Below, piece after piece: positions 1-64,000 of a stretch of 64,000 nucleotides of DNA. Source of the DNA: Caldithrix abyssi DSM 13497 (GTDB lineage: Bacteria; Calditrichota; Calditrichia; Calditrichales; Calditrichaceae); assembly GCF_001886815.1 (NCBI RefSeq), contig NZ_CP018099.1, positions 4,214,501 to 4,278,500 of the forward strand, read 5' to 3'. How positions within the stretch are numbered: the first letter of the stretch is position 1; every line of letters starts with the position of its first letter. Made by a program: the position numbers and the translations under genes. Below the pieces are notes generated by a model that saw only the letters and a list, made by a program, of their open reading frames with translations, searched no databases and was not told the origin of the DNA.

Positions 1-3000
1 TAATTGCCGGAATCGGCCACGACGGCAAAGGGCTGCGCCGGTATTAAACTGGCGTAAACTTCCACGTTTGCCAGGCCGCTGCTGCTGACGACCAACGTGT
101 CGCGATCCACGGTTTGTCGTAAAATCCATTGCGTTGCCGCCTTTCCGCTGGAATTGGTAACGGAAGAGGCGGGATTAACCTGCCCGGTAGAAGTGGGCTG
201 CCAGTTAATGGTCACGCCGCTGATGGGATTGTCGTAAGCATCGACCACCTTAACGCGCACCGAATCGCCATAAGAGGTGGCCACCGTATCCTGCTGGTTG
301 TTCTGGGTCAACAACACGATATGATCGGCGGCGGCCGGATCGGCAGTGACGCTAAAGAAAACCGTGCCGCTGTTCAACAAATTATCGTTGTAGGCGGTAA
401 TTTGATACAAACCGCTTTTGCTGCCGGGCGTAAAGTAAACGGATGCGCGGCCGGTCTGGTCGGTTGTGGCAGAAGCCCCTGGCGCAAAGTCAAAATCGCC
501 GCCTCCCTGCGGATAGTTCAAAACGGCAAAGGTCAGCGGTACGTTTTCAACCGGGTTGCCGAGGCTATCGGTAACCTCCACCACCATGGCCTGAGTCAAC
601 TGGGTTTTTACCACGCCAATGCGCGCGCTGTCGTTGCTGGCATCTACCCAGCGATTTAAGGCATTGGCCTGTGACTCAAGCACATTGGCCGTAAACTTTA
701 AAGAATCCGGGATAACATTGACCACCGCGTAAGCCGAATCTTTACCGATAGTATTTCTCAGCTTCCATTTGCTTCTGGAAATGCCCAGGGTATTGGTCAG
801 ATCGGTAGGCGGATTTAACGTACTGGTCGGATCCTGCGTCTTCCAATCTACCGTAACGCCAGGAACCGGGTTATTGAAAGCATCCAGCACTTTAACAGCC
901 AGCGAATCGTTCAGTTCAGAGCCAGCCGATCCGCTGAAATTATTGGAAGAAACGTAACTCATGCTGACCGGCGCACCCGGATTTACTTTAATGATTCCGG
1001 AAGCATCGCTCAAAGTGCTGGTTCCGTATTTTTTATTGACGATCAATTTACCAGAATTGACGGTTGTAAAATTAAACGTATTGGAAACACTGGAATCAAC
1101 AAGCGAATAGTAGCCAATCGAATCGCCGGAAGCAGACCATTTAACGGCCACATCGCCCAGATAATTGCCGTACAGGTCATATCCCGCCGCGTAAAGCGTC
1201 CAGCTATCTCCCGCGTTGGCGGTCGAATCTCCCAGTTCAACGCCGCCGTTATTGGCCGCCGTACGGATCTTTATGCTGGCCAGGCTGGCCTCGCTCACCG
1301 TAATGGTGCCTGTGGCATCGTCTGTCCAGCCGTTGGCATTGCTGGTTACCACCGTACCCGAACCGGGTTCCGTAGGCGACAGCGACACAACGTAAGTATT
1401 GGTATTATTGGCGCTCAATCCTGTTAACGTGCCGGTGGTGGACCAATCGACATTGGCATTTCCGGCAAAATTATTGTTCGCATCGTAACCGGCTGCGTAA
1501 AGGGTTAAAGTTTGCCCGGCGCTTAAGGATACCGCGCCCACTTCCTGGCCGCCGCCGTTGGCCTCGTCGCGAATTAAAACATAGGAGATGGCGCCGGCGT
1601 TAACGGTGATGCTGCCGGTTTGATCGGAAATTTGCGCGTTGGCCGAAGCCTGCGCGCTGATGGAGCCGCTTCCCGTCTGATCCGGGGTAAATGTAACCGA
1701 TGCGCTCGGATTGGCCGGAGACAGCGTCCCCGTTAAACTGTTTAACGTCCAGTTGGCAGAAGTTTGCCCCAGGTAGTTGCCGTCCGCATCGTAGCCAATG
1801 GCGTAAAGGGTAAGCGTCTGGTCGGCGGTTAAGCTGGTATCGCCCATGGTTTGCCCGCCGTTCACGTCCGCCGTTTGCAAACGTAATTCGGCAAGAGCGC
1901 CGGCGCTGACGGTAATGGTGCCGGTCTGGTCTGCCGTGGCTCCGCCGGTCGGCGTGGCCACAATTTGCCCGCTGCCGCCGGCCACAGAAGGATTAAAGGT
2001 GTATTTGGCGCCGGTGGCGTTCACGCTTTCCAGTGTGCCGGTAGAACTCCAGGTAACGTCTGTATCTGAAATAAAGTTGCCATATTGGTCATAGCCCGCG
2101 GCGTAAAACGTGTAGGCATCATCCGTGGTCAGATTTAGCGCGCCTACTTCCTGGCCGCCGTTGTTGGCCTCGCTGCGAATAATCACATAGGCCAGCGGGG
2201 CCGCATTAACGGTGATTAAACCGCTTTCTCCTTTAATGTTGCTGTTGTCGCTTTTGGCCGCGCGCACCGTAAAACTGCCGACCACCGTATCCGAAACGCT
2301 AAAACTTAACGTGCTGTCATTGCTAAAAGTCAAACTGGCGGAAGGGCTGACCGTGGCTGTGCCGCTGCCCGGCGTGCTGATGTTTACCGTGCTGGAATTT
2401 ATTACGCCGTTGCCGTATTGATCGCGCGCCGTGATCGTAAAATTGACGCTGCCGCCGGCCGTAATGCTCTGATCCGTGGCAGGATTAAACGTGTAGTACG
2501 ATATGCCCCCTGCCTGCAGGGTCATTACATAAGTGCTGGTAACCGCGCCCGAAACCACATCGATGCTGTCCGAAACGTAAGCCGTGCTGGTGCTGGCCGT
2601 ATACAACGCCTCTGCAATGCCGTTGGCGTCCGTCGTGACGGTGATGTTGTTCAACCCGTTAGAAAATGTGCCGTTGCCCCGAACGCGCGTAAAGGTTACC
2701 GAAGCGCTGCTGACCACATTGCCGTAAACATCTTCCAGCCGGAATTGCAACAAACGGTCATTGCCCACCACAATCGGATCTTCGGCCGTTAATCGAACAA
2801 AATGATCCGCCGTGGAAGCCGTGACGCTGATCAAACCGCTTTCGCCGTTCACTTCGCTGTTAACAGAGTTCACCGCCCGAACCGTAAAACTACCCACCGT
2901 ATTGTCCGAAACGCTAAAACTTAACGTGCTGTCGTTGCTAAAAGTCAGGCTGGCAGAAGGACTGACCGTGGCCGTTCCACTGCCCGGCGTGCTGATATTT

Positions 3001-4271
3001 ACCGTTTCGGAATTAATAACCCCGTTGCCGTATTGATCGCGCGCCGTGATCGTAAAATTAACGCTGCCGCCGGCCGTGATGCTTTGATCCGTGGAAGGAT
3101 TAAACGCATAGTATGAAACGGGACCGGACGTAACATTTACGCTATAACCGCCGTCCGTGGAGCTGGCCCGCAAAGAGGAATCTAACACCGCGTCATACGT
3201 GCTGGGAAAGGCGTTATTTTGCGAGAGCGAGGTGGGCAGGCTTAAACCAAAAACCACGCGCAAGCTGTCAATCACATCAAACGAAGAGGTACGAATGAAT
3301 AAAGAATCCGTCACCGTGTCATAATACCAGGTGGCGAATCCGGGATCGGCCGGCTGGTTTTGACTGTTTTGAATGTAGGCCGACGAGCCGTTAATGTAAA
3401 TGGCATGTACGGCCGGCACCGCAAGAAAGGGGTTTTTAATGGCAAAACGATCCAGCTTGCCGATGCCCTGTGCGCCGCTAAGATCGATATTGTAGAAATG
3501 GTAATAGAAGGTGGTATAGGAGCCGGCTGGCCCGCTGGTAGGCGAAATGGCCGCCGTTACCCCGGAAATCAACCTTTTATTATGAAACAGAATGGCCATA
3601 TTCGAAGTCAAAGGGCCCAGCCCTACGCCTGTTCCATAATAATAAGTCAAACCGTCGGTGGCATCCGCCCCGATGCCAATGGTGGCCGTACCGCCGCCGT
3701 TGTACTCCGAATCGATGGTATTGTACTGCATTTTGATTAAATTGGACTGCTCAAAAATGACCAGCTCGCAGATCAGTGTTTTGGTCTGGCTCAAATAATT
3801 GTCAATGGCGTCCCACTGCACCACAATTTTTCGATTGGGAGCCGATCCGGTAACGGCATAGTAAACTCCGCCATCGTAGCGGGAATCAGAGAGCAGATCA
3901 TCCCAGTAAACGGCAATAATGGAATCCGGACCGGACAGGCCCGGCAGGCTGTCATTGGCCGGATAGGAATTGGCGCCAGGATTCTTAAAACTAATCCAGC
4001 CATTGGGCGAAATAAACAAACTGTCGTGCTGCTTACCGTAAAAGGAGACCTTAAAGGGCAACGCCACGCCAACCGGAGCTTCATCGTTAAAACCAGCGGC
4101 AAAAATTTGATTGGCGCTCGATTTGATATCGATCCAATTGTAATCGATGGCGACGGTTCCCCTGGAATCTGTCCACATGTGACCAAAATTATCAATCCCC
4201 CCCTGATCGGCAAACGCCTGATGCAGCGTCAGGGAAAATAGAATGAAAACTAAAATCAATTTATCTCTCAT
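1..4271 (-). CDS. Secreted Ig-like repeat protein (partial, C-terminus off window)
   Basis: The frame is open from an ATG at 4271 to the window edge, more than 1420 codons, and begins with a signal peptide (MRDKLILVFILFSLTLHQAFA). Residues about 25-230 contain a NIDO-like beta region (SPNGWISF, IAVYWDDLL). The rest is a chain of roughly 100-residue Ig-like modules of invasin/Big-1 type, with recurring phrases such as TARDQYGN, YAAGYDQYGN and NSSGKA. Two adjacent modules (about 2212-2500 and 2812-3110) are near copies at DNA level. Such proteins are usually surface adhesins or stalk proteins; a T9SS sorting domain would be expected at the missing C-terminus but cannot be seen. A Shine-Dalgarno (AGAGG) precedes the ATG. 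The gene lies 16 bp behind a small secreted-protein gene, so they are probably cotranscribed. No enzymatic domain is visible in this part. Confidence 0.85.
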   Translation of the reverse strand, partial: MRDKLILVFILFSLTLHQAFADQGGIDNFGHMWTDSRGTVAIDYNWIDIKSSANQIFAAGFNDEAPVGVALPFKVSFYGKQHDSLFISPNGWISFKNPGANSYPANDSLPGLSGPDSIIAVYWDDLLSDSRYDGGVYYAVTGSAPNRKIVVQWDAIDNYLSQTKTLICELVIFEQSNLIKMQYNTIDSEYNGGGTATIGIGADATDGLTYYYGTGVGLGPLTSNMAILFHNKRLISGVTAAISPTSGPAGSYTTFYYHFYNIDLSGAQGIGKLDRFAIKNPFLAVPAVHAIYINGSSAYIQNSQNQPADPGFATWYYDTVTDSLFIRTSSFDVIDSLRVVFGLSLPTSLSQNNAFPSTYDAVLDSSLRASSTDGGYSVNVTSGPVSYYAFNPSTDQSITAGGSVNFTITARDQYGNGVINSETVNISTPGSGTATVSPSASLTFSNDSTLSFSVSDNTVGSFTVRAVNSVNSEVNGESGLISVTASTADHFVRLTAEDPIVVGNDRLLQFRLEDVYGNVVSSASVTFTRVRGNGTFSNGLNNITVTTDANGIAEALYTASTSTAYVSDSIDVVSGAVTSTYVMTLQAGGISYYTFNPATDQSITAGGSVNFTITARDQYGNGVINSSTVNISTPGSGTATVSPSASLTFSNDSTLSFSVSDTVVGSFTVRAAKSDNSNIKGESGLITVNAAPLAYVIIRSEANNGGQEVGALNLTTDDAYTFYAAGYDQYGNFISDTDVTWSSTGTLESVNATGAKYTFNPSVAGGSGQIVATPTGGATADQTGTITVSAGALAELRLQTADVNGGQTMGDTSLTADQTLTLYAIGYDADGNYLGQTSANWTLNSLTGTLSPANPSASVTFTPDQTGSGSISAQASANAQISDQTGSITVNAGAISYVLIRDEANGGGQEVGAVSLSAGQTLTLYAAGYDANNNFAGNANVDWSTTGTLTGLSANNTNTYVVSLSPTEPGSGTVVTSNANGWTDDATGTITVSEASLASIKIRTAANNGGVELGDSTANAGDSWTLYAAGYDLYGNYLGDVAVKWSASGDSIGYYSLVDSSVSNTFNFTTVNSGKLIVNKKYGTSTLSDASGIIKVNPGAPVSMSYVSSNNFSGSAGSELNDSLAVKVLDAFNNPVPGVTVDWKTQDPTSTLNPPTDLTNTLGISRSKWKLRNTIGKDSAYAVVNVIPDSLKFTANVLESQANALNRWVDASNDSARIGVVKTQLTQAMVVEVTDSLGNPVENVPLTFAVLNYPQGGGDFDFAPGASATTDQTGRASVYFTPGSKSGLYQITAYNDNLLNSGTVFFSVTADPAAADHIVLLTQNNQQDTVATSYGDSVRVKVVDAYDNPISGVTINWQPTSTGQVNPASSVTNSSGKAATQWILRQTVDRDTLVVSSSGLANVEVYASLIPAQPFAVVADSGN
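2212..3110 (-). repeat. Near-identical tandem Ig-like modules
   Basis: Inside the large secreted protein, the stretch around 2212-2500 is repeated around 2812-3110 with few substitutions. In the protein both copies carry DQSITAGGSVNFTITARDQ and GSGTATVSPSASLTFSNDST. The repeat distance is about 0.6 kb. This is a recent module duplication within the gene. Confidence 0.7.
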
Positions 4272-4287
4272 TTGAACCAACCTCTTT

Positions 4288-4779
4288 CTACCTGGTCACA
4301 CTCTGTTTAATTTGAAACTCAATCTGGCTTAAAATTGCCCCTAACCGCCCCTGGGCAAGTAAAGCCATTAATTTCAGTTTCCCGTTTGTTTTGCGCTGAC
4401 CTTCATTGGCCAGGTTCAGAAAAACGGTTAACTTTCCGGCTGGCGCAGAAAAATTTTGGGCAAAACGCAAGATCATCAAAGAATCTGTTTTTTCCCAGTG
4501 AATTACGCGGTCCGAATCCGGGTAGGTGTCAGCCTCTTTCAGCCAATAGGAGCGGTCGCCGCTTTTTATTTGCACCGGCACAAAATTACGCGATGCCGGA
4601 AAGCTTAAAGCAATTCCCCGCTCGCCATTCTGAATACCGTTTATTTCCACGGCCAAATTCCAGTTTACCGATCTATTGGGATCAAAATTGGTCGTAAGCG
4701 AAAGAGAATAATTTTGGGCAAATAAGAAAGCGCCCAGGGCGAAAAGCCAGAATATTATTTTAAAACCTTTAAACTTCAT
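4288..4779 (-). CDS. Small secreted protein of unknown function
   Basis: A 163-residue protein starting at the ATG at 4779, which has a good Shine-Dalgarno (GAGGGAG) 8 bases upstream. The frame extends 15 codons further upstream, but that part lacks a ribosome site and would hide the signal peptide. Residues 1-21 (MKFKGFKIIFWLFALGAFLFA) are a signal peptide. The mature part alternates beta-type segments (SLSLTTNFDPNRSVNWNLAV, KLTVFLNLANEG) and could be a single beta-sandwich domain. I do not recognise the family. It lies 16 bp before the giant Ig-repeat protein and is probably in its operon, so it may be an accessory of that surface protein (inference). Confidence 0.7.
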   Translation of the reverse strand: MKFKGFKIIFWLFALGAFLFAQNYSLSLTTNFDPNRSVNWNLAVEINGIQNGERGIALSFPASRNFVPVQIKSGDRSYWLKEADTYPDSDRVIHWEKTDSLMILRFAQNFSAPAGKLTVFLNLANEGQRKTNGKLKLMALLAQGRLGAILSQIEFQIKQSVTR

Positions 4780-4916
4780 CTTAATAACTCCCTCTGCCTT
4801 CACTTTTAAATTAAAAATTATCACCTGATTAAATGTTATTTAATAATATCGACGAACTTAACTTTTTCATCAGTGATGCAAAACACAAGCGAAAAAAAAT
4901 ATCACATTCAGGCGAA

Positions 4917-6662
4917 CTAATGCTTAGTAGGTTTTGGAGTAACATGCTTTACAATATCTAAAAATGCTTTTACCACTTCCGGATCGAATTGCTGGCCGCT
5001 TTGTTGTTTTAAAACTTCCATGGCCTGAATTTCGGAAAGCGCTTTGCGGTACGGCCGCTCCGACGTCATGGCGTCATAGGCGTTGCAAACGGAAAGCATT
5101 CTGGTTTCCATGGGGATTTCTTCTCCGCCGATGCGATGCGGATAGCCCCGGCCGTTAAAATACTCGTGATGATGTACCGCCATGTCCACCATCAAATCAT
5201 TAAAGCCGGCCGATTTAAGGATTTTCCCCCCTTCAATCGTGTGCGTTAATATGCGCTCTTTAATCTTCGCATCCTTTAAACTATTGGAAAGCGATTTGTC
5301 GTAGAGCAAATAACGATCGTCTATGGCCGTTTTACCGATATCGTGCAATAACGCTCCCAGGCCCAGCTGCCTGATTTCATTGGGGGGGAATCCCAACCTT
5401 TTTGCCGTCATAGAAACGTAATTGGCCGTACGCACCAGATGTCCGCGATTAAAGAAAAACTTTGCTTCCATGGCATAAAGCATGGCCCGCACTGTTCTGG
5501 CAAATTGATCGCGAAATTCATCGGATTGTTGCACCTGTTCCAGAATAAACGCGCTTTGATTGGCAACCACTGATATTAAATTGAAATCTTCTTTGGTGTA
5601 TTCGGCGCCGGTTACTTTCGGGCCAAAGGCCACCATGCCCAGTATTTTGTTTTTTACGTAGATGGGACAGATTACATCTTTTTCAAACTGTTTCATAAAG
5701 TTCAATTCATCGGCAAACAAATTATCGCGCGGCAGCTCGCGTAAATAAAGCGGTTCTCTAAAGGCTCTTAATATTGAAATGATATTGCTATCCAGATAAA
5801 TCTTTAACTGGCTTTTGTTTAAAGTGCGCAGTCCTTTTTCTACTAAAATATTCCAGTAGTTTTGATTTTTCTTTTCTCTGGCCATAATAAAGGCATGGCT
5901 GCTGCCCATCTGACCAAGCGCGGTTAACAAAAAAGAGCCGAGTACATCTCTGGAATCCTTTCCGATCTGAATCTGTTCGCTGATGGTCACAATATTCTGT
6001 ATCTCTATTTCGCGGCGCTTAATATCTTTATTTAATTCTTCTGAGCCCTGTTTTAAGATGTAAAATCCTTTTTTGAAGTGTTCTTTTTCTTCTTCCAGTC
6101 GTTCGATCTGATTCTCCAGTTGCTCCGATCTGGCTTTAAACTCGAAGGCAAGTTTTTTAACCCAAAAAATACCGCCCGCCGCAATTCCATATACGACCGC
6201 CTGGCTGATCATCTGAAAAAGCACATGGGGTAAATAGCCGGTCAGCCCCCACACCAGGCTACTTACCAATAACAAAAAAGCGGCTAAATAGTTAATGTTT
6301 TTAAAATGCGTTTCATTAAAAAGTAAGGCATTGGTCGTTAAAATCAAAGCCGGTCCAGCCATAAAAAGCATGGATCCTGCAGATAGCGGATAAAAGGCCA
6401 CAAACAATATCACAAGATCAATGGCTAAAATAACAGCGGCCTGAGACGCTGCAAACGTTTTATCATGATAAAATAAAGCCCAGATAATCAGCCCCAGAGC
6501 CTGAAGAATTAATCCGCTTAATGCCAGATAGTAAATAAGCGCGGAGGGAGACGAAGGCGGAAAGGAGATAATCAACACGCTTAATAGTAAAACGGCGCTC
6601 ATTGCGCCCATAAAAAGGGAGCTGGCTTTGGCTTGAATCAGGTTTAGATCAGCTTTAATCAT
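4917..6662 (-). CDS. Membrane-anchored GAF/HD-GYP phosphodiesterase
   Basis: A 581-residue protein. Residues about 13-170 form several hydrophobic membrane segments, 175-225 a charged coiled coil, about 230-375 a GAF-type domain, and about 385-575 an HD-GYP domain. HD-GYP proteins hydrolyse cyclic di-GMP. The metal-site motifs are present: LLHDIGK (near 440), HTIEGG, HHHEYFNGRGYP (near 499) and the downstream NAYDAMTSERPYR. The family signature is HHExxDGxGYP; here N replaces D, while the GYP and metal ligands are kept, so activity is likely. The ATG overlaps the stop of the upstream TPR gene (ATGA), implying translational coupling. With the upstream GAF/degenerate-GGDEF protein it suggests c-di-GMP signalling. 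Confidence 0.9.
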   Translation of the reverse strand: MIKADLNLIQAKASSLFMGAMSAVLLLSVLIISFPPSSPSALIYYLALSGLILQALGLIIWALFYHDKTFAASQAAVILAIDLVILFVAFYPLSAGSMLFMAGPALILTTNALLFNETHFKNINYLAAFLLLVSSLVWGLTGYLPHVLFQMISQAVVYGIAAGGIFWVKKLAFEFKARSEQLENQIERLEEEKEHFKKGFYILKQGSEELNKDIKRREIEIQNIVTISEQIQIGKDSRDVLGSFLLTALGQMGSSHAFIMAREKKNQNYWNILVEKGLRTLNKSQLKIYLDSNIISILRAFREPLYLRELPRDNLFADELNFMKQFEKDVICPIYVKNKILGMVAFGPKVTGAEYTKEDFNLISVVANQSAFILEQVQQSDEFRDQFARTVRAMLYAMEAKFFFNRGHLVRTANYVSMTAKRLGFPPNEIRQLGLGALLHDIGKTAIDDRYLLYDKSLSNSLKDAKIKERILTHTIEGGKILKSAGFNDLMVDMAVHHHEYFNGRGYPHRIGGEEIPMETRMLSVCNAYDAMTSERPYRKALSEIQAMEVLKQQSGQQFDPEVVKAFLDIVKHVTPKPTKH

Positions 6663-7807
6663 TTTAAAATCGCTCTTAATAAAATCAAAAACTCTTTACC
6701 GTCGTTTTCAACTAATTTTTTATTTTTCATGGCTTTTTCGTATGAAGGATTAATTTCCAGCGCGCGATCAAATTCATTTAAAGCCTGCAAAAATAAATTC
6801 CGGCATTGAATAAGATGGACAACGCCAAGACTGTTCCACAAATCGGCATATTCGGGCCTAACTTTTATCGCTTCTTTGAGCTCCTGTTCATACTGTTTAA
6901 TTTCCCGCTCTGTCAGGTTTACGCCGTCGTACATAAATTTCAAATAAAAGCTGGTGCTGATTAAACTGCTGGTATCTTGCGGGAACAAGCGTTCACGCAG
7001 ATTTACCAGTAAACGGATGGCTTCCTCAAACTCCGAACGATCTATACTTTGCTCAATGGCCAGATATTGCTCGTCCGTAAACAAAGGATTGGAATTTTTC
7101 ACTTTGCGCAACAGTTGCCGCGCCCGGTCGATTCGAATCGAAGGCGGAGGCAAATACGAACTTTCTTTTTGCGTAAGAATACTTTCCAGATAGGTTATGG
7201 CCGTGTTGTACTGGGCTTCGCCGTAATTGGGGTTGATGCGCAAAGCTTCCTGATAATAATTCAAGGCCTTAACATGGTTGTGTTTGTTAGAGTAGGCAAG
7301 GGCCAGTTGATTAAAAACGTCCGCATAATTGTAGCCGGATTTTACCACACGGTTTAAAAGATTAATGGCCTCGTCGTTTCTGTTGAGTTTGGTGTAGGTA
7401 GAGGCCAGTAAAATTAAAGCGCGATTGCATTTCGGATCGATCTCCAGCACCTTTTTGAAGGTACGAATGGCGTCGGAGATGAGGTTGTGTTTTAAAAACA
7501 GGGTGCCCAGTTTAAGCAAGGCGTTAACATTGGGCGCTTTATTGATACGATCGGCTACCTTGAAAAGGAAGTGAATTTCATCGATGGTAGCCTGGTGTAC
7601 GTCTTTAACAAAATTTTTAACGTGGTCTTCCGCTGTTTGCGCCTGCTCCGACTTACGACGCTCGTAGTGGAAAGTCTGGGCTGTAATCAACCGTCCTTTC
7701 TCAAATATTTCACAGCGCACCACTCCCTTTGCCTTATTGGTCGCGGTTTGCACATGAAATATTCTTTTTCCGACAACCACATTATCATTGAAGCCAATAT
7801 CAGGCAT
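6659..7807 (-). CDS. TPR-repeat protein in signalling operon
   Basis: A 382-residue cytoplasmic-looking protein without a signal peptide. Residues 1-80 form an unrecognised beta-rich domain (VVVGKRIFHVQT, GVVRCEIFEKG). Tetratricopeptide repeats follow (about 95-240, e.g. AIRTFKKVLEIDPKCNRAL, ALNYYQEALRINPNYGEAQ), with a final repeat near 330-375. TPR proteins are protein-interaction scaffolds. The start has a strong Shine-Dalgarno (GGGGGAG). It overlaps the HD-GYP gene by four bases and sits 88 bp after the GAF/GGDEF-like gene, so it probably acts with them. The exact partner is not visible. Confidence 0.85.
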   Translation of the reverse strand: MPDIGFNDNVVVGKRIFHVQTATNKAKGVVRCEIFEKGRLITAQTFHYERRKSEQAQTAEDHVKNFVKDVHQATIDEIHFLFKVADRINKAPNVNALLKLGTLFLKHNLISDAIRTFKKVLEIDPKCNRALILLASTYTKLNRNDEAINLLNRVVKSGYNYADVFNQLALAYSNKHNHVKALNYYQEALRINPNYGEAQYNTAITYLESILTQKESSYLPPPSIRIDRARQLLRKVKNSNPLFTDEQYLAIEQSIDRSEFEEAIRLLVNLRERLFPQDTSSLISTSFYLKFMYDGVNLTEREIKQYEQELKEAIKVRPEYADLWNSLGVVHLIQCRNLFLQALNEFDRALEINPSYEKAMKNKKLVENDGKEFLILLRAILK

Positions 7808-7895
7808 GTTGCTCTCTCCCCCGTCAACGGAGCGTTAATCGATTATTTATTATTTTACAATGATTTCAGAAAAAAGGCAATTTATTTCCGTGATT

Positions 7896-9515
7896 TTACA
7901 CGTTAAAATCAAGATCTGTAAAAAAGTCTTCCCCATTTTCTGTTTTTTCTTCTTTTTTCCCCAACAATTGGATTACCTTTTCTTCAAATGCTTCTTCCTG
8001 ATCAGGGAATATGGCAAATTCAAACTCAAATTCGATCTCTTTAAGATGAAATTCATCCGGTAAAGTGAGCGAAGCCATTTTTTCCTTAAAACGATTCATG
8101 GCAATGTGAATGGTTTCGTCCGTAATGCCAGGCATTAAAAGGGCGTATTTTCCGCTTTCAATCAAAGCTAAAAAATCCTCGGTTCGCACCACCGGACTGA
8201 TGCGCTGAATTACAATCCGATCCAGACGATTGATTTGATGTTCTTCCAGATGGTTGAAAATTTCGTCTGCATTTTTAAACCGCATGACCAACAGGCCCAG
8301 CGTGCTGTTCTGACGCAGCATCAAACTTTTTTCTTCCTGCACGCGCTGCTCAAAATATTTTTTATTGGCGAGGCCGGTATTTTTATCGACAAAGCTTTCG
8401 CTGGCCACCTGTTCATAAACCTGTAAATTGGTAAAGGCCAGATTGATGGTGTTACTCAACACCTTAAAAATCCGCTTATCAATTAAATCGTAGTCGCCGC
8501 CGAACAATTTTTCGCCGCAGGCCATAATCCCTATCAATTTCTTGTTGGCCATCACCGGAGCCACCATGCGCGCGCCTGTTTCTTTAAAAAAGGGAATTAA
8601 ATCTGCCGCTTCGCCTTTAAATTTCATTTCATCGGTATAAAGAATTTCTCCGCCGCTTTCAAAATAGCGAGCCAGGGCATCCGAGTTTTCTAACTTATAA
8701 ACGTTTTGTTCACTGCCAAATCCTTTTGAATAAAAATCGCTAAAGGTTTCGCCATCTTTGTTTTTTAATAGAATAAAGGCGCGATCACAACCTAATTGCC
8801 CGACCAGCGTTAAAAGGGCCGTATTGATCAGTCCCTCCCGATCATGGATGGTAAATAGCTCATTGCTAACCTGAAAAATCTGATCGATTTCGTGCATGCG
8901 TTTTTTCAGGTTTTTTTCCACTTCCGAGATTTTTTCAGTTGATTCCAGCAATTGGTTTTTGAGTCGTTGAATTTGATCGGTTAACCGTTTCTTTTCCAGG
9001 CCGGCGTTTAAGGCGATGGCCATTACGTAGAATTGATAATAAAAATTCTTAAAAATCTGGCGGATAAAGTCGTCGTTGGAGTGATGCGTAAAAAGAAAGT
9101 AATCGTTCTGCCCCAGCTTAAAGGCGAAGGCTTCGTCGATTGCCAGACCTTCCGGCGGGACGATGAATTTATTGATCGGTTTTAATTTTAAAACCAGTTG
9201 GCGATCGATCATCATTTTTAATCGTACGCTATTTTTGATCACGTAGTTTAATGATTCTGTAAGATCGCGCCAGGCATTGGCGTTTCCGTTTGAATTCCAC
9301 AAAACATGGATGTCGTTTTTAAAGGGATAGACCAGCTCTCTTAAAAGAGCGACAAAATTTTTTGCTTTATCGATGTTCGGTGCGCCCTCTAAGTAGTCTT
9401 TGACCATTTTATTAAAAACCGTATGACTTTGTTGTAAGATTTTGTTTTTAATAGCATGTTTGACTACAGGAACTTTCCACAATGTTTTAAGCATATTTCC
9501 CATAACAAACCCCAT
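7896..9515 (-). CDS. GAF protein with degenerate GGDEF domain
   Basis: A 539-residue protein: a helical N-terminal region (1-160), a coiled coil about 170-205 (QIQRLKNQLLESTEKISEVE), a GAF domain about 210-345, and a C-terminal GGDEF-fold domain about 365-500. The fold signature DKNTGLANKKYF (near 378) is intact, but the catalytic GGDEF position reads ESGKY (near 453). It should therefore not make cyclic di-GMP; it may bind a nucleotide or act as a scaffold. The start could be the first ATG or, four codons later, MGNMLK, which has GGGG upstream. It lies 8 bp after the sigma-54 activator gene in the same operon. Product identity is firm; function is inferred. Confidence 0.85.
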   Translation of the reverse strand: MGFVMGNMLKTLWKVPVVKHAIKNKILQQSHTVFNKMVKDYLEGAPNIDKAKNFVALLRELVYPFKNDIHVLWNSNGNANAWRDLTESLNYVIKNSVRLKMMIDRQLVLKLKPINKFIVPPEGLAIDEAFAFKLGQNDYFLFTHHSNDDFIRQIFKNFYYQFYVMAIALNAGLEKKRLTDQIQRLKNQLLESTEKISEVEKNLKKRMHEIDQIFQVSNELFTIHDREGLINTALLTLVGQLGCDRAFILLKNKDGETFSDFYSKGFGSEQNVYKLENSDALARYFESGGEILYTDEMKFKGEAADLIPFFKETGARMVAPVMANKKLIGIMACGEKLFGGDYDLIDKRIFKVLSNTINLAFTNLQVYEQVASESFVDKNTGLANKKYFEQRVQEEKSLMLRQNSTLGLLVMRFKNADEIFNHLEEHQINRLDRIVIQRISPVVRTEDFLALIESGKYALLMPGITDETIHIAMNRFKEKMASLTLPDEFHLKEIEFEFEFAIFPDQEEAFEEKVIQLLGKKEEKTENGEDFFTDLDFNV

Positions 9516-9523
9516 AAAAATGA

Positions 9524-10837
9524 TTAAACCTGATTGATCAGCTTTCTGAATGTTTTGATATCCACGCCAAGCACTCTGGCGCTTTTTGCTTTATTTTTGC
9601 CCGTTAAATTGTAAATGTAACGCGCGTATTCTCGCTTTAGCTCTTCCAGTGTCCAGTGTTCGCTTCCTGCCTTGATCAGCGTTGCCGACATCTTATTAAA
9701 AATTTTTTGAGGCAACATGGACAGGGTAATTTGCTGAGGTTTCATATACATTATGGTTTCCACAACGTTTTGCAGCTCCCTTATATTTCCCGGCCAGTGA
9801 TATTGTTTCAGGACCTCATAAACATTCGGCTGAACCGCTGGTTTTTTAATATTGTATTTTTTTACGTAATTATCAAGATAAAAATCAAAAAGTTGCGAAA
9901 TATCTTCTTTACGTTGGCGCAGGGGCGGAATGTGTATTTCGATGGTGTTTAAGCGATAATACAAATCTTTCCTGAACTTTTTGTTGGCAATCTCTTCTTC
10001 AATATTTTTATTGGTTGCGGCAATAATACGCGCCGAAACTTTTTCTGTTTTAACCGCTCCCACCGGAAAATACAAACCTTCGTCCAGCACTCTTAAAATT
10101 TTGGCCTGTAAATGGACGGGCATTTCACCGATTTCGTCGAGCAAAATGGTGCCCTTGCCAGCGGCTTTGAACTTGCCGGGCGTATCGCGCACAGCGCCGG
10201 TAAACGCGCCTTTTTTAAAGCCGAATAACTCCGCCTCCAGTAATTGATCGGGAATGGCGGCGCAATTAATGTGGAAAAAGGGATATCGTTTTCTTGCTGA
10301 TTTCTGATGAATCAACTTGGCCAGCACGGTTTTTCCGCTACCGGTTTCTCCGGTTATCAAAACGTGGATATCGCTTACGGCAATGTATTCGATCTTATGG
10401 AGGATGTCCTGTATGGATTTTGATTGCCCGATAAAACGGATTTCTTTGTCCGGGGCCGTTTCTTCCGGCGTTTCAATCGCCTGTTGGGCATACTGGCTTA
10501 TCAAAGCGGGCAGGTCAAAAATGAGTTTTTCGCCCAGGGGAATGACAAAGATTTTGTGCTGCAATATTATGGGCCATAGCTGGTGTTTGGGTTTTGCGCT
10601 AAAACCGATTAAAGTGGACTGCGGGAACTGAATGGAAAGATTCGGTAAAATTTCCAGCAAATCCTCTTTAAGAAAATCGACATCTAACAAAACCAGGCGA
10701 TGCGCATTTTCTTCCAGTGCGGCTTGCAGTTCATCAAATTCTTTGAACAACTGATAGCGCACATTTGAACCTTTTAATTGTTTGTTCAGCAGCGCCTCGC
10801 GCTCTGACGAAGGTTCAAAAATAAAAACTCGAATCAT
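9524..10837 (-). CDS. Sigma-54-dependent response-regulator-like activator
   Basis: A 437-residue protein of NtrC type. Residues 1-115 are a receiver-like domain with an Asp in LVLLDVDF but a weak acidic pocket, so phosphorylation is uncertain. Residues 140-370 are the AAA+ domain: Walker A GETGSGKT (near 165), the sigma-54 contact loop GAFTGA (near 214), Walker B LLDEIGEMP, and WPGNIREL. Residues 395-437 are a Fis-type helix-turn-helix. It remodels sigma-54 RNA polymerase for promoter opening. The start lies 2 bp from the stop of the SurA-like gene and the end is 8 bp before the GAF gene, an unusual link between folding factors and signalling genes. Confidence 0.92.
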   Translation of the reverse strand: MIRVFIFEPSSEREALLNKQLKGSNVRYQLFKEFDELQAALEENAHRLVLLDVDFLKEDLLEILPNLSIQFPQSTLIGFSAKPKHQLWPIILQHKIFVIPLGEKLIFDLPALISQYAQQAIETPEETAPDKEIRFIGQSKSIQDILHKIEYIAVSDIHVLITGETGSGKTVLAKLIHQKSARKRYPFFHINCAAIPDQLLEAELFGFKKGAFTGAVRDTPGKFKAAGKGTILLDEIGEMPVHLQAKILRVLDEGLYFPVGAVKTEKVSARIIAATNKNIEEEIANKKFRKDLYYRLNTIEIHIPPLRQRKEDISQLFDFYLDNYVKKYNIKKPAVQPNVYEVLKQYHWPGNIRELQNVVETIMYMKPQQITLSMLPQKIFNKMSATLIKAGSEHWTLEELKREYARYIYNLTGKNKAKSARVLGVDIKTFRKLINQV

Positions 10838-10839
10838 GT

Positions 10840-12120
10840 TCAGGATTCATTTATTTTAATAAAAATCTCTTTTTTCAGTTTTTCCAGCCACTTCTGATAC
10901 TCTTTTTGCATTTTAAAATTTAAGGCCATTTGCTCGATTTGCTCCCAGTCGTTTTCCAGAGTGAAGCGGTGGGCCTCTTGCATAGCATTGAGTTTTACAA
11001 TATGATAGCCGTAATCGGTTTTAAAAGGCTCGCTAATGTCGCCCGGTTTCATGGTTGCCAGCACCTGTCGAAATTGCGGGATTTGCAATTTGTCCAGTTC
11101 AAACGTGCCAAGGTGGCCTTTGTCTTTGGTAACATTTTCGTCGTCCGAGTACTTAAGCGCCATTTCCGAAAAATCGGCGCCGTCTAATATTTTCTGGCGA
11201 ATTTCTTTTAATTCCTGCACCACGCGTTTTTCATCTTCGGCGGTTGGTTTTACCTGTATTAAAATATGCCGCGTATGGATGCGTTCGCCGCGCCGTTCGA
11301 TGAGCTGGATGATGTGAAAACCAAACTGGGTCTGCACAATTCCGGAGATTTCGCCGTCTTTTAAATTAAAGGCCACCGCTTCATATTCGGGAACAAGATC
11401 GCCCCGCTGCGTAAAGCCCAGGTCGCCGCCACGGCGCGCTGAGGCAGGGTCTTCTGAATAAAGTTTGGCCAGCTTCTGAAAGTCCTCGCCATTTTTTAAT
11501 TTTTCAAGGATCATTTCCGCTTTGCGATAGGCCTTCAACTGCGCCTCTTCCGAGGGCCGTACTACTTTTAAAATATGGCTGATGTCAACGGTGGCCGGTC
11601 GAACGGGCAAACTGTCTTTGTAGGTTTTGTAAAATTCTTCCACTTCACGACGCGATATTTTAACGTCGCGGAAACGCATGGCGCGCACCTGTTCCACCAG
11701 CATTTGCTCTTTGATTAACTTGCGTGTATCTTTACGGATCTGACTGAGGGAATTGCCAAAAATCTCTTCCAGCTTATCCTGCGAGCCAACCTGTTGAATC
11801 ATGTATTTAATGCGTTCTTCCACGCGCTGGTCGAGCATCTGGTCATCGACTTTCACCGTGTCGGCTTCGGCTTTGGCCAGCAGCAGTTTTTGTTCGATCA
11901 GGCTTTCAAGCATCTGCTTGCGCAACCGATTGTATTCCTCCGATCCCGGCCGAATGTTCAGACGGTTTTGCACAATGTAGTTTTGCGTGAACTGTTCCAC
12001 TTCCGAACGTAAAATGATCTCTTTATCCACAATCGCTTCGATGCTTTCCACCAATTGCTGTGGAAAAACCACGCCGACTATGGCGAGCATCAATAAAATG
12101 AATAACTGTATTCGCTTCAT
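10840..12120 (-). CDS. SurA-like periplasmic peptidyl-prolyl isomerase
   Basis: A 426-residue protein with signal peptide (1-20, ending VVFPQ), a SurA-N chaperone domain (about 22-150, SIEAIVDKEIILRSEVEQ) and two parvulin domains (about 175-275 and 280-385; ISHILKV, TRHILIQVK, FGFHIIQL, YGYHIVKL). Length and order match SurA of Gram-negative bacteria (about 430 residues). SurA escorts and isomerises outer-membrane proteins in the periplasm. It is the third of three consecutive parvulin-type genes, 17 bp after the lipoprotein gene and 2 bp before the sigma-54 activator. Function in outer-membrane protein assembly is inferred from family. Confidence 0.92.
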   Translation of the reverse strand: MKRIQLFILLMLAIVGVVFPQQLVESIEAIVDKEIILRSEVEQFTQNYIVQNRLNIRPGSEEYNRLRKQMLESLIEQKLLLAKAEADTVKVDDQMLDQRVEERIKYMIQQVGSQDKLEEIFGNSLSQIRKDTRKLIKEQMLVEQVRAMRFRDVKISRREVEEFYKTYKDSLPVRPATVDISHILKVVRPSEEAQLKAYRKAEMILEKLKNGEDFQKLAKLYSEDPASARRGGDLGFTQRGDLVPEYEAVAFNLKDGEISGIVQTQFGFHIIQLIERRGERIHTRHILIQVKPTAEDEKRVVQELKEIRQKILDGADFSEMALKYSDDENVTKDKGHLGTFELDKLQIPQFRQVLATMKPGDISEPFKTDYGYHIVKLNAMQEAHRFTLENDWEQIEQMALNFKMQKEYQKWLEKLKKEIFIKINES

Positions 12121-12137
12121 AATTTTTTTTACCTGTT

Positions 12138-12974
12138 TTATTGGATTTTACTTAAATATGTCTGAATTTGCACCTTTTGCTGGGCGTCCCTCACCAGTTC
12201 CTGGTATTTTTCGTCTCGCGCTCGTTTTTTCAAACGCAGAATAATCTCATCTTTTACCACGTCCAGGCTGCGCACGGTGCCTTTTTTCTGATAGTCAATC
12301 AATTGAATAAAATGGTAGCCGTCGCCTATTTTAACCGGCCTGGAAATCTTACCGGTTTTCAGCCTTTTTATGGTTTTTACGATGGGATCGGGCAGTTGCG
12401 AAAGAGGCACATAGCCCAGATCGCCATTGGGCTGTTCAATGCTGGATTTTTCGTCAAAATAATATTTTTTAATGATGGCCATTAAATCCTTTGCATTTTT
12501 GATCTCTTTAAAAATGGCCTGGTCGTATTGATCCATAAAAAGATGGATAATATGCGCTTCGTCTTCCTCGCGGCGGAATTCATCCCGGTGATTTTTGTAA
12601 TACTCTTCAATTTGCTGATGCGAAATGGTGTACGATTTGTTGATCTTTTGATCAACCAGATTTTGAACAATCAGCGATTTGCGATATTCCTGCACCAGAA
12701 ATTCCTGATATTCGCTTAGAGATACACCTTCGTCCATAGCCATCTGGTAGAGGGTTTCGTTTTCAACCCATTTGGAGATAATATTTTTCTTAAGCGAGAG
12801 CGCCAGGTCTTCCGGCAATCCCTGCGGCACGCTCTGCTTCACCTGCGCCAGACGCAGATAGCGGTCGTTAACCTGGGCAACCAGGTCTTCCGGAATTTCT
12901 TCGCCACGCCGACATGCCAGCGCCAAAAAACTGAGCGCTAAAAATACGATTAAAAGCGTTCTTTTTATGTTCAT
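12138..12974 (-). CDS. Parvulin-type lipoprotein (SurA/PpiC-like)
   Basis: A 278-residue protein with a lipoprotein signal peptide (lipobox LALAC, Cys21). The middle has a chaperone-like helical region, and about 120-230 is a divergent parvulin domain (EDEAHIIHLFMD, NGDLGYVPLSQLP, GDGYHFIQLIDY). Its ATG overlaps the stop of the preceding PpiC gene (ATGA), so the two are translationally coupled. It probably sits in the periplasm on a membrane anchor and assists folding of exported proteins. Isomerase activity is less certain than chaperone function because the usual active-site histidines are poorly kept. Confidence 0.85.
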   Translation of the reverse strand: MNIKRTLLIVFLALSFLALACRRGEEIPEDLVAQVNDRYLRLAQVKQSVPQGLPEDLALSLKKNIISKWVENETLYQMAMDEGVSLSEYQEFLVQEYRKSLIVQNLVDQKINKSYTISHQQIEEYYKNHRDEFRREEDEAHIIHLFMDQYDQAIFKEIKNAKDLMAIIKKYYFDEKSSIEQPNGDLGYVPLSQLPDPIVKTIKRLKTGKISRPVKIGDGYHFIQLIDYQKKGTVRSLDVVKDEIILRLKKRARDEKYQELVRDAQQKVQIQTYLSKIQ

Positions 12975-14683
12975 TGTAAGTTATCCACCACTTTTTTGTT
13001 TATTTTAACGGTGTAGCGATCCTTTAGTTCAGCCAGCCACTGTTCGCGTCGTTCTTTTAACTTTTTGTTACGAACGCGTACTTTAATCTGAGGATAGGCT
13101 TCTTCGTAGCTGCGGATGGTTTCCGGATGCAACTTTCCGGTTTTGAAAACCACGTACATATTGCGATACCTTACCGGTCCGCCGATTTTATTTTCGCCTA
13201 ATTTAAACGCCTCCTGCGAAACAGCTCCGCGACGGTTCTTTGTTTTAAAACCAAGGTAACCTTTTTTCTTTTTGTAATATTTATCTTCCGTGTACTTCTC
13301 GGCTAATTTTTCAAAGTTGTAGCCCTGCCTGGCCAGGCGCAGCACCTTTTCGGCTTTCTTTTTGTCTTTTAAGGAAATTTCCCAGATTTCAATTTCCGCC
13401 GGTTTTACGAATTCATCGGCATGTTTTTCGTAGTAGGCCTTTATTTCTTCTTCGGTGGGTTCGACCTTTTGCTTAACCTCTTTGCTGTAAGCCAGCGCAG
13501 AAAGTTTTTGCACTTTATAATCTTTTAAATTGGTCTTTACCTCAAAGTCCTCAAACAATCCCATTTTGCGCGCTTCGTTTTCGATTAAGCGGGCCAGCAT
13601 TATTTGATCAACCGTTTGCTCCAGCTTTTGAGGGTTGGTGAGTCTTCTTTGCAACGCGGCAAAACGTTTTCCTTCATACATTAAAAACAGATCGTCTAAC
13701 AACAGCTCTCCGTTGTTCCAGCTGGCCAGAACAATTTGTTTTTCTGCTTTGCTGTAGTTTTTGGGTTTGTAGTAGCCGTTTTGCTGTTTCTTTTTGGCCA
13801 AACGGGCCACCGAATCGATATTGGCTTTAACCAGCTCAGCGTGATACTTTTCTTTTAAGGCTTTTTTGTGCGCATCCCACATCTTTAAAGCCGTGTCCTG
13901 ATGCGCAAAATAGCGATTTCGTTTGATGTCTTTCTTTTGCCACTGGTAATTATTTTCATCAAAAAAGGGATTTTTACGTCGGTCTTCCACTTTGATGATG
14001 TGGTAACCGTAAGGCGTTTCTACGGGATCAGAAATTTCGCCGGGTTTCATGGAAAAGGCAGCTTTCTGGAATTCATCGACCATTTGCCCCCAGGTAAAAT
14101 AGCCCAGGTCGCCCTTGTTTCCTTTGGCGGAGGGATCGTCCGAATATTTTTCGGCCAGATAGTTAAAGCTGGTTTTGCCGCTTTTGGCTTCGCGGGCAAC
14201 TTTTTCTGCCAGCTTCAGGGCTTCTTCTTTAGAGCGTTTGGCCTTGCTGTTGCGCGCGCCCTTGTACTGGATTAAGATATGCCGGGCTTTTACTTCGTCG
14301 CGCTGTTTTTCAAAGGCTTCACGAATTTCATCTTCGGGAACCAATACATCGACGATTACTTTTTCGAAATATTTATTTCCGATTAAGCGCGCCTGAAAGT
14401 TGGCTAATTCGCTCAAATACAGACGCGTGGTATCCAGCCCCAGGTCTTTGGCGGCATTGGCCTGAAGATATTTTTCGATCATATAATTTAAAATGCTCCA
14501 ACGCTGGGCGGAATCAATTTTAGCAATTGCCTTACCCGGAAATCGTCGTTGCAAAACAAATTTGTAATCGTCCACCGTAATGGTTTCTTTGCCAACTTTG
14601 GCAACCGTGTCGTCTGACAAACCGCAACCTGACAGAATATACAGGCCGACCATTAAACCTACAACCGCTAAAATCTTCTTCAT
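12971..14683 (-). CDS. PpiC-like lipoprotein with two parvulin domains
   Basis: A 570-residue protein with lipobox LSGC (Cys20), an N-terminal SurA-like helical domain, a canonical parvulin domain at about 135-240 (ARHILIQYKG, KYSDDPSAKGNKGDLGYF, PYGYHIIKVED), a long Lys-rich linker, and a second, degraded parvulin-like domain about 420-520 (GYLGFKTKNRRGAVSQEAF). It starts the operon: the ATG has an AGGAGG site 5 bases upstream, and 230 bp of structured intergenic DNA separates it from mfd. It is probably a membrane-anchored periplasmic foldase. Confidence 0.88.
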   Translation of the reverse strand: MKKILAVVGLMVGLYILSGCGLSDDTVAKVGKETITVDDYKFVLQRRFPGKAIAKIDSAQRWSILNYMIEKYLQANAAKDLGLDTTRLYLSELANFQARLIGNKYFEKVIVDVLVPEDEIREAFEKQRDEVKARHILIQYKGARNSKAKRSKEEALKLAEKVAREAKSGKTSFNYLAEKYSDDPSAKGNKGDLGYFTWGQMVDEFQKAAFSMKPGEISDPVETPYGYHIIKVEDRRKNPFFDENNYQWQKKDIKRNRYFAHQDTALKMWDAHKKALKEKYHAELVKANIDSVARLAKKKQQNGYYKPKNYSKAEKQIVLASWNNGELLLDDLFLMYEGKRFAALQRRLTNPQKLEQTVDQIMLARLIENEARKMGLFEDFEVKTNLKDYKVQKLSALAYSKEVKQKVEPTEEEIKAYYEKHADEFVKPAEIEIWEISLKDKKKAEKVLRLARQGYNFEKLAEKYTEDKYYKKKKGYLGFKTKNRRGAVSQEAFKLGENKIGGPVRYRNMYVVFKTGKLHPETIRSYEEAYPQIKVRVRNKKLKERREQWLAELKDRYTVKINKKVVDNLQ

Positions 14684-14745
14684 TCATGCCTCCTAAGCTG
14701 GTAAATAAACCCATTAAATTTTTAATTCAAAAGGCGCCGCAAGTA

Positions 14746-14822
14746 GTAAGAGAATTCGTTAGTCGATTTCCTTTTTTTACTTTTTGTTGCCGGAAGGGCA
14801 ACGCACAGCCGAATTCTCTTAC
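14746..14822. repeat. 13-bp inverted repeat with inner hairpin between mfd and ppiC unit
   Basis: GTAAGAGAATTCG at 14746-14758 is perfectly complementary to CGAATTCTCTTAC at 14810-14822. Inside lies a small hairpin (TTGCC-GGAAG-GGCAA), and just outside is the palindrome CCGCTTTTAAAGCGG. The structure is 94 bp past the mfd stop and 63 bp before the PpiC start, so it may end mfd transcription or form a structured leader. Confidence 0.5.
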
Positions 14823-14915
14823 ACTCTGTTTCACATCGTTCCTGAGTCCGCTTTTAAAGCGGCGTCATGCCAATTTCATTTAAAGCACTAATTTTCTTTC
14901 AATTAATAATGTAAT

Positions 14916-17900
14916 TTAATGCCGATCAATGATGTAATGCAATAAATTAATTGCGAATTGCATGCGTTCCTGTTTTTCTTTGCCTTTAATCTCAAATTCT
15001 ACGCCCAGATTCTTTTGATTTAAAAACCGCACCGACGTCATTGTCTGGTTCATCATGCGCGGCATGTACTCCGAAAAGAACAGGTCTTCTTTTTCGGCCG
15101 CTGCGCTGAAAAACAGTTTTATCTTACGATCGTTAATAATAATCCGTTCCGCAAATAATTTTCCGGCCAGAATCTTTAATTCAATGGCCATTAAAAACAG
15201 CTCCACTTCCGGCGGGAATTGGCCAAAGCGGTCTATTAGCTCTTCTTTCAAGCTTTGCACCTGCTCGTGTCCGGTAAAGTTTACCAGACGATGATAGATG
15301 GTAATCCTCTCTAACTCGTAGGGAATGTAATCGGCCGGAATCAACAAATCGAAATCCACGTCCAGTTTGGGATCGGTGGGCCGTTGCGGAGCGATCTTTT
15401 TTTCCACGGCTTCTTCTTTCATTTCCAGTCCCTGCCGCAGTTCATGGACGGCCTCGTCTAAAATGCGGCAGTACATTTCAAAGCCCACGCTCTGGACAAA
15501 TCCGCTCTGTTCCTTTCCTAACAGATTGCCCGCCCCGCGCAATTCCAGGTCGCGCAAGGCCACCTTATAACCGCTGCCCAGCTCCGTAAAATCCATGATG
15601 GCCCTTAAACGTTTGCGGGCCAGCGAACTCAGTTTTTCCATTGGCGGCACCAGCAAGTAGGCGTAGGCCTGTTCGTTGGAGCGCCCCACCCGCCCGCGTA
15701 GCTGATACAACTGCGCCAGGCCTAATTTATCGGCGCGATTGATGATAATGGTGTTCACATTGGGAATGTCCAGACCGTTTTCGATGATCATGGTGGCCAG
15801 CAATACGTCGTATTTTTTGGCCATAAAATCGAGCATAACCTGCTCCAGCTGTTTTTCCGGCAACTGGCCGTGCCCTACCGCAATGCGCGCCTCCGGTACA
15901 ATCTGGCTCAGGGCTTCCTTAACGCCCTCAATGGTTTCCACGCGGTTGTGCACAAAATAGACCTGGCCGTCGCGCTGCAATTCTTTTAAGATGATGTGCC
16001 GCAATTGCCGGTCGTTCCAGTGAATGATTTCGGTGTGCACCGGCAAACGGTTGCTGGGCGGAGTATCGATGTTCGAAAGATCGCGCGCGCCCATTAAGGC
16101 GATGTGCAGAGTGCGCGGAATGGGCGTCGCCGTCATGGAAAGCACATCCACCGAAACGCGCAGTTTTTTCAATTTTTCTTTTTGACGCACGCCAAAGCGC
16201 TGTTCTTCGTCAATGATCAACAGGCCCAGGTCTTTAAATTTAACATCTTCCGAAAGCAGGCGGTGCGTTCCGATCACCAGGTCGATACTGCCGTCGGCCA
16301 GAGCCTGAATAATCTTTTTTTGCCGGGCAGGCGTGCGAAAACGATTAAGCATTTCGACGTTCACCGGAAATTCGCGGAACCGATCCGTAAAGGTTTTGTA
16401 ATGCTGAAAGGCCAGAATGGTAGTGGGCGCCAGCAAAGCGACCTGCTTGCCGTCCAGAATGGCTTTAAAGGCGGCGCGCAGGGCTACCTCGGTTTTGCCA
16501 AAGCCCACGTCGCCGCACAGCAGGCGGTCCATGGGTTCGGGACGTTCCATATCGGCCTTAACTTCTTCAATGGCGCGCAATTGATCGGGCGTTTCTTCGT
16601 AAGGGAAAGTGGCTTCCAGCTCTTTGACCAGGTAATTGTCCGATGAAAACCTGTGGCCGCCGTGCGCCTTGCGGGCGGCGTAGATCTGGATTAATTCGGC
16701 GGCAATTTTTTGAATGGACTCTTTGGTCTTTTGTTTGGCGCGCTCCCACTCGCTGGTTCCCAGTTTGGTTAATTTTGGCGCGCCGCCGCCTTCGGAGCTG
16801 TACTTTTGCACACGGTTCAAACGATCGACCGTAACATAAAGATAATCGCCGTCCTGATAACCGATTTTAATGCACTCTTTTTTGACGCTGCCGTAGCTAA
16901 TGGTTTCCATGCCCAGATACTGGCCGATGCCGTAATCCACGTGCACTACGTAATCGTAGAGATTCAGACCGCTTAACTGTCGCAGATATTCGCCGCTTTT
17001 GAATCGGCGGTAGGCTTTTTTGCGTTTGTAACGTTTAAAAATTTCGTGATCGGTTAAAATATCCACTTGCAGGGCGTCCAGGCTAAAGCCGTTGTGCAGG
17101 GTACCGATTTCAATTTTGCCGCGGAACGGCAGGTCTTCTTCTTCGATGATTTCTTCCAGGCGTTCTTTTTGTTCCTGGTTGGCAGTTTGAATGATCACCA
17201 GACGCTGCATTCGTTCAGCCGATTGTTTTTGCAAAAATTTCACAAATAACTTAAGGCTGCCGTTAAAATCCGGATGCGGACGCGCATTAAAATCAACAAC
17301 CGGCGCCTGCGGATCGCGAATCAGGTCGCTTTTACAAACCGTCAGGCGACGGGCCATTTTATCCAAACGTTCCAGAGTTAAAAAGGTGGATTGCGGCGGC
17401 GGATTTTCGATGCCCAACTCCTGCTGATCCTGATAGGCACGGGAGGCTTTGTTTAAAAACTGCTCGGCCTTTGTGCGGGTCAACGCCCAATCTTCAAAAA
17501 AGAGGATGGCGTTCTCCGGCAGCAGTTGATCGATAAACGCTCTGTTTTTGCGGTTTTCCAGATTGGGCAGCAGGGTGGCTTCCTGCGCGGGTTTAATGGA
17601 ACGCTGCGAAATAACGTCAAAAAAGCGCATGGAATCGATCTGATTGCCAAAAAATTCGATGCGCAACGGATCGTCGTAATTCCAGACGTACACATCCACG
17701 ATACCGCCGCGCACGCTGAACTGCCCCACGTTTTCCACGATTTCCACGCGTTCCAGACCGATTTCCGTCAGATGCGGCAACAATTTGTCAAAACTGATTT
17801 CCATGCCGCGTTTAAGATACAACTGCAAATCGACAAACTCTTCGGGTAAAGGCAGAGATTCCAGCAAGGCCTGAGGCGTTGTAACGGCCAACCAGGTATC

Positions 17901-18236
17901 GTGTTCGATTAAGGTTTGCGTTGTTTCAATGCGCAAACGAAGCAGACTGGGGCTGGCCTCCACCGTGTCGTACGGATCAAATTTAAGAGGCGGCATAAAA
18001 GCAAAAGGCAGTTTTAAACCGAGCAGTTCCAGGTCGTCGCGTAGCTTTTCTGCGGAATCCAGATCATTGGCAATATAAAGCAACGGACGATCTAATGTTT
18101 CGCTCAGGCCCTGCGCAATAAAGGCCCGCAATGAGCCGCTAAGGCCTATGAGTTGAACGATTCTATTTTTTTCAACCTTTTCCAGTAATTGGCGAAATGC
18201 CGCAAGCTCGGTTAGTTTTTCCTTAAGCCAGTTCAT
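14916..18236 (-). CDS. mfd: Transcription-repair coupling factor Mfd
   Basis: A 1106-residue protein, slightly shorter than the roughly 1150 usual for Mfd. The order is: UvrB-homology region (1-350), RNA polymerase interaction domain (about 425-500, [18 protein letters not shown]), superfamily 2 helicase/translocase with Walker [10 protein letters not shown] (near 578), DEEQRFGV (near 675), [11 protein letters not shown] and QLRGRVGR, then the TRCF C-terminal domain (from about 960). Mfd pushes stalled RNA polymerase off damaged template and recruits UvrA. It lies 9 bp after a TPR gene, probably cotranscribed. The start MNWLKEK is the only sensible one. Confidence 0.97.
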
Positions 18237-18245
18237 TGCTCCGTA

Positions 18246-19073
18246 TCAGTTACTGATTTTTGATTTGATCATGTCCAGTTCCTTACGATAGCGGCCTTCT
18301 GGATAGGTTTTGATCATTTGCTGATAATATTTTTCAAAAACATCGTTCCTTCCCAGATAGTGGAAGGAAGCGGCGGTCAAAAAGCCGAGGGTTTCTTTGT
18401 CGTAAAAGTTTTCGTCCAGTTTAGCCGTGGCCTCGCACAAATTAATGGTTTTTAGATAATCTTTGCGATCAAAGGCGATAAAAGCCAGCCCGAACAGAGC
18501 AGAAGCGCGCTGTTTGCCCCCCGGGGCGTTTTCCAGCAATTCTTCAAAAATCCTTTCCGCCTCATTTAGCTGGTTTTGATAATATTTTACAAATCCCTTC
18601 ATGTACAAAATCGAAAGCCAGTAATCTTTATCGTTCTGAAAAAAGAAACCTTCCGCCTCGTTTAGCAGTTCCCACGCTTGCTGGTACTTTTGATGTTTAA
18701 AATACAGCTTGGCCAGATTAAACAGGGCGTACTGCTGTTTGACGGAACTGCGATCGATACGAATCGATTGTTCTAAATTTTCAATCGCTTTTTGATCCTG
18801 CCCCATGCTCATGTAACTAAAACCGATCAAACGGTACAGGTCTTCTTTGGCGTTGTAATCGGCGTTTAGATCGAGACAGTTTTCCGCCGCTTCAATGCAA
18901 CTTTGAAACGACTGTAAATTGTAAAAGGTCCAGCTCAGCTCGGCCCAGATGAAGGCGCGGGTCTGGTCGTCGGTCGTTTCTTTTAAAGCCTGTAAATAGG
19001 TTTCTTTGGCCTTTTGATAATTTTGATTGCTCAAATATTTACGGGCCATTTCCAATGCGTTTTGTTTTTCCAT
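18246..19073 (-). CDS. TPR-repeat protein upstream of mfd
   Basis: A 275-residue protein without signal peptide, made almost wholly of tetratricopeptide repeats (e.g. AIENLEQSIRIDRSSVKQQ, YQQAWELLNEAEGFF, EAERIFEELLENAPG). It is probably a cytoplasmic interaction scaffold. It is 9 bp upstream of mfd in the same direction. No specific family is recognisable. Confidence 0.85.
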   Translation of the reverse strand: MEKQNALEMARKYLSNQNYQKAKETYLQALKETTDDQTRAFIWAELSWTFYNLQSFQSCIEAAENCLDLNADYNAKEDLYRLIGFSYMSMGQDQKAIENLEQSIRIDRSSVKQQYALFNLAKLYFKHQKYQQAWELLNEAEGFFFQNDKDYWLSILYMKGFVKYYQNQLNEAERIFEELLENAPGGKQRASALFGLAFIAFDRKDYLKTINLCEATAKLDENFYDKETLGFLTAASFHYLGRNDVFEKYYQQMIKTYPEGRYRKELDMIKSKISN

Positions 19074-19799
19074 ATTGCTGCCTGACGTTGTTTAATTAAA
19101 TTTATTAAAATAACCAGAAAGGAAATGCAATGGCAAATTTATTTTTTTGTCTGGTCGGGTTTTTTAAGCGTGCCATTTTTGTATTTCCTTGCGAATTTAA
19201 ATTTTTGAGTTAAGCAGAATAGTCACGAAATTTACAAATTGGCGCGAAAGGATTTCTTTAATTTTAAAAAATCTCCCTTGAAAGATCTGTTCCGCGATGG
19301 CGGGAGCGAAAATTTTTGTGCCGCTGGGGTGGTTGAATGGTTGATTAGTCGCCGGCCTGTCATTCCAATTCATGCGTAGGCAGGATGAGTGTCAACCTAA
19401 CCCATCTTGAACACGAAAACTGCTTAAGTTATTTAAAAACAACATGCCGTTCTTTTTTATTACCACTACAATATTTAAACTCTTATCTTTTTACTGCCTA
19501 ATGGCGTGAGAGTGAAACAATGAACAATTAATAATGAATAATTCTTTTTGTGCCTTTAAGTGGATGGAAAGGCGTTGATTTGCATGATTTGTTCTTTCCA
19601 CTTTGTCATTCTCAACGGGGCCGAGTATGGTGAAAGAGTGGAGTTTTCCCCTTTGTGTTTGCAAGGGATTCTTCTAGGGATGAATTGAACTTAGAACAAA
19701 ACCGGATTTGAAAAATGGATTTCCCAAAATAACAATCAAACAAAGGCCATTTTTGTTTGAACACTCATAAAAAGTTTATCAAACGAAGCCGTTCCTTTC
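19074..19799. other. Intergenic region, no gene seen
   Basis: About 725 bp without a convincing coding frame. It holds a probable terminator of the phosphoesterase gene at its right end. At its left end is an AT-rich leader for the TPR-mfd unit. The middle has mixed composition and resembles decayed or repeat-derived DNA, but nothing could be identified. Confidence 0.5.
19736..19760 (-). terminator. Probable terminator of phosphoesterase gene
   Basis: A 9-bp perfect stem (TCAAACAAA / TTTGTTTGA) with a 7-base loop, followed on the minus strand by a T-rich stretch, 40 bp past the phosphoesterase stop. Confidence 0.5.
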
Positions 19800-20687
19800 T
19801 TAAATTCGTATGGTGTCCATCAGGCCGTAACAAGAATAAACCCTAACATTTTTCCAGGTAAACACGGCTTTACGGTGCAGGTGGCCATGAATCACGGTTT
19901 TAACGTCATATTGGCAAATCAAATCCCAGAATCGTTTACTACCATTGAAAGCCGAAAGATAGGCGTCCAGCACACCTTCTGCGGCCAGACGAGGTAAAAT
20001 CGGCGCATGGTGCAACACAACGACTTGTTCCAAACCTCTGGTTTCCTGCAATTGCTCTTCCAGGCGATGCAGAAAATAGGCGGTCATCTCCTGATCCGAT
20101 TTGCCCCAATTGATGTACAGGCGGTCGTACCAGTGCAACGATTCCCAGCGGCCGTTATTTTGAACCAGTAAAATCTTTCGGGCAAAATCGCTTTCATTTA
20201 AATCTTTGAACGATTTTGTGGCGGCCGTTTGCAAAAGGTTGCGGATTTCATCGTTGTTCATGGTTTCCCATCGGAGCAGCTCATCGCAGGCAATGACCGG
20301 CCAATCAAAATCATGCGTCAGGCGCAGAGAATAATCGTACCAGCCCATATTGCCGCAAAAGGCCGTGTTGCCAAAAATGATCGGTTCTTTGTCCAGCAGA
20401 TGAAAACCGTATTCCTGCCAGGGGAATTGCAAATAGTCTTCGTACAGCGCGTCGGTGTGCGGTTTATCCTGCCACAGGTCGTGATTGCCTAATACCAACA
20501 ATTTTGGCTGGGGCAGGTCGGCAAAGGTTTGCAAAAATTCCTGCAGTAGCTTCTCATCAAAGGCATCCAGCACATCCCCGGCAAAAAGGATGAGTTCTGA
20601 TTCTTCTACTTCAATCTTTAATCGTATTTTCGCTAAATTGGCATGGGGAAGGTGTAAATCAGAAAGAACGGAAAGCTCTTTAATAAT
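19800..20687 (-). CDS. Calcineurin-like metallophosphoesterase with non-standard start
   Basis: The frame encodes a complete calcineurin-like phosphoesterase. Metal-site motifs in order are SDLHLPH, FAGDVLDAFD, LGNHDLW, VVLHHAPI and IHGHLHRKA. The first two lie upstream of the first GTG in this frame (20573), so a start there would remove essential ligands. Reading back, the frame reaches a TAG at 20699-20697 with no ATG, GTG or TTG before the DLH motif. Either an ATT at 20687 or 20684 is used, behind an AGGGGG ribosome site 5 bases away, or one G is missing from the G5 tract at 20693-20697: six G would join the frame to the ATG at 20704. Coordinates assume the ATT. The substrate is unknown. 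Confidence 0.8.
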   Translation of the reverse strand: MIKELSVLSDLHLPHANLAKIRLKIEVEESELILFAGDVLDAFDEKLLQEFLQTFADLPQPKLLVLGNHDLWQDKPHTDALYEDYLQFPWQEYGFHLLDKEPIIFGNTAFCGNMGWYDYSLRLTHDFDWPVIACDELLRWETMNNDEIRNLLQTAATKSFKDLNESDFARKILLVQNNGRWESLHWYDRLYINWGKSDQEMTAYFLHRLEEQLQETRGLEQVVVLHHAPILPRLAAEGVLDAYLSAFNGSKRFWDLICQYDVKTVIHGHLHRKAVFTWKNVRVYSCYGLMDTIRI

Positions 20688-20725
20688 TTTATCCCCCTAT
20701 CCATTTTATATTTTTTAAGTAAGCC

Positions 20726-21517
20726 CTATTTAATTAGTACTATTTTTTTCGTTATTATATATTTTTTAGCACTCGATCTTATAAAATAAATTCCACTTGA
20801 TAAATTATTTCTATTTAATTTTAAATTATAAACCCCTGGTATATAATATTCATTTTTTAATGTTTTTAGATACTTGCCATCATTGGTAAACAAATCTATC
20901 TTAATTTTACAAGCCTTTTTTACATCCAGTTTAATATTTGTTATAGGATTAAAAGGGTTAGGAAATATATCCATTAAAAAATAGCTCTCTACTATAATAT
21001 TAGGATACTTTTTTATTGAAGAGGGGATTGGACTTTCATATAAAATTCTCAGTTCATCCTCATAATCCCAATGACTTGCTGTATCTAAAGAATCAACCAG
21101 CGTCATATCAACCGTATCAGCCTGGTCATGCTCACTAATTATTTTAAATGAACCGCCTAAACTTTTTAAATAATCTTTATTCCAATAAAGCTTAATTGCC
21201 TCTCCATCAGCAGAAGCTTGATATTGAACAACGTATTCATGTGAGACCCTCTCGGATTCACTGCCTGCTAATCTTATATCCTTACGGTAATCTTCACCAT
21301 CCCATGTAAATCGGGCATCAAAGCCTGAAGGAGGTTTTGGTGGAGCATAAAGGTCTAACCCAGAATCATATCCATCTGTGCCATTATAATTGGTCCCAAA
21401 AACGATAGTATCCTGAACAATGCCATCAGTTACTCTAAGTGAGTCTTCAAATTCATATTTCTGTGCAAAAAGTAAAGAAGTTAAAATCATACTAAAAAAG
21501 ATTATTGTGGTCCTCAT
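20726..21517 (-). CDS. T9SS-sorted secreted protein
   Basis: A 263-residue protein with signal peptide (MRTTIIFFSMILTSLLFAQ) and a GGAGG site. Residues about 22-165 form a domain (YAPPKPPSGFDARF, AIKLYWNKDYLKSLGG) also found in the C-terminal part of the adjacent giant protein. The last 80 residues are a T9SS type A sorting domain (IFPNPFNPITNIKLD ... SSGIYFIRSS ... KKIVLIK). The product should be exported by the Sec system, moved across the outer membrane by T9SS and attached to the surface or released. It is 18 bp behind the giant gene, in the same operon. Confidence 0.85.
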   Translation of the reverse strand: MRTTIIFFSMILTSLLFAQKYEFEDSLRVTDGIVQDTIVFGTNYNGTDGYDSGLDLYAPPKPPSGFDARFTWDGEDYRKDIRLAGSESERVSHEYVVQYQASADGEAIKLYWNKDYLKSLGGSFKIISEHDQADTVDMTLVDSLDTASHWDYEDELRILYESPIPSSIKKYPNIIVESYFLMDIFPNPFNPITNIKLDVKKACKIKIDLFTNDGKYLKTLKNEYYIPGVYNLKLNRNNLSSGIYFIRSSAKKYIITKKIVLIK

Positions 21518-21535
21518 TTTTTACCTCCAAAATGG

Positions 21536-24500
21536 TTATTTCATTAATATCATTTTTTTAACAAATCTTTTCATTCCTTTATTGACAATATAAAAATAAA
21601 TACCTGAACTCATAGGATGCCCCATAGCATTTTTACCATCCCATTTTATTTTATGAATACCGGCTTCTTGATAACCAGAGAATAAAGTACGAATTTTCTC
21701 TCCCAAAATATTATATATTTCTATTTTTACTTTTCCAGATTCAGGTAAGTCATATCTAATTTCTGTAGTTGGATTGAAGGGATTAGGATAATTTTGATAA
21801 ACCATAAATTTCTTAGGAATTATCTTTTCAATAGTTAGTATTAAACTTTCAATTAATTTATTATTAAATACAAATTCACCGCTTTCTTTAAAAGTAAATT
21901 GTTCATTCCCTTCATTTGCTTTTAAAACGTATTGATAACCATCCTTAGATTCTAATCCAGTTATTTCCACATTAATAGGATAATTTGAAGTTTGAATTAA
22001 TATTTTTACTTCATTTTTCCCCGTTGCATAACATTGATTATCAAATCTGACATCGAAACAATTTGAAGGAGGAACAGGTGGTAATGTGTACTTCAAACTA
22101 TCTTCAGCATTTTTATATTTTAAACCAAGATATAAATTTCTATGAGAACCCCCAGCATCCGTAATAGTAATTGTAGGATATGAATATATTATATGGTAAA
22201 CTTTTCTTTTAGCTAAATATTCTGAATTAGTGTTATTAGCCAAACTTATAGTTATTCTTCCTGAATCACTTGCTCTAAGCCAATAACCTTTTCCCTGTCT
22301 AATTGTATCAGATAAAACATAATATCCGTCCCATTGATAGAGAGTATTCTCAATAATCACTTGATCTGGATCTTCTACTGCTGCCAATGGTACATCTCCG
22401 GAAGGTCCTGCAATCATATTCCAGTCTTTTATCAAATCTATGGTAACTGATTGAATTGCCTTTCCATTTATTTGTACAGTGTCATCGATCTCATTTCTTA
22501 ACCAATAACCAACACCAGGTTTTAAAGTGTCTTCCAATTCATAATAACCTTGCCAACTATAAAGTGTATTTTCAATGGCATTCGGGAAAAGCGTTAGATA
22601 ATAACCATCATGTACTTCCAATGGTAAGCCAACCATATTCCAGTCTTTCATTAGAAACACTTCAAAGGATGTCACATTTTGATAAACAATAAATAATTCA
22701 TCAATTTCAGTATTGATTACTGTATAGGAACTATCCTCCCGCATATCTATATTTATCTCTTGAGGCGAATCAGGATCATCAACCAGAGTGTAATAGCCTT
22801 CATCATTAAAAGCTGAATTGTTCCATTCAAGTGTAATTGGATCTCCACCGTTTGAATATTGGAATTCAACATTCCAAACAATACGAACTGAATCGTCCGA
22901 AGAAAGTGGGGCACGGAAATCTTTTATATACCTTTCATTATTAAGAGAAAAGGAAGCATCAAAAGAACCCGATGGCGGAGGTGGCGGCGCATATTGGTCA
23001 TAATCATCATCATAGTTATCTGTTGCGTTGGTTGCTGTACCAAAAGTCAATTCTGATTTATTACCATTTTCATCACTAACCGTTAAGACTGATTGCCACT
23101 GAATATCATCGGGAATGGGGTTTTGTGTGACAGTGACAATAAAGGGAGAATTTATTACGTCATCTGAAGTTGCTTTAACTTCTACATTTCCGGTTCTTTC
23201 TGTCCCTGTGTTGTTGGATTCAGCAGTAATTGTAAAACTTCCTGGAGTTATGCTATCAGTGATATTCACCGACAACCAATTATCAGAAGTAGTTACAGTA
23301 AATTTTAAAGAATCATCATTACCGGAGTTCGTAACGCTAAATTCAGAACTGGTTCCACCTGCAGGTGGAGCATCCCAGGATTCTGGGGATACACTTAATT
23401 CAGGCGCATTCTTTGTTGTGAAATTCCATTCATCGCTCCAGGAACTTGTTCCTGAAGAATTTTGTGCGTTGGTTCTCCAGAAATATTTTGTACTATAATG
23501 TAAAATATCATCCGTGACTTCATATTGGGATGTATCTATTCCTTGCTGATTAATAATTAAATGACTGAAATCAGAAGAATCCGAGACCTGAAGTTGATAA
23601 GTTTCCGCATTTTCAACATCGTTCCAATCTAAAATTAACGTTAGTTCTTGATTTAATGAGTTGTTCTCAGGGGAAACAAGCTGCGGAGCTGCAGGTATTG
23701 ATTTTTCTACCACAGGCCCTTGTTTTTCTTGCGTAGCCTCACCAATTGCAGTGATTTCATTTATATCTTTTGCTTCAAATTTGTAAGTATAATCATTTCC
23801 TTCCACTAAACTATCAGTGGTTAATAAGTAAATTCGGCCTGAAATAAAAGATTCGGAATTTGCCTGAGACATAACAAATGGGCTACCATTAATCGCATTA
23901 CCATTTTTAAAAATATAGACCTTAGGATAACCTTCCGCGGGTTGATCTCCATCTGGATCACTATATTTGACACGGAAGGTCACTGTTTCATTTTCCTTTA
24001 ATGTATCAGGATTGACGCCATCCGATTCGTAACCGGCTTCACCTGTCCAGGTTAAAGTTGGTTCTCCTAAATATTTTTTAGCAATACGAAAACCTGTATC
24101 ACCATTACTCAGATTCGCACTAATATGTTCTCTATTCGTTACACGTAAAATATCTGCTGTACTACTCCAACTTCCACCTCGCAAAATACGTCGTTCATCT
24201 TCCTGGCTACTTGGACCTACAGGATCTGTTTGCGGTTCAGAGCTATAGTTGCCAAAATAATCCCAACACCATTCCTGATTATTGCCCGACATATCATAAA
24301 GCCCTAATTCATTTGGATTCTTGGTACCTACAACGTGAGGTTGTGAACCACTGTTATCTAAATACCATCCCACTTCATCAACATTATTACTACCACTATA
24401 CTCATAATCATGAGATTGATTCCCTCCACCTGCTGCATATTCCCATTCTGCCTCCGTTGGCAGGCGATAACCATTTCCATCCCAATTACAAGACCAATCA

Positions 24501-27500
24501 TTAAAATCATAGACAGGCGTTAAACCATTCTTCTCACTATAGTAATTTGAAAAGGCTACCGCCCCATACCAGGTCACTTCACAGACCGGCTGATCATCTC
24601 TCCCATCTTCTACGACCAATTGTGTTCCATTATAACTGATATAGCAACCTTCAGCATCCAAATCGAGTAATTCCTGGTGCTCACCTGCGGTATTTTCTAC
24701 TGTTGTGCTATTAACTGAAATTTTTCCCTGCTCCAAAGCCCAATTATAAACTTCAACAAACTGACGATTTGTAATTTCATGTTTACTTAATTGAAAAGTA
24801 CTCACAGTAACTTCATGCTCAGGTTGTTCATCACTGGGGCCATTATTATTCCCCATTATAAAGGTTCCACCATCAATTTTATACATGGTTATTCCGATGG
24901 GCTCCGCACTTGCGCTATCCGTTACCACCGGCCCACTCAAGGTATTGGTACCTTCTCCCTCTGCCATAGCCCCATTAGCGTCCTGCGCATCGAAACGATA
25001 TGTGTAATTATCACTTGCCGTTAAGGAAGAAGTAGAATAGGTGTAAATTCTACCGAAAGTCACAGGATCGGAATTAACGGCGGACATAGCAAAAGGACTG
25101 CCACTTATTTCTGTGCCATTATTAAAAATATGAATCGCCGGATACCCACTACTTGGTTCGTCTCCGTCGGCATCCGTATATTTGATCCTAAATTCAAACG
25201 CACTACCCTCATTACCTTCATCGGGATTGACCCCATCTGTTTCGTATCCGGTTTCACCCGTAAAAGTTAAAGTGGGCGCAATGTTCTCACCATTGAATAG
25301 TTTCCGAACTTCAGCATCACTTAACGCCTTATTGAAGATTTTTACTTCATCAATTGATCCAGGGAAATAGGTAGGAGCTTGACCACCACCACAAATATTT
25401 CCAATTGCGAATTTGCTAATTAATTCCGACGGATGGCTTGTAACAACGCTACTATCAACAAATTTTTTCCCATTAACATATATTTTTCCACGGTTGTCTT
25501 CAAGTACCGATACAATATGAGCCCATGATCCTGTTTGTAAGGCCGTATCCGCCGTTAATGTCACATTACCTGAACTTAAGTTCCATTTATATGTTGGCTT
25601 CGTAGTTCCTAAAAATCTGAAACCAAATTGATCTACATCTCCCATATCAAGCGCAAATCGATTATTCGTTGGAATTTCATCAAATTTTATCCACATTGAG
25701 ATGGTATAGTCACCTTGGTTAATTGAACTTAAATTTTCTTGAATATAAATAATTATTGTATCGTTATCACTATCAAAATAAAATGCCTGTTCCAATGCAT
25801 CATCATAACCACTTGTTAAAGTTGCATTGTACACCGTCCCAGTATTACCATTTCCAGAAATATCGGTTGCAGTTGAAATATTTCCATCATTAAAATTCCA
25901 ATATGCCACAAGACTGTCGCCATTACTACTATTTTCTATAACTACTGGTCCATTCATAGTATTTGTACCATCTCCATTGGCCACCGCGCCATTAACGTCC
26001 TGTGCTTCAAACTGATAAGTATAATTATCGCTTGTCGTTAAACTGGAAGTAGAATAGGTGTAAATTCGGCCATCGGTTACCGGATCAGAATTCACCGCGG
26101 ACATGATAAATGGACTACCGCTGATTTCTGCGCCATTGTCAAAAATATGCACTACAGGATAGCCCTCTCCCGGATCATCTCCGTCGGTATCGGTGTATTT
26201 AATTCTAAATTCAAACGTGCTGCCTTCTTCACCTTCATCCGGATTGACGCCATCTGAATCATAACCGACTTCACCTGTGTAGGTTAGAGATGGAGCGTTG
26301 TTGATATTAGCAAGTTCATTGATTTCCGATTGAGATAAAGCTTTATTGAATAATTTCAATTCATCTATTCGGCCAACAAAGCCCCCACTACCACCTGATG
26401 TGGCTCCGATAAAAAAGTTAACAATTTCCCCGCCCCATGAGGTTATAGTTTCGCTGGTATCTTCTACTGCATTAATATATATTTTACCGGCATTTCCGTC
26501 ATTAACAGCACAAATATGATACCATTGATTAAGTTCTAATTCCGTTTTAGAAATTGTTCTTACATCTCCGTCATACGTTATCCATTTACTCACAATATTT
26601 TGAGAAGATTCAAACCGAATACCACGTTGGTCATTTAACGGAGGTTCAGCATCAGGATTGGCTGCATCTGTAATATAGCGCGTATCATTTATCGTCGCAT
26701 CAAGATAAACCCAGCATGAATAAGAATGCTCGCGGCTTGGAAACTTCTTTAGTTCCTCTGAAAGATTTCCTATTTCAATATAATCACTTCCATTAAATTG
26801 AAGAGCGTTACCAGAAACGCCCTCCACTGTTGTAGGTGTCCCCTGGATTGTTCCGTCATTCCCATTGCCACTATTGTCCGTAGCCGTACCGTCATCAAAA
26901 CTCCAATAGGCCACAAGGCTATCGCTATTACCACTATTTTCCGTAACCTCCGGCCCATTCATTGTATCGGTGCCTTCCCCCTCTGCCACCGCGCCATTAG
27001 CGTCCTGCGCTTCGAAACGATATGTGTAGTTACCACTTGCCGTTAAGCTGGAAATAGAATAGGTATAAATTCGGCCATCGGCTACCGGATCAGAATTCAC
27101 CGCCGACATGATAAAGGGGCTGCTGCTTATTTCTATGCCATTATCGAAAATATGAACCACCGGATAGCCTTCTTTAGGCTCATCTCCATCCACATCCGTA
27201 TATTTAATTCTGAACTCAAAGGTACTGCCTTCAATACCTTGGTCTGGATTTACGCCATCTGTTTCATAACCGCTTTCTTTGGTAAAGGTAAGTGTTGGCG
27301 ACGTATTTTGCTGTCCATTTATCGTAAGAGATTTTGAATCATAATTATTGTGGTCGTTCCCATCTAATGCAAATATTGATGTTGTACCAATTTCTTTTGG
27401 ATGGTAGATAACAACTGCAACACCATCCTCATTAGTGTATATGGGATTTGAATCTTCGAACTCTCCAAGGGTTTCGTCTTGATCAAAATCTATAGGATAA

Positions 27501-30500
27501 TTAACTTTTATTGGATTCGTGGTTGCAGTACATGTAACTTGCGTATTTATATCCGTTGGATTTGGTTCTAATGTCAATTCAATATCCAGCGTATTTGGAT
27601 CATCAACAGAAAAACTATAATATCCTGTTAAAGGTTCTCTAAGTTTGGTCTCACCTTGGCTACCTTGAAAATAATAGGTATGATCACCTTCAGAAAATGT
27701 ACCAGGATTACTAACATATATATATTCAACACCTTCTGACCAATTAGATCCCTGGGGTGTCATTAAATATTTTGCTTCATCATCAATGACTAATTCTATT
27801 GGATTATCTGGTGGTTGATTATCTGGATCAATATAAAGTACAGTAAAAGTATATTCATCATTAATAGTACCGGAAGAAGGATTGCATACCCCATCGCTTA
27901 AATGGGCCGTTAATTCTGAATTGTCACGTATTTCAATTAGGACATAATTATCATCACTATCTATTACAACCATATATAATGCATCATCTTCTTCTGAAGA
28001 TGATGACCTAGTAGTAATAGTATTAGTGGAATTATGATCAACAGAATAAAGATTTGTATAGATGACATTATTAACATCAGTTAAAGATTGCGCACTTTCA
28101 ATTATATTAAAATCTTTACTCATTTTAGCTAATGATATTCCGGCAACTCCATAATCAATAATCGCATTATACTTATCCTTTTTTTCTTGAGTTAAATCCG
28201 ACATATCTATTGCAGTTTTTGCAAATGATTTAGCTACACTAATCTTTATTCCCGACACTACAGCTTTTAAAGAAACTGGACATGTAGCTTTTGTAACCAT
28301 AGGTTCAGGAACTAAACAGGTTAAAGCACCTATTGAAGCAACAATATTAAATGGATTACTTGCATAATCGACAAGAGTATTACCAATAGATTTAATTAAA
28401 TAATTTCCTGCAATTTCCAAGGATTTATGTGCTAGTGATTCATCTGGAGGTATAGATGAAGAATTTACTTTATCGCCAAAAGTTTTAGTATCATTATTTA
28501 GATCCACTGCTTCTCCTAGATCAAAAATAACATCATTTACAGTAATCCATTTATCAACAATTAATTCATTACCACCATAATCACTGGTGGTTTCAACAGA
28601 AACCGATAAAACTTTATCTACTGCTTCGCCTTCTTGGGAGAAAAATTTATAAATATAATTATTTGTCTCTGCAGAATTCGTACTAATGTAATTAAAATCA
28701 CCATTTTCGTTTGTTGTGGCCCATAATGAAGTGCTTACTAAATCTACAGGATCTTCAGCACCAATTGTATAATTTGGTTTACGATTTTGATTTTTATCCT
28801 CAACATATCCAATTATTTGCAAACCATCTGGTGGATAATCGACTAAATTTATAGACGTTATTTCAATATTTATATCATTTCTAGATTTGGCAGCTTTCTC
28901 AATAGCATCTAAAATCTCAGAATCTCTATTTTCATAGATACCATAAGTATCTTTATCCCAGTCATTCTCCGGTAAATCATTATGTAATAACTGCCAAAAA
29001 TTTGACCCATTTACACCCTGATTATCAAATCGCTGATAAATACCATTATAATAATCAATTCTTATCTGTTCATCCCCATTAATTTCTCTTTTAAAACCAA
29101 ATTCTTCAATTAGAAAAGGTTTATCCAATTCATTGCTCAACTCTTTACGTTTTGAAAAATAATTCTCCATCTCATCAAGGTTTTTCAAATCTAATTTTTC
29201 AGGTTCTGTATATAAATGTAATGACGTAAAGTCTATATTTTTTCGGTTATATATATCTTTAAAATAGACTTCATCTTCCTTATTATAACTAAAGTTTCCC
29301 TCACCTCCTAAACCAATTAAATGATTTGGGTCTAAACTTTCTCTTATATAGGAGCTCATTTCTTCTATCCATTTTTTAAATTCTGCAGTATCTGTTGGAG
29401 CGGGAGCACTCCAATTTGATTCTCTTGGCTCATTAGCAAGTTCCCAAGCCATTATTGCATCACTTTCACGGAATTCAGTTACAATTTTAGTAATGTAACT
29501 TTTATACCAGTTCTTAATCGTCTCATTAGTATAAAAGTGATGTTCATATTTTTGTTTTGATGTATCTAATTGTGCATTAAACTTTTCATTATACCATATT
29601 ACATACCTTTGCATTCCACCATAATCTGTCCAATGATTTACTAAAGGCATAATAAGTTTGAATCCCCTTTGTTCAGCAAGTTCAACGACTCTTTTAAGAG
29701 CGTTAAAGTTTTCTTCATTTAATTCTTCATCTGGATCCATTTGTATAACTGAAGGGGACTCAGGATCATCATTAAATGCCCATGTTCTTATTACATTAAT
29801 ACCTCTTTGCTCGCAAATATCTAACAAATCTTGAATAATATATTCCTTGCCCTGCGCAATTAGATCTTGCATAAAATATAAGTTAACACCAACATATGTT
29901 ATATACTTTCCTTGGTATTTTAATTTATTTTTTTCTTTTGTAATTAACTCATTTTCATTAACATTAAGTTCAACAATTGAAAATTTATTACTCTTTGAAT
30001 AAACATTATAATTCTCAGAATCAGTCAATTTAATATAACAATTTTCAGATGGTGTATTAGGAATCTCCTCCCATTCATATTTTCCCAAACTCGCTTCAAC
30101 ATTGTTCTGTATAGTAGCCCATGAAGCGCCATCATCTACTGAATATTCAATTAATAATGTATTAACCCCTTCACTCTCCCAAGTAATATCTTGTTTTGTG
30201 CCTACTGCCCATTTCTCTCCGCCTTTTGGAATATTAATTATTATTTTTTTTAGTTTTATTTTAATTATTGGTTGTTCACTCCAACCCCATCCGTCTGTAT
30301 TACGGTATCCGCCATCCACATCTGTTTGTGTGCTTAATGCTCTATAATAATCTCCTTCATCATTAAGTGTTACATAAAAAATAAATGTTTTTTCACCATT
30401 ATTACCATATACAATTTGGCCGGATGATGTGTTGTCGTAATCATAAGATTCCGATTTATTTCGATCCAATACCAACCTCGTCCGAGCATAATAATTATTA

Positions 30501-32191
30501 ACATTGGGATTAGTAACGGTTATTCTAAATTCAAGTTCGGTTCCTGCAGTTACACTTTGCCCTGTAACATCTTCTCCATTCTTATAAACTTTTATATCCT
30601 GTCCATAAGGCATATTTCGTGTAAATTCGCTATAATTGGTTGTATTACCATAGATGGTTACATTCTCTTTTTTCCCCCAATATTCTTCACCAAAAATATT
30701 ATTCGGATCATCCGGTGTATGGTAAACTTTGTAATAATATCCGCTTCCTGCATCTAAATTTGAGAAATAGGCATTACCATTAGCATCAGTGTTATCAGTG
30801 GCTATCAAAACGCCTTCACTATTATAAAGCTGCACTCTTCCATTATCTGCAGGATATGGTGTAGATGTACCGTCAATATTCTTTACTTCTACCGTTAAAT
30901 CGCCATATTGGTTTTCAATAGTTATAATTGGTTGTTCAATCCAACCCCATCCGTCTGTATTACGGTATCCGCCATCCACATCTGTTTGTGTGCTTAATGC
31001 TCTATAATAATCTCCTTCATCATTAAGTGTTACATAAAAAATAAATGTTTTTTCACCATTATTACCATATACAATTTGGCCGGATGATGTGTTGTCGTAA
31101 TCATAAGATTCCGATTTATTTCGATCCAATACCAACCTCGTCCGAGCATAATAATTATTAACATTGGGATTAGTAACGGTTATTCTAAATTCAAGTTCGG
31201 TTCCTGCAGTTACACTTTGCCCTGTAACATCTTCTCCATTCTTATAAACTTTTATATCCTGTCCATAAGGCATATTTCGTGTAAATTCGCTATAATTGGT
31301 TGTATTACCATAGATGGTTACATTCTCTTCTTTTCCCCAATATTCTTCGCCAAAAATATTATTCGGATCATCCGGTGTATGGTAAACTTTGTAATAATAA
31401 CCACTACCTTCCTCAATATTTGAAAAGTATGCATTACCATTCGCATCTGTGTTGTCGGATGCTACCAAAGTCTCACTATTATAAAGCTGCACTCTTCCAT
31501 TATCTCCAGGATATGGTGTAGATGTACCGTCAATATTCTTTACTTCTACCGTTAAATCGCCGTATTGAGGTGCCTGAATTATATTAACAGTTATTTCATA
31601 ACTTTCAAAGCCAAGGCAATCGCCAGCACCATTCGGATCATCATCTCCAATGTAGCCTCCGCTTGGATCATAGTTAAAATTGCTATAACTTTCATCTGTT
31701 CCCAGTCCCATGCGAAATTTGATTACAAATTCGCCCCAATTTTTCGGTTTAACATTTATAAAAACAGCATTCAATTCACCTGCCTGCCAGGAATCGTTGT
31801 CAACAGCTTCGTACATGACATAATCAGCATATTGGTCCCCACCGCCAGCTTCCGATCCAAAATATAAAGATTCATCAAGGTCGCTACTTGTATATGTAGT
31901 AAAACTAATTCTATCCTTATCACTACTTGAATTGAACTGAACAAAAGACATTGTCAAATTGTTGTAAGGTGCCGGGTTATTATCTGTACCTATGTTTTTT
32001 CCTCTTAATCTTATCTGAAATGTCTCGTCTAAAGTATTTAATTCCACATCAATTGAAGAACCAAAATCAACCAGCTGTCCGTCAACCTGGATATCTAGCA
32101 CATCAGGAATACAATCTAAATAACCTTGACCGAATAAATATGTTGTGGTTACGAAAAAAAATAGGACAATGTAAACTTGCTTTAAATTCAT
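21536..32191 (-). CDS. Giant T9SS-exported GH5/LamG/FGE multidomain protein
   Basis: A 3551-residue secreted protein. The start is the ATG at 32191 ([12 protein letters not shown]) with GGAGG 9 bases upstream; an in-frame TTG at 32206 is less likely. Domains: signal peptide; an N-terminal beta domain; two near-identical modules (about 208-425, 427-645); a GH5 mannanase-like barrel (about 760-1100) with acid/base Glu in AWELANEPR and nucleophile Glu in LIEEFGFK; a helical unknown segment (about 1250-1400); four cadherin-like modules (DGVNPDxG); two LamG domains (about 1758 and 2094); an FGE-sulfatase/SUMF1 domain (about 2430-2707; [22 protein letters not shown]); Fn3; BACON-like; a duplicated WNM motif; and a T9SS sorting domain ([20 protein letters not shown]). 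It probably degrades or binds mannan-type polysaccharide at the cell surface. Composition is more AT-rich than its neighbours. Confidence 0.93.
   Translation of the reverse strand: [3551 protein letters not shown]
30280..30669 (-). repeat. 390-bp exact tandem duplication, copy 2
   Basis: Identical base for base with 30940-31329 (offset 660 bp) and flanked by clearly diverged sequence on both sides. It lies in the second of two N-terminal modules of the giant T9SS protein. Confidence 0.95.
30940..31329 (-). repeat. 390-bp exact tandem duplication, copy 1
   Basis: Partner of 30280-30669, encoding the core of the first module ([19 protein letters not shown] onward). Exact identity over 390 bp with diverged flanks points to recent duplication or gene conversion. 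Confidence 0.95.
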
Positions 32192-32526
32192 TTTATTTGC
32201 CTCCAAATAAAAATTAATTTTTCATTTATATAAGCTAATAAGATGCCAAAATAAATGAAATTGCATAACTAGTAATAAAATCCAATAGTTATAAAAAGCA
32301 TCAAGATGCAAACTTTTATATTTTATGTTTCCCCCCGTCAACATCCCGTTTCCAAACGGCAACATTTTTTGCCTTTTTGATCCAAAAATTCTTGTGTCTT
32401 GCCACAATTGTTATTATTTTTATTTTGAAACGTTTAATCCACTCTCTGGCTATAATTTAATTAAAATAAATACGCAGGCGGCGTGTCCTTCTGCATGGTG
32501 TAAATGGATTTAGTTTAATTTTTCAA
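32192..32526. other. Divergent intergenic region between T9SS operon and kinase
   Basis: About 335 bp between divergently transcribed genes. It holds the sigma-54-like promoter for the minus-strand operon and a small hairpin (CCGTTT-CC-AAACGG at 32346-32359). A TATAAT at 32451-32456 has a poorly spaced TTGAAA 20 bases upstream and may serve the kinase gene. Confidence 0.4.
32234..32248 (-). promoter_or_regulatory. Sigma-54-type promoter of giant T9SS operon
   Basis: The minus strand reads TGGCATCTTATTAGCT, with GG (-24) and GC (-12) exactly 12 bases apart. Consensus is TGGCACG-N4-TTGCW. Expected transcription start is near 32222, about 30 bases before the ATG at 32191, leaving room for the GGAGG site. 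The -12 box is TAGC rather than TTGC, so confidence is moderate. Confidence 0.5.
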
Positions 32527-35037
32527 ATGAAAATTAAAATCGCGCCAAACATCAAACTTTATTTGTTTATTGGAGCCATTGCTCTTCTATTGACGCTGGC
32601 TGTGCAGCCGATCATTCCCGATTGGTTCACACCATTCAAAGTTAAAATTGAAAAAGACAGGCGCAGCTTTCCCAATCCCTGTATTCAATATCACGACTTT
32701 GATCACGACGGCTACAGCGAAATGGCCGCCTTAAAATACCAGCAAAACATCGACGAATCGGCTCTTAAAATCTACGCTTACAATGGCGGCTTAATCGATC
32801 AGTGGACCTTTGAAGAACGCTGGCTGCCCAACTCCATGATCTTTGGCGATTACGACCATGATGGCAACGACGAGGTTTACGTCTTTACTAAAACCGCCGA
32901 TTCCCTGTTTTTGTACGCCATTGATTATCAACAGCCGTCTCGTTTTCTTCTCTACCGAAAATACATTACCCGTTCCCCTAAAAAAAACAAAAAATGGGAT
33001 CTCCGCCCCATCTCCGGCGTATTTCTGGATTCCGACGGAGACGGCTATGACGAGCTGATTTTTAACGTCATGGCCGGCGCCGCCGCCTATCCCAGAGGCC
33101 TGTACAGCTACAGTATTCGCAAACAAAAATTACTACATCAAACTGTAAAGAGTAGCGCTTTTCTGGCCAACCCTGAAAAAGTGAATGTCAATCACAACGC
33201 CTTTATTTTAATGAAAGGTAGCTTCGCATCAAGTAATGCCGAGGCCGTCACGCCCTTTTCCGATCATTCTTCCTGGTTAACAGCTTTTGACAGCCGGTTA
33301 AATTTTGTCTTTCCGCCGGTAGAATTCCCCTTTTTAAAATCAGAAATCATCGCCCTGCCGTTTGGTTTACAAAATGAACGGATCATTGTTCTACTGATCA
33401 ACAAAAGCAAGGTGCGGCCATTTGCCCGTTTAATGCTCTTTAATTGGCTGGGGCAGGAACTCAAGCGTCTTGATTTGCGAGGAACGGACTGGGCGCTCGT
33501 TCAATCAGGTAAAAATCCTAAAAAAACCATCTTGATTGACAAAAAACATCAACGCCTTTATCAGGTATCGTCGACGCTGGAACTTAACAATCCCATCCAA
33601 TACCCGATCTACTTTAACAGCGTTCTTTTTTCCGATTTAAACTTAGATAAAAACCTTAAATTTGAATTATTAATGCGTCATGAAAACAGACTGCAAATAT
33701 TCAGCGCTGATTTTCAACGGTTTGTTCAAATCCCAATACACAATTTTTTTAAAGGATTTTACAACATTTCAATCAAAGAAAACGGCGAAGGGCCCGATCA
33801 ACTTTATTTGCAATGTGGAGACGAAAAATACTTTTTGAGTTATCATTTAAACCCACTTTATCCATATCGATTTGCCAGCCATGTCGCCTGGTTTTTGTTC
33901 CTCTTTTTGTTGGTTTACGCCGGCGTTCAGGTTTATAATAATTTTTCAGCCTACCGAACAACTTTACACTCCATCTTAAGCAATCCGGATCGCGGAGTGA
34001 TGTTGTTAACTCCCAATGGTAAAATCAAATTCATGAATCATACCATCATCGATCAATTTAAATTGGGAATTACCGAATATAAAGAGCGATCCGTATTTGA
34101 ACTGTTTGCCGAATATCCTTCATTCATTAATGTTGTTCAGAACTTATTAGGGAATTCAAAAAAAATTCGTCAGGACCTGTCAATCAATGAAAATAACGCC
34201 CATTTAAAAGCTTTGCTCTACGCCAAACCCATTCAGGTTCTATTTGGTTTTATTCATGGCTATTACATTGAAATCAACGACTATTCCCGGCCCATTGAAG
34301 ACGATCGTCTAAAGAGCTGGAGCAAAACCGTACAAAAAATGGCGCACGACATCAAAGCGCCGTTATCTTCAATCAATTTAAACATGGCCACACTCAATTT
34401 GAAATTAGCCGATTTAGCTCCGAAAACTTATACGATTATTGAACCCGAGCTTAAATTAATTTTACAAGAAATCAATCGCGTAAAACAAAAAACCATTAAT
34501 TTTTTAAAGTTCACCAATCTGGAAAGGCCAAAACCAGGCTGGGTGCGCGTGGAGGATTTAATTCGACAAACCATTGCCGTGTTCAAAAGTTATTCTGAAC
34601 AATCGGTTCATTTTTATCTTGATTTTTCTTCAGATGTTGATCGCATTTATGTAGATGAACAGCAGATCCAGATGGCTCTTCAGGCTATTATCGAAAACGC
34701 CATCGATGCCATTCGAGCCAGAGGGGCTATTGCTATTACCGTTAATAAAGTCGATGCGGTGCATGATCGATTTAACGCTTATGTGGAAATCGATATCGCC
34801 GATACTGGCCCCGGCATTCCTCAGGAAATCAGGGACAAAATTTACGAGCCCTATTTTACCACTAAAAAAGAAGGAACCGGCATGGGACTGGCCATTGCTA
34901 AAAAAATTATTCAAGAACATCATGGTGAAATCTCTATTTATTCAACAGAAAATTTTTCGACCATCGTTAAAATAATGTTGCCAATGAGCAACCATGATGC
35001 CTCCCGGCAACAAAATGAAACGAATGACCGGAGCTAA
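32527..35037 (+). CDS. Histidine kinase with FG-GAP-like periplasmic sensor
   Basis: An 836-residue protein. There is a membrane segment at 11-28, then a 420-residue extracytoplasmic region with FG-GAP/VCBS-type calcium-loop motifs (DFDHDGYSEM, DYDHDGNDEVY, DSDGDGYDELI). A second membrane segment (about 457-475, WFLFLFLLVYAGV) precedes a PAS-like domain (about 490-590), a HisKA domain with the phospho-acceptor in MAHDIKAPLSS, and an HATPase domain (ENAIDAI, DTGPGIP, GTGMGLAIAKKI). It autophosphorylates in response to an external signal. An NtrC-type regulator gene follows 81 bp later and is its probable partner. FG-GAP repeats are known from integrins and adhesins, so the ligand may be a surface protein or polysaccharide (inference). 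Confidence 0.9.
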   Translation: MKIKIAPNIKLYLFIGAIALLLTLAVQPIIPDWFTPFKVKIEKDRRSFPNPCIQYHDFDHDGYSEMAALKYQQNIDESALKIYAYNGGLIDQWTFEERWLPNSMIFGDYDHDGNDEVYVFTKTADSLFLYAIDYQQPSRFLLYRKYITRSPKKNKKWDLRPISGVFLDSDGDGYDELIFNVMAGAAAYPRGLYSYSIRKQKLLHQTVKSSAFLANPEKVNVNHNAFILMKGSFASSNAEAVTPFSDHSSWLTAFDSRLNFVFPPVEFPFLKSEIIALPFGLQNERIIVLLINKSKVRPFARLMLFNWLGQELKRLDLRGTDWALVQSGKNPKKTILIDKKHQRLYQVSSTLELNNPIQYPIYFNSVLFSDLNLDKNLKFELLMRHENRLQIFSADFQRFVQIPIHNFFKGFYNISIKENGEGPDQLYLQCGDEKYFLSYHLNPLYPYRFASHVAWFLFLFLLVYAGVQVYNNFSAYRTTLHSILSNPDRGVMLLTPNGKIKFMNHTIIDQFKLGITEYKERSVFELFAEYPSFINVVQNLLGNSKKIRQDLSINENNAHLKALLYAKPIQVLFGFIHGYYIEINDYSRPIEDDRLKSWSKTVQKMAHDIKAPLSSINLNMATLNLKLADLAPKTYTIIEPELKLILQEINRVKQKTINFLKFTNLERPKPGWVRVEDLIRQTIAVFKSYSEQSVHFYLDFSSDVDRIYVDEQQIQMALQAIIENAIDAIRARGAIAITVNKVDAVHDRFNAYVEIDIADTGPGIPQEIRDKIYEPYFTTKKEGTGMGLAIAKKIIQEHHGEISIYSTENFSTIVKIMLPMSNHDASRQQNETNDRS

Positions 35038-35062
35038 ATCTCGATTAACGCCTATTTAAAAA

Positions 35063-35078
35063 TGGTATATTCTTTGCA
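35063..35078 (+). promoter_or_regulatory. Sigma-54 promoter of NtrC-type regulator
   Basis: TGGTATATTCTTTGCA matches the -24/-12 consensus TGGCACG-N4-TTGCW, with GG and GC separated by exactly 12 bases. Predicted start is near 35089, some 30 bases before the ATG at 35119. As the gene encodes a sigma-54 activator, autoregulation is likely. Confidence 0.65.
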
Positions 35079-35118
35079 AAGTTTTTTATCTAACAAAAAT
35101 TAAAATCGGGGTGTCTTG

Positions 35119-36456
35119 ATGTATCGAATTTTAATTGTTGACGATGATGAATATTTCTTACAATCCCTAAAAAATTTATTAGTGTATAAAAAATATGAAG
35201 TGGAAACCTGCGCAAATCCCATTATGGCGCTGGACTACTTAAAAAAATCCACCTATCATCTGGCCTTTTTAGATGTAAAAATGCCCGGCATAGACGGGCT
35301 TGAGCTCCTCGAGAATATTCGCGGTTTCAATAAAGATATCTCCGTAATAATGGTCTCGGGACAGAGTACAATTTCTATTGCTGTCGAGGCCATCAAAAAA
35401 GGAGCATTCGATTTCATTGAGAAACCGGTAGATCCGGAAAAATTACAAATCACTTTAAAAAATGCCCTGGAACGACAGATCCTCTACGAAGAAAAATCAC
35501 GTCTGATGGCCGAAATAAAAAGCAGATATAAAATCATTGGTTGCAGTAAAGCCATAGATAACGTCATCAATACCATAGAACAAGTAGCGGCTCTAAATGC
35601 TAAAGTTTTAATCACGGGTGAAACGGGCACCGGTAAAGAATTAGTGGCCAGAGCCATACACCTGACCAGTAATCGTTCTTCCGGCCCCTTTATAAAACTA
35701 AATTGCGCTGCTATCCCCACTCACCTATTAGAAAGCGAATTGTTCGGACACAAAAAGGGCGCATTTACCGGCGCCACCTATGAACAATTAGGCAAGTTTC
35801 AGGCGGCAAACGGCGGCACGCTTTTTTTGGATGAAATCGGCGATATGGATTTGACCTTGCAGGCGAAGCTTTTACATGTATTACAGGATAACGAGTTTAT
35901 GATGGTCGGCTCCAATAAGTACGTGAAAGTTGACATTCGGATCATTGCCGCTACAAACCAGAATCTCTTTCAACTAATTAAAGAAGGTAAGTTCAGAGAA
36001 GACCTTTACCACAGATTAAATGTCTTCAATATTAAAATCCCGCCATTGAGAGAACGCCCGGAAGATATAGAACCGTTGGCCCGACATTTTTTACGTGAAT
36101 TTGCAGACACTTATAATAAAAAAATAATTGATTTTACCCCTCAGGCGCTGGACGAATTGAAACGCTATTCCTGGCCCGGCAATGTGCGCGAATTAAGAAA
36201 TGTAATCGAAAAGACCGTTGTCTTTGCCCGCGGTTCTTTAATTGGGCTGGAAGAATTACAGCAACAAATGAGCAGCCCCCAGCCCGTAAAAGATGTTTTG
36301 TTTTCCGGTTCTCTTAAAGAAGAGCTGGAGAATTGCGAACGAAAAATCATAATGAAAGTTTTAGATCAAACCAATGGAAAAATCAACGAAGCGGCAAAAA
36401 TACTGGGCATTAACCGCACATCTTTATATAAGAAAAAAAAGCGGCTGGGTATATGA
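35119..36456 (+). CDS. NtrC-family sigma-54 response regulator
   Basis: A 445-residue protein; ATG at 35119 (MYRILIVDDDEYF) with GGGGTG upstream. Receiver domain 1-120 with DDD, phospho-acceptor Asp in LAFLDVKMPGID, and the conserved Lys in DFIEKPVD. AAA+ domain about 145-375: GETGTGKE, GAFTGA, FLDEIGDMD, WPGNVREL. Fis-type helix-turn-helix at the end (INEAAKILGINRTSLYKKKK). Together with the upstream kinase it forms a complete two-component system driving sigma-54 promoters. A sigma-54 promoter match lies just upstream of its own gene. Confidence 0.95.
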   Translation: MYRILIVDDDEYFLQSLKNLLVYKKYEVETCANPIMALDYLKKSTYHLAFLDVKMPGIDGLELLENIRGFNKDISVIMVSGQSTISIAVEAIKKGAFDFIEKPVDPEKLQITLKNALERQILYEEKSRLMAEIKSRYKIIGCSKAIDNVINTIEQVAALNAKVLITGETGTGKELVARAIHLTSNRSSGPFIKLNCAAIPTHLLESELFGHKKGAFTGATYEQLGKFQAANGGTLFLDEIGDMDLTLQAKLLHVLQDNEFMMVGSNKYVKVDIRIIAATNQNLFQLIKEGKFREDLYHRLNVFNIKIPPLRERPEDIEPLARHFLREFADTYNKKIIDFTPQALDELKRYSWPGNVRELRNVIEKTVVFARGSLIGLEELQQQMSSPQPVKDVLFSGSLKEELENCERKIIMKVLDQTNGKINEAAKILGINRTSLYKKKKRLGI

Positions 36457-36496
36457 TGATTTCTGGCTGGTAGTACGCCAGAGAATGCAATTAAAA

Positions 36497-36658
36497 ACTA
36501 TTCATTAGAGTTCTGCAAAATGCACATACATGTCATTTCGAATCCCGATTTATCGGGATGAGAAATCTTCTAACTTCAACAAAAACAAAAGATTTCTCGT
36601 CGCTCCGCTCCTCGAAATGATACTAAAATTTACATTTTGCAGAACTCTAACTATTCAT
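36497..36658. mobile_element. MITE-like element with 9-bp target duplication
   Basis: A 144-bp element (36506-36649) bounded by perfect 17-bp terminal inverted repeats, TAGAGTTCTGCAAAATG and its complement. It is flanked on both sides by the direct repeat ACTATTCAT (36497-36505 and 36650-36658). Inside are further inverted arms (TCATTTCGA/TCGAAATGA, AGAAATCTT/AAGATTTCT) and a CCCGATTTATCGGG hairpin. There is no coding capacity. Terminal repeats plus target duplication are diagnostic of a non-autonomous transposable element. Confidence 0.85.
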
Positions 36659-36790
36659 AAGTATGGAGAGTTTTTGTTAGTGTATTTTTAATTTCCGCGC
36701 TCCATTGCGCACATTTCTTCCCTCTAACAAGCCCTCTTGCATCCAGTTTAAGGCATTCCTGAAGACAGGTTTCAGGTCAAAAACATGCTA

Positions 36791-39142
36791 TCACGCTCCT
36801 GAAGTTGCCTTCTTCTTTTTTAAAATTTTCTCGCCCCAGGCGGCAATAACCGCTTGAATCTCTTCCAGATCGATGGGTTTGCTTACGTAATCATCCATGC
36901 CCGCATTTAAACATTTTTCTCGATCGCCCTTCATGGCATTGGCGGTCATGGCAATGATTACGGGGCGTTCATTCTCCGGAAAGTTCTGAATAATCTGACG
37001 CGTGGCTTCCAAGCCGTCCATTTCCGGCATCTGCACATCCATAAAAATCAGGTCGTAGCGCTGTTGCTTTAAGGCCTCAAGCACCTCCAGGCCGTTGGCT
37101 GCCAGGTCGGCCGTATAGCCCATTTTAGCAAGGACCTTTAAACCGAGCTTCTGGTTTATGGAGTTATCTTCGGCCAGTAAAATTCTTAAAGGATATTTAC
37201 GAGCAAACGTCTCGTCAAGAGTCGCTTCCGATGCCGACCATTTTTCTTGAACAGAAGGCTTACGGTTCAACGCCTCCAGCAGGGTGTTGTACAATTGAGA
37301 TTGCTTTACGGGTTTGGTTAACAACGCGTCAAACATTTCAGCCTTTTCTTTTAACTTTGGCGGTTTGCCCAGAGAACTGAGCATGATGAGAGGTAATTCT
37401 TCTTTTGAGTATAACTTACGAATTTCTGCGGCCAGCTCCACGCCATCCATTTCCGGCATCTGCATATCAAGAATAGCCAGATCAAATTCCGTTCCGTTTT
37501 TCATAATTTCAAGCGCTTCCCGGGCAGTGGCAGCCTCCTGTACTTTCATTCCCCAGCGCTGACATTGAAGTTTAAGAATACGCCGATTGGTCTTGTTATC
37601 ATCCACCACTAAGACGTGCACGCCTGTCAGCTCAGGAATTTTAATGTTCAGGTATTTTTTAGGCAACGAAGAGGCCGCTTTGGCTTTAATGGTAAAATAG
37701 AATGTCGAGCCTTTGCCCACTTTACTGGTTACCCAAATGCGTCCGCCCATCATCTCGACAAGACGTTTGCTGATGGCCAGCCCCAGGCCGGTGCCGCCAT
37801 ATTTTCGAGTGGTTGAAGAATCAGCCTGAGTAAAAGCATCAAACAATTTATTGATTTTATCTTCCGCAATGCCGATGCCGGTATCTTTTACGGAGAATTG
37901 TAATTCTACCGTGTCGCCATCCTGCGCAATCCGGCCCACGTTAATAAAAACTTCGCCTTTTTGCGTAAACTTAACCGCATTGTTGATCAAGTTGACCAGA
38001 ACTTGCCGGAGTCGCGTAATGTCGCTTTCAATATAGGTCGGAACATCGGGTTCAATAAAATAGACCAGATCCAGATTTTTCTCTGCCGCCTTAGGGGCCA
38101 CAAGGTCCAGGGCCTCTTCAATGCAAGTCTTTAATTCAAAGGGCTGGAACTCCAGGTCCATCTTGCCCGATTCAATCTTGGAAAAATCCAGAATATCATT
38201 GATGATCGTTAACAGGCTTTCGGCGCTAATGCGAATGGTTTGAACATACTCTCGTTGTTCTGGCGTTAGCGGCGTTTGCATGAGTAAACTGCTCATGCCC
38301 ATTACGCCATTCATCGGCGTTCTGATTTCGTGACTCATAGAGGCCAGAAAGTCGCTTTTGGCAATGTCGGCGGCTTCCGCGGCTTCTCTGGCTTTGATTA
38401 ATTCTCTTTGCTTTCGCTCGTTAAATATTCCAAAAAAGACAATGGCCAGCGTCCCAATAATACCAAATAAAAGATGGATTACAATGAGAGGATAATTTAG
38501 ATGCAACGGGACGGAAGGGAGAGTAATACTGATGCCGCCTCGCACATCCCCTAAACGATACCCTTGTTTGGCATGACATTTCAAACATTCCTGACGTGTA
38601 ATCAGCGGAGCCATGTAACGAAAGACTTTGACAGAATCATTCTTAAAAAACTGTCCTGTTTCTTTCAGGCCCTTTTCAAACTTTAAAAGCGCCTGCCTTT
38701 CCCATTCATCGGCTTTATTATTGGGGTTTAATGGTTTTAAGCTGGTGATATGAAATTGAACGCCATCTTTCTGTCGGGCGATCTCCGATATCTGGCGCGT
38801 CATAAACGCGGGATTAATTTTGGTCAGTTGCAGGCCATTGGTGGCGGTGAGGTCTCTCAGCGGGTCGTCTAAATATGGATTCGGCCTGGTGTGCTCATCG
38901 ATGGGAACGTAAACGCCGCCGTGTAAAGCATTCCAGCTACGAGTAAGCAGGATTTGCTCAAAAAAAGCCCTGGCCCCATGCATGGTTATTTGTATCTGCT
39001 TACTGCGATCATTGATCAGATTCCAGACCAGCGAGATGCTGATGGTGGCAAGCCAGATGATGACGCCGATGACGATATATCTTTTCATTATCCCGGTCTT
39101 TTTAATCTGGTCTCCGATTTTTTTCATTGATAATAGCTGCAT
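36791..39142 (-). CDS. Hybrid histidine kinase with haem c-type sensor domain
   Basis: A 783-residue protein, taking the ATG at 39142 ([12 protein letters not shown]); an in-frame TTG at 39208 and an internal MKRYIVIG are alternatives. Membrane segments lie near 22-40 and 225-245. They flank a periplasmic Tll0287-like (DUF3365) domain with a haem-attachment motif CLKCH, suggesting redox, oxygen or NO sensing. Then come HisKA ([14 protein letters not shown]), HATPase (NNAVKFT, DTGIGI, GTGLGL) and two receiver domains with Asp in [12 protein letters not shown] and [12 protein letters not shown]. No Hpt domain is present, so a separate phosphotransfer protein is required. It stands alone; the partner is not in the window. 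Confidence 0.92.
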
Positions 39143-39410
39143 TTTAAGCCCCGAATGTAAAGCCTTATTTTTTTCATCCGCAAATTTCAAAGTTCGGGGT
39201 AATGTCAATTTTCATTTCCGGATTAAACAGACGTCAATCTTTAATCGATTAACTTTACCTGACGATCTTCAACGAATGTTGTTCTTCACCTATTTTATCT
39301 TTTACGGTGAAGACTCCCCTTCATACCATTAAGATATTCGGACGTTAATCATTAAAACTTAGTGCAAACGCGCTTATGTACAAATTAGTAACCATCGAGG
39401 AAGGCTTAAA

Positions 39411-39553
39411 TTCTGAACCAGGATTTGCCCGATTTCTGGAATAACAGGATTATTTTTTCTGCATTCCAAAATTTCTCTTTAAAATGTGAAGCAAAGCTTC
39501 ACTGGTGAAAAAAATCAAGAAAATCCTGTAATCCTGAAAATCAAGGTTCAAAA
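39411..39553. repeat. Imperfect long palindromic repeat
   Basis: The left arm begins TTCTGAACCAGGATTTGCCC; the complement of the right arm begins TTTTGAACCTTGATTTTCAG. Both arms carry AACAGGATTA or TACAGGATTT further in, around a small central hairpin GTGAAGC-AAA-GCTTCAC. No coding capacity. It is probably a short dispersed repeat. Confidence 0.5.
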
Positions 39554-39785
39554 ACCAGTAATGAATGATGACTAAACGCTTTGGCTTGAGAAGGAAACTC
39601 ATTACCTGACACGCATTCACAATACTCTTTGCCCGCTAAAGAGTCAGAAGTTTTGAAGGAAATATAATCAAATTCCTTCTGTGCATTTTTTCTCGAAGAT
39701 TAAGCAGATCAACGCTGATTATAAAAAAATATTTAAGTTCTGAACAAAGTTTCTTTATTAGAAGCTATGCGAAAAACTATACGAC

Positions 39786-39874
39786 ATGTTTAATCCCTTT
39801 ATTTAAACAAAATTCACGCCCGACAAATCGGGATAAACTTCAGCGAGAATATCTAAATAAAAAGTTTAAACCCT
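39786..39874. repeat. Short palindromic repeat with CCCGA/TCGGG hairpin
   Basis: Outer arms GTTTAATCCCTTTATTTA and GTTTAAACTTTTTATTTA (complement of the right side) enclose CCCGACAAATCGGG at 39819-39832. The arms are imperfect; it may be a decayed element. Confidence 0.35.
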
Positions 39875-40151
39875 TTTTAGTCAAGTCTAATATTTTGTTT
39901 CATTAATTGGGTTGAGATTATTCATGAGTCCAGTATAAAAACAACTAATTTCACGAATGAACACGAATATATTTACTGTAATTAAAATAAAAACAATAGT
40001 CCCAGTTAAATGAAAATCTATAATAATACATTTTTATAGTGGATCAAGTCCTTAAATTTGTGTAAAAAAGAAAAAAGTGAAAAATTGCCACATCCTTCCT
40101 AACTTTGATTTTTTTCAAAAAAAAAAAAGAAAAAAAAAGAAAGGAAAGGAT

Positions 40152-41414
40152 ATGGCAAAGACACAAAGAAAAGATAATGGTTTGGTGAGAGAAATTCAAA
40201 ATATTTTACTAGAAGATGAAGATTTTTTAAGAAGAATCGTTCAAGAAAATTTACAGAAGATATTGGAATCAGAGTTTGAGGATTATATACAAGCAGGACG
40301 TTATGAGCGTACAGAGCATCGCAAAGGCTACCGTAATGGGATATACAGAAGGACATTAAAGACGCGTGTAGGTGTGATAGAGTTAGAAGTAGTAAGAGAT
40401 AGGGAAGGAAATTTTAAGACAGAACTTTTCAGACGTTATCAACGAAATGAGAAGGCCTTGGTGTTATCCCTAGTAGAGATGTATCTTCAGGGGGTATCCA
40501 CCAGGAAAGTAAAACGAATAGTGGAGCACTTATGTGGAACGGAGATATCAAAAAGCACAATCAGTAACTTATCAAAAGAATTGGATGAGAATATTAATAA
40601 ATGGCGTAACCGCCCCTTAGATAAATCATATCCTTATTTAGTTATAGATGCACGATATGAGAACATACGAGAAGCAGAAGCCGGAGTAATTGGGAAGGCG
40701 GTATTTGTGATAATAGGGATCGATGCGCAAGGTTATAGAGAAATACTATCGGTAGAAATAGGAGATAGCGAGCGAGAGGATACATGGAGTGAGATATTTA
40801 GGAAATTAAAAGAGCGGGGATTAAAAGGCTTAAGCTATGTTGTATCAGATGATCATAAGGGACTTGTAAAAGCGGTAAAGCGAGAATTTCAAGGCATAAG
40901 ATGGCAACGATGTCAAGTCCATTTTATTCGCAATTTTATGGATAAAATAGGCAAGAAGAATAGCAAGGAATATTTAGAGATGTTGAGAGATGTTTTTAAT
41001 GCGCCGGAAATTAAATCGGCCAGAGAAAGGAAAGAAGGGCTAGTAAAGAAATTAGAGGATAAGAAGCCGTCGGTAGCAGACTGGTTAGATAGAGAGATAG
41101 AATTTTGTTTCACAGTTTACAGTTTGCCCATAGAGCATCGAAAGAAGATGAAGTCGACCAATATGATAGAACGGCTAAATGAAGAGATAAAAAGGCGCAG
41201 TAGAGTTGTAAGAATATTCCCAAATGATGAATCCTGTATTCGTTTGATAGGAGCAATATGCATGGAGAAATCGGAGGAATGGCAAAGTGGTCGAAGATAT
41301 TTAAATATGAGTATTGAGAATGAAGTAGAAGGAAAAAAGGAGCCTGACTGCGTGCGTTCATGCAGAGGCAGGGATGTAAAGACAGAGGTCTACGAAATGG
41401 CGAACGCGGTGTAA
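40152..41414 (+). CDS. IS256-family (mutator-type) transposase
   Basis: A 420-residue transposase beginning at the ATG at 40152 (MAKTQRKDNGLVREIQ) with AGGAAAGGA directly upstream; a longer frame through a poly-Lys stretch has no ribosome site. The DDE catalytic triad is visible as D in VIDARYEN (near 165), D in VVSDDHKG (near 232) and E in TNMIERLNEEIKRR (near 339). It catalyses cut-and-paste or copy transposition of the surrounding element. The frame is intact, so the element may be active. A decayed relative lies at 52.3 kb. Confidence 0.93.
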   Translation: MAKTQRKDNGLVREIQNILLEDEDFLRRIVQENLQKILESEFEDYIQAGRYERTEHRKGYRNGIYRRTLKTRVGVIELEVVRDREGNFKTELFRRYQRNEKALVLSLVEMYLQGVSTRKVKRIVEHLCGTEISKSTISNLSKELDENINKWRNRPLDKSYPYLVIDARYENIREAEAGVIGKAVFVIIGIDAQGYREILSVEIGDSEREDTWSEIFRKLKERGLKGLSYVVSDDHKGLVKAVKREFQGIRWQRCQVHFIRNFMDKIGKKNSKEYLEMLRDVFNAPEIKSARERKEGLVKKLEDKKPSVADWLDREIEFCFTVYSLPIEHRKKMKSTNMIERLNEEIKRRSRVVRIFPNDESCIRLIGAICMEKSEEWQSGRRYLNMSIENEVEGKKEPDCVRSCRGRDVKTEVYEMANAV

Positions 41415-41450
41415 CCTCCATTCCGCTACGCTCCATTCCGGTTACACCGC
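41406..41450 (+). terminator. Hairpin at transposase stop codon
   Basis: GCGGTGTAACC and GGTTACACCGC form an 11-bp perfect stem overlapping the transposase stop codon. It probably terminates the transposase transcript or blocks read-through. No strong T-run follows. Confidence 0.5.
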
Positions 41451-41510
41451 TGGTCCTTGGTTAGGAAGGAATTTACACAAAAAATTAGGCTTGACTTTAT
41501 AGAGGTGGAC

Positions 41511-44396
41511 TCATTCATAAATATCTTTTATCAATTCTTCAATCTTTTTATTGCTAAATTGTGTTTTAAATTTAATCTTTACTTTATCTCCAAAAAGTTT
41601 TTCGGCATGTCTTATTTTTTGCAATTCTTCTTTTATTAATGATTCTTCTTCTTTATTTTTTGTTTCAACTAAAAAATAAAGTTTCTTATCTCCATTTTCA
41701 TAATTCAATACATAAGCGAAATCCGGCGAATAGCTTTTGCCTCCAGCAACAGGAATTTTAATTGAATTTTTTGGTATCTTGGTAAATACAACTACCTCTT
41801 TAATATTGGTTTTAATGTTATCTTTTTCTAACTCCGAATCATAAAATAAATCTTCAAGAAAATAATTCTTAGCAACCTTATCTTTTGAATAAAGAATTCC
41901 TATATCAGAAGCGTCTACTTCTTTTATAGGATCGCCATATATATCGGTAAACTTCGTAGGATGTATTACATTAGTTACTTTTTGATATTCAATGCCAAAT
42001 TTATCAATCGCATTGAAAAGTAAGTATTTATCAAATTCATGTTTTATTGCTCTTAAAGTAGAATAATTCAAGTATCTATTAATGTCAATTTCATTTTGCA
42101 CATATAAAAACGATCGATGCAAGGTTTTGATGTTGGCGTTTAGCAGCTTCGACAACTCTTTTAAAAACTCAGAATACTTCATTGTAACAACTGGTATCAC
42201 TTCATCTTTCAATACAGAAATTTCTTCGTCTGCGGCAGCTTGGTTGTCTTTAATTGTCAATTTTATTTTTCTTTCCTTTATATTTTCTTCATTGAAAAAA
42301 TCTTCGTTATCTTTCAAAAAATTTATAAACATTTCTTTAAAGGTATCTTCATTTTCAAACTTATATTCAAGTATCACTTTTTCATTTAACTTTTCCCATA
42401 AGGCTTTTAATTCAGGATATTTTTCTATGCGCAAAGTAACTTTTTTCTTTTTTTCCGTTGCTTTTTTTATTTTATTTGATACCACACCGTCAAATATCAA
42501 TGGAAAATTAGCTTTAATAAAAGCAAAACCGTTTTCTTTGAATTTATTTGAACGGGTTATCACATTTTTTTCGTCTAAAAATTCCAATAGTTCGTCTTCA
42601 TTGCCGAATTGATCGTTGTAAACTTCTAAAATCTTTTTAATCATTTCTTTAGTTAATTCTTTGGCATCATCGGTTATCGGTATTGCGTTGGATTTTTCGT
42701 TGATTTCATTTACGAGCCTGTCAACAAAATCATTTTCCGTAAAATCAACATAATAATTCAAATAAAATTGCTCTCCTTTTACTCTGTTCATGTATTCGTT
42801 TACAGGCAAACGCAAGCCTCTCCCAACCTCTTGCAGTTTTGAAATCTCGCTTCCGCTGCTTCTTAACTTACATATTTGAAAAACATTTGGATTATCCCAA
42901 CCTTCCCGTAAGGTCCACTTTGAAAATATAAACCTTCTTGGATTATTTAAATCAAGAATTGCTTCTTTATCATGCAATATTTCGTTAATCTCTTTTTCTA
43001 TTGCCTCATCTTTTTCGGTGTTGTCTTTAGAAAAATATCCACCATGAGTTAAAGACAAATTTTCAATGGTTTTTTTCAAATATTCTTTGTAAAATTCACT
43101 GGTTTCTGTTTTTAATAACTCTTCGGCGTAACTTTTTATATATTGTTCAACAGTTGTTCGAACATATCCGTCCTGTTTTCTGTATTCTTCAATATTGTCA
43201 ATAAAAAACAATGTCAAAGGTTTTATTCTTACGTCTTTAGTTAACAATTCTTTTTCCAACTTAAAATGATTCTCCACTGCATTTTTAATCATTTTTTCCT
43301 GCAATGTTTCGGAATAAGAATACGGATTTAATTTATCTCCTCTTTTAAGCGATAAACCATTGGATAATACCACCTCTGATTTGTTCAAGTTTTCTATATA
43401 CAAGTCGGTCATTTCAGGATGAACAATACTTAAACTCTGTTTTTTGACTATTTTGTATTGTTTCCTTTTTTTGTTTTCAATGAGTTCAAAAGTTGCTTCT
43501 TTGCCGTCTGTGTTTACTAGCCTGACAATTACATTTTTACCAATCTCAAACTCCTCAACATAACCAATTACACCTTTTACCAAATTGTTGTTAAAAGCAT
43601 CAACCGCCGTGAGTGTGTAAATAAGATTTTCGTATTCCTTAAATGTAGCTCCAAAGCGAATAATGTATTGCGACTTTAGAAGTTGAATATTTTCCCAGGT
43701 TTTGTTTCCTTTTGCAAATTTGTGTGGCTCATCAATAATTACAAATGGCTTAACCTCTGCTAAAGCATTAAAAGGAACCGTGTATTTATCAAAAAGTGTT
43801 CTGTCAAAACTCTTTTTCATTGTATCGGAATTAATCATTCCGGCATTTATCAGTAATACTTGAATTGAATTCATATCAAAATCGATACTATTAACAAAAT
43901 TACTGACTGCCTGGGGCATATAGCTTTTTTTGTTCTTGTTGTTCTTTTGGCTCTCAACAACGTACAAATTGATGGTTTTTCCATATTGCTCTTTGAAATG
44001 TTCTCTTGCCGAAGGTGATTTGAGAAAATTTATAGTTCCTGCTTTGATTGATAGCGTAGGAACAACAATAATAAACTTAAAAATACCGTAATTTTTGTTC
44101 AATTCAAAAATGGCTTTGGTATAGGTATAAGTTTTTCCCGTTCCGGTTTCCATCATTATGTCAATGATATTACTGTCGGATTTAGGCGGTTCGGTTATGC
44201 CGTTTTCCTTCTGAACATGTAAAATATTACTAATATATTTTTTCTTATCTTCGCCCCTATTGTTTATAACGGGATTAATATATTGCCTGTTTATGCCTTG
44301 CGGTTTTTCAATTGTCAATCCTTCAAAAACGGATATTATACTTTCAACCGCTCTTGTTTGATGCGGCAAATTTTTTTCAAAATTAAAACCTTTCAT
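41511..44396 (-). CDS. res: Type III restriction enzyme, Res subunit
   Basis: A 961-residue protein of usual Res length. The N-terminal superfamily 2 helicase has Walker A METGTGKTY (near 85), the DExH-type box IIDEPHKF (near 221) and SKWTLREGWDNPNVFQIC. The C-terminal PD-(D/E)xK nuclease has SPDFAYVLNY (near 895) and FLVETKNK (near 911). With Mod it cuts DNA carrying two inversely oriented unmethylated sites after ATP-driven movement. It starts 12 bp after mod in the same operon. An IS256 element sits just past its stop and does not truncate it. Confidence 0.95.
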   Translation of the reverse strand: MKGFNFEKNLPHQTRAVESIISVFEGLTIEKPQGINRQYINPVINNRGEDKKKYISNILHVQKENGITEPPKSDSNIIDIMMETGTGKTYTYTKAIFELNKNYGIFKFIIVVPTLSIKAGTINFLKSPSAREHFKEQYGKTINLYVVESQKNNKNKKSYMPQAVSNFVNSIDFDMNSIQVLLINAGMINSDTMKKSFDRTLFDKYTVPFNALAEVKPFVIIDEPHKFAKGNKTWENIQLLKSQYIIRFGATFKEYENLIYTLTAVDAFNNNLVKGVIGYVEEFEIGKNVIVRLVNTDGKEATFELIENKKRKQYKIVKKQSLSIVHPEMTDLYIENLNKSEVVLSNGLSLKRGDKLNPYSYSETLQEKMIKNAVENHFKLEKELLTKDVRIKPLTLFFIDNIEEYRKQDGYVRTTVEQYIKSYAEELLKTETSEFYKEYLKKTIENLSLTHGGYFSKDNTEKDEAIEKEINEILHDKEAILDLNNPRRFIFSKWTLREGWDNPNVFQICKLRSSGSEISKLQEVGRGLRLPVNEYMNRVKGEQFYLNYYVDFTENDFVDRLVNEINEKSNAIPITDDAKELTKEMIKKILEVYNDQFGNEDELLEFLDEKNVITRSNKFKENGFAFIKANFPLIFDGVVSNKIKKATEKKKKVTLRIEKYPELKALWEKLNEKVILEYKFENEDTFKEMFINFLKDNEDFFNEENIKERKIKLTIKDNQAAADEEISVLKDEVIPVVTMKYSEFLKELSKLLNANIKTLHRSFLYVQNEIDINRYLNYSTLRAIKHEFDKYLLFNAIDKFGIEYQKVTNVIHPTKFTDIYGDPIKEVDASDIGILYSKDKVAKNYFLEDLFYDSELEKDNIKTNIKEVVVFTKIPKNSIKIPVAGGKSYSPDFAYVLNYENGDKKLYFLVETKNKEEESLIKEELQKIRHAEKLFGDKVKIKFKTQFSNKKIEELIKDIYE

Positions 44397-44408
44397 AGCA
44401 CCGTCTCT

Positions 44409-46400
44409 TTAATATCTGGTAATAACATCAATATCAATCTGTTTTTTGTTGGAATAACTTTTAATGTTTTCGTTTATCTCTCTTAGTGATTTGCTGTCAA
44501 AATTATAGCCGAAAAGAATAATCTTTATGGGATTGAAGTTTTTATCCGTATCAATTTTTTCAAGCAGTGCTTTCAAATGATTTGTTTTCCAACCTTTGTA
44601 TAATAAATATAAATTGCAGTCTATATAATAAGTTTTATAGCCGTTAATATCAATCTCGTGCGGTTTTTCGGTTAACTCTATTCCGTCATAAACCTGCCAG
44701 GTTATAAGTAAAGATTTAATATCATCTTCTGTAAGCTTCCCTTCGTCAAACAAACTTGTTTGTTCGGTAAGTTTATCGTTTTCTTGTAAATAATCTTTCC
44801 ATAAAGGTATTGTTTCAAAAATCTTAAATCCTAAATCCTGATTTTTAAGATTTTCAATTTCTTGTTCTAGTGAAGCGATTTTTTCTTCATTATCACCAAA
44901 GTTTAATTGACTTTCAAGTTCCTTTATTTCTTTTTCTTTTGCTTTGATTTTTTCGTCAATTTCTGATTTTATTTTTTTTGCTGCTCTAATAAGGCGCTCT
45001 TTGCAAATTTCAAAAATTGTAGGTTCTTCAACTCCTAATTCATCTTTTACAAAATCATAAGCTGTTTTGTTCTTTTTCGGGTCAATAGGTTCAGGAAGTT
45101 GTACAAGGATATACTTGCGGTTGCCACCATCTTCGGCGTTAAGTTGCATGACAGCCTCACCTGTGGTCCCACTACCGGCAAAAAAGTCAAGATAAATGCA
45201 GTCAGTACATTCAATCAAACTTATAAGGTATGAAATTATTCTTGATGGCTTTGGATAATCAAAACATTGTATGCCATTGAAAAGATTTTTAACCTCCTTG
45301 CTACCTCCCGCTGTAGTTGAACTATTTTCACCTGAAATTATTGAATCAACAGCGGAAAAGGTTTTATGCCCTTTTTTTATTACTTTGTAAGCTTCAAACA
45401 ATCCATCTTCTCGCCTTTCAAATTCGACAAGACCATTTGAAATAAGTTTTTTCATTTCTTCTTTTCCTACTCGCCATCTTCCATAGGTCCCATCAGGTTT
45501 TATAGGGTAGACTTCTATCCCATTTGGCCCAGGTATAGGATAGTACATAGAGGGTCTATCTTCTTTACTATCACCTTGCCCCCATTGTCGTAACCGTTCT
45601 CTTCCCCCATTGCTAATTTTCACATCTCGTTTAAAAGAAATATTTCTTTTCATCTTAGCATAAGTTAATACATACTCATGGATTTGAGCAACCTGATCTG
45701 CGGTACCTCCTTTACCTAATCTTGAACGCCATACAAACTGAATAACAAAATTCTCCTCTCCAAAAATCTCATCCATCAAAATTTTTAACTGTGCCACTTC
45801 ATTATCGTCAATGGAAACAAAAATCACTCCGTCTTCTCTAAGTAGTTGCCGTGCAATATAAAGCCTTGGATACATAAAAGTAAGCCAGGCGCTGTGAGAA
45901 TTACTTTTGCTGTTTACAAAATCAAGTATTCGTTTTGCTCTCTCTTCATCTATTCCGGCAAGTTCCATAAGCTGCGGTACTGTAAATTTTCTGTCGTCTT
46001 GATATACAAAACCGTCGCTACCAGTATTATAAGGCGGGTCAATGTATATCATCTTTATTTTTTCGTAATAAGCGTTAACCAAATGTTTTAAAACTTCAAG
46101 GTTATCGCCTTTTATAAGTAAGTTTTGAGAATTTCTGTTTTCTTCTTTTTGATTAAACGCTTCGCTTTCCTTAAGTAATGTCCGCACAGGATCTGTTGCC
46201 AATACTCTTGCATAATTCTTGCCCAGCCACTCCAGGCCATAGCTTTCTTTTGAGAGATTTATTTCGTTTAATTTAATCTCTTCATTGAATTTTTCTATAT
46301 TAAAATTTCCATCTTTGTCAAAACAATGCGGGAAATGTTTTTTTAGAATATCAATTTTATCAGGCATTCTTTGTTCGAAAATTTTTTCTGTTTTTTCCAT
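44409..46400 (-). CDS. mod: Type III DNA methyltransferase, Mod subunit
   Basis: A 663-residue adenine-N6 methyltransferase of beta class. The catalytic motif DPPYNTG (near 121) precedes the SAM-binding motif FAGSGTTGEAV (near 407), with the target-recognition region between. A coiled-coil segment (about 485-525) follows. It methylates one strand of a short asymmetric site and supplies specificity to Res. The ATG has an AGAGG site. No simple-sequence tract suggesting phase variation was seen. Confidence 0.95.
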   Translation of the reverse strand: MEKTEKIFEQRMPDKIDILKKHFPHCFDKDGNFNIEKFNEEIKLNEINLSKESYGLEWLGKNYARVLATDPVRTLLKESEAFNQKEENRNSQNLLIKGDNLEVLKHLVNAYYEKIKMIYIDPPYNTGSDGFVYQDDRKFTVPQLMELAGIDEERAKRILDFVNSKSNSHSAWLTFMYPRLYIARQLLREDGVIFVSIDDNEVAQLKILMDEIFGEENFVIQFVWRSRLGKGGTADQVAQIHEYVLTYAKMKRNISFKRDVKISNGGRERLRQWGQGDSKEDRPSMYYPIPGPNGIEVYPIKPDGTYGRWRVGKEEMKKLISNGLVEFERREDGLFEAYKVIKKGHKTFSAVDSIISGENSSTTAGGSKEVKNLFNGIQCFDYPKPSRIISYLISLIECTDCIYLDFFAGSGTTGEAVMQLNAEDGGNRKYILVQLPEPIDPKKNKTAYDFVKDELGVEEPTIFEICKERLIRAAKKIKSEIDEKIKAKEKEIKELESQLNFGDNEEKIASLEQEIENLKNQDLGFKIFETIPLWKDYLQENDKLTEQTSLFDEGKLTEDDIKSLLITWQVYDGIELTEKPHEIDINGYKTYYIDCNLYLLYKGWKTNHLKALLEKIDTDKNFNPIKIILFGYNFDSKSLREINENIKSYSNKKQIDIDVITRY

Positions 46401-46568
46401 TCTACAGCCTCTTTTATTTATTTGCCCCTAACGTTTGTGTATGTTAATTGTTTTTATATGACCAAATTTTTGGGTAAATACAAATATTTATATTTTTCTA
46501 AAACAATAAAGTTAACTTCATTTTTTAGGTCTTTGTAAATTCTAAGGTTTTTGGTTTGTCAGAATTAG

Positions 46569-46736
46569 TTAATCATTCTTATTATTTAAATTATTTTCAT
46601 TTTCTTTAGAACCTTGCGGATTAGTTTTAGGTTTTGGTTTTAAATTTTCAATACCAGCTAAACTTTTTTTGTTTGTTTTAGAAGGTTTTAAATTAGACAA
46701 ATCAGTTTTAAAAATATTTTTCTTGACTTTATTCAT
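46569..46736 (-). CDS. Tiny Lys/Asn-rich protein B
   Basis: A 55-residue protein starting at the ATG at 46736 (MNKVKKNIFKTDLSNLKP) with AAGGAG 8 bases upstream. It carries SLAGIENLKPKPK, closely similar to SLSGINILKPSNIKK in the gene immediately upstream, which it overlaps by 8 bases (ATGAATAA). It is very basic and Asn-rich, probably disordered, with no membrane segment. Family unknown. The motif repeat and overlap argue that both are real. Confidence 0.6.
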   Translation of the reverse strand: MNKVKKNIFKTDLSNLKPSKTNKKSLAGIENLKPKPKTNPQGSKENENNLNNKND

Positions 46737-46890
46737 TTTTTTCTCCTTCTGATGTAGTTGTCTTTGTTTCATTAATATTTTGCTTATTTTTATCAATTGG
46801 TTTTTTAATATTAGAAGGCTTTAAAATATTAATACCACTTAAGCTATCTTTTTTTATGTACTTATTGTTTGTATTTTTGTTTTCTTCCAT
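46729..46890 (-). CDS. Tiny Lys/Asn-rich protein A
   Basis: A 53-residue frame from the ATG at 46890 (MEENKNTNNKYIKKDSLSGI) with a TAGGAG site 8 bases upstream, ending in TAA at 46729. It contains SLSGINILKPSNIKK, shared with the downstream tiny gene. It sits 18 bp after the small membrane-protein gene. Function unknown. Confidence 0.6.
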   Translation of the reverse strand: MEENKNTNNKYIKKDSLSGINILKPSNIKKPIDKNKQNINETKTTTSEGEKNE

Positions 46891-46908
46891 TAGGACTCCT
46901 AAAATATT

Positions 46909-47301
46909 TTAAAATGTACTAACAATGGCAATAATAAAGGATATTAAAATAGCAATTATAAAACAAGTGATTGATAAAATATCTAAAAATTTTAAAAAAG
47001 TTCCATTATTATCATTTTTTTCATTTATTATATTTTCTAAATACTTAGAATTCAGGCTAAATATAGTTATTGTACTTATTAATACAATAATAAAAAGAAA
47101 TATTGCAGAAAAATATAAATATTTTATACCTATATCAAGATTTTTGGTAGTTGTTAGTAATGTAATAAGAAGTCCTATACCACCGGCGGAAAGGGTTAGC
47201 AAACTTTTGTCTTTTTCCATTCTAGTGTTAATCCATCCTTGAACAATTTGTTGATAATATGAGTTCTCTTTTTCTTTATTGCTTTCATTATTATTATCCA
47301 T
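46909..47301 (-). CDS. Small three-helix membrane protein
   Basis: A 130-residue protein with GGAG upstream. A soluble N-terminus with an amphipathic stretch (SYYQQIVQGWINTRMEKDKS) is followed by three membrane segments (about 34-52, 58-82, 103-128). It is followed by two tiny genes in the same direction. The arrangement of a membrane protein with small partners inside a defence island recalls membrane effectors of defence or toxin systems, but no family is recognised, so this is inference only. Confidence 0.75.
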   Translation of the reverse strand: MDNNNESNKEKENSYYQQIVQGWINTRMEKDKSLLTLSAGGIGLLITLLTTTKNLDIGIKYLYFSAIFLFIIVLISTITIFSLNSKYLENIINEKNDNNGTFLKFLDILSITCFIIAILISFIIAIVSTF

Positions 47302-47426
47302 ATTTTCTCCATTAAATTAAACCACTTCTTAATAGCATAATGATCAAGCTCATCTGTCGCTATGGTGCGCCAGATGAATAGCGGTCACGCGGAACGTTTT
47401 ATTAGAAATAAATCAATTTTTTCCTG

Positions 47427-49844
47427 TTAACGCCATGCGTGTTCAATTTTTCCACAATAACATCTAATTTTTTTATTAACTGAATCATAATATTTAATAG
47501 AAACATATTTTTTACAATTTTCACAATAGAATGAATTTCTTAATTCAAGAACATCTGACCAGAATGCTTTGAAATCACCCATGGTTGCTTTAAAAGTACT
47601 GTCATGAGATGCTTTGTTACCGATAAATGTAGAACCGATTAATCGATCTATTGGAGAAGTATCGATTGAAGTGCCTGCATGTTTCTTTAAGTGTCCTTTT
47701 AAAGCAGAAAGTAATTCATTCGCCATTCTATCTTCATTCTTATCATTAAACAAAAATTTCACCATTACCGAAAGATGAAAAGCTATGTCTTTAAGCAAAC
47801 TTTCTAAATATTTGCGAATTTTATTCCCCAAACTGTCGAGTTCATTATTTAATATTAGTTTTTCAATTTGCTCTTTTAAGGACGGCAAGTTAATATCAAT
47901 CACCGGGCCATGTTTATCTCGCCATTTAAACGTATTAATAAGCCAATTTTTGCCTTTTACCATTTTAGCCACATAATCAAACCAGTTTTTTTCATGAGTC
48001 ATTAATATTATTTGATAATCCGAGAACTTCTCAACAAGAAGATGAGCAAAACGAACTCTATGGTTTGAGTCAAAACTTGAGATCACATCATCCAAAATAA
48101 AAAATTTGTTTTTTTTATTAAACGCCTTAACTGAGGCTAAAAAGAAAGCCAATCCTAAACAATTTAGATGAGATTCACTTAAATATTTATTAGGAGGATT
48201 TACTTCATTTTCAAAGAATTTGAATTGAATTGTTATACCTGCAAATTCATCGTTTTTTTTAATAGGAATAAGATTTATGTCCTCGATATGTTCACCAGGA
48301 TTCATAAAAACATACAACTCGTTAATATCATTGGAAAGATGATCTAAAAAAGACTTGAATCCATCTTCCATTTTCTTGATAAAAGCCGCATAAATTATTT
48401 CTAATGTATATTGTTGTTTCTCTAATAATTCTTTAGAATTTTTTAATCTCTTAATTTCAAGATATGCGTTTTTTGAAAGCAAAATTTTACTATGAATTTC
48501 GAATTTTGAATCACCTTTTTTATTTGTTTTTAACTTTTCCAAATTTTCTGAAGATATTTTTTTTAATTCTTGAAATTTACTTTCATCAATAGATAAATCA
48601 TTAATTGGTTTTATCATTTTACCTGTTATAATATCTACGTTTGTTTCGAATTCATAATTTGAATAATCTTTATTAAGTTGTTCTATTTTTAATTTTAATT
48701 CTTTATTTTGATCCAAATTAATCAGAAATTCAGACGATAAATTGTTAATTAGGCTTTTTGCTTTAATTATATTTGATTGAACTTGAGATTTCAATTCATT
48801 TAATGTAGATTTTTCTTCCTTGTATTTTTTTAGTTCTTCGATCCTCTCTTGTAATTCTCTTAATAAATCCAGTCTATTTTTTGGTTGTAAACATAAGGGA
48901 CAAATCTCATCTTTAATTATTTCTTCTTTTAACACTCGTTCACCCTCCGATAAAAGGGCTTCGAGTTTTATTTTATTTAATTTATCTATATCAGAAATAA
49001 TGTTTTGGTATTTCTGGTAATACTCTTCGTATTGTTCGTCAATTTTTTTAGTAATATCAATCAATTGAGCAACTGTTGCCTTCACTTTATTCCAAAATAG
49101 TTGTTGTTCAACCAGTTGTATATCTTCCGGTTTCTTTAATAATTCAAGAATTTCATCTATTTCATTAAGAGTATTGACTCTCTTTTTTAATTTTAATGGT
49201 TCTAGAATAATATTTATTGTATCAAAATATTGTTTATCAGATACAATATTTTGTCCGAGTTGTTCAATTAATTGGGATTGTTGATAACCAATTTGGGAAG
49301 TAAAATTGCTGTTTTTAATCTCTCTTCTTAATGCATTCAATGTTTTTCTTAAAATGTCTCTGGTTTTGATAACTTCCGAAAATCCAATAATAGCAGACAA
49401 GGTATTCAATTTCTCTGTTTTTGTTGCTAAAATAAAACTAACCAAATCTCCATATCTCAAATAGATCTGTTCTTTTTGAGATTTTTCTAAAAAAGAATTA
49501 AAAGTGGGAGAGTTATTTGAATAATTGGAGATTAACTTAGAATTTGATAAAGATATAGTTTTTGAAGAGTTAAATTCTGATTTAGTATATTCAATTTTTA
49601 TGTACCCATCATCTGAGTCATCTAAAAAAATATTTCGTAATCCCTCTATACCTTTTTTCCCAATTTCTTCATTCGAAAGATGAGAAATTTTGTCATAATA
49701 AAACCACTCAATAGCATCAGTTATACTGCTTTTTCCGGAACCGTTTTCCCCATACAATAAAATTGAATGACTGTTTAACGAGATACTAATCTCATCGTTA
49801 ATTCCTCGTAATCCTTTAATGATTAGTTTTTTGATTTTAGTCAT
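47427..49844 (-). CDS. SMC/Rad50-like ATPase with zinc hook
   Basis: An 805-residue ABC-type ATPase: Walker A YGENGSGKSS (near 33-40), long coiled coils with a CPLC zinc-hook-like turn (near 316), signature LSESHLNCLGLAFF, Walker B FFILDDVISSFD (near 586) and switch His in ILMTHEK. A C-terminal extension of about 150 residues ends with a Cys pair plus CYCGK, probably a zinc ribbon. Such ATPases bind DNA and act in several phage-defence systems (e.g. Lamassu, Septu, RloC families). Here the gene overlaps a 61-residue gene by 8 bases and follows a GIY-YIG-like nuclease and a WYL protein. The C-terminal extension does not match an effector I can name. Confidence 0.88.
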   Translation of the reverse strand: MTKIKKLIIKGLRGINDEISISLNSHSILLYGENGSGKSSITDAIEWFYYDKISHLSNEEIGKKGIEGLRNIFLDDSDDGYIKIEYTKSEFNSSKTISLSNSKLISNYSNNSPTFNSFLEKSQKEQIYLRYGDLVSFILATKTEKLNTLSAIIGFSEVIKTRDILRKTLNALRREIKNSNFTSQIGYQQSQLIEQLGQNIVSDKQYFDTINIILEPLKLKKRVNTLNEIDEILELLKKPEDIQLVEQQLFWNKVKATVAQLIDITKKIDEQYEEYYQKYQNIISDIDKLNKIKLEALLSEGERVLKEEIIKDEICPLCLQPKNRLDLLRELQERIEELKKYKEEKSTLNELKSQVQSNIIKAKSLINNLSSEFLINLDQNKELKLKIEQLNKDYSNYEFETNVDIITGKMIKPINDLSIDESKFQELKKISSENLEKLKTNKKGDSKFEIHSKILLSKNAYLEIKRLKNSKELLEKQQYTLEIIYAAFIKKMEDGFKSFLDHLSNDINELYVFMNPGEHIEDINLIPIKKNDEFAGITIQFKFFENEVNPPNKYLSESHLNCLGLAFFLASVKAFNKKNKFFILDDVISSFDSNHRVRFAHLLVEKFSDYQIILMTHEKNWFDYVAKMVKGKNWLINTFKWRDKHGPVIDINLPSLKEQIEKLILNNELDSLGNKIRKYLESLLKDIAFHLSVMVKFLFNDKNEDRMANELLSALKGHLKKHAGTSIDTSPIDRLIGSTFIGNKASHDSTFKATMGDFKAFWSDVLELRNSFYCENCKKYVSIKYYDSVNKKIRCYCGKIEHAWR

Positions 49845-50022
49845 TATTAGCTTTCTCCCGCAGTTCTAAAAGCGCATTAGATAAATTTTTATCAGATAAT
49901 TTACCTGAATTATAAAGCTCAATTATAATTTTAATAACATCTTCATCAATATCCGAAATATTTTGTATTTCTTGAAAAAATTCATCTAAGATTTGTTTTC
50001 CGCTTTTTATGTCGCTATTCAT
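49837..50022 (-). CDS. 61-residue protein coupled to the ATPase
   Basis: Starts at an ATG with AGAGGGG upstream. Its stop overlaps the ATPase start (ATGACTAA), so the two are translationally coupled. It is acidic and helical (ILDEFFQEIQNI, DVIKIIIELYNSGKLSDKNL), with no membrane segment. It is probably a small subunit or regulator of the ATPase. Family unknown. Confidence 0.75.
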   Translation of the reverse strand: MNSDIKSGKQILDEFFQEIQNISDIDEDVIKIIIELYNSGKLSDKNLSNALLELREKANND

Positions 50023-50031
50023 TTTCCCCTC

Positions 50032-50484
50032 TTATTCAAAATATTGCCAATCAATTTCGATATTTACATCCAATTTAATGTTCATAATTTCAAAACCTGA
50101 TTTATTGTTACAAATTGGATAAATACCATAGTTCTTCACAAAATTAAGGATAAAATAACTTTCTAAATCTTCCACTCGGTAATCCCATAAATTTCTCAAC
50201 ATCTCATAATTAATATATGTAAAAAATAACTGATCCACTTTTTTATAATTTGTAATACCTATATTTCTCGATGTCCCTTCATAATGATCAGAAAGTCTTT
50301 TTCCAATACTATTGGTTTTCTTTTCGCTCATACCTATGTAAAGCAGACGTGATCTTTTGAACGGATATGCTATATATATTTGTTTCGAAAAAATAAAATA
50401 TAATCCTCTTAAACCTATTAATGGTTTAAAAAATCTGCTTGAAAATTCTTTAGGTTCATCAAAATAAATTTTGATTTCTTTCAT
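50032..50484 (-). CDS. GIY-YIG-like nuclease
   Basis: A 150-residue protein with features of a GIY-YIG endonuclease: GLYFIF (GIY position), LLYIGMSEK (YIG), a basic helix GKRLSDHYEG with the conserved Arg, a Glu in VEDLESYFILNF (metal ligand), and a terminal YPICNN. GIY-YIG enzymes cut DNA with one divalent metal. The spacing is longer than in typical 90-residue domains, so this is a divergent member. It lies 16 bp after the WYL gene and 9 bp before the small gene. It is probably the effector of the four-gene operon. Confidence 0.6.
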   Translation of the reverse strand: MKEIKIYFDEPKEFSSRFFKPLIGLRGLYFIFSKQIYIAYPFKRSRLLYIGMSEKKTNSIGKRLSDHYEGTSRNIGITNYKKVDQLFFTYINYEMLRNLWDYRVEDLESYFILNFVKNYGIYPICNNKSGFEIMNIKLDVNIEIDWQYFE

Positions 50485-50500
50485 AATTTAATCACACCGA

Positions 50501-50794
50501 TTAAACACAACAATAAATTTTATCCATAGCTGGATCTTTAGGATTATATTCTGGTCGGTATCCTGGAAATTCTTCGTCTGTTATAGAAATATTAGATATC
50601 TTATTGACACTAAATAGTTTCCAATGAACTGGGTTTCCTGATTCACTATATCCCCCTATTTGAAATGCTCTTAATAATTCGTTACCTGTTCGCCCAATTC
50701 CGTGACAATATGGTTCTACAGTTATGTATCCACCATTATAATAAAATCTAAGAATTTTTCTTGAACTTATTGCAGAACATATTATATTGTTCAT
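50501..50794 (-). CDS. Stand-alone WYL-domain protein
   Basis: A 97-residue protein comprising just a WYL-like ligand-binding domain: ISSRKILRFYYNGG, VEPYCHGIGRTGNELLRAFQ, WKLFSVNKISNISITDEEF. WYL domains sense nucleotides or nucleic acids and regulate many defence loci. No DNA-binding domain is attached. It has an AGGAG site and leads the four-gene operon. Confidence 0.75.
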   Translation of the reverse strand: MNNIICSAISSRKILRFYYNGGYITVEPYCHGIGRTGNELLRAFQIGGYSESGNPVHWKLFSVNKISNISITDEEFPGYRPEYNPKDPAMDKIYCCV

Positions 50795-51214
50795 TTTTTA
50801 CTTCTCCTTTTAAATTTTCTAATATAATTATCACGAATCTTTATAATATTTAAATCACTTTTTGATATTATTAATAAGTAAATTCTTCATTTTGTATTTG
50901 TATTTACTCAAAATACATAACAGCTAATTCTCTCAACTTCCTTGGATCGCTTTTTCTGGAAATATAATTTCCTCTACTGTTAAAACCAAGTATTTTCGTA
51001 AACGTAGCGCGGGATATTTTAGTAAATAAAACAACGCGTCTCTTTTATACTCATGGTCATATGCCTTATTCTACCAGCCAGGAAGTGTATGCCGTTCGGT
51101 TGACGTTGGCAATTAGCCATTGTAAATCACAGACCGGCATGAAAGGTAGCCCGATTCTTTAGTGTCGGGCTACCTTCGGGCAACGGCTATATCTGCCTTT
51201 AAAGCCTTAAATTA
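50795..51214. other. Right boundary of the AT-rich island
   Basis: About 420 bp without a gene. AT-rich sequence (to about 50930) passes into balanced host-like sequence. No tRNA or clear attachment site was seen. The right end holds the hairpin behind the HU-like gene. Confidence 0.5.
51145..51174 (-). terminator. Probable terminator of HU-like gene
   Basis: GGTAGCCCGA and TCGGGCTACC form a perfect 10-bp stem with a 10-base loop, 40 bp past the stop. Only a short T-run follows on the minus strand. Confidence 0.5.
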
Positions 51215-51586
51215 TCAACTGCTGGCGCCGGCCTGGGCTTCCAACTCGGCCATGGTTTTGCCGATGTTTTCTTTGTTTTTGATCTCGCCGGTAAAAGCGC
51301 CGGACATATTCAAACGTTCCTGAAGGCGCCTGTTAATGCGAAAATTGATTTTAATAGTTCCATCAAGTTTAATTGATGGTGTAAATATGCCTATTCCTTC
51401 TAATCGCACCGGGCGTCCCATCGATAAAAAATGCAGCAGGGTATCTTCCAGTTCGGCAAGCATTCCCACCACATCACTCTTGTGCAGACCAGTACGTTCC
51501 TTAATGTGCTCCACCAATTCGGTTTTGGTGGTCGTTTTTCCCAGAACAATTTTCGGGAAAAGCGGAACAACATCCTTTAAGGCCAT
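51215..51586 (-). CDS. HU-family (HU-HIG-like) DNA-binding protein
   Basis: A 123-residue protein with the HU/IHF fold: TKTELVEHIKERTGLHKSDV (helices), MGRPVRLEGIGIFTPSIKLD (beta region and arm). The long arm and extended C-terminus resemble the histone-like HU-HIG proteins common in FCB bacteria. It bends or packages DNA. The start has TAAGGAGG 5-6 bases upstream. Three tandem palindromes lie in its leader, possible operators. Not in an operon. Confidence 0.85.
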   Translation of the reverse strand: MALKDVVPLFPKIVLGKTTTKTELVEHIKERTGLHKSDVVGMLAELEDTLLHFLSMGRPVRLEGIGIFTPSIKLDGTIKINFRINRRLQERLNMSGAFTGEIKNKENIGKTMAELEAQAGASS

Positions 51587-51616
51587 GCTTTATCCTCCTT
51601 AAGGTTAGTTAAACCA

Positions 51617-51685
51617 TTTTCCACCGGGAAAAAATAATTTTCCTCACTGGAAAAAAATTTTCTACGGCGGAAAAATTTTTTTTTA
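51617..51685. repeat. Three tandem GGAAAA/TTTTCC palindromes in HU-like gene leader
   Basis: Three consecutive small palindromes: TTTTCC-ACC-GGGAAAA, TTTTCC-TCAC-TGGAAAA and TTTTC-TACGGC-GGAAAA, about 23-25 bp apart, 31-99 bp before the HU-like start codon. They could be operator sites or stacked RNA hairpins in the leader. Confidence 0.55.
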
Positions 51686-51910
51686 GTAAGGAAATTGCCA
51701 ATCCTGCAGTTTTTTGATAATGTTTTAAGTGCATTCCATTTTTGCTTTTGCATGAAATGTAATCAAAAAATAGTTTTAAATGCCTGTTTAACCGTAAATC
51801 AAATTTTAAATACACAAAAACCTCAGAATATTGTAATATCTTTTTAAAGGAGTGGATTAAACAAAAATCGTTACCAATATAAAAAAAATTTTGTTTAAAT
51901 AAAAGTTTAA

Positions 51911-52167
51911 ATGATTGAATACGGGATGTCCCCCAAATTTTTTAAGATTACAATATTTTTTCTAAAATCATTTTTACAACTCACCCCCTAATCATATAAT
52001 TACTAAAACGTTAGGCATGCTCTTATCCCCCTCTCTTTTCAAAAAGAGAGGGGGAATAAGGGGGTGAGTTTTTCATACATTCAGCTATTGTATTCCCTTA
52101 AATATCAATCGATTATAAGGTCTTTGTTTGAAATTTTGGGGGACATTCAGTAAATGATTGAATACAG
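51911..52167. repeat. Nested inverted-repeat element
   Basis: GTCCCCCAAATTTT (51928-51941) is inverted at about 52131-52145 (AAATTTTGGGGGAC). ATGATTGAATAC occurs directly at 51911 and again at about 52154. In the centre AACTCACCCCCT (51978-51989) pairs with AGGGGGTGAGTT (52059-52070), around an inner stem CTTATCCCCCTCTC / GAGAGGGGGAATAAG. It has the layout of a non-coding palindromic mobile or REP-type element. Confidence 0.5.
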
Positions 52168-52259
52168 AATAACCCTCATTTTTTAAAAAATGTGTAAATA
52201 ATTTAAACTGCTTAGGTTTTTTGATCAGATACATAACTTTGTTAAAAAAGACAAAGGTT

Positions 52260-52470
52260 ATGGCAAAAAACATGAGTAATTATATTGTATTAGTCAAAGA
52301 TATCCAACTTTTGCCTTTGGTAAAAGTTTTTTTTAGATGATGCTGATTTTTTTTGCGAGTTTTAGTACATGAAAATTTGCAAAAGATATTAGAAATAGAA
52401 TTTATCTAATACATTCAGGGATTGCCTTATGCACGTATAGAAAAGCAATGGCCAATCGTAATAAAAAATT
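52260..52470 (+). pseudogene. Relic of an IS256-family transposase (N-terminal part)
   Basis: Decayed copy of the start of an IS256-type transposase. ATGGCAAAAA at 52260 matches the intact gene's start. With frameshifts one reads LDDADFF, then HENLQKILEIEF-stop-YIQG, compared with EDEDFL and QENLQKILESEFEDYIQAG in the intact copy at 40.2 kb. A following GCAATGGCCAATCGTAAT parallels GCAAAGGCTACCGTAATG. Only the first fifth remains. Confidence 0.7.
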
Positions 52471-52490
52471 TTTTGCTGAAATAAGAGAAG

Positions 52491-52513
52491 GCCCGATTCC
52501 AGACGAATCGGGC
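52491..52513 (-). terminator. Probable terminator of lon
   Basis: A 9-bp stem GCCCGATTC / GAATCGGGC, 20 bp past the lon stop, followed on the minus strand by CTTCTCTTATTT. Confidence 0.6.
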
Positions 52514-52532
52514 TTATTATTTTCATTTAGCC

Positions 52533-54860
52533 TTACTCAAACGCCAATTCAATCAACTCATCCACCTCTTTAATAAAGTGGAACTTCATGCCCTCGATGT
52601 GCCGTCTGGGAATTTCGGCCAGGTCTTTTTTATTTTTCTCCGGCAAAATCACTGTTTCGATCCCTGCCCGTTTGGCGGCAATCACCTTTTCGCGTATGCC
52701 GCCCACCGGCAGCACAAGGCCGCGCAGCGTAATTTCACCGGTCATGGCCAGATTATTTTTCACGCATTTGTTAGCATAAAGAGAATACAGGGCGGCAAAG
52801 ATGGTAATACCGGCGCTCGGTCCGTCTTTAGGAATGGCGCCAGCCGGAACGTGAATATGCGTATCATATTTTTCATAAAAATCATCCTCAATACCGTATT
52901 TTTCGGCATTGGAGCGCAAATAGCTCATGGCGGCGCTGGCCGATTCCTTCATCACTTCGCCCAGCTTGCCGGTCAATTGCAACTGTCCCTTGCCTTTCAT
53001 TTTGGTGGCTTCGATGAACAGAATATCGCCGCCAACCGGAGTCCAGGCCAGACCGGTGGCCACGCCGGGTCGCGAAACACGTTCTGCCACCTCCGAAAAA
53101 TAGCGTTCCGGTCCTAAGTACTTCTCTACTAATTTAGGCGTAATGCGCCGTTTTTTAATCTTACCCTCAACAATCTCCTTGGCCACGCCTCGTACAATGG
53201 ATGCTATCTCGCGTTCCAGATTACGTACCCCCGCCTCACGCGTGTACCGATTAATGATCTTGAAAATGGCATTGCGCGTAAAAGTGATTTGTTCTTCTGT
53301 AAGACCATGATTTTTTAATTGTTTGGGAATCAAATACCGCTCTGCGATGTGCAGTTTCTCTTCATCAATGTAACCGTTAATTTCGATTACTTCCATACGA
53401 TCCAGCAAAGGCGGCGGAATGGTGTCGATCATATTGGCCGTGGCAATAAACATCACTTTCGAAAGATCAAACGGTACTTCCAGATAATGATCGGTAAACG
53501 AAAAGTTCTGTTCCGGATCGAGCACCTCTAACAGTGCGGACGAAGGATCGCCGCGGAAATCCATGCCCAGCTTGTCGATCTCATCGAGCATGATCACCGG
53601 ATTGTTGGAACCCACTTTTTTAATTTCCTGAATAATGCGTCCGGGCAGGGCGCCCACATAGGTTCTGCGATGCCCGCGGATTTCCGCCTCATCCCGTACG
53701 CCGCCCAGCGACATTCGTGAAAATTTACGATTTAAGGCGCGCGCAATAGAACGCCCCAGGCTGGTTTTGCCCACTCCCGGCGGGCCTACGAAGCAGAGAA
53801 TGGGGCCTTTCATATCCGATTTTAACTGCCGCACGGCCAGATATTCCAGAATACGCTTTTTAACCTTTTCCAGACCGTAGTGGTCTTCGTTCAAAATTCT
53901 TTCCGCCTCTTTAACGTCCAGCCGATCACGCGTACTCTTTTTCCAGGGCATCTCCATCAGCCAGTCCAGATAGGTGCGCGTTACCGTGTACTCGCTGGCC
54001 ATGGGCGACATTTTAGCCAGACGATTCAATTCTTTTTCCGCCACCTTGCGCACCTCGGCCGGCATCTTTAATTTTGCCAGCTTTTCGCGCAATTCTTCAA
54101 TTTCCGTCCCTTCGTCTTCGTATTCGCCCAGTTCCTTTTTAATGGCTTTAAGCTGCTCGCGCAAAAAATACTGGCGCTGAGTTTTATTCAGCTCGCCCTG
54201 TACGTCGTTTTGAATTTTATTGCCCAGCTCCAGAATCTGGAGTTCCTTGTTAATCAAATAATTGACCTTTTTCAGCCGTTCTTTGACATTCTGAATTTCA
54301 AGAACCTGCTGTTTTTCGGAAACGCTAAAATTAATCTGGGCAGCCACCAGATCGGCCAGTTTGTGCGGCTCTTCCGTGTTTAAAATCATTACCCGGTGCT
54401 CATTGGTCAGGTAAGGAATGTAATCCACCACTTTCTGGAAAACATTTTTGATGTTGTTCACCAGCGCTTCTACTTCCATGTCCGTTACGAACTCATCGGG
54501 CATCTGCTGTATTTTCGCCACAAAAAAAGGTTCGGTTTGCGTCATTTCCACCAGACGAAAGCGGTACAATCCCTGCACAATAATCTGTTCGCTGCCGTCG
54601 GGCATTTTGAATTTTTTCAGGATCATAGCCGCCGTGCCCCAGGTGTACAGGTCATCCACGGTGGGATCTTCGATTCGCCCGTCTCTCTGGGCGATTAAGC
54701 CGATTACTTTTGAACCTTCGTCCAGATGATTGAGTAATGCCAGTGATTTTTCGCGTCCCACGGCCAGGGGAATGACCTGATGCGGAAAGACCACGGTATT
54801 GCGCAATGGCATGATGGGTAATGTTTCCAGAGTTTCAGGAATTATTTTGATTTCTGACAC
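52533..54860 (-). CDS. lon: ATP-dependent protease Lon
   Basis: A 775-residue LonA protease with the usual length. N-terminal substrate-binding domain ([21 protein letters not shown]), coiled coil, AAA+ domain with Walker [10 protein letters not shown] (near 361) and [11 protein letters not shown], and a C-terminal peptidase domain with catalytic Ser in [10 protein letters not shown] (near 678) and Lys in [11 protein letters not shown] (near 721). It degrades misfolded and regulatory proteins. The start is a GTG with TAGGAG upstream. A sigma-54-like sequence lies 41-56 bp before it; no CIRCE heat-shock operator was found. Confidence 0.98.
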
Positions 54861-55282
54861 CGCAATTCTCCTATTTTTTTATTCTATTCATAAGCTATCT
54901 AACAATTTCCATGCCACCTGTAATCGGTCATTGTCATAATTTCTTTAAAAACTTAAAATTAAACGAATATTATTACAACGCAAAAAAAATGCACACTATT
55001 TCACATGCTGACAGATTACCACGATCTTTGCGCCATTCTGTCAAACGATGTCATATTAACAGCCGCATAAAAAAATCTCCGCCGCGATTTTTCTTATTTG
55101 AAGTGGCAAAAATGCCTCCTTAATTTAAAAACTTTGAAAGGTCATTTTATGGCCATGGCAGGTTTAAAACTTTATCTTTTTTTCTGCTTTATTTTCATTT
55201 TAAATTTGCAGATTTTAATTCCATTTGCTATTTTGCCTAACAGTAACTCAAAACAGAGTGTATAGATCAAGGAGAAGATTTT
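54861..55282. other. Divergent intergenic region between lon and glycogen phosphorylase
   Basis: About 420 bp with the weak sigma-54-like site for lon and the ribosome site of the phosphorylase gene. A short palindrome GGCAAAAATGCC lies at about 55104. No gene or other recognisable signal. Confidence 0.4.
54901..54916 (-). promoter_or_regulatory. Weak sigma-54-like promoter upstream of lon
   Basis: The minus strand reads TGGCATGGAAATTGTT: a good -24 box (TGGCATG), correct 12-base spacing, but GT instead of GC at -12. Predicted start is near 54889, about 29 bases before the GTG. Confidence 0.3.
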
Positions 55283-57826
55283 ATGACGGATCGAAAATCA
55301 TTGCCAGATAAATTACAACCACTGGAAGGTTTGAGCCAAAATCTATGGTTTAGCTGGAATCACAAAGCGCTTCAATTATTCCAGTCCATAGATGCTGAAT
55401 TATGGGAAAGTAGCGGGCACAATCCGGTCGCTCTTTTACAGGATGTTTCTGCGGAACGCTTACAACAACTGAGCAATGATCAGGACTTTGTGGAAAAACT
55501 AAATCGTATTCATCAGGAGTTTCAGAATTATTTGCAGAGCCAGCCTACGGTTTTCCAACAACAGTTTCCGGATTTAACCGACAAAATCGTTGCCTATTTT
55601 TCCGCCGAATTTGGCGTTCATGAATCGCTGCCCAATTACTCGGGCGGGCTGGGCATTCTGGCAGGCGACCATCTGAAATCGGCCAGCGACCTTGGCCTGC
55701 CTCTGGTTGGCGTGGGATTGTTTTACAAATACGCCTATTTTAATCAGCAGCTTGATGAGCACGGCAACCAAATCGAATCCTACGACGCGCTGGATCCGCA
55801 ACGTCTGGCCCTAAAACTGGTGACCGATTCTACCGGTCAACCGATTAAAATTTCTGTCTTTTTAAAAGACCACGAAGTCAAAGCACAAATCTGGCAGGCC
55901 GACGTGGGGCGCGTAAAGCTCTATTTACTGGACAGCAACGTTCCGGAGAACGCCCCGGCGGACCAGGAGATCACCAGCACGCTTTACGGCGGCGATCGCG
56001 AGATGCGCATTCGGCAGGAGATTCTTTTGGGGATCGGCGGCATTCGTGCGCTGCGTGCCATGGGCTACGAGCCTACCGTCATTCACATGAATGAAGGCCA
56101 TTCCGCTTTTTCCGGTCTGGAACGTTTGCGGGAGTTGATGGAAAAGGGTCTAACCTTTGAAGAAGCGTATCAGATGGTGCGCAATTCCGCACTGTTTACC
56201 ACGCATACGCCCATTCCCGCGGGCAACGAGGCTTTTGAATTCGACCTTATGCGCGCCTATTTTAAACCTTTCTGGGAAAACCTGGGCCTTGGCGAACAAC
56301 AATTTTTTGATCTGGGACGTAATGTTAACGAACACAAACATGAAAACTTTTCTTTAACCGTGCTGGCCTTGAATCTTTCCAGCATGGCCAATGGCGTTAG
56401 CGCCATTCACGGCAATGTTTCCCGCGCCATGTGGAAACACATCTTCCCGGGCATACCGGAAAGTGAAATTCCCATCGGGCACATCACCAACGGGATTCAC
56501 ACCGAAACATGGCTGCATCCCCTGATGATTCAGATGTTCGAAGAATATCTGGGCAAGGACTGGCGTGAAAATATCCGCAACGCCGAGTACTGGAAGAAGA
56601 TCGACGATGTTCCTGATTCTGTGTTCTGGCAAACCATGCAAGAGATGCGCCAAGAAATGGCCGACTATTTGCGCGCCGAATATCAAAAACGGCTGGAACG
56701 ATTTGCAAACGCCGAACATCACTTCCCCGCTCCCGATGCCATTCTGGATCCGAACATTCTGACCATCGGCTTTGCACGCAGATTTGCCCCCTACAAGCGG
56801 GCCACTTTAATCTTCAGAGACCCGGAAAGATTAAAGAAAATTTTAAACGATCCACAACGACCGGTGCAAATTATTTTCGCCGGCAAGGCCCATCCGCACA
56901 ACGATGCAGGTAAAGAATTGATTCGCACCATCAATCGTTTTGCACAGGAAGAGGGCTACCGTGGGAAGATCGTGTTTGTGGAAGGTTATTCGATGGCCAT
57001 CTCCCGCGCCATGGTTTCCGGAAGCGATGTTTGGTTGAACAATCCGCGCCGCCCGCTGGAAGCCAGCGGAACGTCCGGCCAGAAAGTGCCGATAAACGGC
57101 GGAATCAATTTGTCCATTATGGACGGCTGGTGGCCGGAAGCTTTTAACGGTAAAAACGGCTGGGCCATTGGCGACGATATTGAGTTTGCCGACCCCGAAA
57201 GACAGGATCAGCATGACAGCCAGTCGCTGTACGAATTGCTGGAAAAAGAAGTCGTGCCCAATTTTTATGATCGCGATGAAAACGGCGTGCCCTTACGCTG
57301 GGTCAAAATGGCCAAAGAATCGCTTAAAACCATCATCCACCAGTTTAGTACGCACCGCATGGTGTGGGAATACATCGAAAAATACTACGTTCCGGGTATG
57401 AAACAGGCAACAAAATTATCGAGCAACCAGTTTAGCTTACTGAAAGAACATGTGCGCTGGTTAAAAAATATTAGCGCCAAATGGCCAACAATTCACTTTA
57501 GCGTGCTGAGCAACGGCGCCGAAAACAGGATCTTTAGCGCCGGCGAAGAGCGCGACATTCATGTGGTCGTTCACCTGGATGGCTTGAAACCGGAAGAGGT
57601 TACGGTGGAACTGGTGCTGGAACGGCAGGACGCCTTACAACGCTCCCAGAATATGGAGACGGTTGCATTGCCTCTGGAAAAAAATCTGGGGCAGGGACAA
57701 TATCAATACGGCAAAAAAGTGCGCGCAAAAACAGATGGCGCCTACCGCTTTTCCTGCCGCGTTCTGCCGCGTAATGAGAACTTGCTGCATAAACACGACA
57801 CGCGTTTGATTAAGTGGCTGGATTAA
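55283..57826 (+). CDS. glgP: Alpha-glucan (glycogen) phosphorylase
   Basis: An 847-residue GT35 phosphorylase of the short bacterial/archaeal type. It has the N-terminal DUF3417-like region (LEGLSQNLWFSWNHKA), FSAEFGVHESLPNYSGGLG, and the pyridoxal-phosphate site EASGTSGQKVPINGGINLS with the Schiff-base Lys in SGQK. It releases glucose-1-phosphate from alpha-1,4-glucans for energy use. The C-terminal 110 residues form a beta domain (HVVVHLDGLKPEEVTVELVL) seen in this subfamily. AAGGAG lies 8 bases upstream of the ATG. Monocistronic, with a terminator behind it. Confidence 0.95.
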   Translation: MTDRKSLPDKLQPLEGLSQNLWFSWNHKALQLFQSIDAELWESSGHNPVALLQDVSAERLQQLSNDQDFVEKLNRIHQEFQNYLQSQPTVFQQQFPDLTDKIVAYFSAEFGVHESLPNYSGGLGILAGDHLKSASDLGLPLVGVGLFYKYAYFNQQLDEHGNQIESYDALDPQRLALKLVTDSTGQPIKISVFLKDHEVKAQIWQADVGRVKLYLLDSNVPENAPADQEITSTLYGGDREMRIRQEILLGIGGIRALRAMGYEPTVIHMNEGHSAFSGLERLRELMEKGLTFEEAYQMVRNSALFTTHTPIPAGNEAFEFDLMRAYFKPFWENLGLGEQQFFDLGRNVNEHKHENFSLTVLALNLSSMANGVSAIHGNVSRAMWKHIFPGIPESEIPIGHITNGIHTETWLHPLMIQMFEEYLGKDWRENIRNAEYWKKIDDVPDSVFWQTMQEMRQEMADYLRAEYQKRLERFANAEHHFPAPDAILDPNILTIGFARRFAPYKRATLIFRDPERLKKILNDPQRPVQIIFAGKAHPHNDAGKELIRTINRFAQEEGYRGKIVFVEGYSMAISRAMVSGSDVWLNNPRRPLEASGTSGQKVPINGGINLSIMDGWWPEAFNGKNGWAIGDDIEFADPERQDQHDSQSLYELLEKEVVPNFYDRDENGVPLRWVKMAKESLKTIIHQFSTHRMVWEYIEKYYVPGMKQATKLSSNQFSLLKEHVRWLKNISAKWPTIHFSVLSNGAENRIFSAGEERDIHVVVHLDGLKPEEVTVELVLERQDALQRSQNMETVALPLEKNLGQGQYQYGKKVRAKTDGAYRFSCRVLPRNENLLHKHDTRLIKWLD

Positions 57827-57900
57827 GCGTTTTTTTCGATCCTCTTTAAATTTCAGATTTGACTGCTTGTTACTTTCCGGACAAGCGCGAAAACACTTTT

Positions 57901-57929
57901 TGGCGACTCCGACGAGTCGCCATTTTTTT
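57901..57929 (+). terminator. Rho-independent terminator of glgP
   Basis: TGGCGACTC-CGAC-GAGTCGCCA forms a 9-bp perfect GC-rich stem with a tetraloop, followed by seven T, 74 bp past the phosphorylase stop. Confidence 0.9.
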
Positions 57930-58205
57930 AACCATTGAACAGATCGGGCTTCAAGCCGAAACAGTAAAAAAAGTTGTGATTTTAGAGTCTCTTTGCACTT
58001 GTTAAATCATAGATTTTGAGGCGGTTCTGCTGCCCCAGGAAAACAGCCTAATAACGATGGAGAAAATTTTGCCGCCTAAAATCAATTCAACCCCCAAGTA
58101 AAAACGACCTAATTTTACCCCCGGCTAAAAAGAGGCCAACAGGTGAAGCCCGCGTTTTTTATTCCTGAAAAGGCAAGACTGCCAGTTTTTAACAGGTTCA
58201 AAATT

Positions 58206-58221
58206 GGAAGACTTTTTGCAT
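58206..58221 (+). promoter_or_regulatory. Sigma-54 promoter of truncated kinase gene
   Basis: TGGAAGACTTTTTGCA fits TGGCACG-N4-TTGCW, with GG and GC exactly 12 bases apart. Predicted start near 58231, 16 bases before the first ATG (58247), 34 before the second (58265). Confidence 0.6.
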
Positions 58222-58246
58222 TGTAAAAATGAAGCGCGTATTTTAA

Positions 58247-59779
58247 ATGGAAAATAGCGTTCTAATGACAATAGAAATACGTTCCATGAAAAGCTTACGT
58301 TACAAAATTGGGCTGGGCTATCTTTTTATTATACTTGCCAATATCGTCATGGTGGTCTTTGTTATTTACCACATTCGACAGTTAAGTCAACCCATCACTC
58401 AAATATTAAGCGAAAAATATAGGAATGTTAACGCGGCAGAGAACATGAAATTAGCCCTGGCACAACAGGAAGCCGCCCAATTTTCCATGATCGAAGAGGG
58501 CTTCGATTCCACGCTTTACTACAATTTTAACACCTATAAAAATGAATTTTTGAACTGGCACCAGAGAGCCATTGAAGGAGTTGCCTTACCAGAAGAACCT
58601 GAAATTTTAGACAGTTTAATGTTTGCATTCCGACATTACCTGGCAGATTCGGACTCACTGCAAAAGATGCTCCATGGTGGTTTTTCATATAGGCAAATAA
58701 AAAAATTTCACTACTATGTTGTTTTTCCCCAGGTTAAAACTATTGATTCGTTGTGCACGGTTTTAAAAGAAGTAAACCTAACGGCCATTAACGAGGCCAA
58801 TTTGACAGCGCAAAAAATTTCTCGTAAAACCACTTCGGTCATCGTATTGTTCTCCATTTTTTTAATCGTCATTAGCATGGTTGCCAGTTTGTATTTAACG
58901 CGACGAATTGTGCGCCCCATTCGCCAGACCACCGACACGGTGAAAAAAATTGGCCGGGGTCAATTAGATCAAAAAGTAGCGATTGACAGCGACGATGAAA
59001 TTGGTCAATTGGCCGCCGAATTTAATAAGATGACCGGCCGACTGGCCGCATACGAAAAGATGAATATCGAACAAATTATCGTGGAGAAGAGAAAGTCAGA
59101 GGCCATCATTAGCAGCATCCCCGCGGCTATCATTGTGACGGACGCCAACGGATCAATTATTTTAATGAATGATGTGGCTCGCGGCCTCTTCAATCTTGAA
59201 AAAAATGATCTTAGCGACAAAAAAATCACCGAATTAATAAACCATCAAGCCATTACACGTCTCTTCTCTCCGGATGCTTCAAAGCAAAAAAAGGAAAAGT
59301 CTGGTTTGATTTCACTCACTCTCAATAACGAAGTGACCTTTTTTGAGATGCGTTCTATTTTTGTATTGGACAGGCATAAACACGTGCAAAACGTGGTCAT
59401 TTTACTTCAGGACGTTACCAGTTTCAAAAAATTGGAGCGCTTAAAGTCCGAATTCATGGCCACCATATCTCACGAACTAAAAACACCATTAACGTCGCTC
59501 AACATGACCATCGATATTCTGTTGAGAAGAGTAAAAGGCCCGCTGAATCAAACGCAGCTGGACTTATTACAGGGTGCCCAAAACGATATTAAACGATTAA
59601 AAGCTTTTGTTACCGAGCTGCTGGAATACTCGCGCATCGAATCCGGAAACTATCCCCTTAATTTGCAGTCCATCGAGGTGGAACAATTAATCGCCTATGC
59701 CGCACGGCCATTTTTACAATCTTTTTCGAAAAAAAATATCACCTTTAAAAACACAATTCGAGCGCCATTAAAAATATAA
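58247..59779 (+). pseudogene. Histidine kinase truncated before its ATPase domain
   Basis: 510 residues remain. Membrane segments near 25-45 and 200-220 flank a periplasmic helical sensor region. Then follow HAMP (RRIVRPIRQTTDTVKK), PAS (SAIISSIPAAIIVTDANGS) and HisKA with phospho-acceptor His in ATISHELKTPLTSLN. The reading ends at IRAPLKI-stop, just where the HATPase domain should begin; no N, G1 or G2 box follows in any frame. The next bases are two 22-bp tandem repeats and phage genes. The kinase was probably cut by prophage insertion; the remaining product can accept but not donate phosphate. ATG at 58265 or 58286 is also possible. Confidence 0.8.
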
Positions 59780-59781
59780 CG

Positions 59782-59825
59782 TTTCACCTGGTTTGAGAAT
59801 TTATTTCACTTGGTTTGAGAATTTT
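59782..59825. repeat. Two abutting 22-bp repeats, probable Mu-like transposase sites
   Basis: Unit 1 (59782-59803) begins TTTCACCTGGTTTGAGAA; unit 2 (59804-59825) begins TTTCACTTGGTTTGAGAA. They differ at two positions in 22. Mu transposase binds 22-bp end sites that share a CGTTTCAY core, and the first unit is preceded by CG. Position exactly between the broken kinase and phage tail genes suits the right end of a Mu-like prophage. Confidence 0.65.
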
Positions 59826-59872
59826 TAAATTTAATTTTAACCACCTTATTTAGCCGTTAAAAACTCTTTAAA

Positions 59873-59887
59873 CTGTCAATACGACAG
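59873..59887 (-). terminator. Possible phage late-operon terminator
   Basis: CTGTC-AATAC-GACAG stem directly after the stop of the last phage gene, followed on the minus strand by TTTAAAGAGTTTTT. Confidence 0.45.
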
Positions 59888-59888
59888 C

Positions 59889-61313
59889 TTAAAATAATGT
59901 ACAATGAGTTTTATTATTTAACAAATCAATTATTAATTTCCTAATAGGACGATTAAAGCTTAATATATTTACTTTTTTAGTAATATCAATTGAAGTTATT
60001 CCATGGATTTTAAAAGTTAAATTATTTTCTTTTTCATAATATAGGCTATTAAATACAGAAGCTAAATATTCAACACATTTTTGAATTTTATATAAAGTAC
60101 GATCATTTGCGCCGCTCGGCGTTTTGTCAATTAAAAATACGCGCCCATCATAATTCATGTCTGCAAAATAATATTTGCTATAAATGGTTGATGGGTCTAG
60201 GGGATCTTCTTGAGATTTTATTAAATCATTTATTGGAGAACTTAAGCTATACTCTGCAGCGAAAATCATTCCTGTTTCTATTTCATTTGAATAAGCATCC
60301 TGACCATATTTCATGGCCCAGTCAGTACTATAATCATCTGGATAAACGGCGCTTGTTGGATAATCCGATAAAGAAGCGCCTTTATATTGGACGGTTAATC
60401 GTTTAAAAAAATCAGTGGCGTCAATTATAATTTTCTTGAAATCCTGAACATAACTAACGCCAACTGTTTTTTTATGTTCATAATTACCAATAGTATTAGA
60501 AGTTAAAACGCTCCAGTTTTTAGTTGCTTTAATTTCAATATATTTTATTACCGCCCGATTTTCTAATTTTTTAACCGATAAAAGCGATTCAGCAGAAAGC
60601 GCTTGCGAAGCGCTTTCACCCTGCCTGGGAAGGACGTAATAAATCCCATTCAAATTAAAAATATTCAACGCCAGATAACGGATAATATAGCTTAAAAGCG
60701 TTCTGCATAGAAAATTACCGCTGGTTTCTGCAAGTTTAAGATCATTAAATGTGTAATTTAATCCGCAATTTTCAGAAATAATATTTTGAGCGGTAAAATA
60801 ATAACTACCATTATGGAATTTTGAAAGCATGGTTTGAACCAGGCTCTGAAGCGATTCGCTCCCTGTGTAGCCAATATCTGATAACGTGATATTGTTATCG
60901 TAATAATACTTGATGCCGTCAAATATCTTAAATTTAATGGTGCGATATTTAAGCGCGCCGTTATCTACATAGTAATCCGATTTTTGGATGGAATTAAAAT
61001 CAAGATAGCCGGTAAAATAGAGTTGTCCATCCCTATAAATTTCAATAAATGTTTTATTTTTCCCATTAGTAAAATTTGTTCCTTCAAAAAAATCGCCACC
61101 TTGAAGTGTCAAAGTGAAATTTGGCAAGCGGATGGTTTGTTCGTTTGCTTTCGCTTCAAATTCGATGCGAATGGGACTTATTTTTAAAACATGCAGGTTA
61201 GTATTAATGGTTTGCGCCGTTGTATCTTCATAAAAAAAGCGAAATTTTAATTTTCCGGAAGCAGTTCGATATTCATAGCCCTGTTGTGGGAAATAATATT
61301 CAACCAACGCCAT
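59889..61313 (-). CDS. Phage distal-tail-like protein
   Basis: A 474-residue protein beginning MALVEYYFPQQGYEYRT. The N-terminal half is beta-rich (LTLQGGDFFEGTNF, FIEIYRDGQLYFTGYLDF) and resembles distal tail or baseplate hub proteins that follow tape measure genes. No catalytic motif. It overlaps the tape measure stop by one base. It is the last phage gene before the putative prophage end; the C-terminus (NNKTHCTLF) is short and could be natural or truncated. Confidence 0.6.
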   Translation of the reverse strand: MALVEYYFPQQGYEYRTASGKLKFRFFYEDTTAQTINTNLHVLKISPIRIEFEAKANEQTIRLPNFTLTLQGGDFFEGTNFTNGKNKTFIEIYRDGQLYFTGYLDFNSIQKSDYYVDNGALKYRTIKFKIFDGIKYYYDNNITLSDIGYTGSESLQSLVQTMLSKFHNGSYYFTAQNIISENCGLNYTFNDLKLAETSGNFLCRTLLSYIIRYLALNIFNLNGIYYVLPRQGESASQALSAESLLSVKKLENRAVIKYIEIKATKNWSVLTSNTIGNYEHKKTVGVSYVQDFKKIIIDATDFFKRLTVQYKGASLSDYPTSAVYPDDYSTDWAMKYGQDAYSNEIETGMIFAAEYSLSSPINDLIKSQEDPLDPSTIYSKYYFADMNYDGRVFLIDKTPSGANDRTLYKIQKCVEYLASVFNSLYYEKENNLTFKIHGITSIDITKKVNILSFNRPIRKLIIDLLNNKTHCTLF

Positions 61314-64000
61314 TAAATTTCTCCACGTTTAAGCTGTTCCTGGCCGTTCTCAACAACAATAGCCAGTTCTTCGGCGTCAATTTCGGCACGCAATTCCTTG
61401 TTCTCAATAAGTTCTTTAATTTCATTTAAAAGTTCGATAATCGACGAGTTATCGGTCTGAACCGTTGTCTGATTGATATTTGTAACGCTCCCCCCGGCCA
61501 ATGCGCCGGCAAATTGCATCGGTTCAACCGCAGGGGGTGCAAACGCTATTTTAAAACCTTCAACCATCCGATTTAAGGCATTTTCAAATTGCGTTAATAA
61601 GCGATTAAAAAAGGCGCTAAAATCAATATTAAACAATCCTTTTGCAAACATTTCTTTAAATACCGCTATAAAATCCTTTTCCGGCGCGATGATTTCCGGA
61701 CCGGCTTCGCCGACTAAACCAAGCGTTGGTTCTTCTACCTTGCCGCCTTTGGCATGTCCTTTAATTTTAGGCTTTATTCCTTTTAATTTATTCTGGGCGG
61801 CTGTAAATTGTTGATCTTTTGCTCCTGCACTTTCATTGAAAGATACGCTTGTTATTTTTCTTACTTGAGCATAACCTAATGCCAATTGAGCGGCGGCCGC
61901 GGCTAAATTCCACGGATACGGATAAGCCGTATAGGCTTTAGTGACAGCTTCGTATGTATTAATAATAGCCCTGGCAATAGCAGCTGCTTTTCCGATGTTA
62001 AACAGCGTTCTATTGGTTCCCTGGAAGGCGTCCATTAATTTGGAAAATATGTTGGTAGCGCTTAAAGCAGCCTGTTTATCCAGGTTTGCGCGCTCTAAAA
62101 GAGCTTTTTTATATTCTAAACTCTGTTCGCCATATTTCTTTTTGGCATAAGCCACTTTGCGGTCTAAAAATGCGGCGTAAGCCTGGTAATCGATTTCCTG
62201 GGCCTGCCATTCCCATTCGCGGCGCGCTTCTTCGGCTTCAAATCGCCTCTCTTCTTCGGCAGCTTCAATTTCCCGCTTTTGCTGGCGATATTGTTCTTCG
62301 ATTAGCGCTTTAGCCTCTTCGTTTTCGGCAAATTTTTGCAATTGTTCCTGATACCAGATGGCCAGTTCTTTTAGTTCTCTCTGATGCGCGTCTTGAATGG
62401 TCGCTAAACGTAATTCCTGTAATTCTTTTTCCTGCTCTAAGGCATGTTGTTTGGCTTCTTCGTTTAGTTTTTTCTTTTGATCAATGAGCTTTAGATATTC
62501 AATGGATTCCTCGCCATACGTTTGGCGGGCGGCCTCAATGCGCTGGTCTAAAATGTTTTGATATTCTTGCAGGCTAAGGCGTCCGGTCTGAAATTTATAA
62601 TCCTGTAATTCCTGTTCTTTTTGCAGACGTTTCTTTATTTCGTCTTCGGTTATTTTAGTCTTTTGTTGCTCGGTTGTTTTAAAGGCCGGAATGCTTTTTT
62701 GATCGATTTCGCTTTGTTTTTGAACATATTGGGCATGGATGGACGTGATATTGCGGTCGCGTTCGCGCGTAATGGCTTTTAGGCGTTCTGCGGTTTGTTG
62801 ACCGGAGTTTAACGCGGCATCGGCAACCTGTTTTAAGCCCTGTTTAATGCCTTCAACGTCTAATTTAAAGGCGGAACTTAATATTTTACCAATCCCGCCA
62901 AAGTAATTTTTTACAAAATCAATGTAGCCTTTAATAAGCTCTTTACCGTAATTGACGAACCATTTTAAATATTCGAAGGCGACTTTTAATTTTTCCTGAA
63001 ACCCGCCTAAATTGGTAGCCCAGGCGGTGTAAAGAAGCGTGGCCGCGGTAATAATTAAACCAAGCCAGCCCATGGCGCTTTTAATGGAAACACCCAATAT
63101 TTTAAATGAAGTGTTCCACGCATTAAACATAGGGATTAATTTAAAACCTATAACGCTTAACCCCGCCGCAACCGTAATAAATTGCAAGACGCCGTCATTT
63201 AAGTTGTTGAAAAATGTAAGCGCTTTGTTGCCAATTTCTAACAAAGGCACATAGGCTTTATTTATCAGTCGCCCAAATTTAGCCCGTAATTCTTCAATAT
63301 TAGCCGCGGTCGCAGCCTGCTTTCCGGCGTTTGATTCTAAAAAATCGCCATACGCGCCCTGTACCTTGCCGCCGTATTCCATTACCGCGTTTAGCAATGC
63401 CTGCGCCTTTTGCTGATCCGTCAGCTTCCCGGCCGTCGTCCCGATTTGTCGGGCATACTCGGCGTAAATGGCGGAAGGATTTTTCTGGAATAGTTTGTCA
63501 GTCCCTTCATCTATGCCTAGTATGGCCTGATTAATGGCCGTTAAAGCCTGTTCTGCGTCTAATCCTTGAGCTGCGGCCAAATCCAACAGTCTGCCCATGG
63601 CCGCACTTGTTTGGGAAACATCCCCGGCTTTTTGCCCTAATTTAGTCAGGGCAATGGTCATTTCGTTAGCCTGAATGGTGTTTAACTTATAGGCCTCTTT
63701 AGCTTTATTGGCGGTTATGTTTAATTGATCTAAATCAGCACCGGTCAGTTTAGCGGTTGCAGCTAATTTCATATTCGATTGCTCGAAATCATTGGCCGCA
63801 TTAATCAAATCGCCAAGCGGAGCTAAAAGGCGTTTATACCCTTCGATGGTGAAAAATACTTTTTCGCCGAATTCAGCCACACGCTGAAAGGCTGTTTTCA
63901 TCTGATTTATTTTTTGCGTGGATTTTTCTACAACGTTATTTACCGCTTTGCCAAAATTTTTTATTTTGACTTCGCCAGTGGCGCTGTCGATCTCAATTTT
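61313..64000 (-). CDS. Phage tape measure protein (partial, N-terminus off window)
   Basis: The frame is open to the window edge: 33 codons precede the ATG at 63901 (IDSATGEVKIKNFGKAVNN), so the true start lies beyond 64000. At least 895 residues. It has a tape measure core region (ANDFEQSNMKLAATAKLTG, QANEMTIALTKLGQKAGD), hydrophobic membrane-like segments (about 255-310 from the internal ATG), a long coiled coil (about 410-620) and a C-terminal GHAKGGKVEEPTLGLVGEAG motif typical of these proteins. It sets tail length and is ejected with DNA. Phages of siphovirus or myovirus type are implied. Confidence 0.9.
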   Translation of the reverse strand, partial: KIEIDSATGEVKIKNFGKAVNNVVEKSTQKINQMKTAFQRVAEFGEKVFFTIEGYKRLLAPLGDLINAANDFEQSNMKLAATAKLTGADLDQLNITANKAKEAYKLNTIQANEMTIALTKLGQKAGDVSQTSAAMGRLLDLAAAQGLDAEQALTAINQAILGIDEGTDKLFQKNPSAIYAEYARQIGTTAGKLTDQQKAQALLNAVMEYGGKVQGAYGDFLESNAGKQAATAANIEELRAKFGRLINKAYVPLLEIGNKALTFFNNLNDGVLQFITVAAGLSVIGFKLIPMFNAWNTSFKILGVSIKSAMGWLGLIITAATLLYTAWATNLGGFQEKLKVAFEYLKWFVNYGKELIKGYIDFVKNYFGGIGKILSSAFKLDVEGIKQGLKQVADAALNSGQQTAERLKAITRERDRNITSIHAQYVQKQSEIDQKSIPAFKTTEQQKTKITEDEIKKRLQKEQELQDYKFQTGRLSLQEYQNILDQRIEAARQTYGEESIEYLKLIDQKKKLNEEAKQHALEQEKELQELRLATIQDAHQRELKELAIWYQEQLQKFAENEEAKALIEEQYRQQKREIEAAEEERRFEAEEARREWEWQAQEIDYQAYAAFLDRKVAYAKKKYGEQSLEYKKALLERANLDKQAALSATNIFSKLMDAFQGTNRTLFNIGKAAAIARAIINTYEAVTKAYTAYPYPWNLAAAAAQLALGYAQVRKITSVSFNESAGAKDQQFTAAQNKLKGIKPKIKGHAKGGKVEEPTLGLVGEAGPEIIAPEKDFIAVFKEMFAKGLFNIDFSAFFNRLLTQFENALNRMVEGFKIAFAPPAVEPMQFAGALAGGSVTNINQTTVQTDNSSIIELLNEIKELIENKELRAEIDAEELAIVVENGQEQLKRGEI

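Follow-up and report, generated by a model that had tools for sequence, protein, structure and literature searches.

The two abutting 22-bp repeats at positions 59782–59825 of the window, the 64,000-nucleotide stretch of the Caldithrix abyssi genome that was analysed (C1:4214501–4278500 of 4,978,541 bp), are with a probability of roughly 96% R1 and R2, the predicted sites to which the transposase binds at the right tip of a temperate phage that relies on Mu-type transposition for both replication and integration. MuA-type end sites had been proposed here in the first-pass annotation, and this reading is supported by inverted units at the opposite end, by MuA- and MuB-like genes between the ends, by a 5-bp duplication and by a host gene that is restored in frame.

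Repeat units and exact ends of the element

The two units, TTTCACCTGGTTTGAGAATTT (window 59782–59802) and TTTCACTTGGTTTGAGAATTT (window 59804–59824), start 22 bp apart and are alike at 20 of the 21 letters compared (95% identity). As full 22-bp sites they correspond to the predicted R1 (59782..59803, + strand, element positions 8–29) and R2 (59804..59825, + strand, element positions 30–51), which abuts R1. With up to three mismatches allowed, the unit pattern matches the window only at these repeats (0.02 matches expected), and none of 100 shuffled windows gave two matches. A search of the whole genome returned six matches, all located at the extremities of two elements, A and B: genome 4274282 and 4274304 (the repeats described here) and 4303141 (inverted) for A, and 236786, 266903 and 266925, in mirror image, for B. 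The reversed pattern, searched as a control, had no match in the 4.98 Mb genome, and the 39 other genomes of the phylum gave only single matches with one or two mismatches, equal to the level of the reversed control. Both the repeats themselves and their reported location at a host-phage junction are confirmed; to the left of the junction lies a histidine kinase gene of the host, to the right lie phage genes.

The letters of the unit prove little on their own, because its similarity to the Mu consensus (15/22) is reached by ~0.4% of the element's own 22-mers, and we rejected this match as proof. The unit letters do differ from those of the Mu sites, as had been remarked before. The GTTTCAC core that had also been pointed out holds for the first unit: CGTTTCAC, at element positions 6–13 of the right end, equals the CGTTTCAC found at 28–35 in R2 of Mu (NC_000929), with the register shifted by one 22-bp unit.

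Alignment of A with B set the ends to the base: the shared sequence breaks off abruptly on both sides, and what lies outside is unrelated. Element A occupies genome C1:4274275–4303282 (29,008 bp), with 59775..64000 lying in the window; its right end, on the side of the repeats, starts at window 59775 with 5'-TATAACGTTTCACC, and its left end, read inward, is 5'-TGTTATTTTTCAATTAGTTTGAG. The outermost 7 bp on the right (5'-TATAACG, 59775..59781, + strand) are the same in A and B, outside which the flanks differ, and both copies carry TG at the left tip and TA at the right. The lack of a TG outside the first unit, which had left the exact end uncertain, was correctly observed: the right tip is TA, the TG lies at the other end 29 kb away, and the uncertainty is resolved by the start at window 59775.

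The two copies sit at unrelated sites, each within its own 5-bp target duplication. For A this is AAAAA, with the left copy at 59770..59774 and the right copy past the far end at genome 4303283–4303287 (flanks CCATT-AAAAA / AAAAA-CATTT); for B it is GAAAT (flanks TTCGT-GAAAT / GAAAT-TCGTG). The sequence alone would also accommodate a left tip one base further outward with a 4-bp duplication, as the same base is present there in both copies; we prefer the 5-bp duplication with a TG left tip, because both copies then fit the Mu rule. The TA right tip is free of such ambiguity. Insertion of A truncated the histidine kinase gene, whose 5' part (58247..59779, + strand) now takes its last few codons from phage sequence; when the flanks of A are joined, an uninterrupted, in-frame kinase of 629 aa is restored, from which we conclude that A jumped into this gene. 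Over 16 kb the two copies share 99.5% identity, and B, located elsewhere in the genome, measures 30,288 bp, insertion sequence included. Both are under the 36–39 kb usual for transposable phages (PMC8705779), a length that is not defining, and shorter members of the group, for example one of 33,755 bp, are also found among the matches.

At the left end the inverted unit, for which a search had been suggested as a check, is present three times within 143 bp of genome 4303282, at element positions 8–29 (L1), 71–92 (L2) and 122–143 (L3), in the opposite orientation to the right-end units. The layout is L1-L2-L3 / R1R2, with L1 and R1 in identical register from the tip. A matrix built from the five sites, run over the first 300 bp from the right tip, yielded no R3, the best further score (6.2 bits) lying within the shuffled background. 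Mu carries three binding sites per end with uneven spacing (PMC3562280; PMC3362531), and its genome (NC_000929) shares with the Caldithrix element an R1 and R2 22 bp apart, three spaced sites at the left end and TTCAC at 9–13 from the tip, in L1 of Mu. In contrast, the spacing from L1 to L3 is 63 and 51 bp here and 105 and 40 bp in Mu, Mu has R1–R3 where the Caldithrix element has no convincing R3, and the right tip here is TA. As far as predicted sites can tell, the logic of spaced units on the left and abutting units on the right is common to both.

Further loci of the same window lie on the host side of the junction. A type III restriction-modification pair (window 41511–46400, − strand; Res of 961 aa and Mod of 663 aa, PADLOC/Pfam) is adjoined by a candidate defence locus at window 47427–50484 (− strand), where an 805-aa SMC/RecF-like ATPase resembles the LmuB (Lamassu) and Mads3 models and is followed by small unmatched genes. 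A Mutator/IS256-type transposase (window 40077–41414, + strand, E 7.5e-134) is located at the edge of the defence cluster.

Transposase and early region of the two copies

The transposase of A (732 aa, genome 4299657–4301855, − strand) matches the PHROG 'transposase' family (E 5e-96) and Mu-transpos_C (E 6e-17). Its hhalign alignment with MuA covers 544 columns (E 5.8e-19) from MuA residue 2, the I-alpha region included, to residue 590, at ~24% identity, and places D322, D397 and E443 opposite MuA D269, D336 and E392, the catalytic triad named in PMC3362531. The best solved structure is that of the Mu transpososome (4fcy), by profile (3.6e-18) as well as by predicted fold (2.4e-17), the predicted model being of modest confidence (pLDDT 64). 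MuA I-alpha (1tns) matches the N-terminus with a Foldseek probability of 1.00 and a TMt of 0.64 on the predicted fold, with a profile E of only 0.057; this enhancer-binding domain, a trait of Muvirus, is thus present by hhalign and by predicted-fold match. A MuB-like gene (PHROG 296 'DNA transposition protein', E 1e-88) is found at genome 4298479–4299357. The repressor (genome 4302610–4303095) belongs to Phage_CI_repr; the winged-helix repressor homologous to MuA I-alpha that characterises Muvirus is absent, and we found no similarity between the repressor and the transposase N-terminus. In B, the transposase gene is split after ~codon 135 by an insertion sequence (L009:4052–5638) coding for a 528-aa DDE transposase (DDE_Tnp_1_6/DUF772), which probably leaves B incapable of moving on its own.

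The early regions of A and B differ in two sharply bounded blocks. Block 1 (element ~480–682) comprises the DNA-binding half of the repressor and the early promoter (TTGACA-17-TATATT), and block 2 (~1490–1733) comprises the transposase N-terminus, residues ~21–98. The stretch between them is mostly 84–98% identical, with one 50-base step at 76%, and the end sites and the transposase beyond residue 100 (~100%) are practically identical. Within the repressor, the differences are confined to the HTH part, the coiled-coil C-terminus being 95–100% identical. Each element has three operator-like repeats in block 1, at about the same three places and of different sequence: TTGCRAARTG at element 489, 634 and 664 in A, and TTTCGCA at element 490, 654 and 674 in B.

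From these parts a mechanism can be proposed. Domain I-beta/gamma of the MuA-like transposase would bind R1R2 and L1, L2 and L3 and pair both ends; the transposase would nick the right tip at TA and the left tip at TG and, with the assistance of the MuB-like ATPase, join them to target positions separated by 5 bp. An insertion of this kind would account for the duplication seen in the kinase gene. While the phage is a prophage, the CI-type repressor would occupy the three operators over and near the early promoter, ~0.49–0.67 kb from the left end, so that the transposase is kept off. The operator region probably doubles as a transposition enhancer through the N-terminal I-alpha of the transposase.

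In Mu, I-alpha binds the enhancer at O1–O2 (PMC3562280; PMC5357137), and the A proteins of Mu and D108 (NC_013594) differ mainly in their N-terminal ~76 residues (30–45% identity in the first 60) and are near-identical beyond. The A/B difference suggests the same heteroimmunity pattern, built in this case around a CI-type repressor unrelated to that of Mu; the whole repressor differs between Mu and D108 (15–40% along its length), whereas between A and B only its HTH part does. We consider it an even bet that a distant Mu-like phage with mixed TG/TA tips has rebuilt the operator/enhancer switch of Mu with an unrelated CI-type repressor, in such a way that I-alpha reads the three operators of the repressor, and that heteroimmune variants must swap repressor HTH, operators and I-alpha as a set, with the end-binding domain and end sites left unchanged. 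For the single pair at hand, the chances that A and B are heteroimmune, with I-alpha reading the operator region as an enhancer, appear equally balanced.

Somewhat below even odds stands the reading in which the prophage is Mu-like and the N-terminal exchange is ordinary mosaicism, unlinked to that of repressor and operators, with an I-alpha that makes no enhancer use of the operators. Only one A/B pair is available, the tail protein and the tape-measure N-terminus differ between the copies too, and the CI-type repressor, unlike that of Mu, is not homologous to I-alpha, all of which would fit unlinked exchange. However, the two sharp early blocks fall exactly on the two DNA-recognition domains plus operators, the conservation between them is mostly high even with its single weaker stretch, the same N-terminal exchange separates Mu from D108, and the coupling of I-alpha and enhancer is established in Mu (PMC3562280).

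Phage genes and other kinds of element

The check for MuA- and MuB-like genes in the neighbourhood, also proposed earlier, was positive, with MuA-, MuB-, Gam- (E 8e-41), GemA- (E 6e-21) and Mu-portal-like (Portal_Mu, E 3e-34) genes located between the ends. Profile matches also identified a terminase (E 2e-51) and a major head protein (E 3e-16), and the element codes for a scaffold/protease, a tape measure, an amidase and a CII-like regulator. Inside the window, the phage gene nearest the right end (474 aa, 59889..61313, − strand) has no family match and is adjoined by the tape-measure gene (903 aa, 61313..64000, − strand), which runs on to genome 4278524.

Several modules of the two copies show features of their own. 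The portal, terminase and neighbouring genes (L008:190–5547) lie on the strand opposite to that of the early and late genes, so that the packaging module is inverted compared with the colinear order of Mu. The tape-measure proteins of A (L007:3814–6525) and B (L010:10748–13414) differ over the first ~300 residues and are near-identical over the rest, which marks a mosaic joint, and one tail position is taken by different proteins in A (L007:11043–12743) and B (L010:5340–6437). The B version is FGE-sulfatase-like (PHROG 2889, E 3e-83; Pfam, E 2e-5) and resembles the variable proteins of diversity-generating retroelements; such a retroelement was rejected, with no PF00078 (RVT_1) reverse transcriptase in the genome. 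In both copies, a 366-aa phage protein (genome 4293820–4294920, − strand; L008:5820–6920) ends in a CdiA_C domain (E 8e-16), and its gene is followed by an 83-aa gene (genome 4293576–4293827, − strand; L008:5576–5827). This arrangement is that of a MuF-type antibacterial polymorphic toxin with its immunity gene (PMC5576092), although a Pfam search gave no match for the MuF part.

That the element is a Tn7/TnsB- or IS21-like transposon instead of a phage is very improbable: the fold of the transposase is matched by TnsB and IstA structures as well, but MuA is the best match by profile and fold alike, and the element has genes for a terminase, a Mu portal, a major head protein, a scaffold/protease, a tape measure, an amidase, Gam, GemA and CI. 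A conventional integrase prophage with chance edge repeats, for example repressor operators, is hardly credible. Direct repeats that abut where host and phage meet could be att or operator sequences, but neither A nor B has a tyrosine integrase (PF00589), the operators form a distinct set of repeats in the interior of the element, and two copies with different flanks and with 5-bp duplications that differ between the two insertion sites contradict it. The combination named in the first-pass annotation as fatal to Mu-type ends, an opposite end free of the unit plus a tyrosine integrase, is the reverse of what was found, as inverted copies are present and the three PF00589 genes of the genome lie far off, at 0.08, 3.45 and 4.87 Mb.

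Place among transposable phages

By all mechanistic features testable here, the element is a divergent Mu-like transposable prophage, a kind that is itself known. It displays the saltovirus traits of a MuA-type DDE transposase with end-binding domains, an adjacent MuB-type AAA activator, 5-bp duplications at unrelated sites, several ~22-bp units (predicted sites) inverted at both ends, and tailed-phage head and packaging genes; the TG...CA termini, which are usual without being defining, the TA-TA prophages of Leptospira being accepted as transposable, are replaced by TG on the left and TA on the right in both copies. With Mu it shares the 5-bp duplication, the MuA domains from I-alpha to Mu-transpos_C, Gam, GemA, the portal, and the gene order repressor / small early regulator(s) / A / B, and it departs from Mu-like phages in its TG/TA tips, 29-kb size and CI-type repressor, as well as from Mu in the opposite strand of its portal/terminase block. 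Against the Mu-type reading we counted the TG/TA in place of TG/CA termini, the size, the lack of a convincing R3 and the weak match of the unit to the consensus.

Close relatives were absent from the 39 other genomes of the phylum, from 50,697 phage records and, the same phage apart, from IMG/VR. Outside the Caldithrix genome, transposase identity reaches at most ~34%; the same transposase occurs in none of the 39 genomes, and Mu-transpos_C appears in one of them only, weakly. The transposases of two Gastranaerophilales MAG contigs (L013, L015), an uncultured bacterium (L014) and an IMG/VR sequence (L017) are 31–34% identical over most of their length and share the N-terminal HTH and the DDE motif; among clustered ~22-bp repeats at ≥19/22, none in these distant relatives resembled end sites. 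The suggestion of a new transposable-phage group is therefore fair at the level of sequence distance, with no close relative in the phylum, phage or IMG/VR sets.

The transposable prophages of Leptospira (PMC8705779) are similar in having a DDE transposase with an activator, TA at one end at least, and a host outside the Proteobacteria. They differ in their TA-TA or TG-CA tips, 6-bp duplications and length of 35–40 kb, compared with TG-TA, 5 bp and 29 kb here, and the Leptospira transposases examined are without the enhancer-binding domain, whereas I-alpha is present in the Caldithrix transposase. According to the same paper, all Mu- and B3-like phages described earlier have TG-CA, TA-TA prophages occur in Leptospira, with their existence elsewhere posed as a question, and the enhancer-binding domain was, in 2021, so far Mu-specific (PMC8705779). 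The C. abyssi genome paper describes phage-associated genes in islands, with no Mu-like prophage in its main text (PMC5317091).

Base-exact Mu-type ends are hereby extended to the phylum Calditrichota. The question of TA tips outside Leptospira (PMC8705779) receives a partial answer, as TA is found here at one end only, and I-alpha, held to be Mu-specific, is found in a distant transposase. The coordinated difference between A and B makes the enhancer hypothesis testable in the phage of a thermophile and, if the hypothesis is true, A and B would provide naturally occurring pairs of alleles with which to probe the specificity of the enhancer in a phage other than Mu. The transposase of such a phage could also serve as a heat-stable tool.
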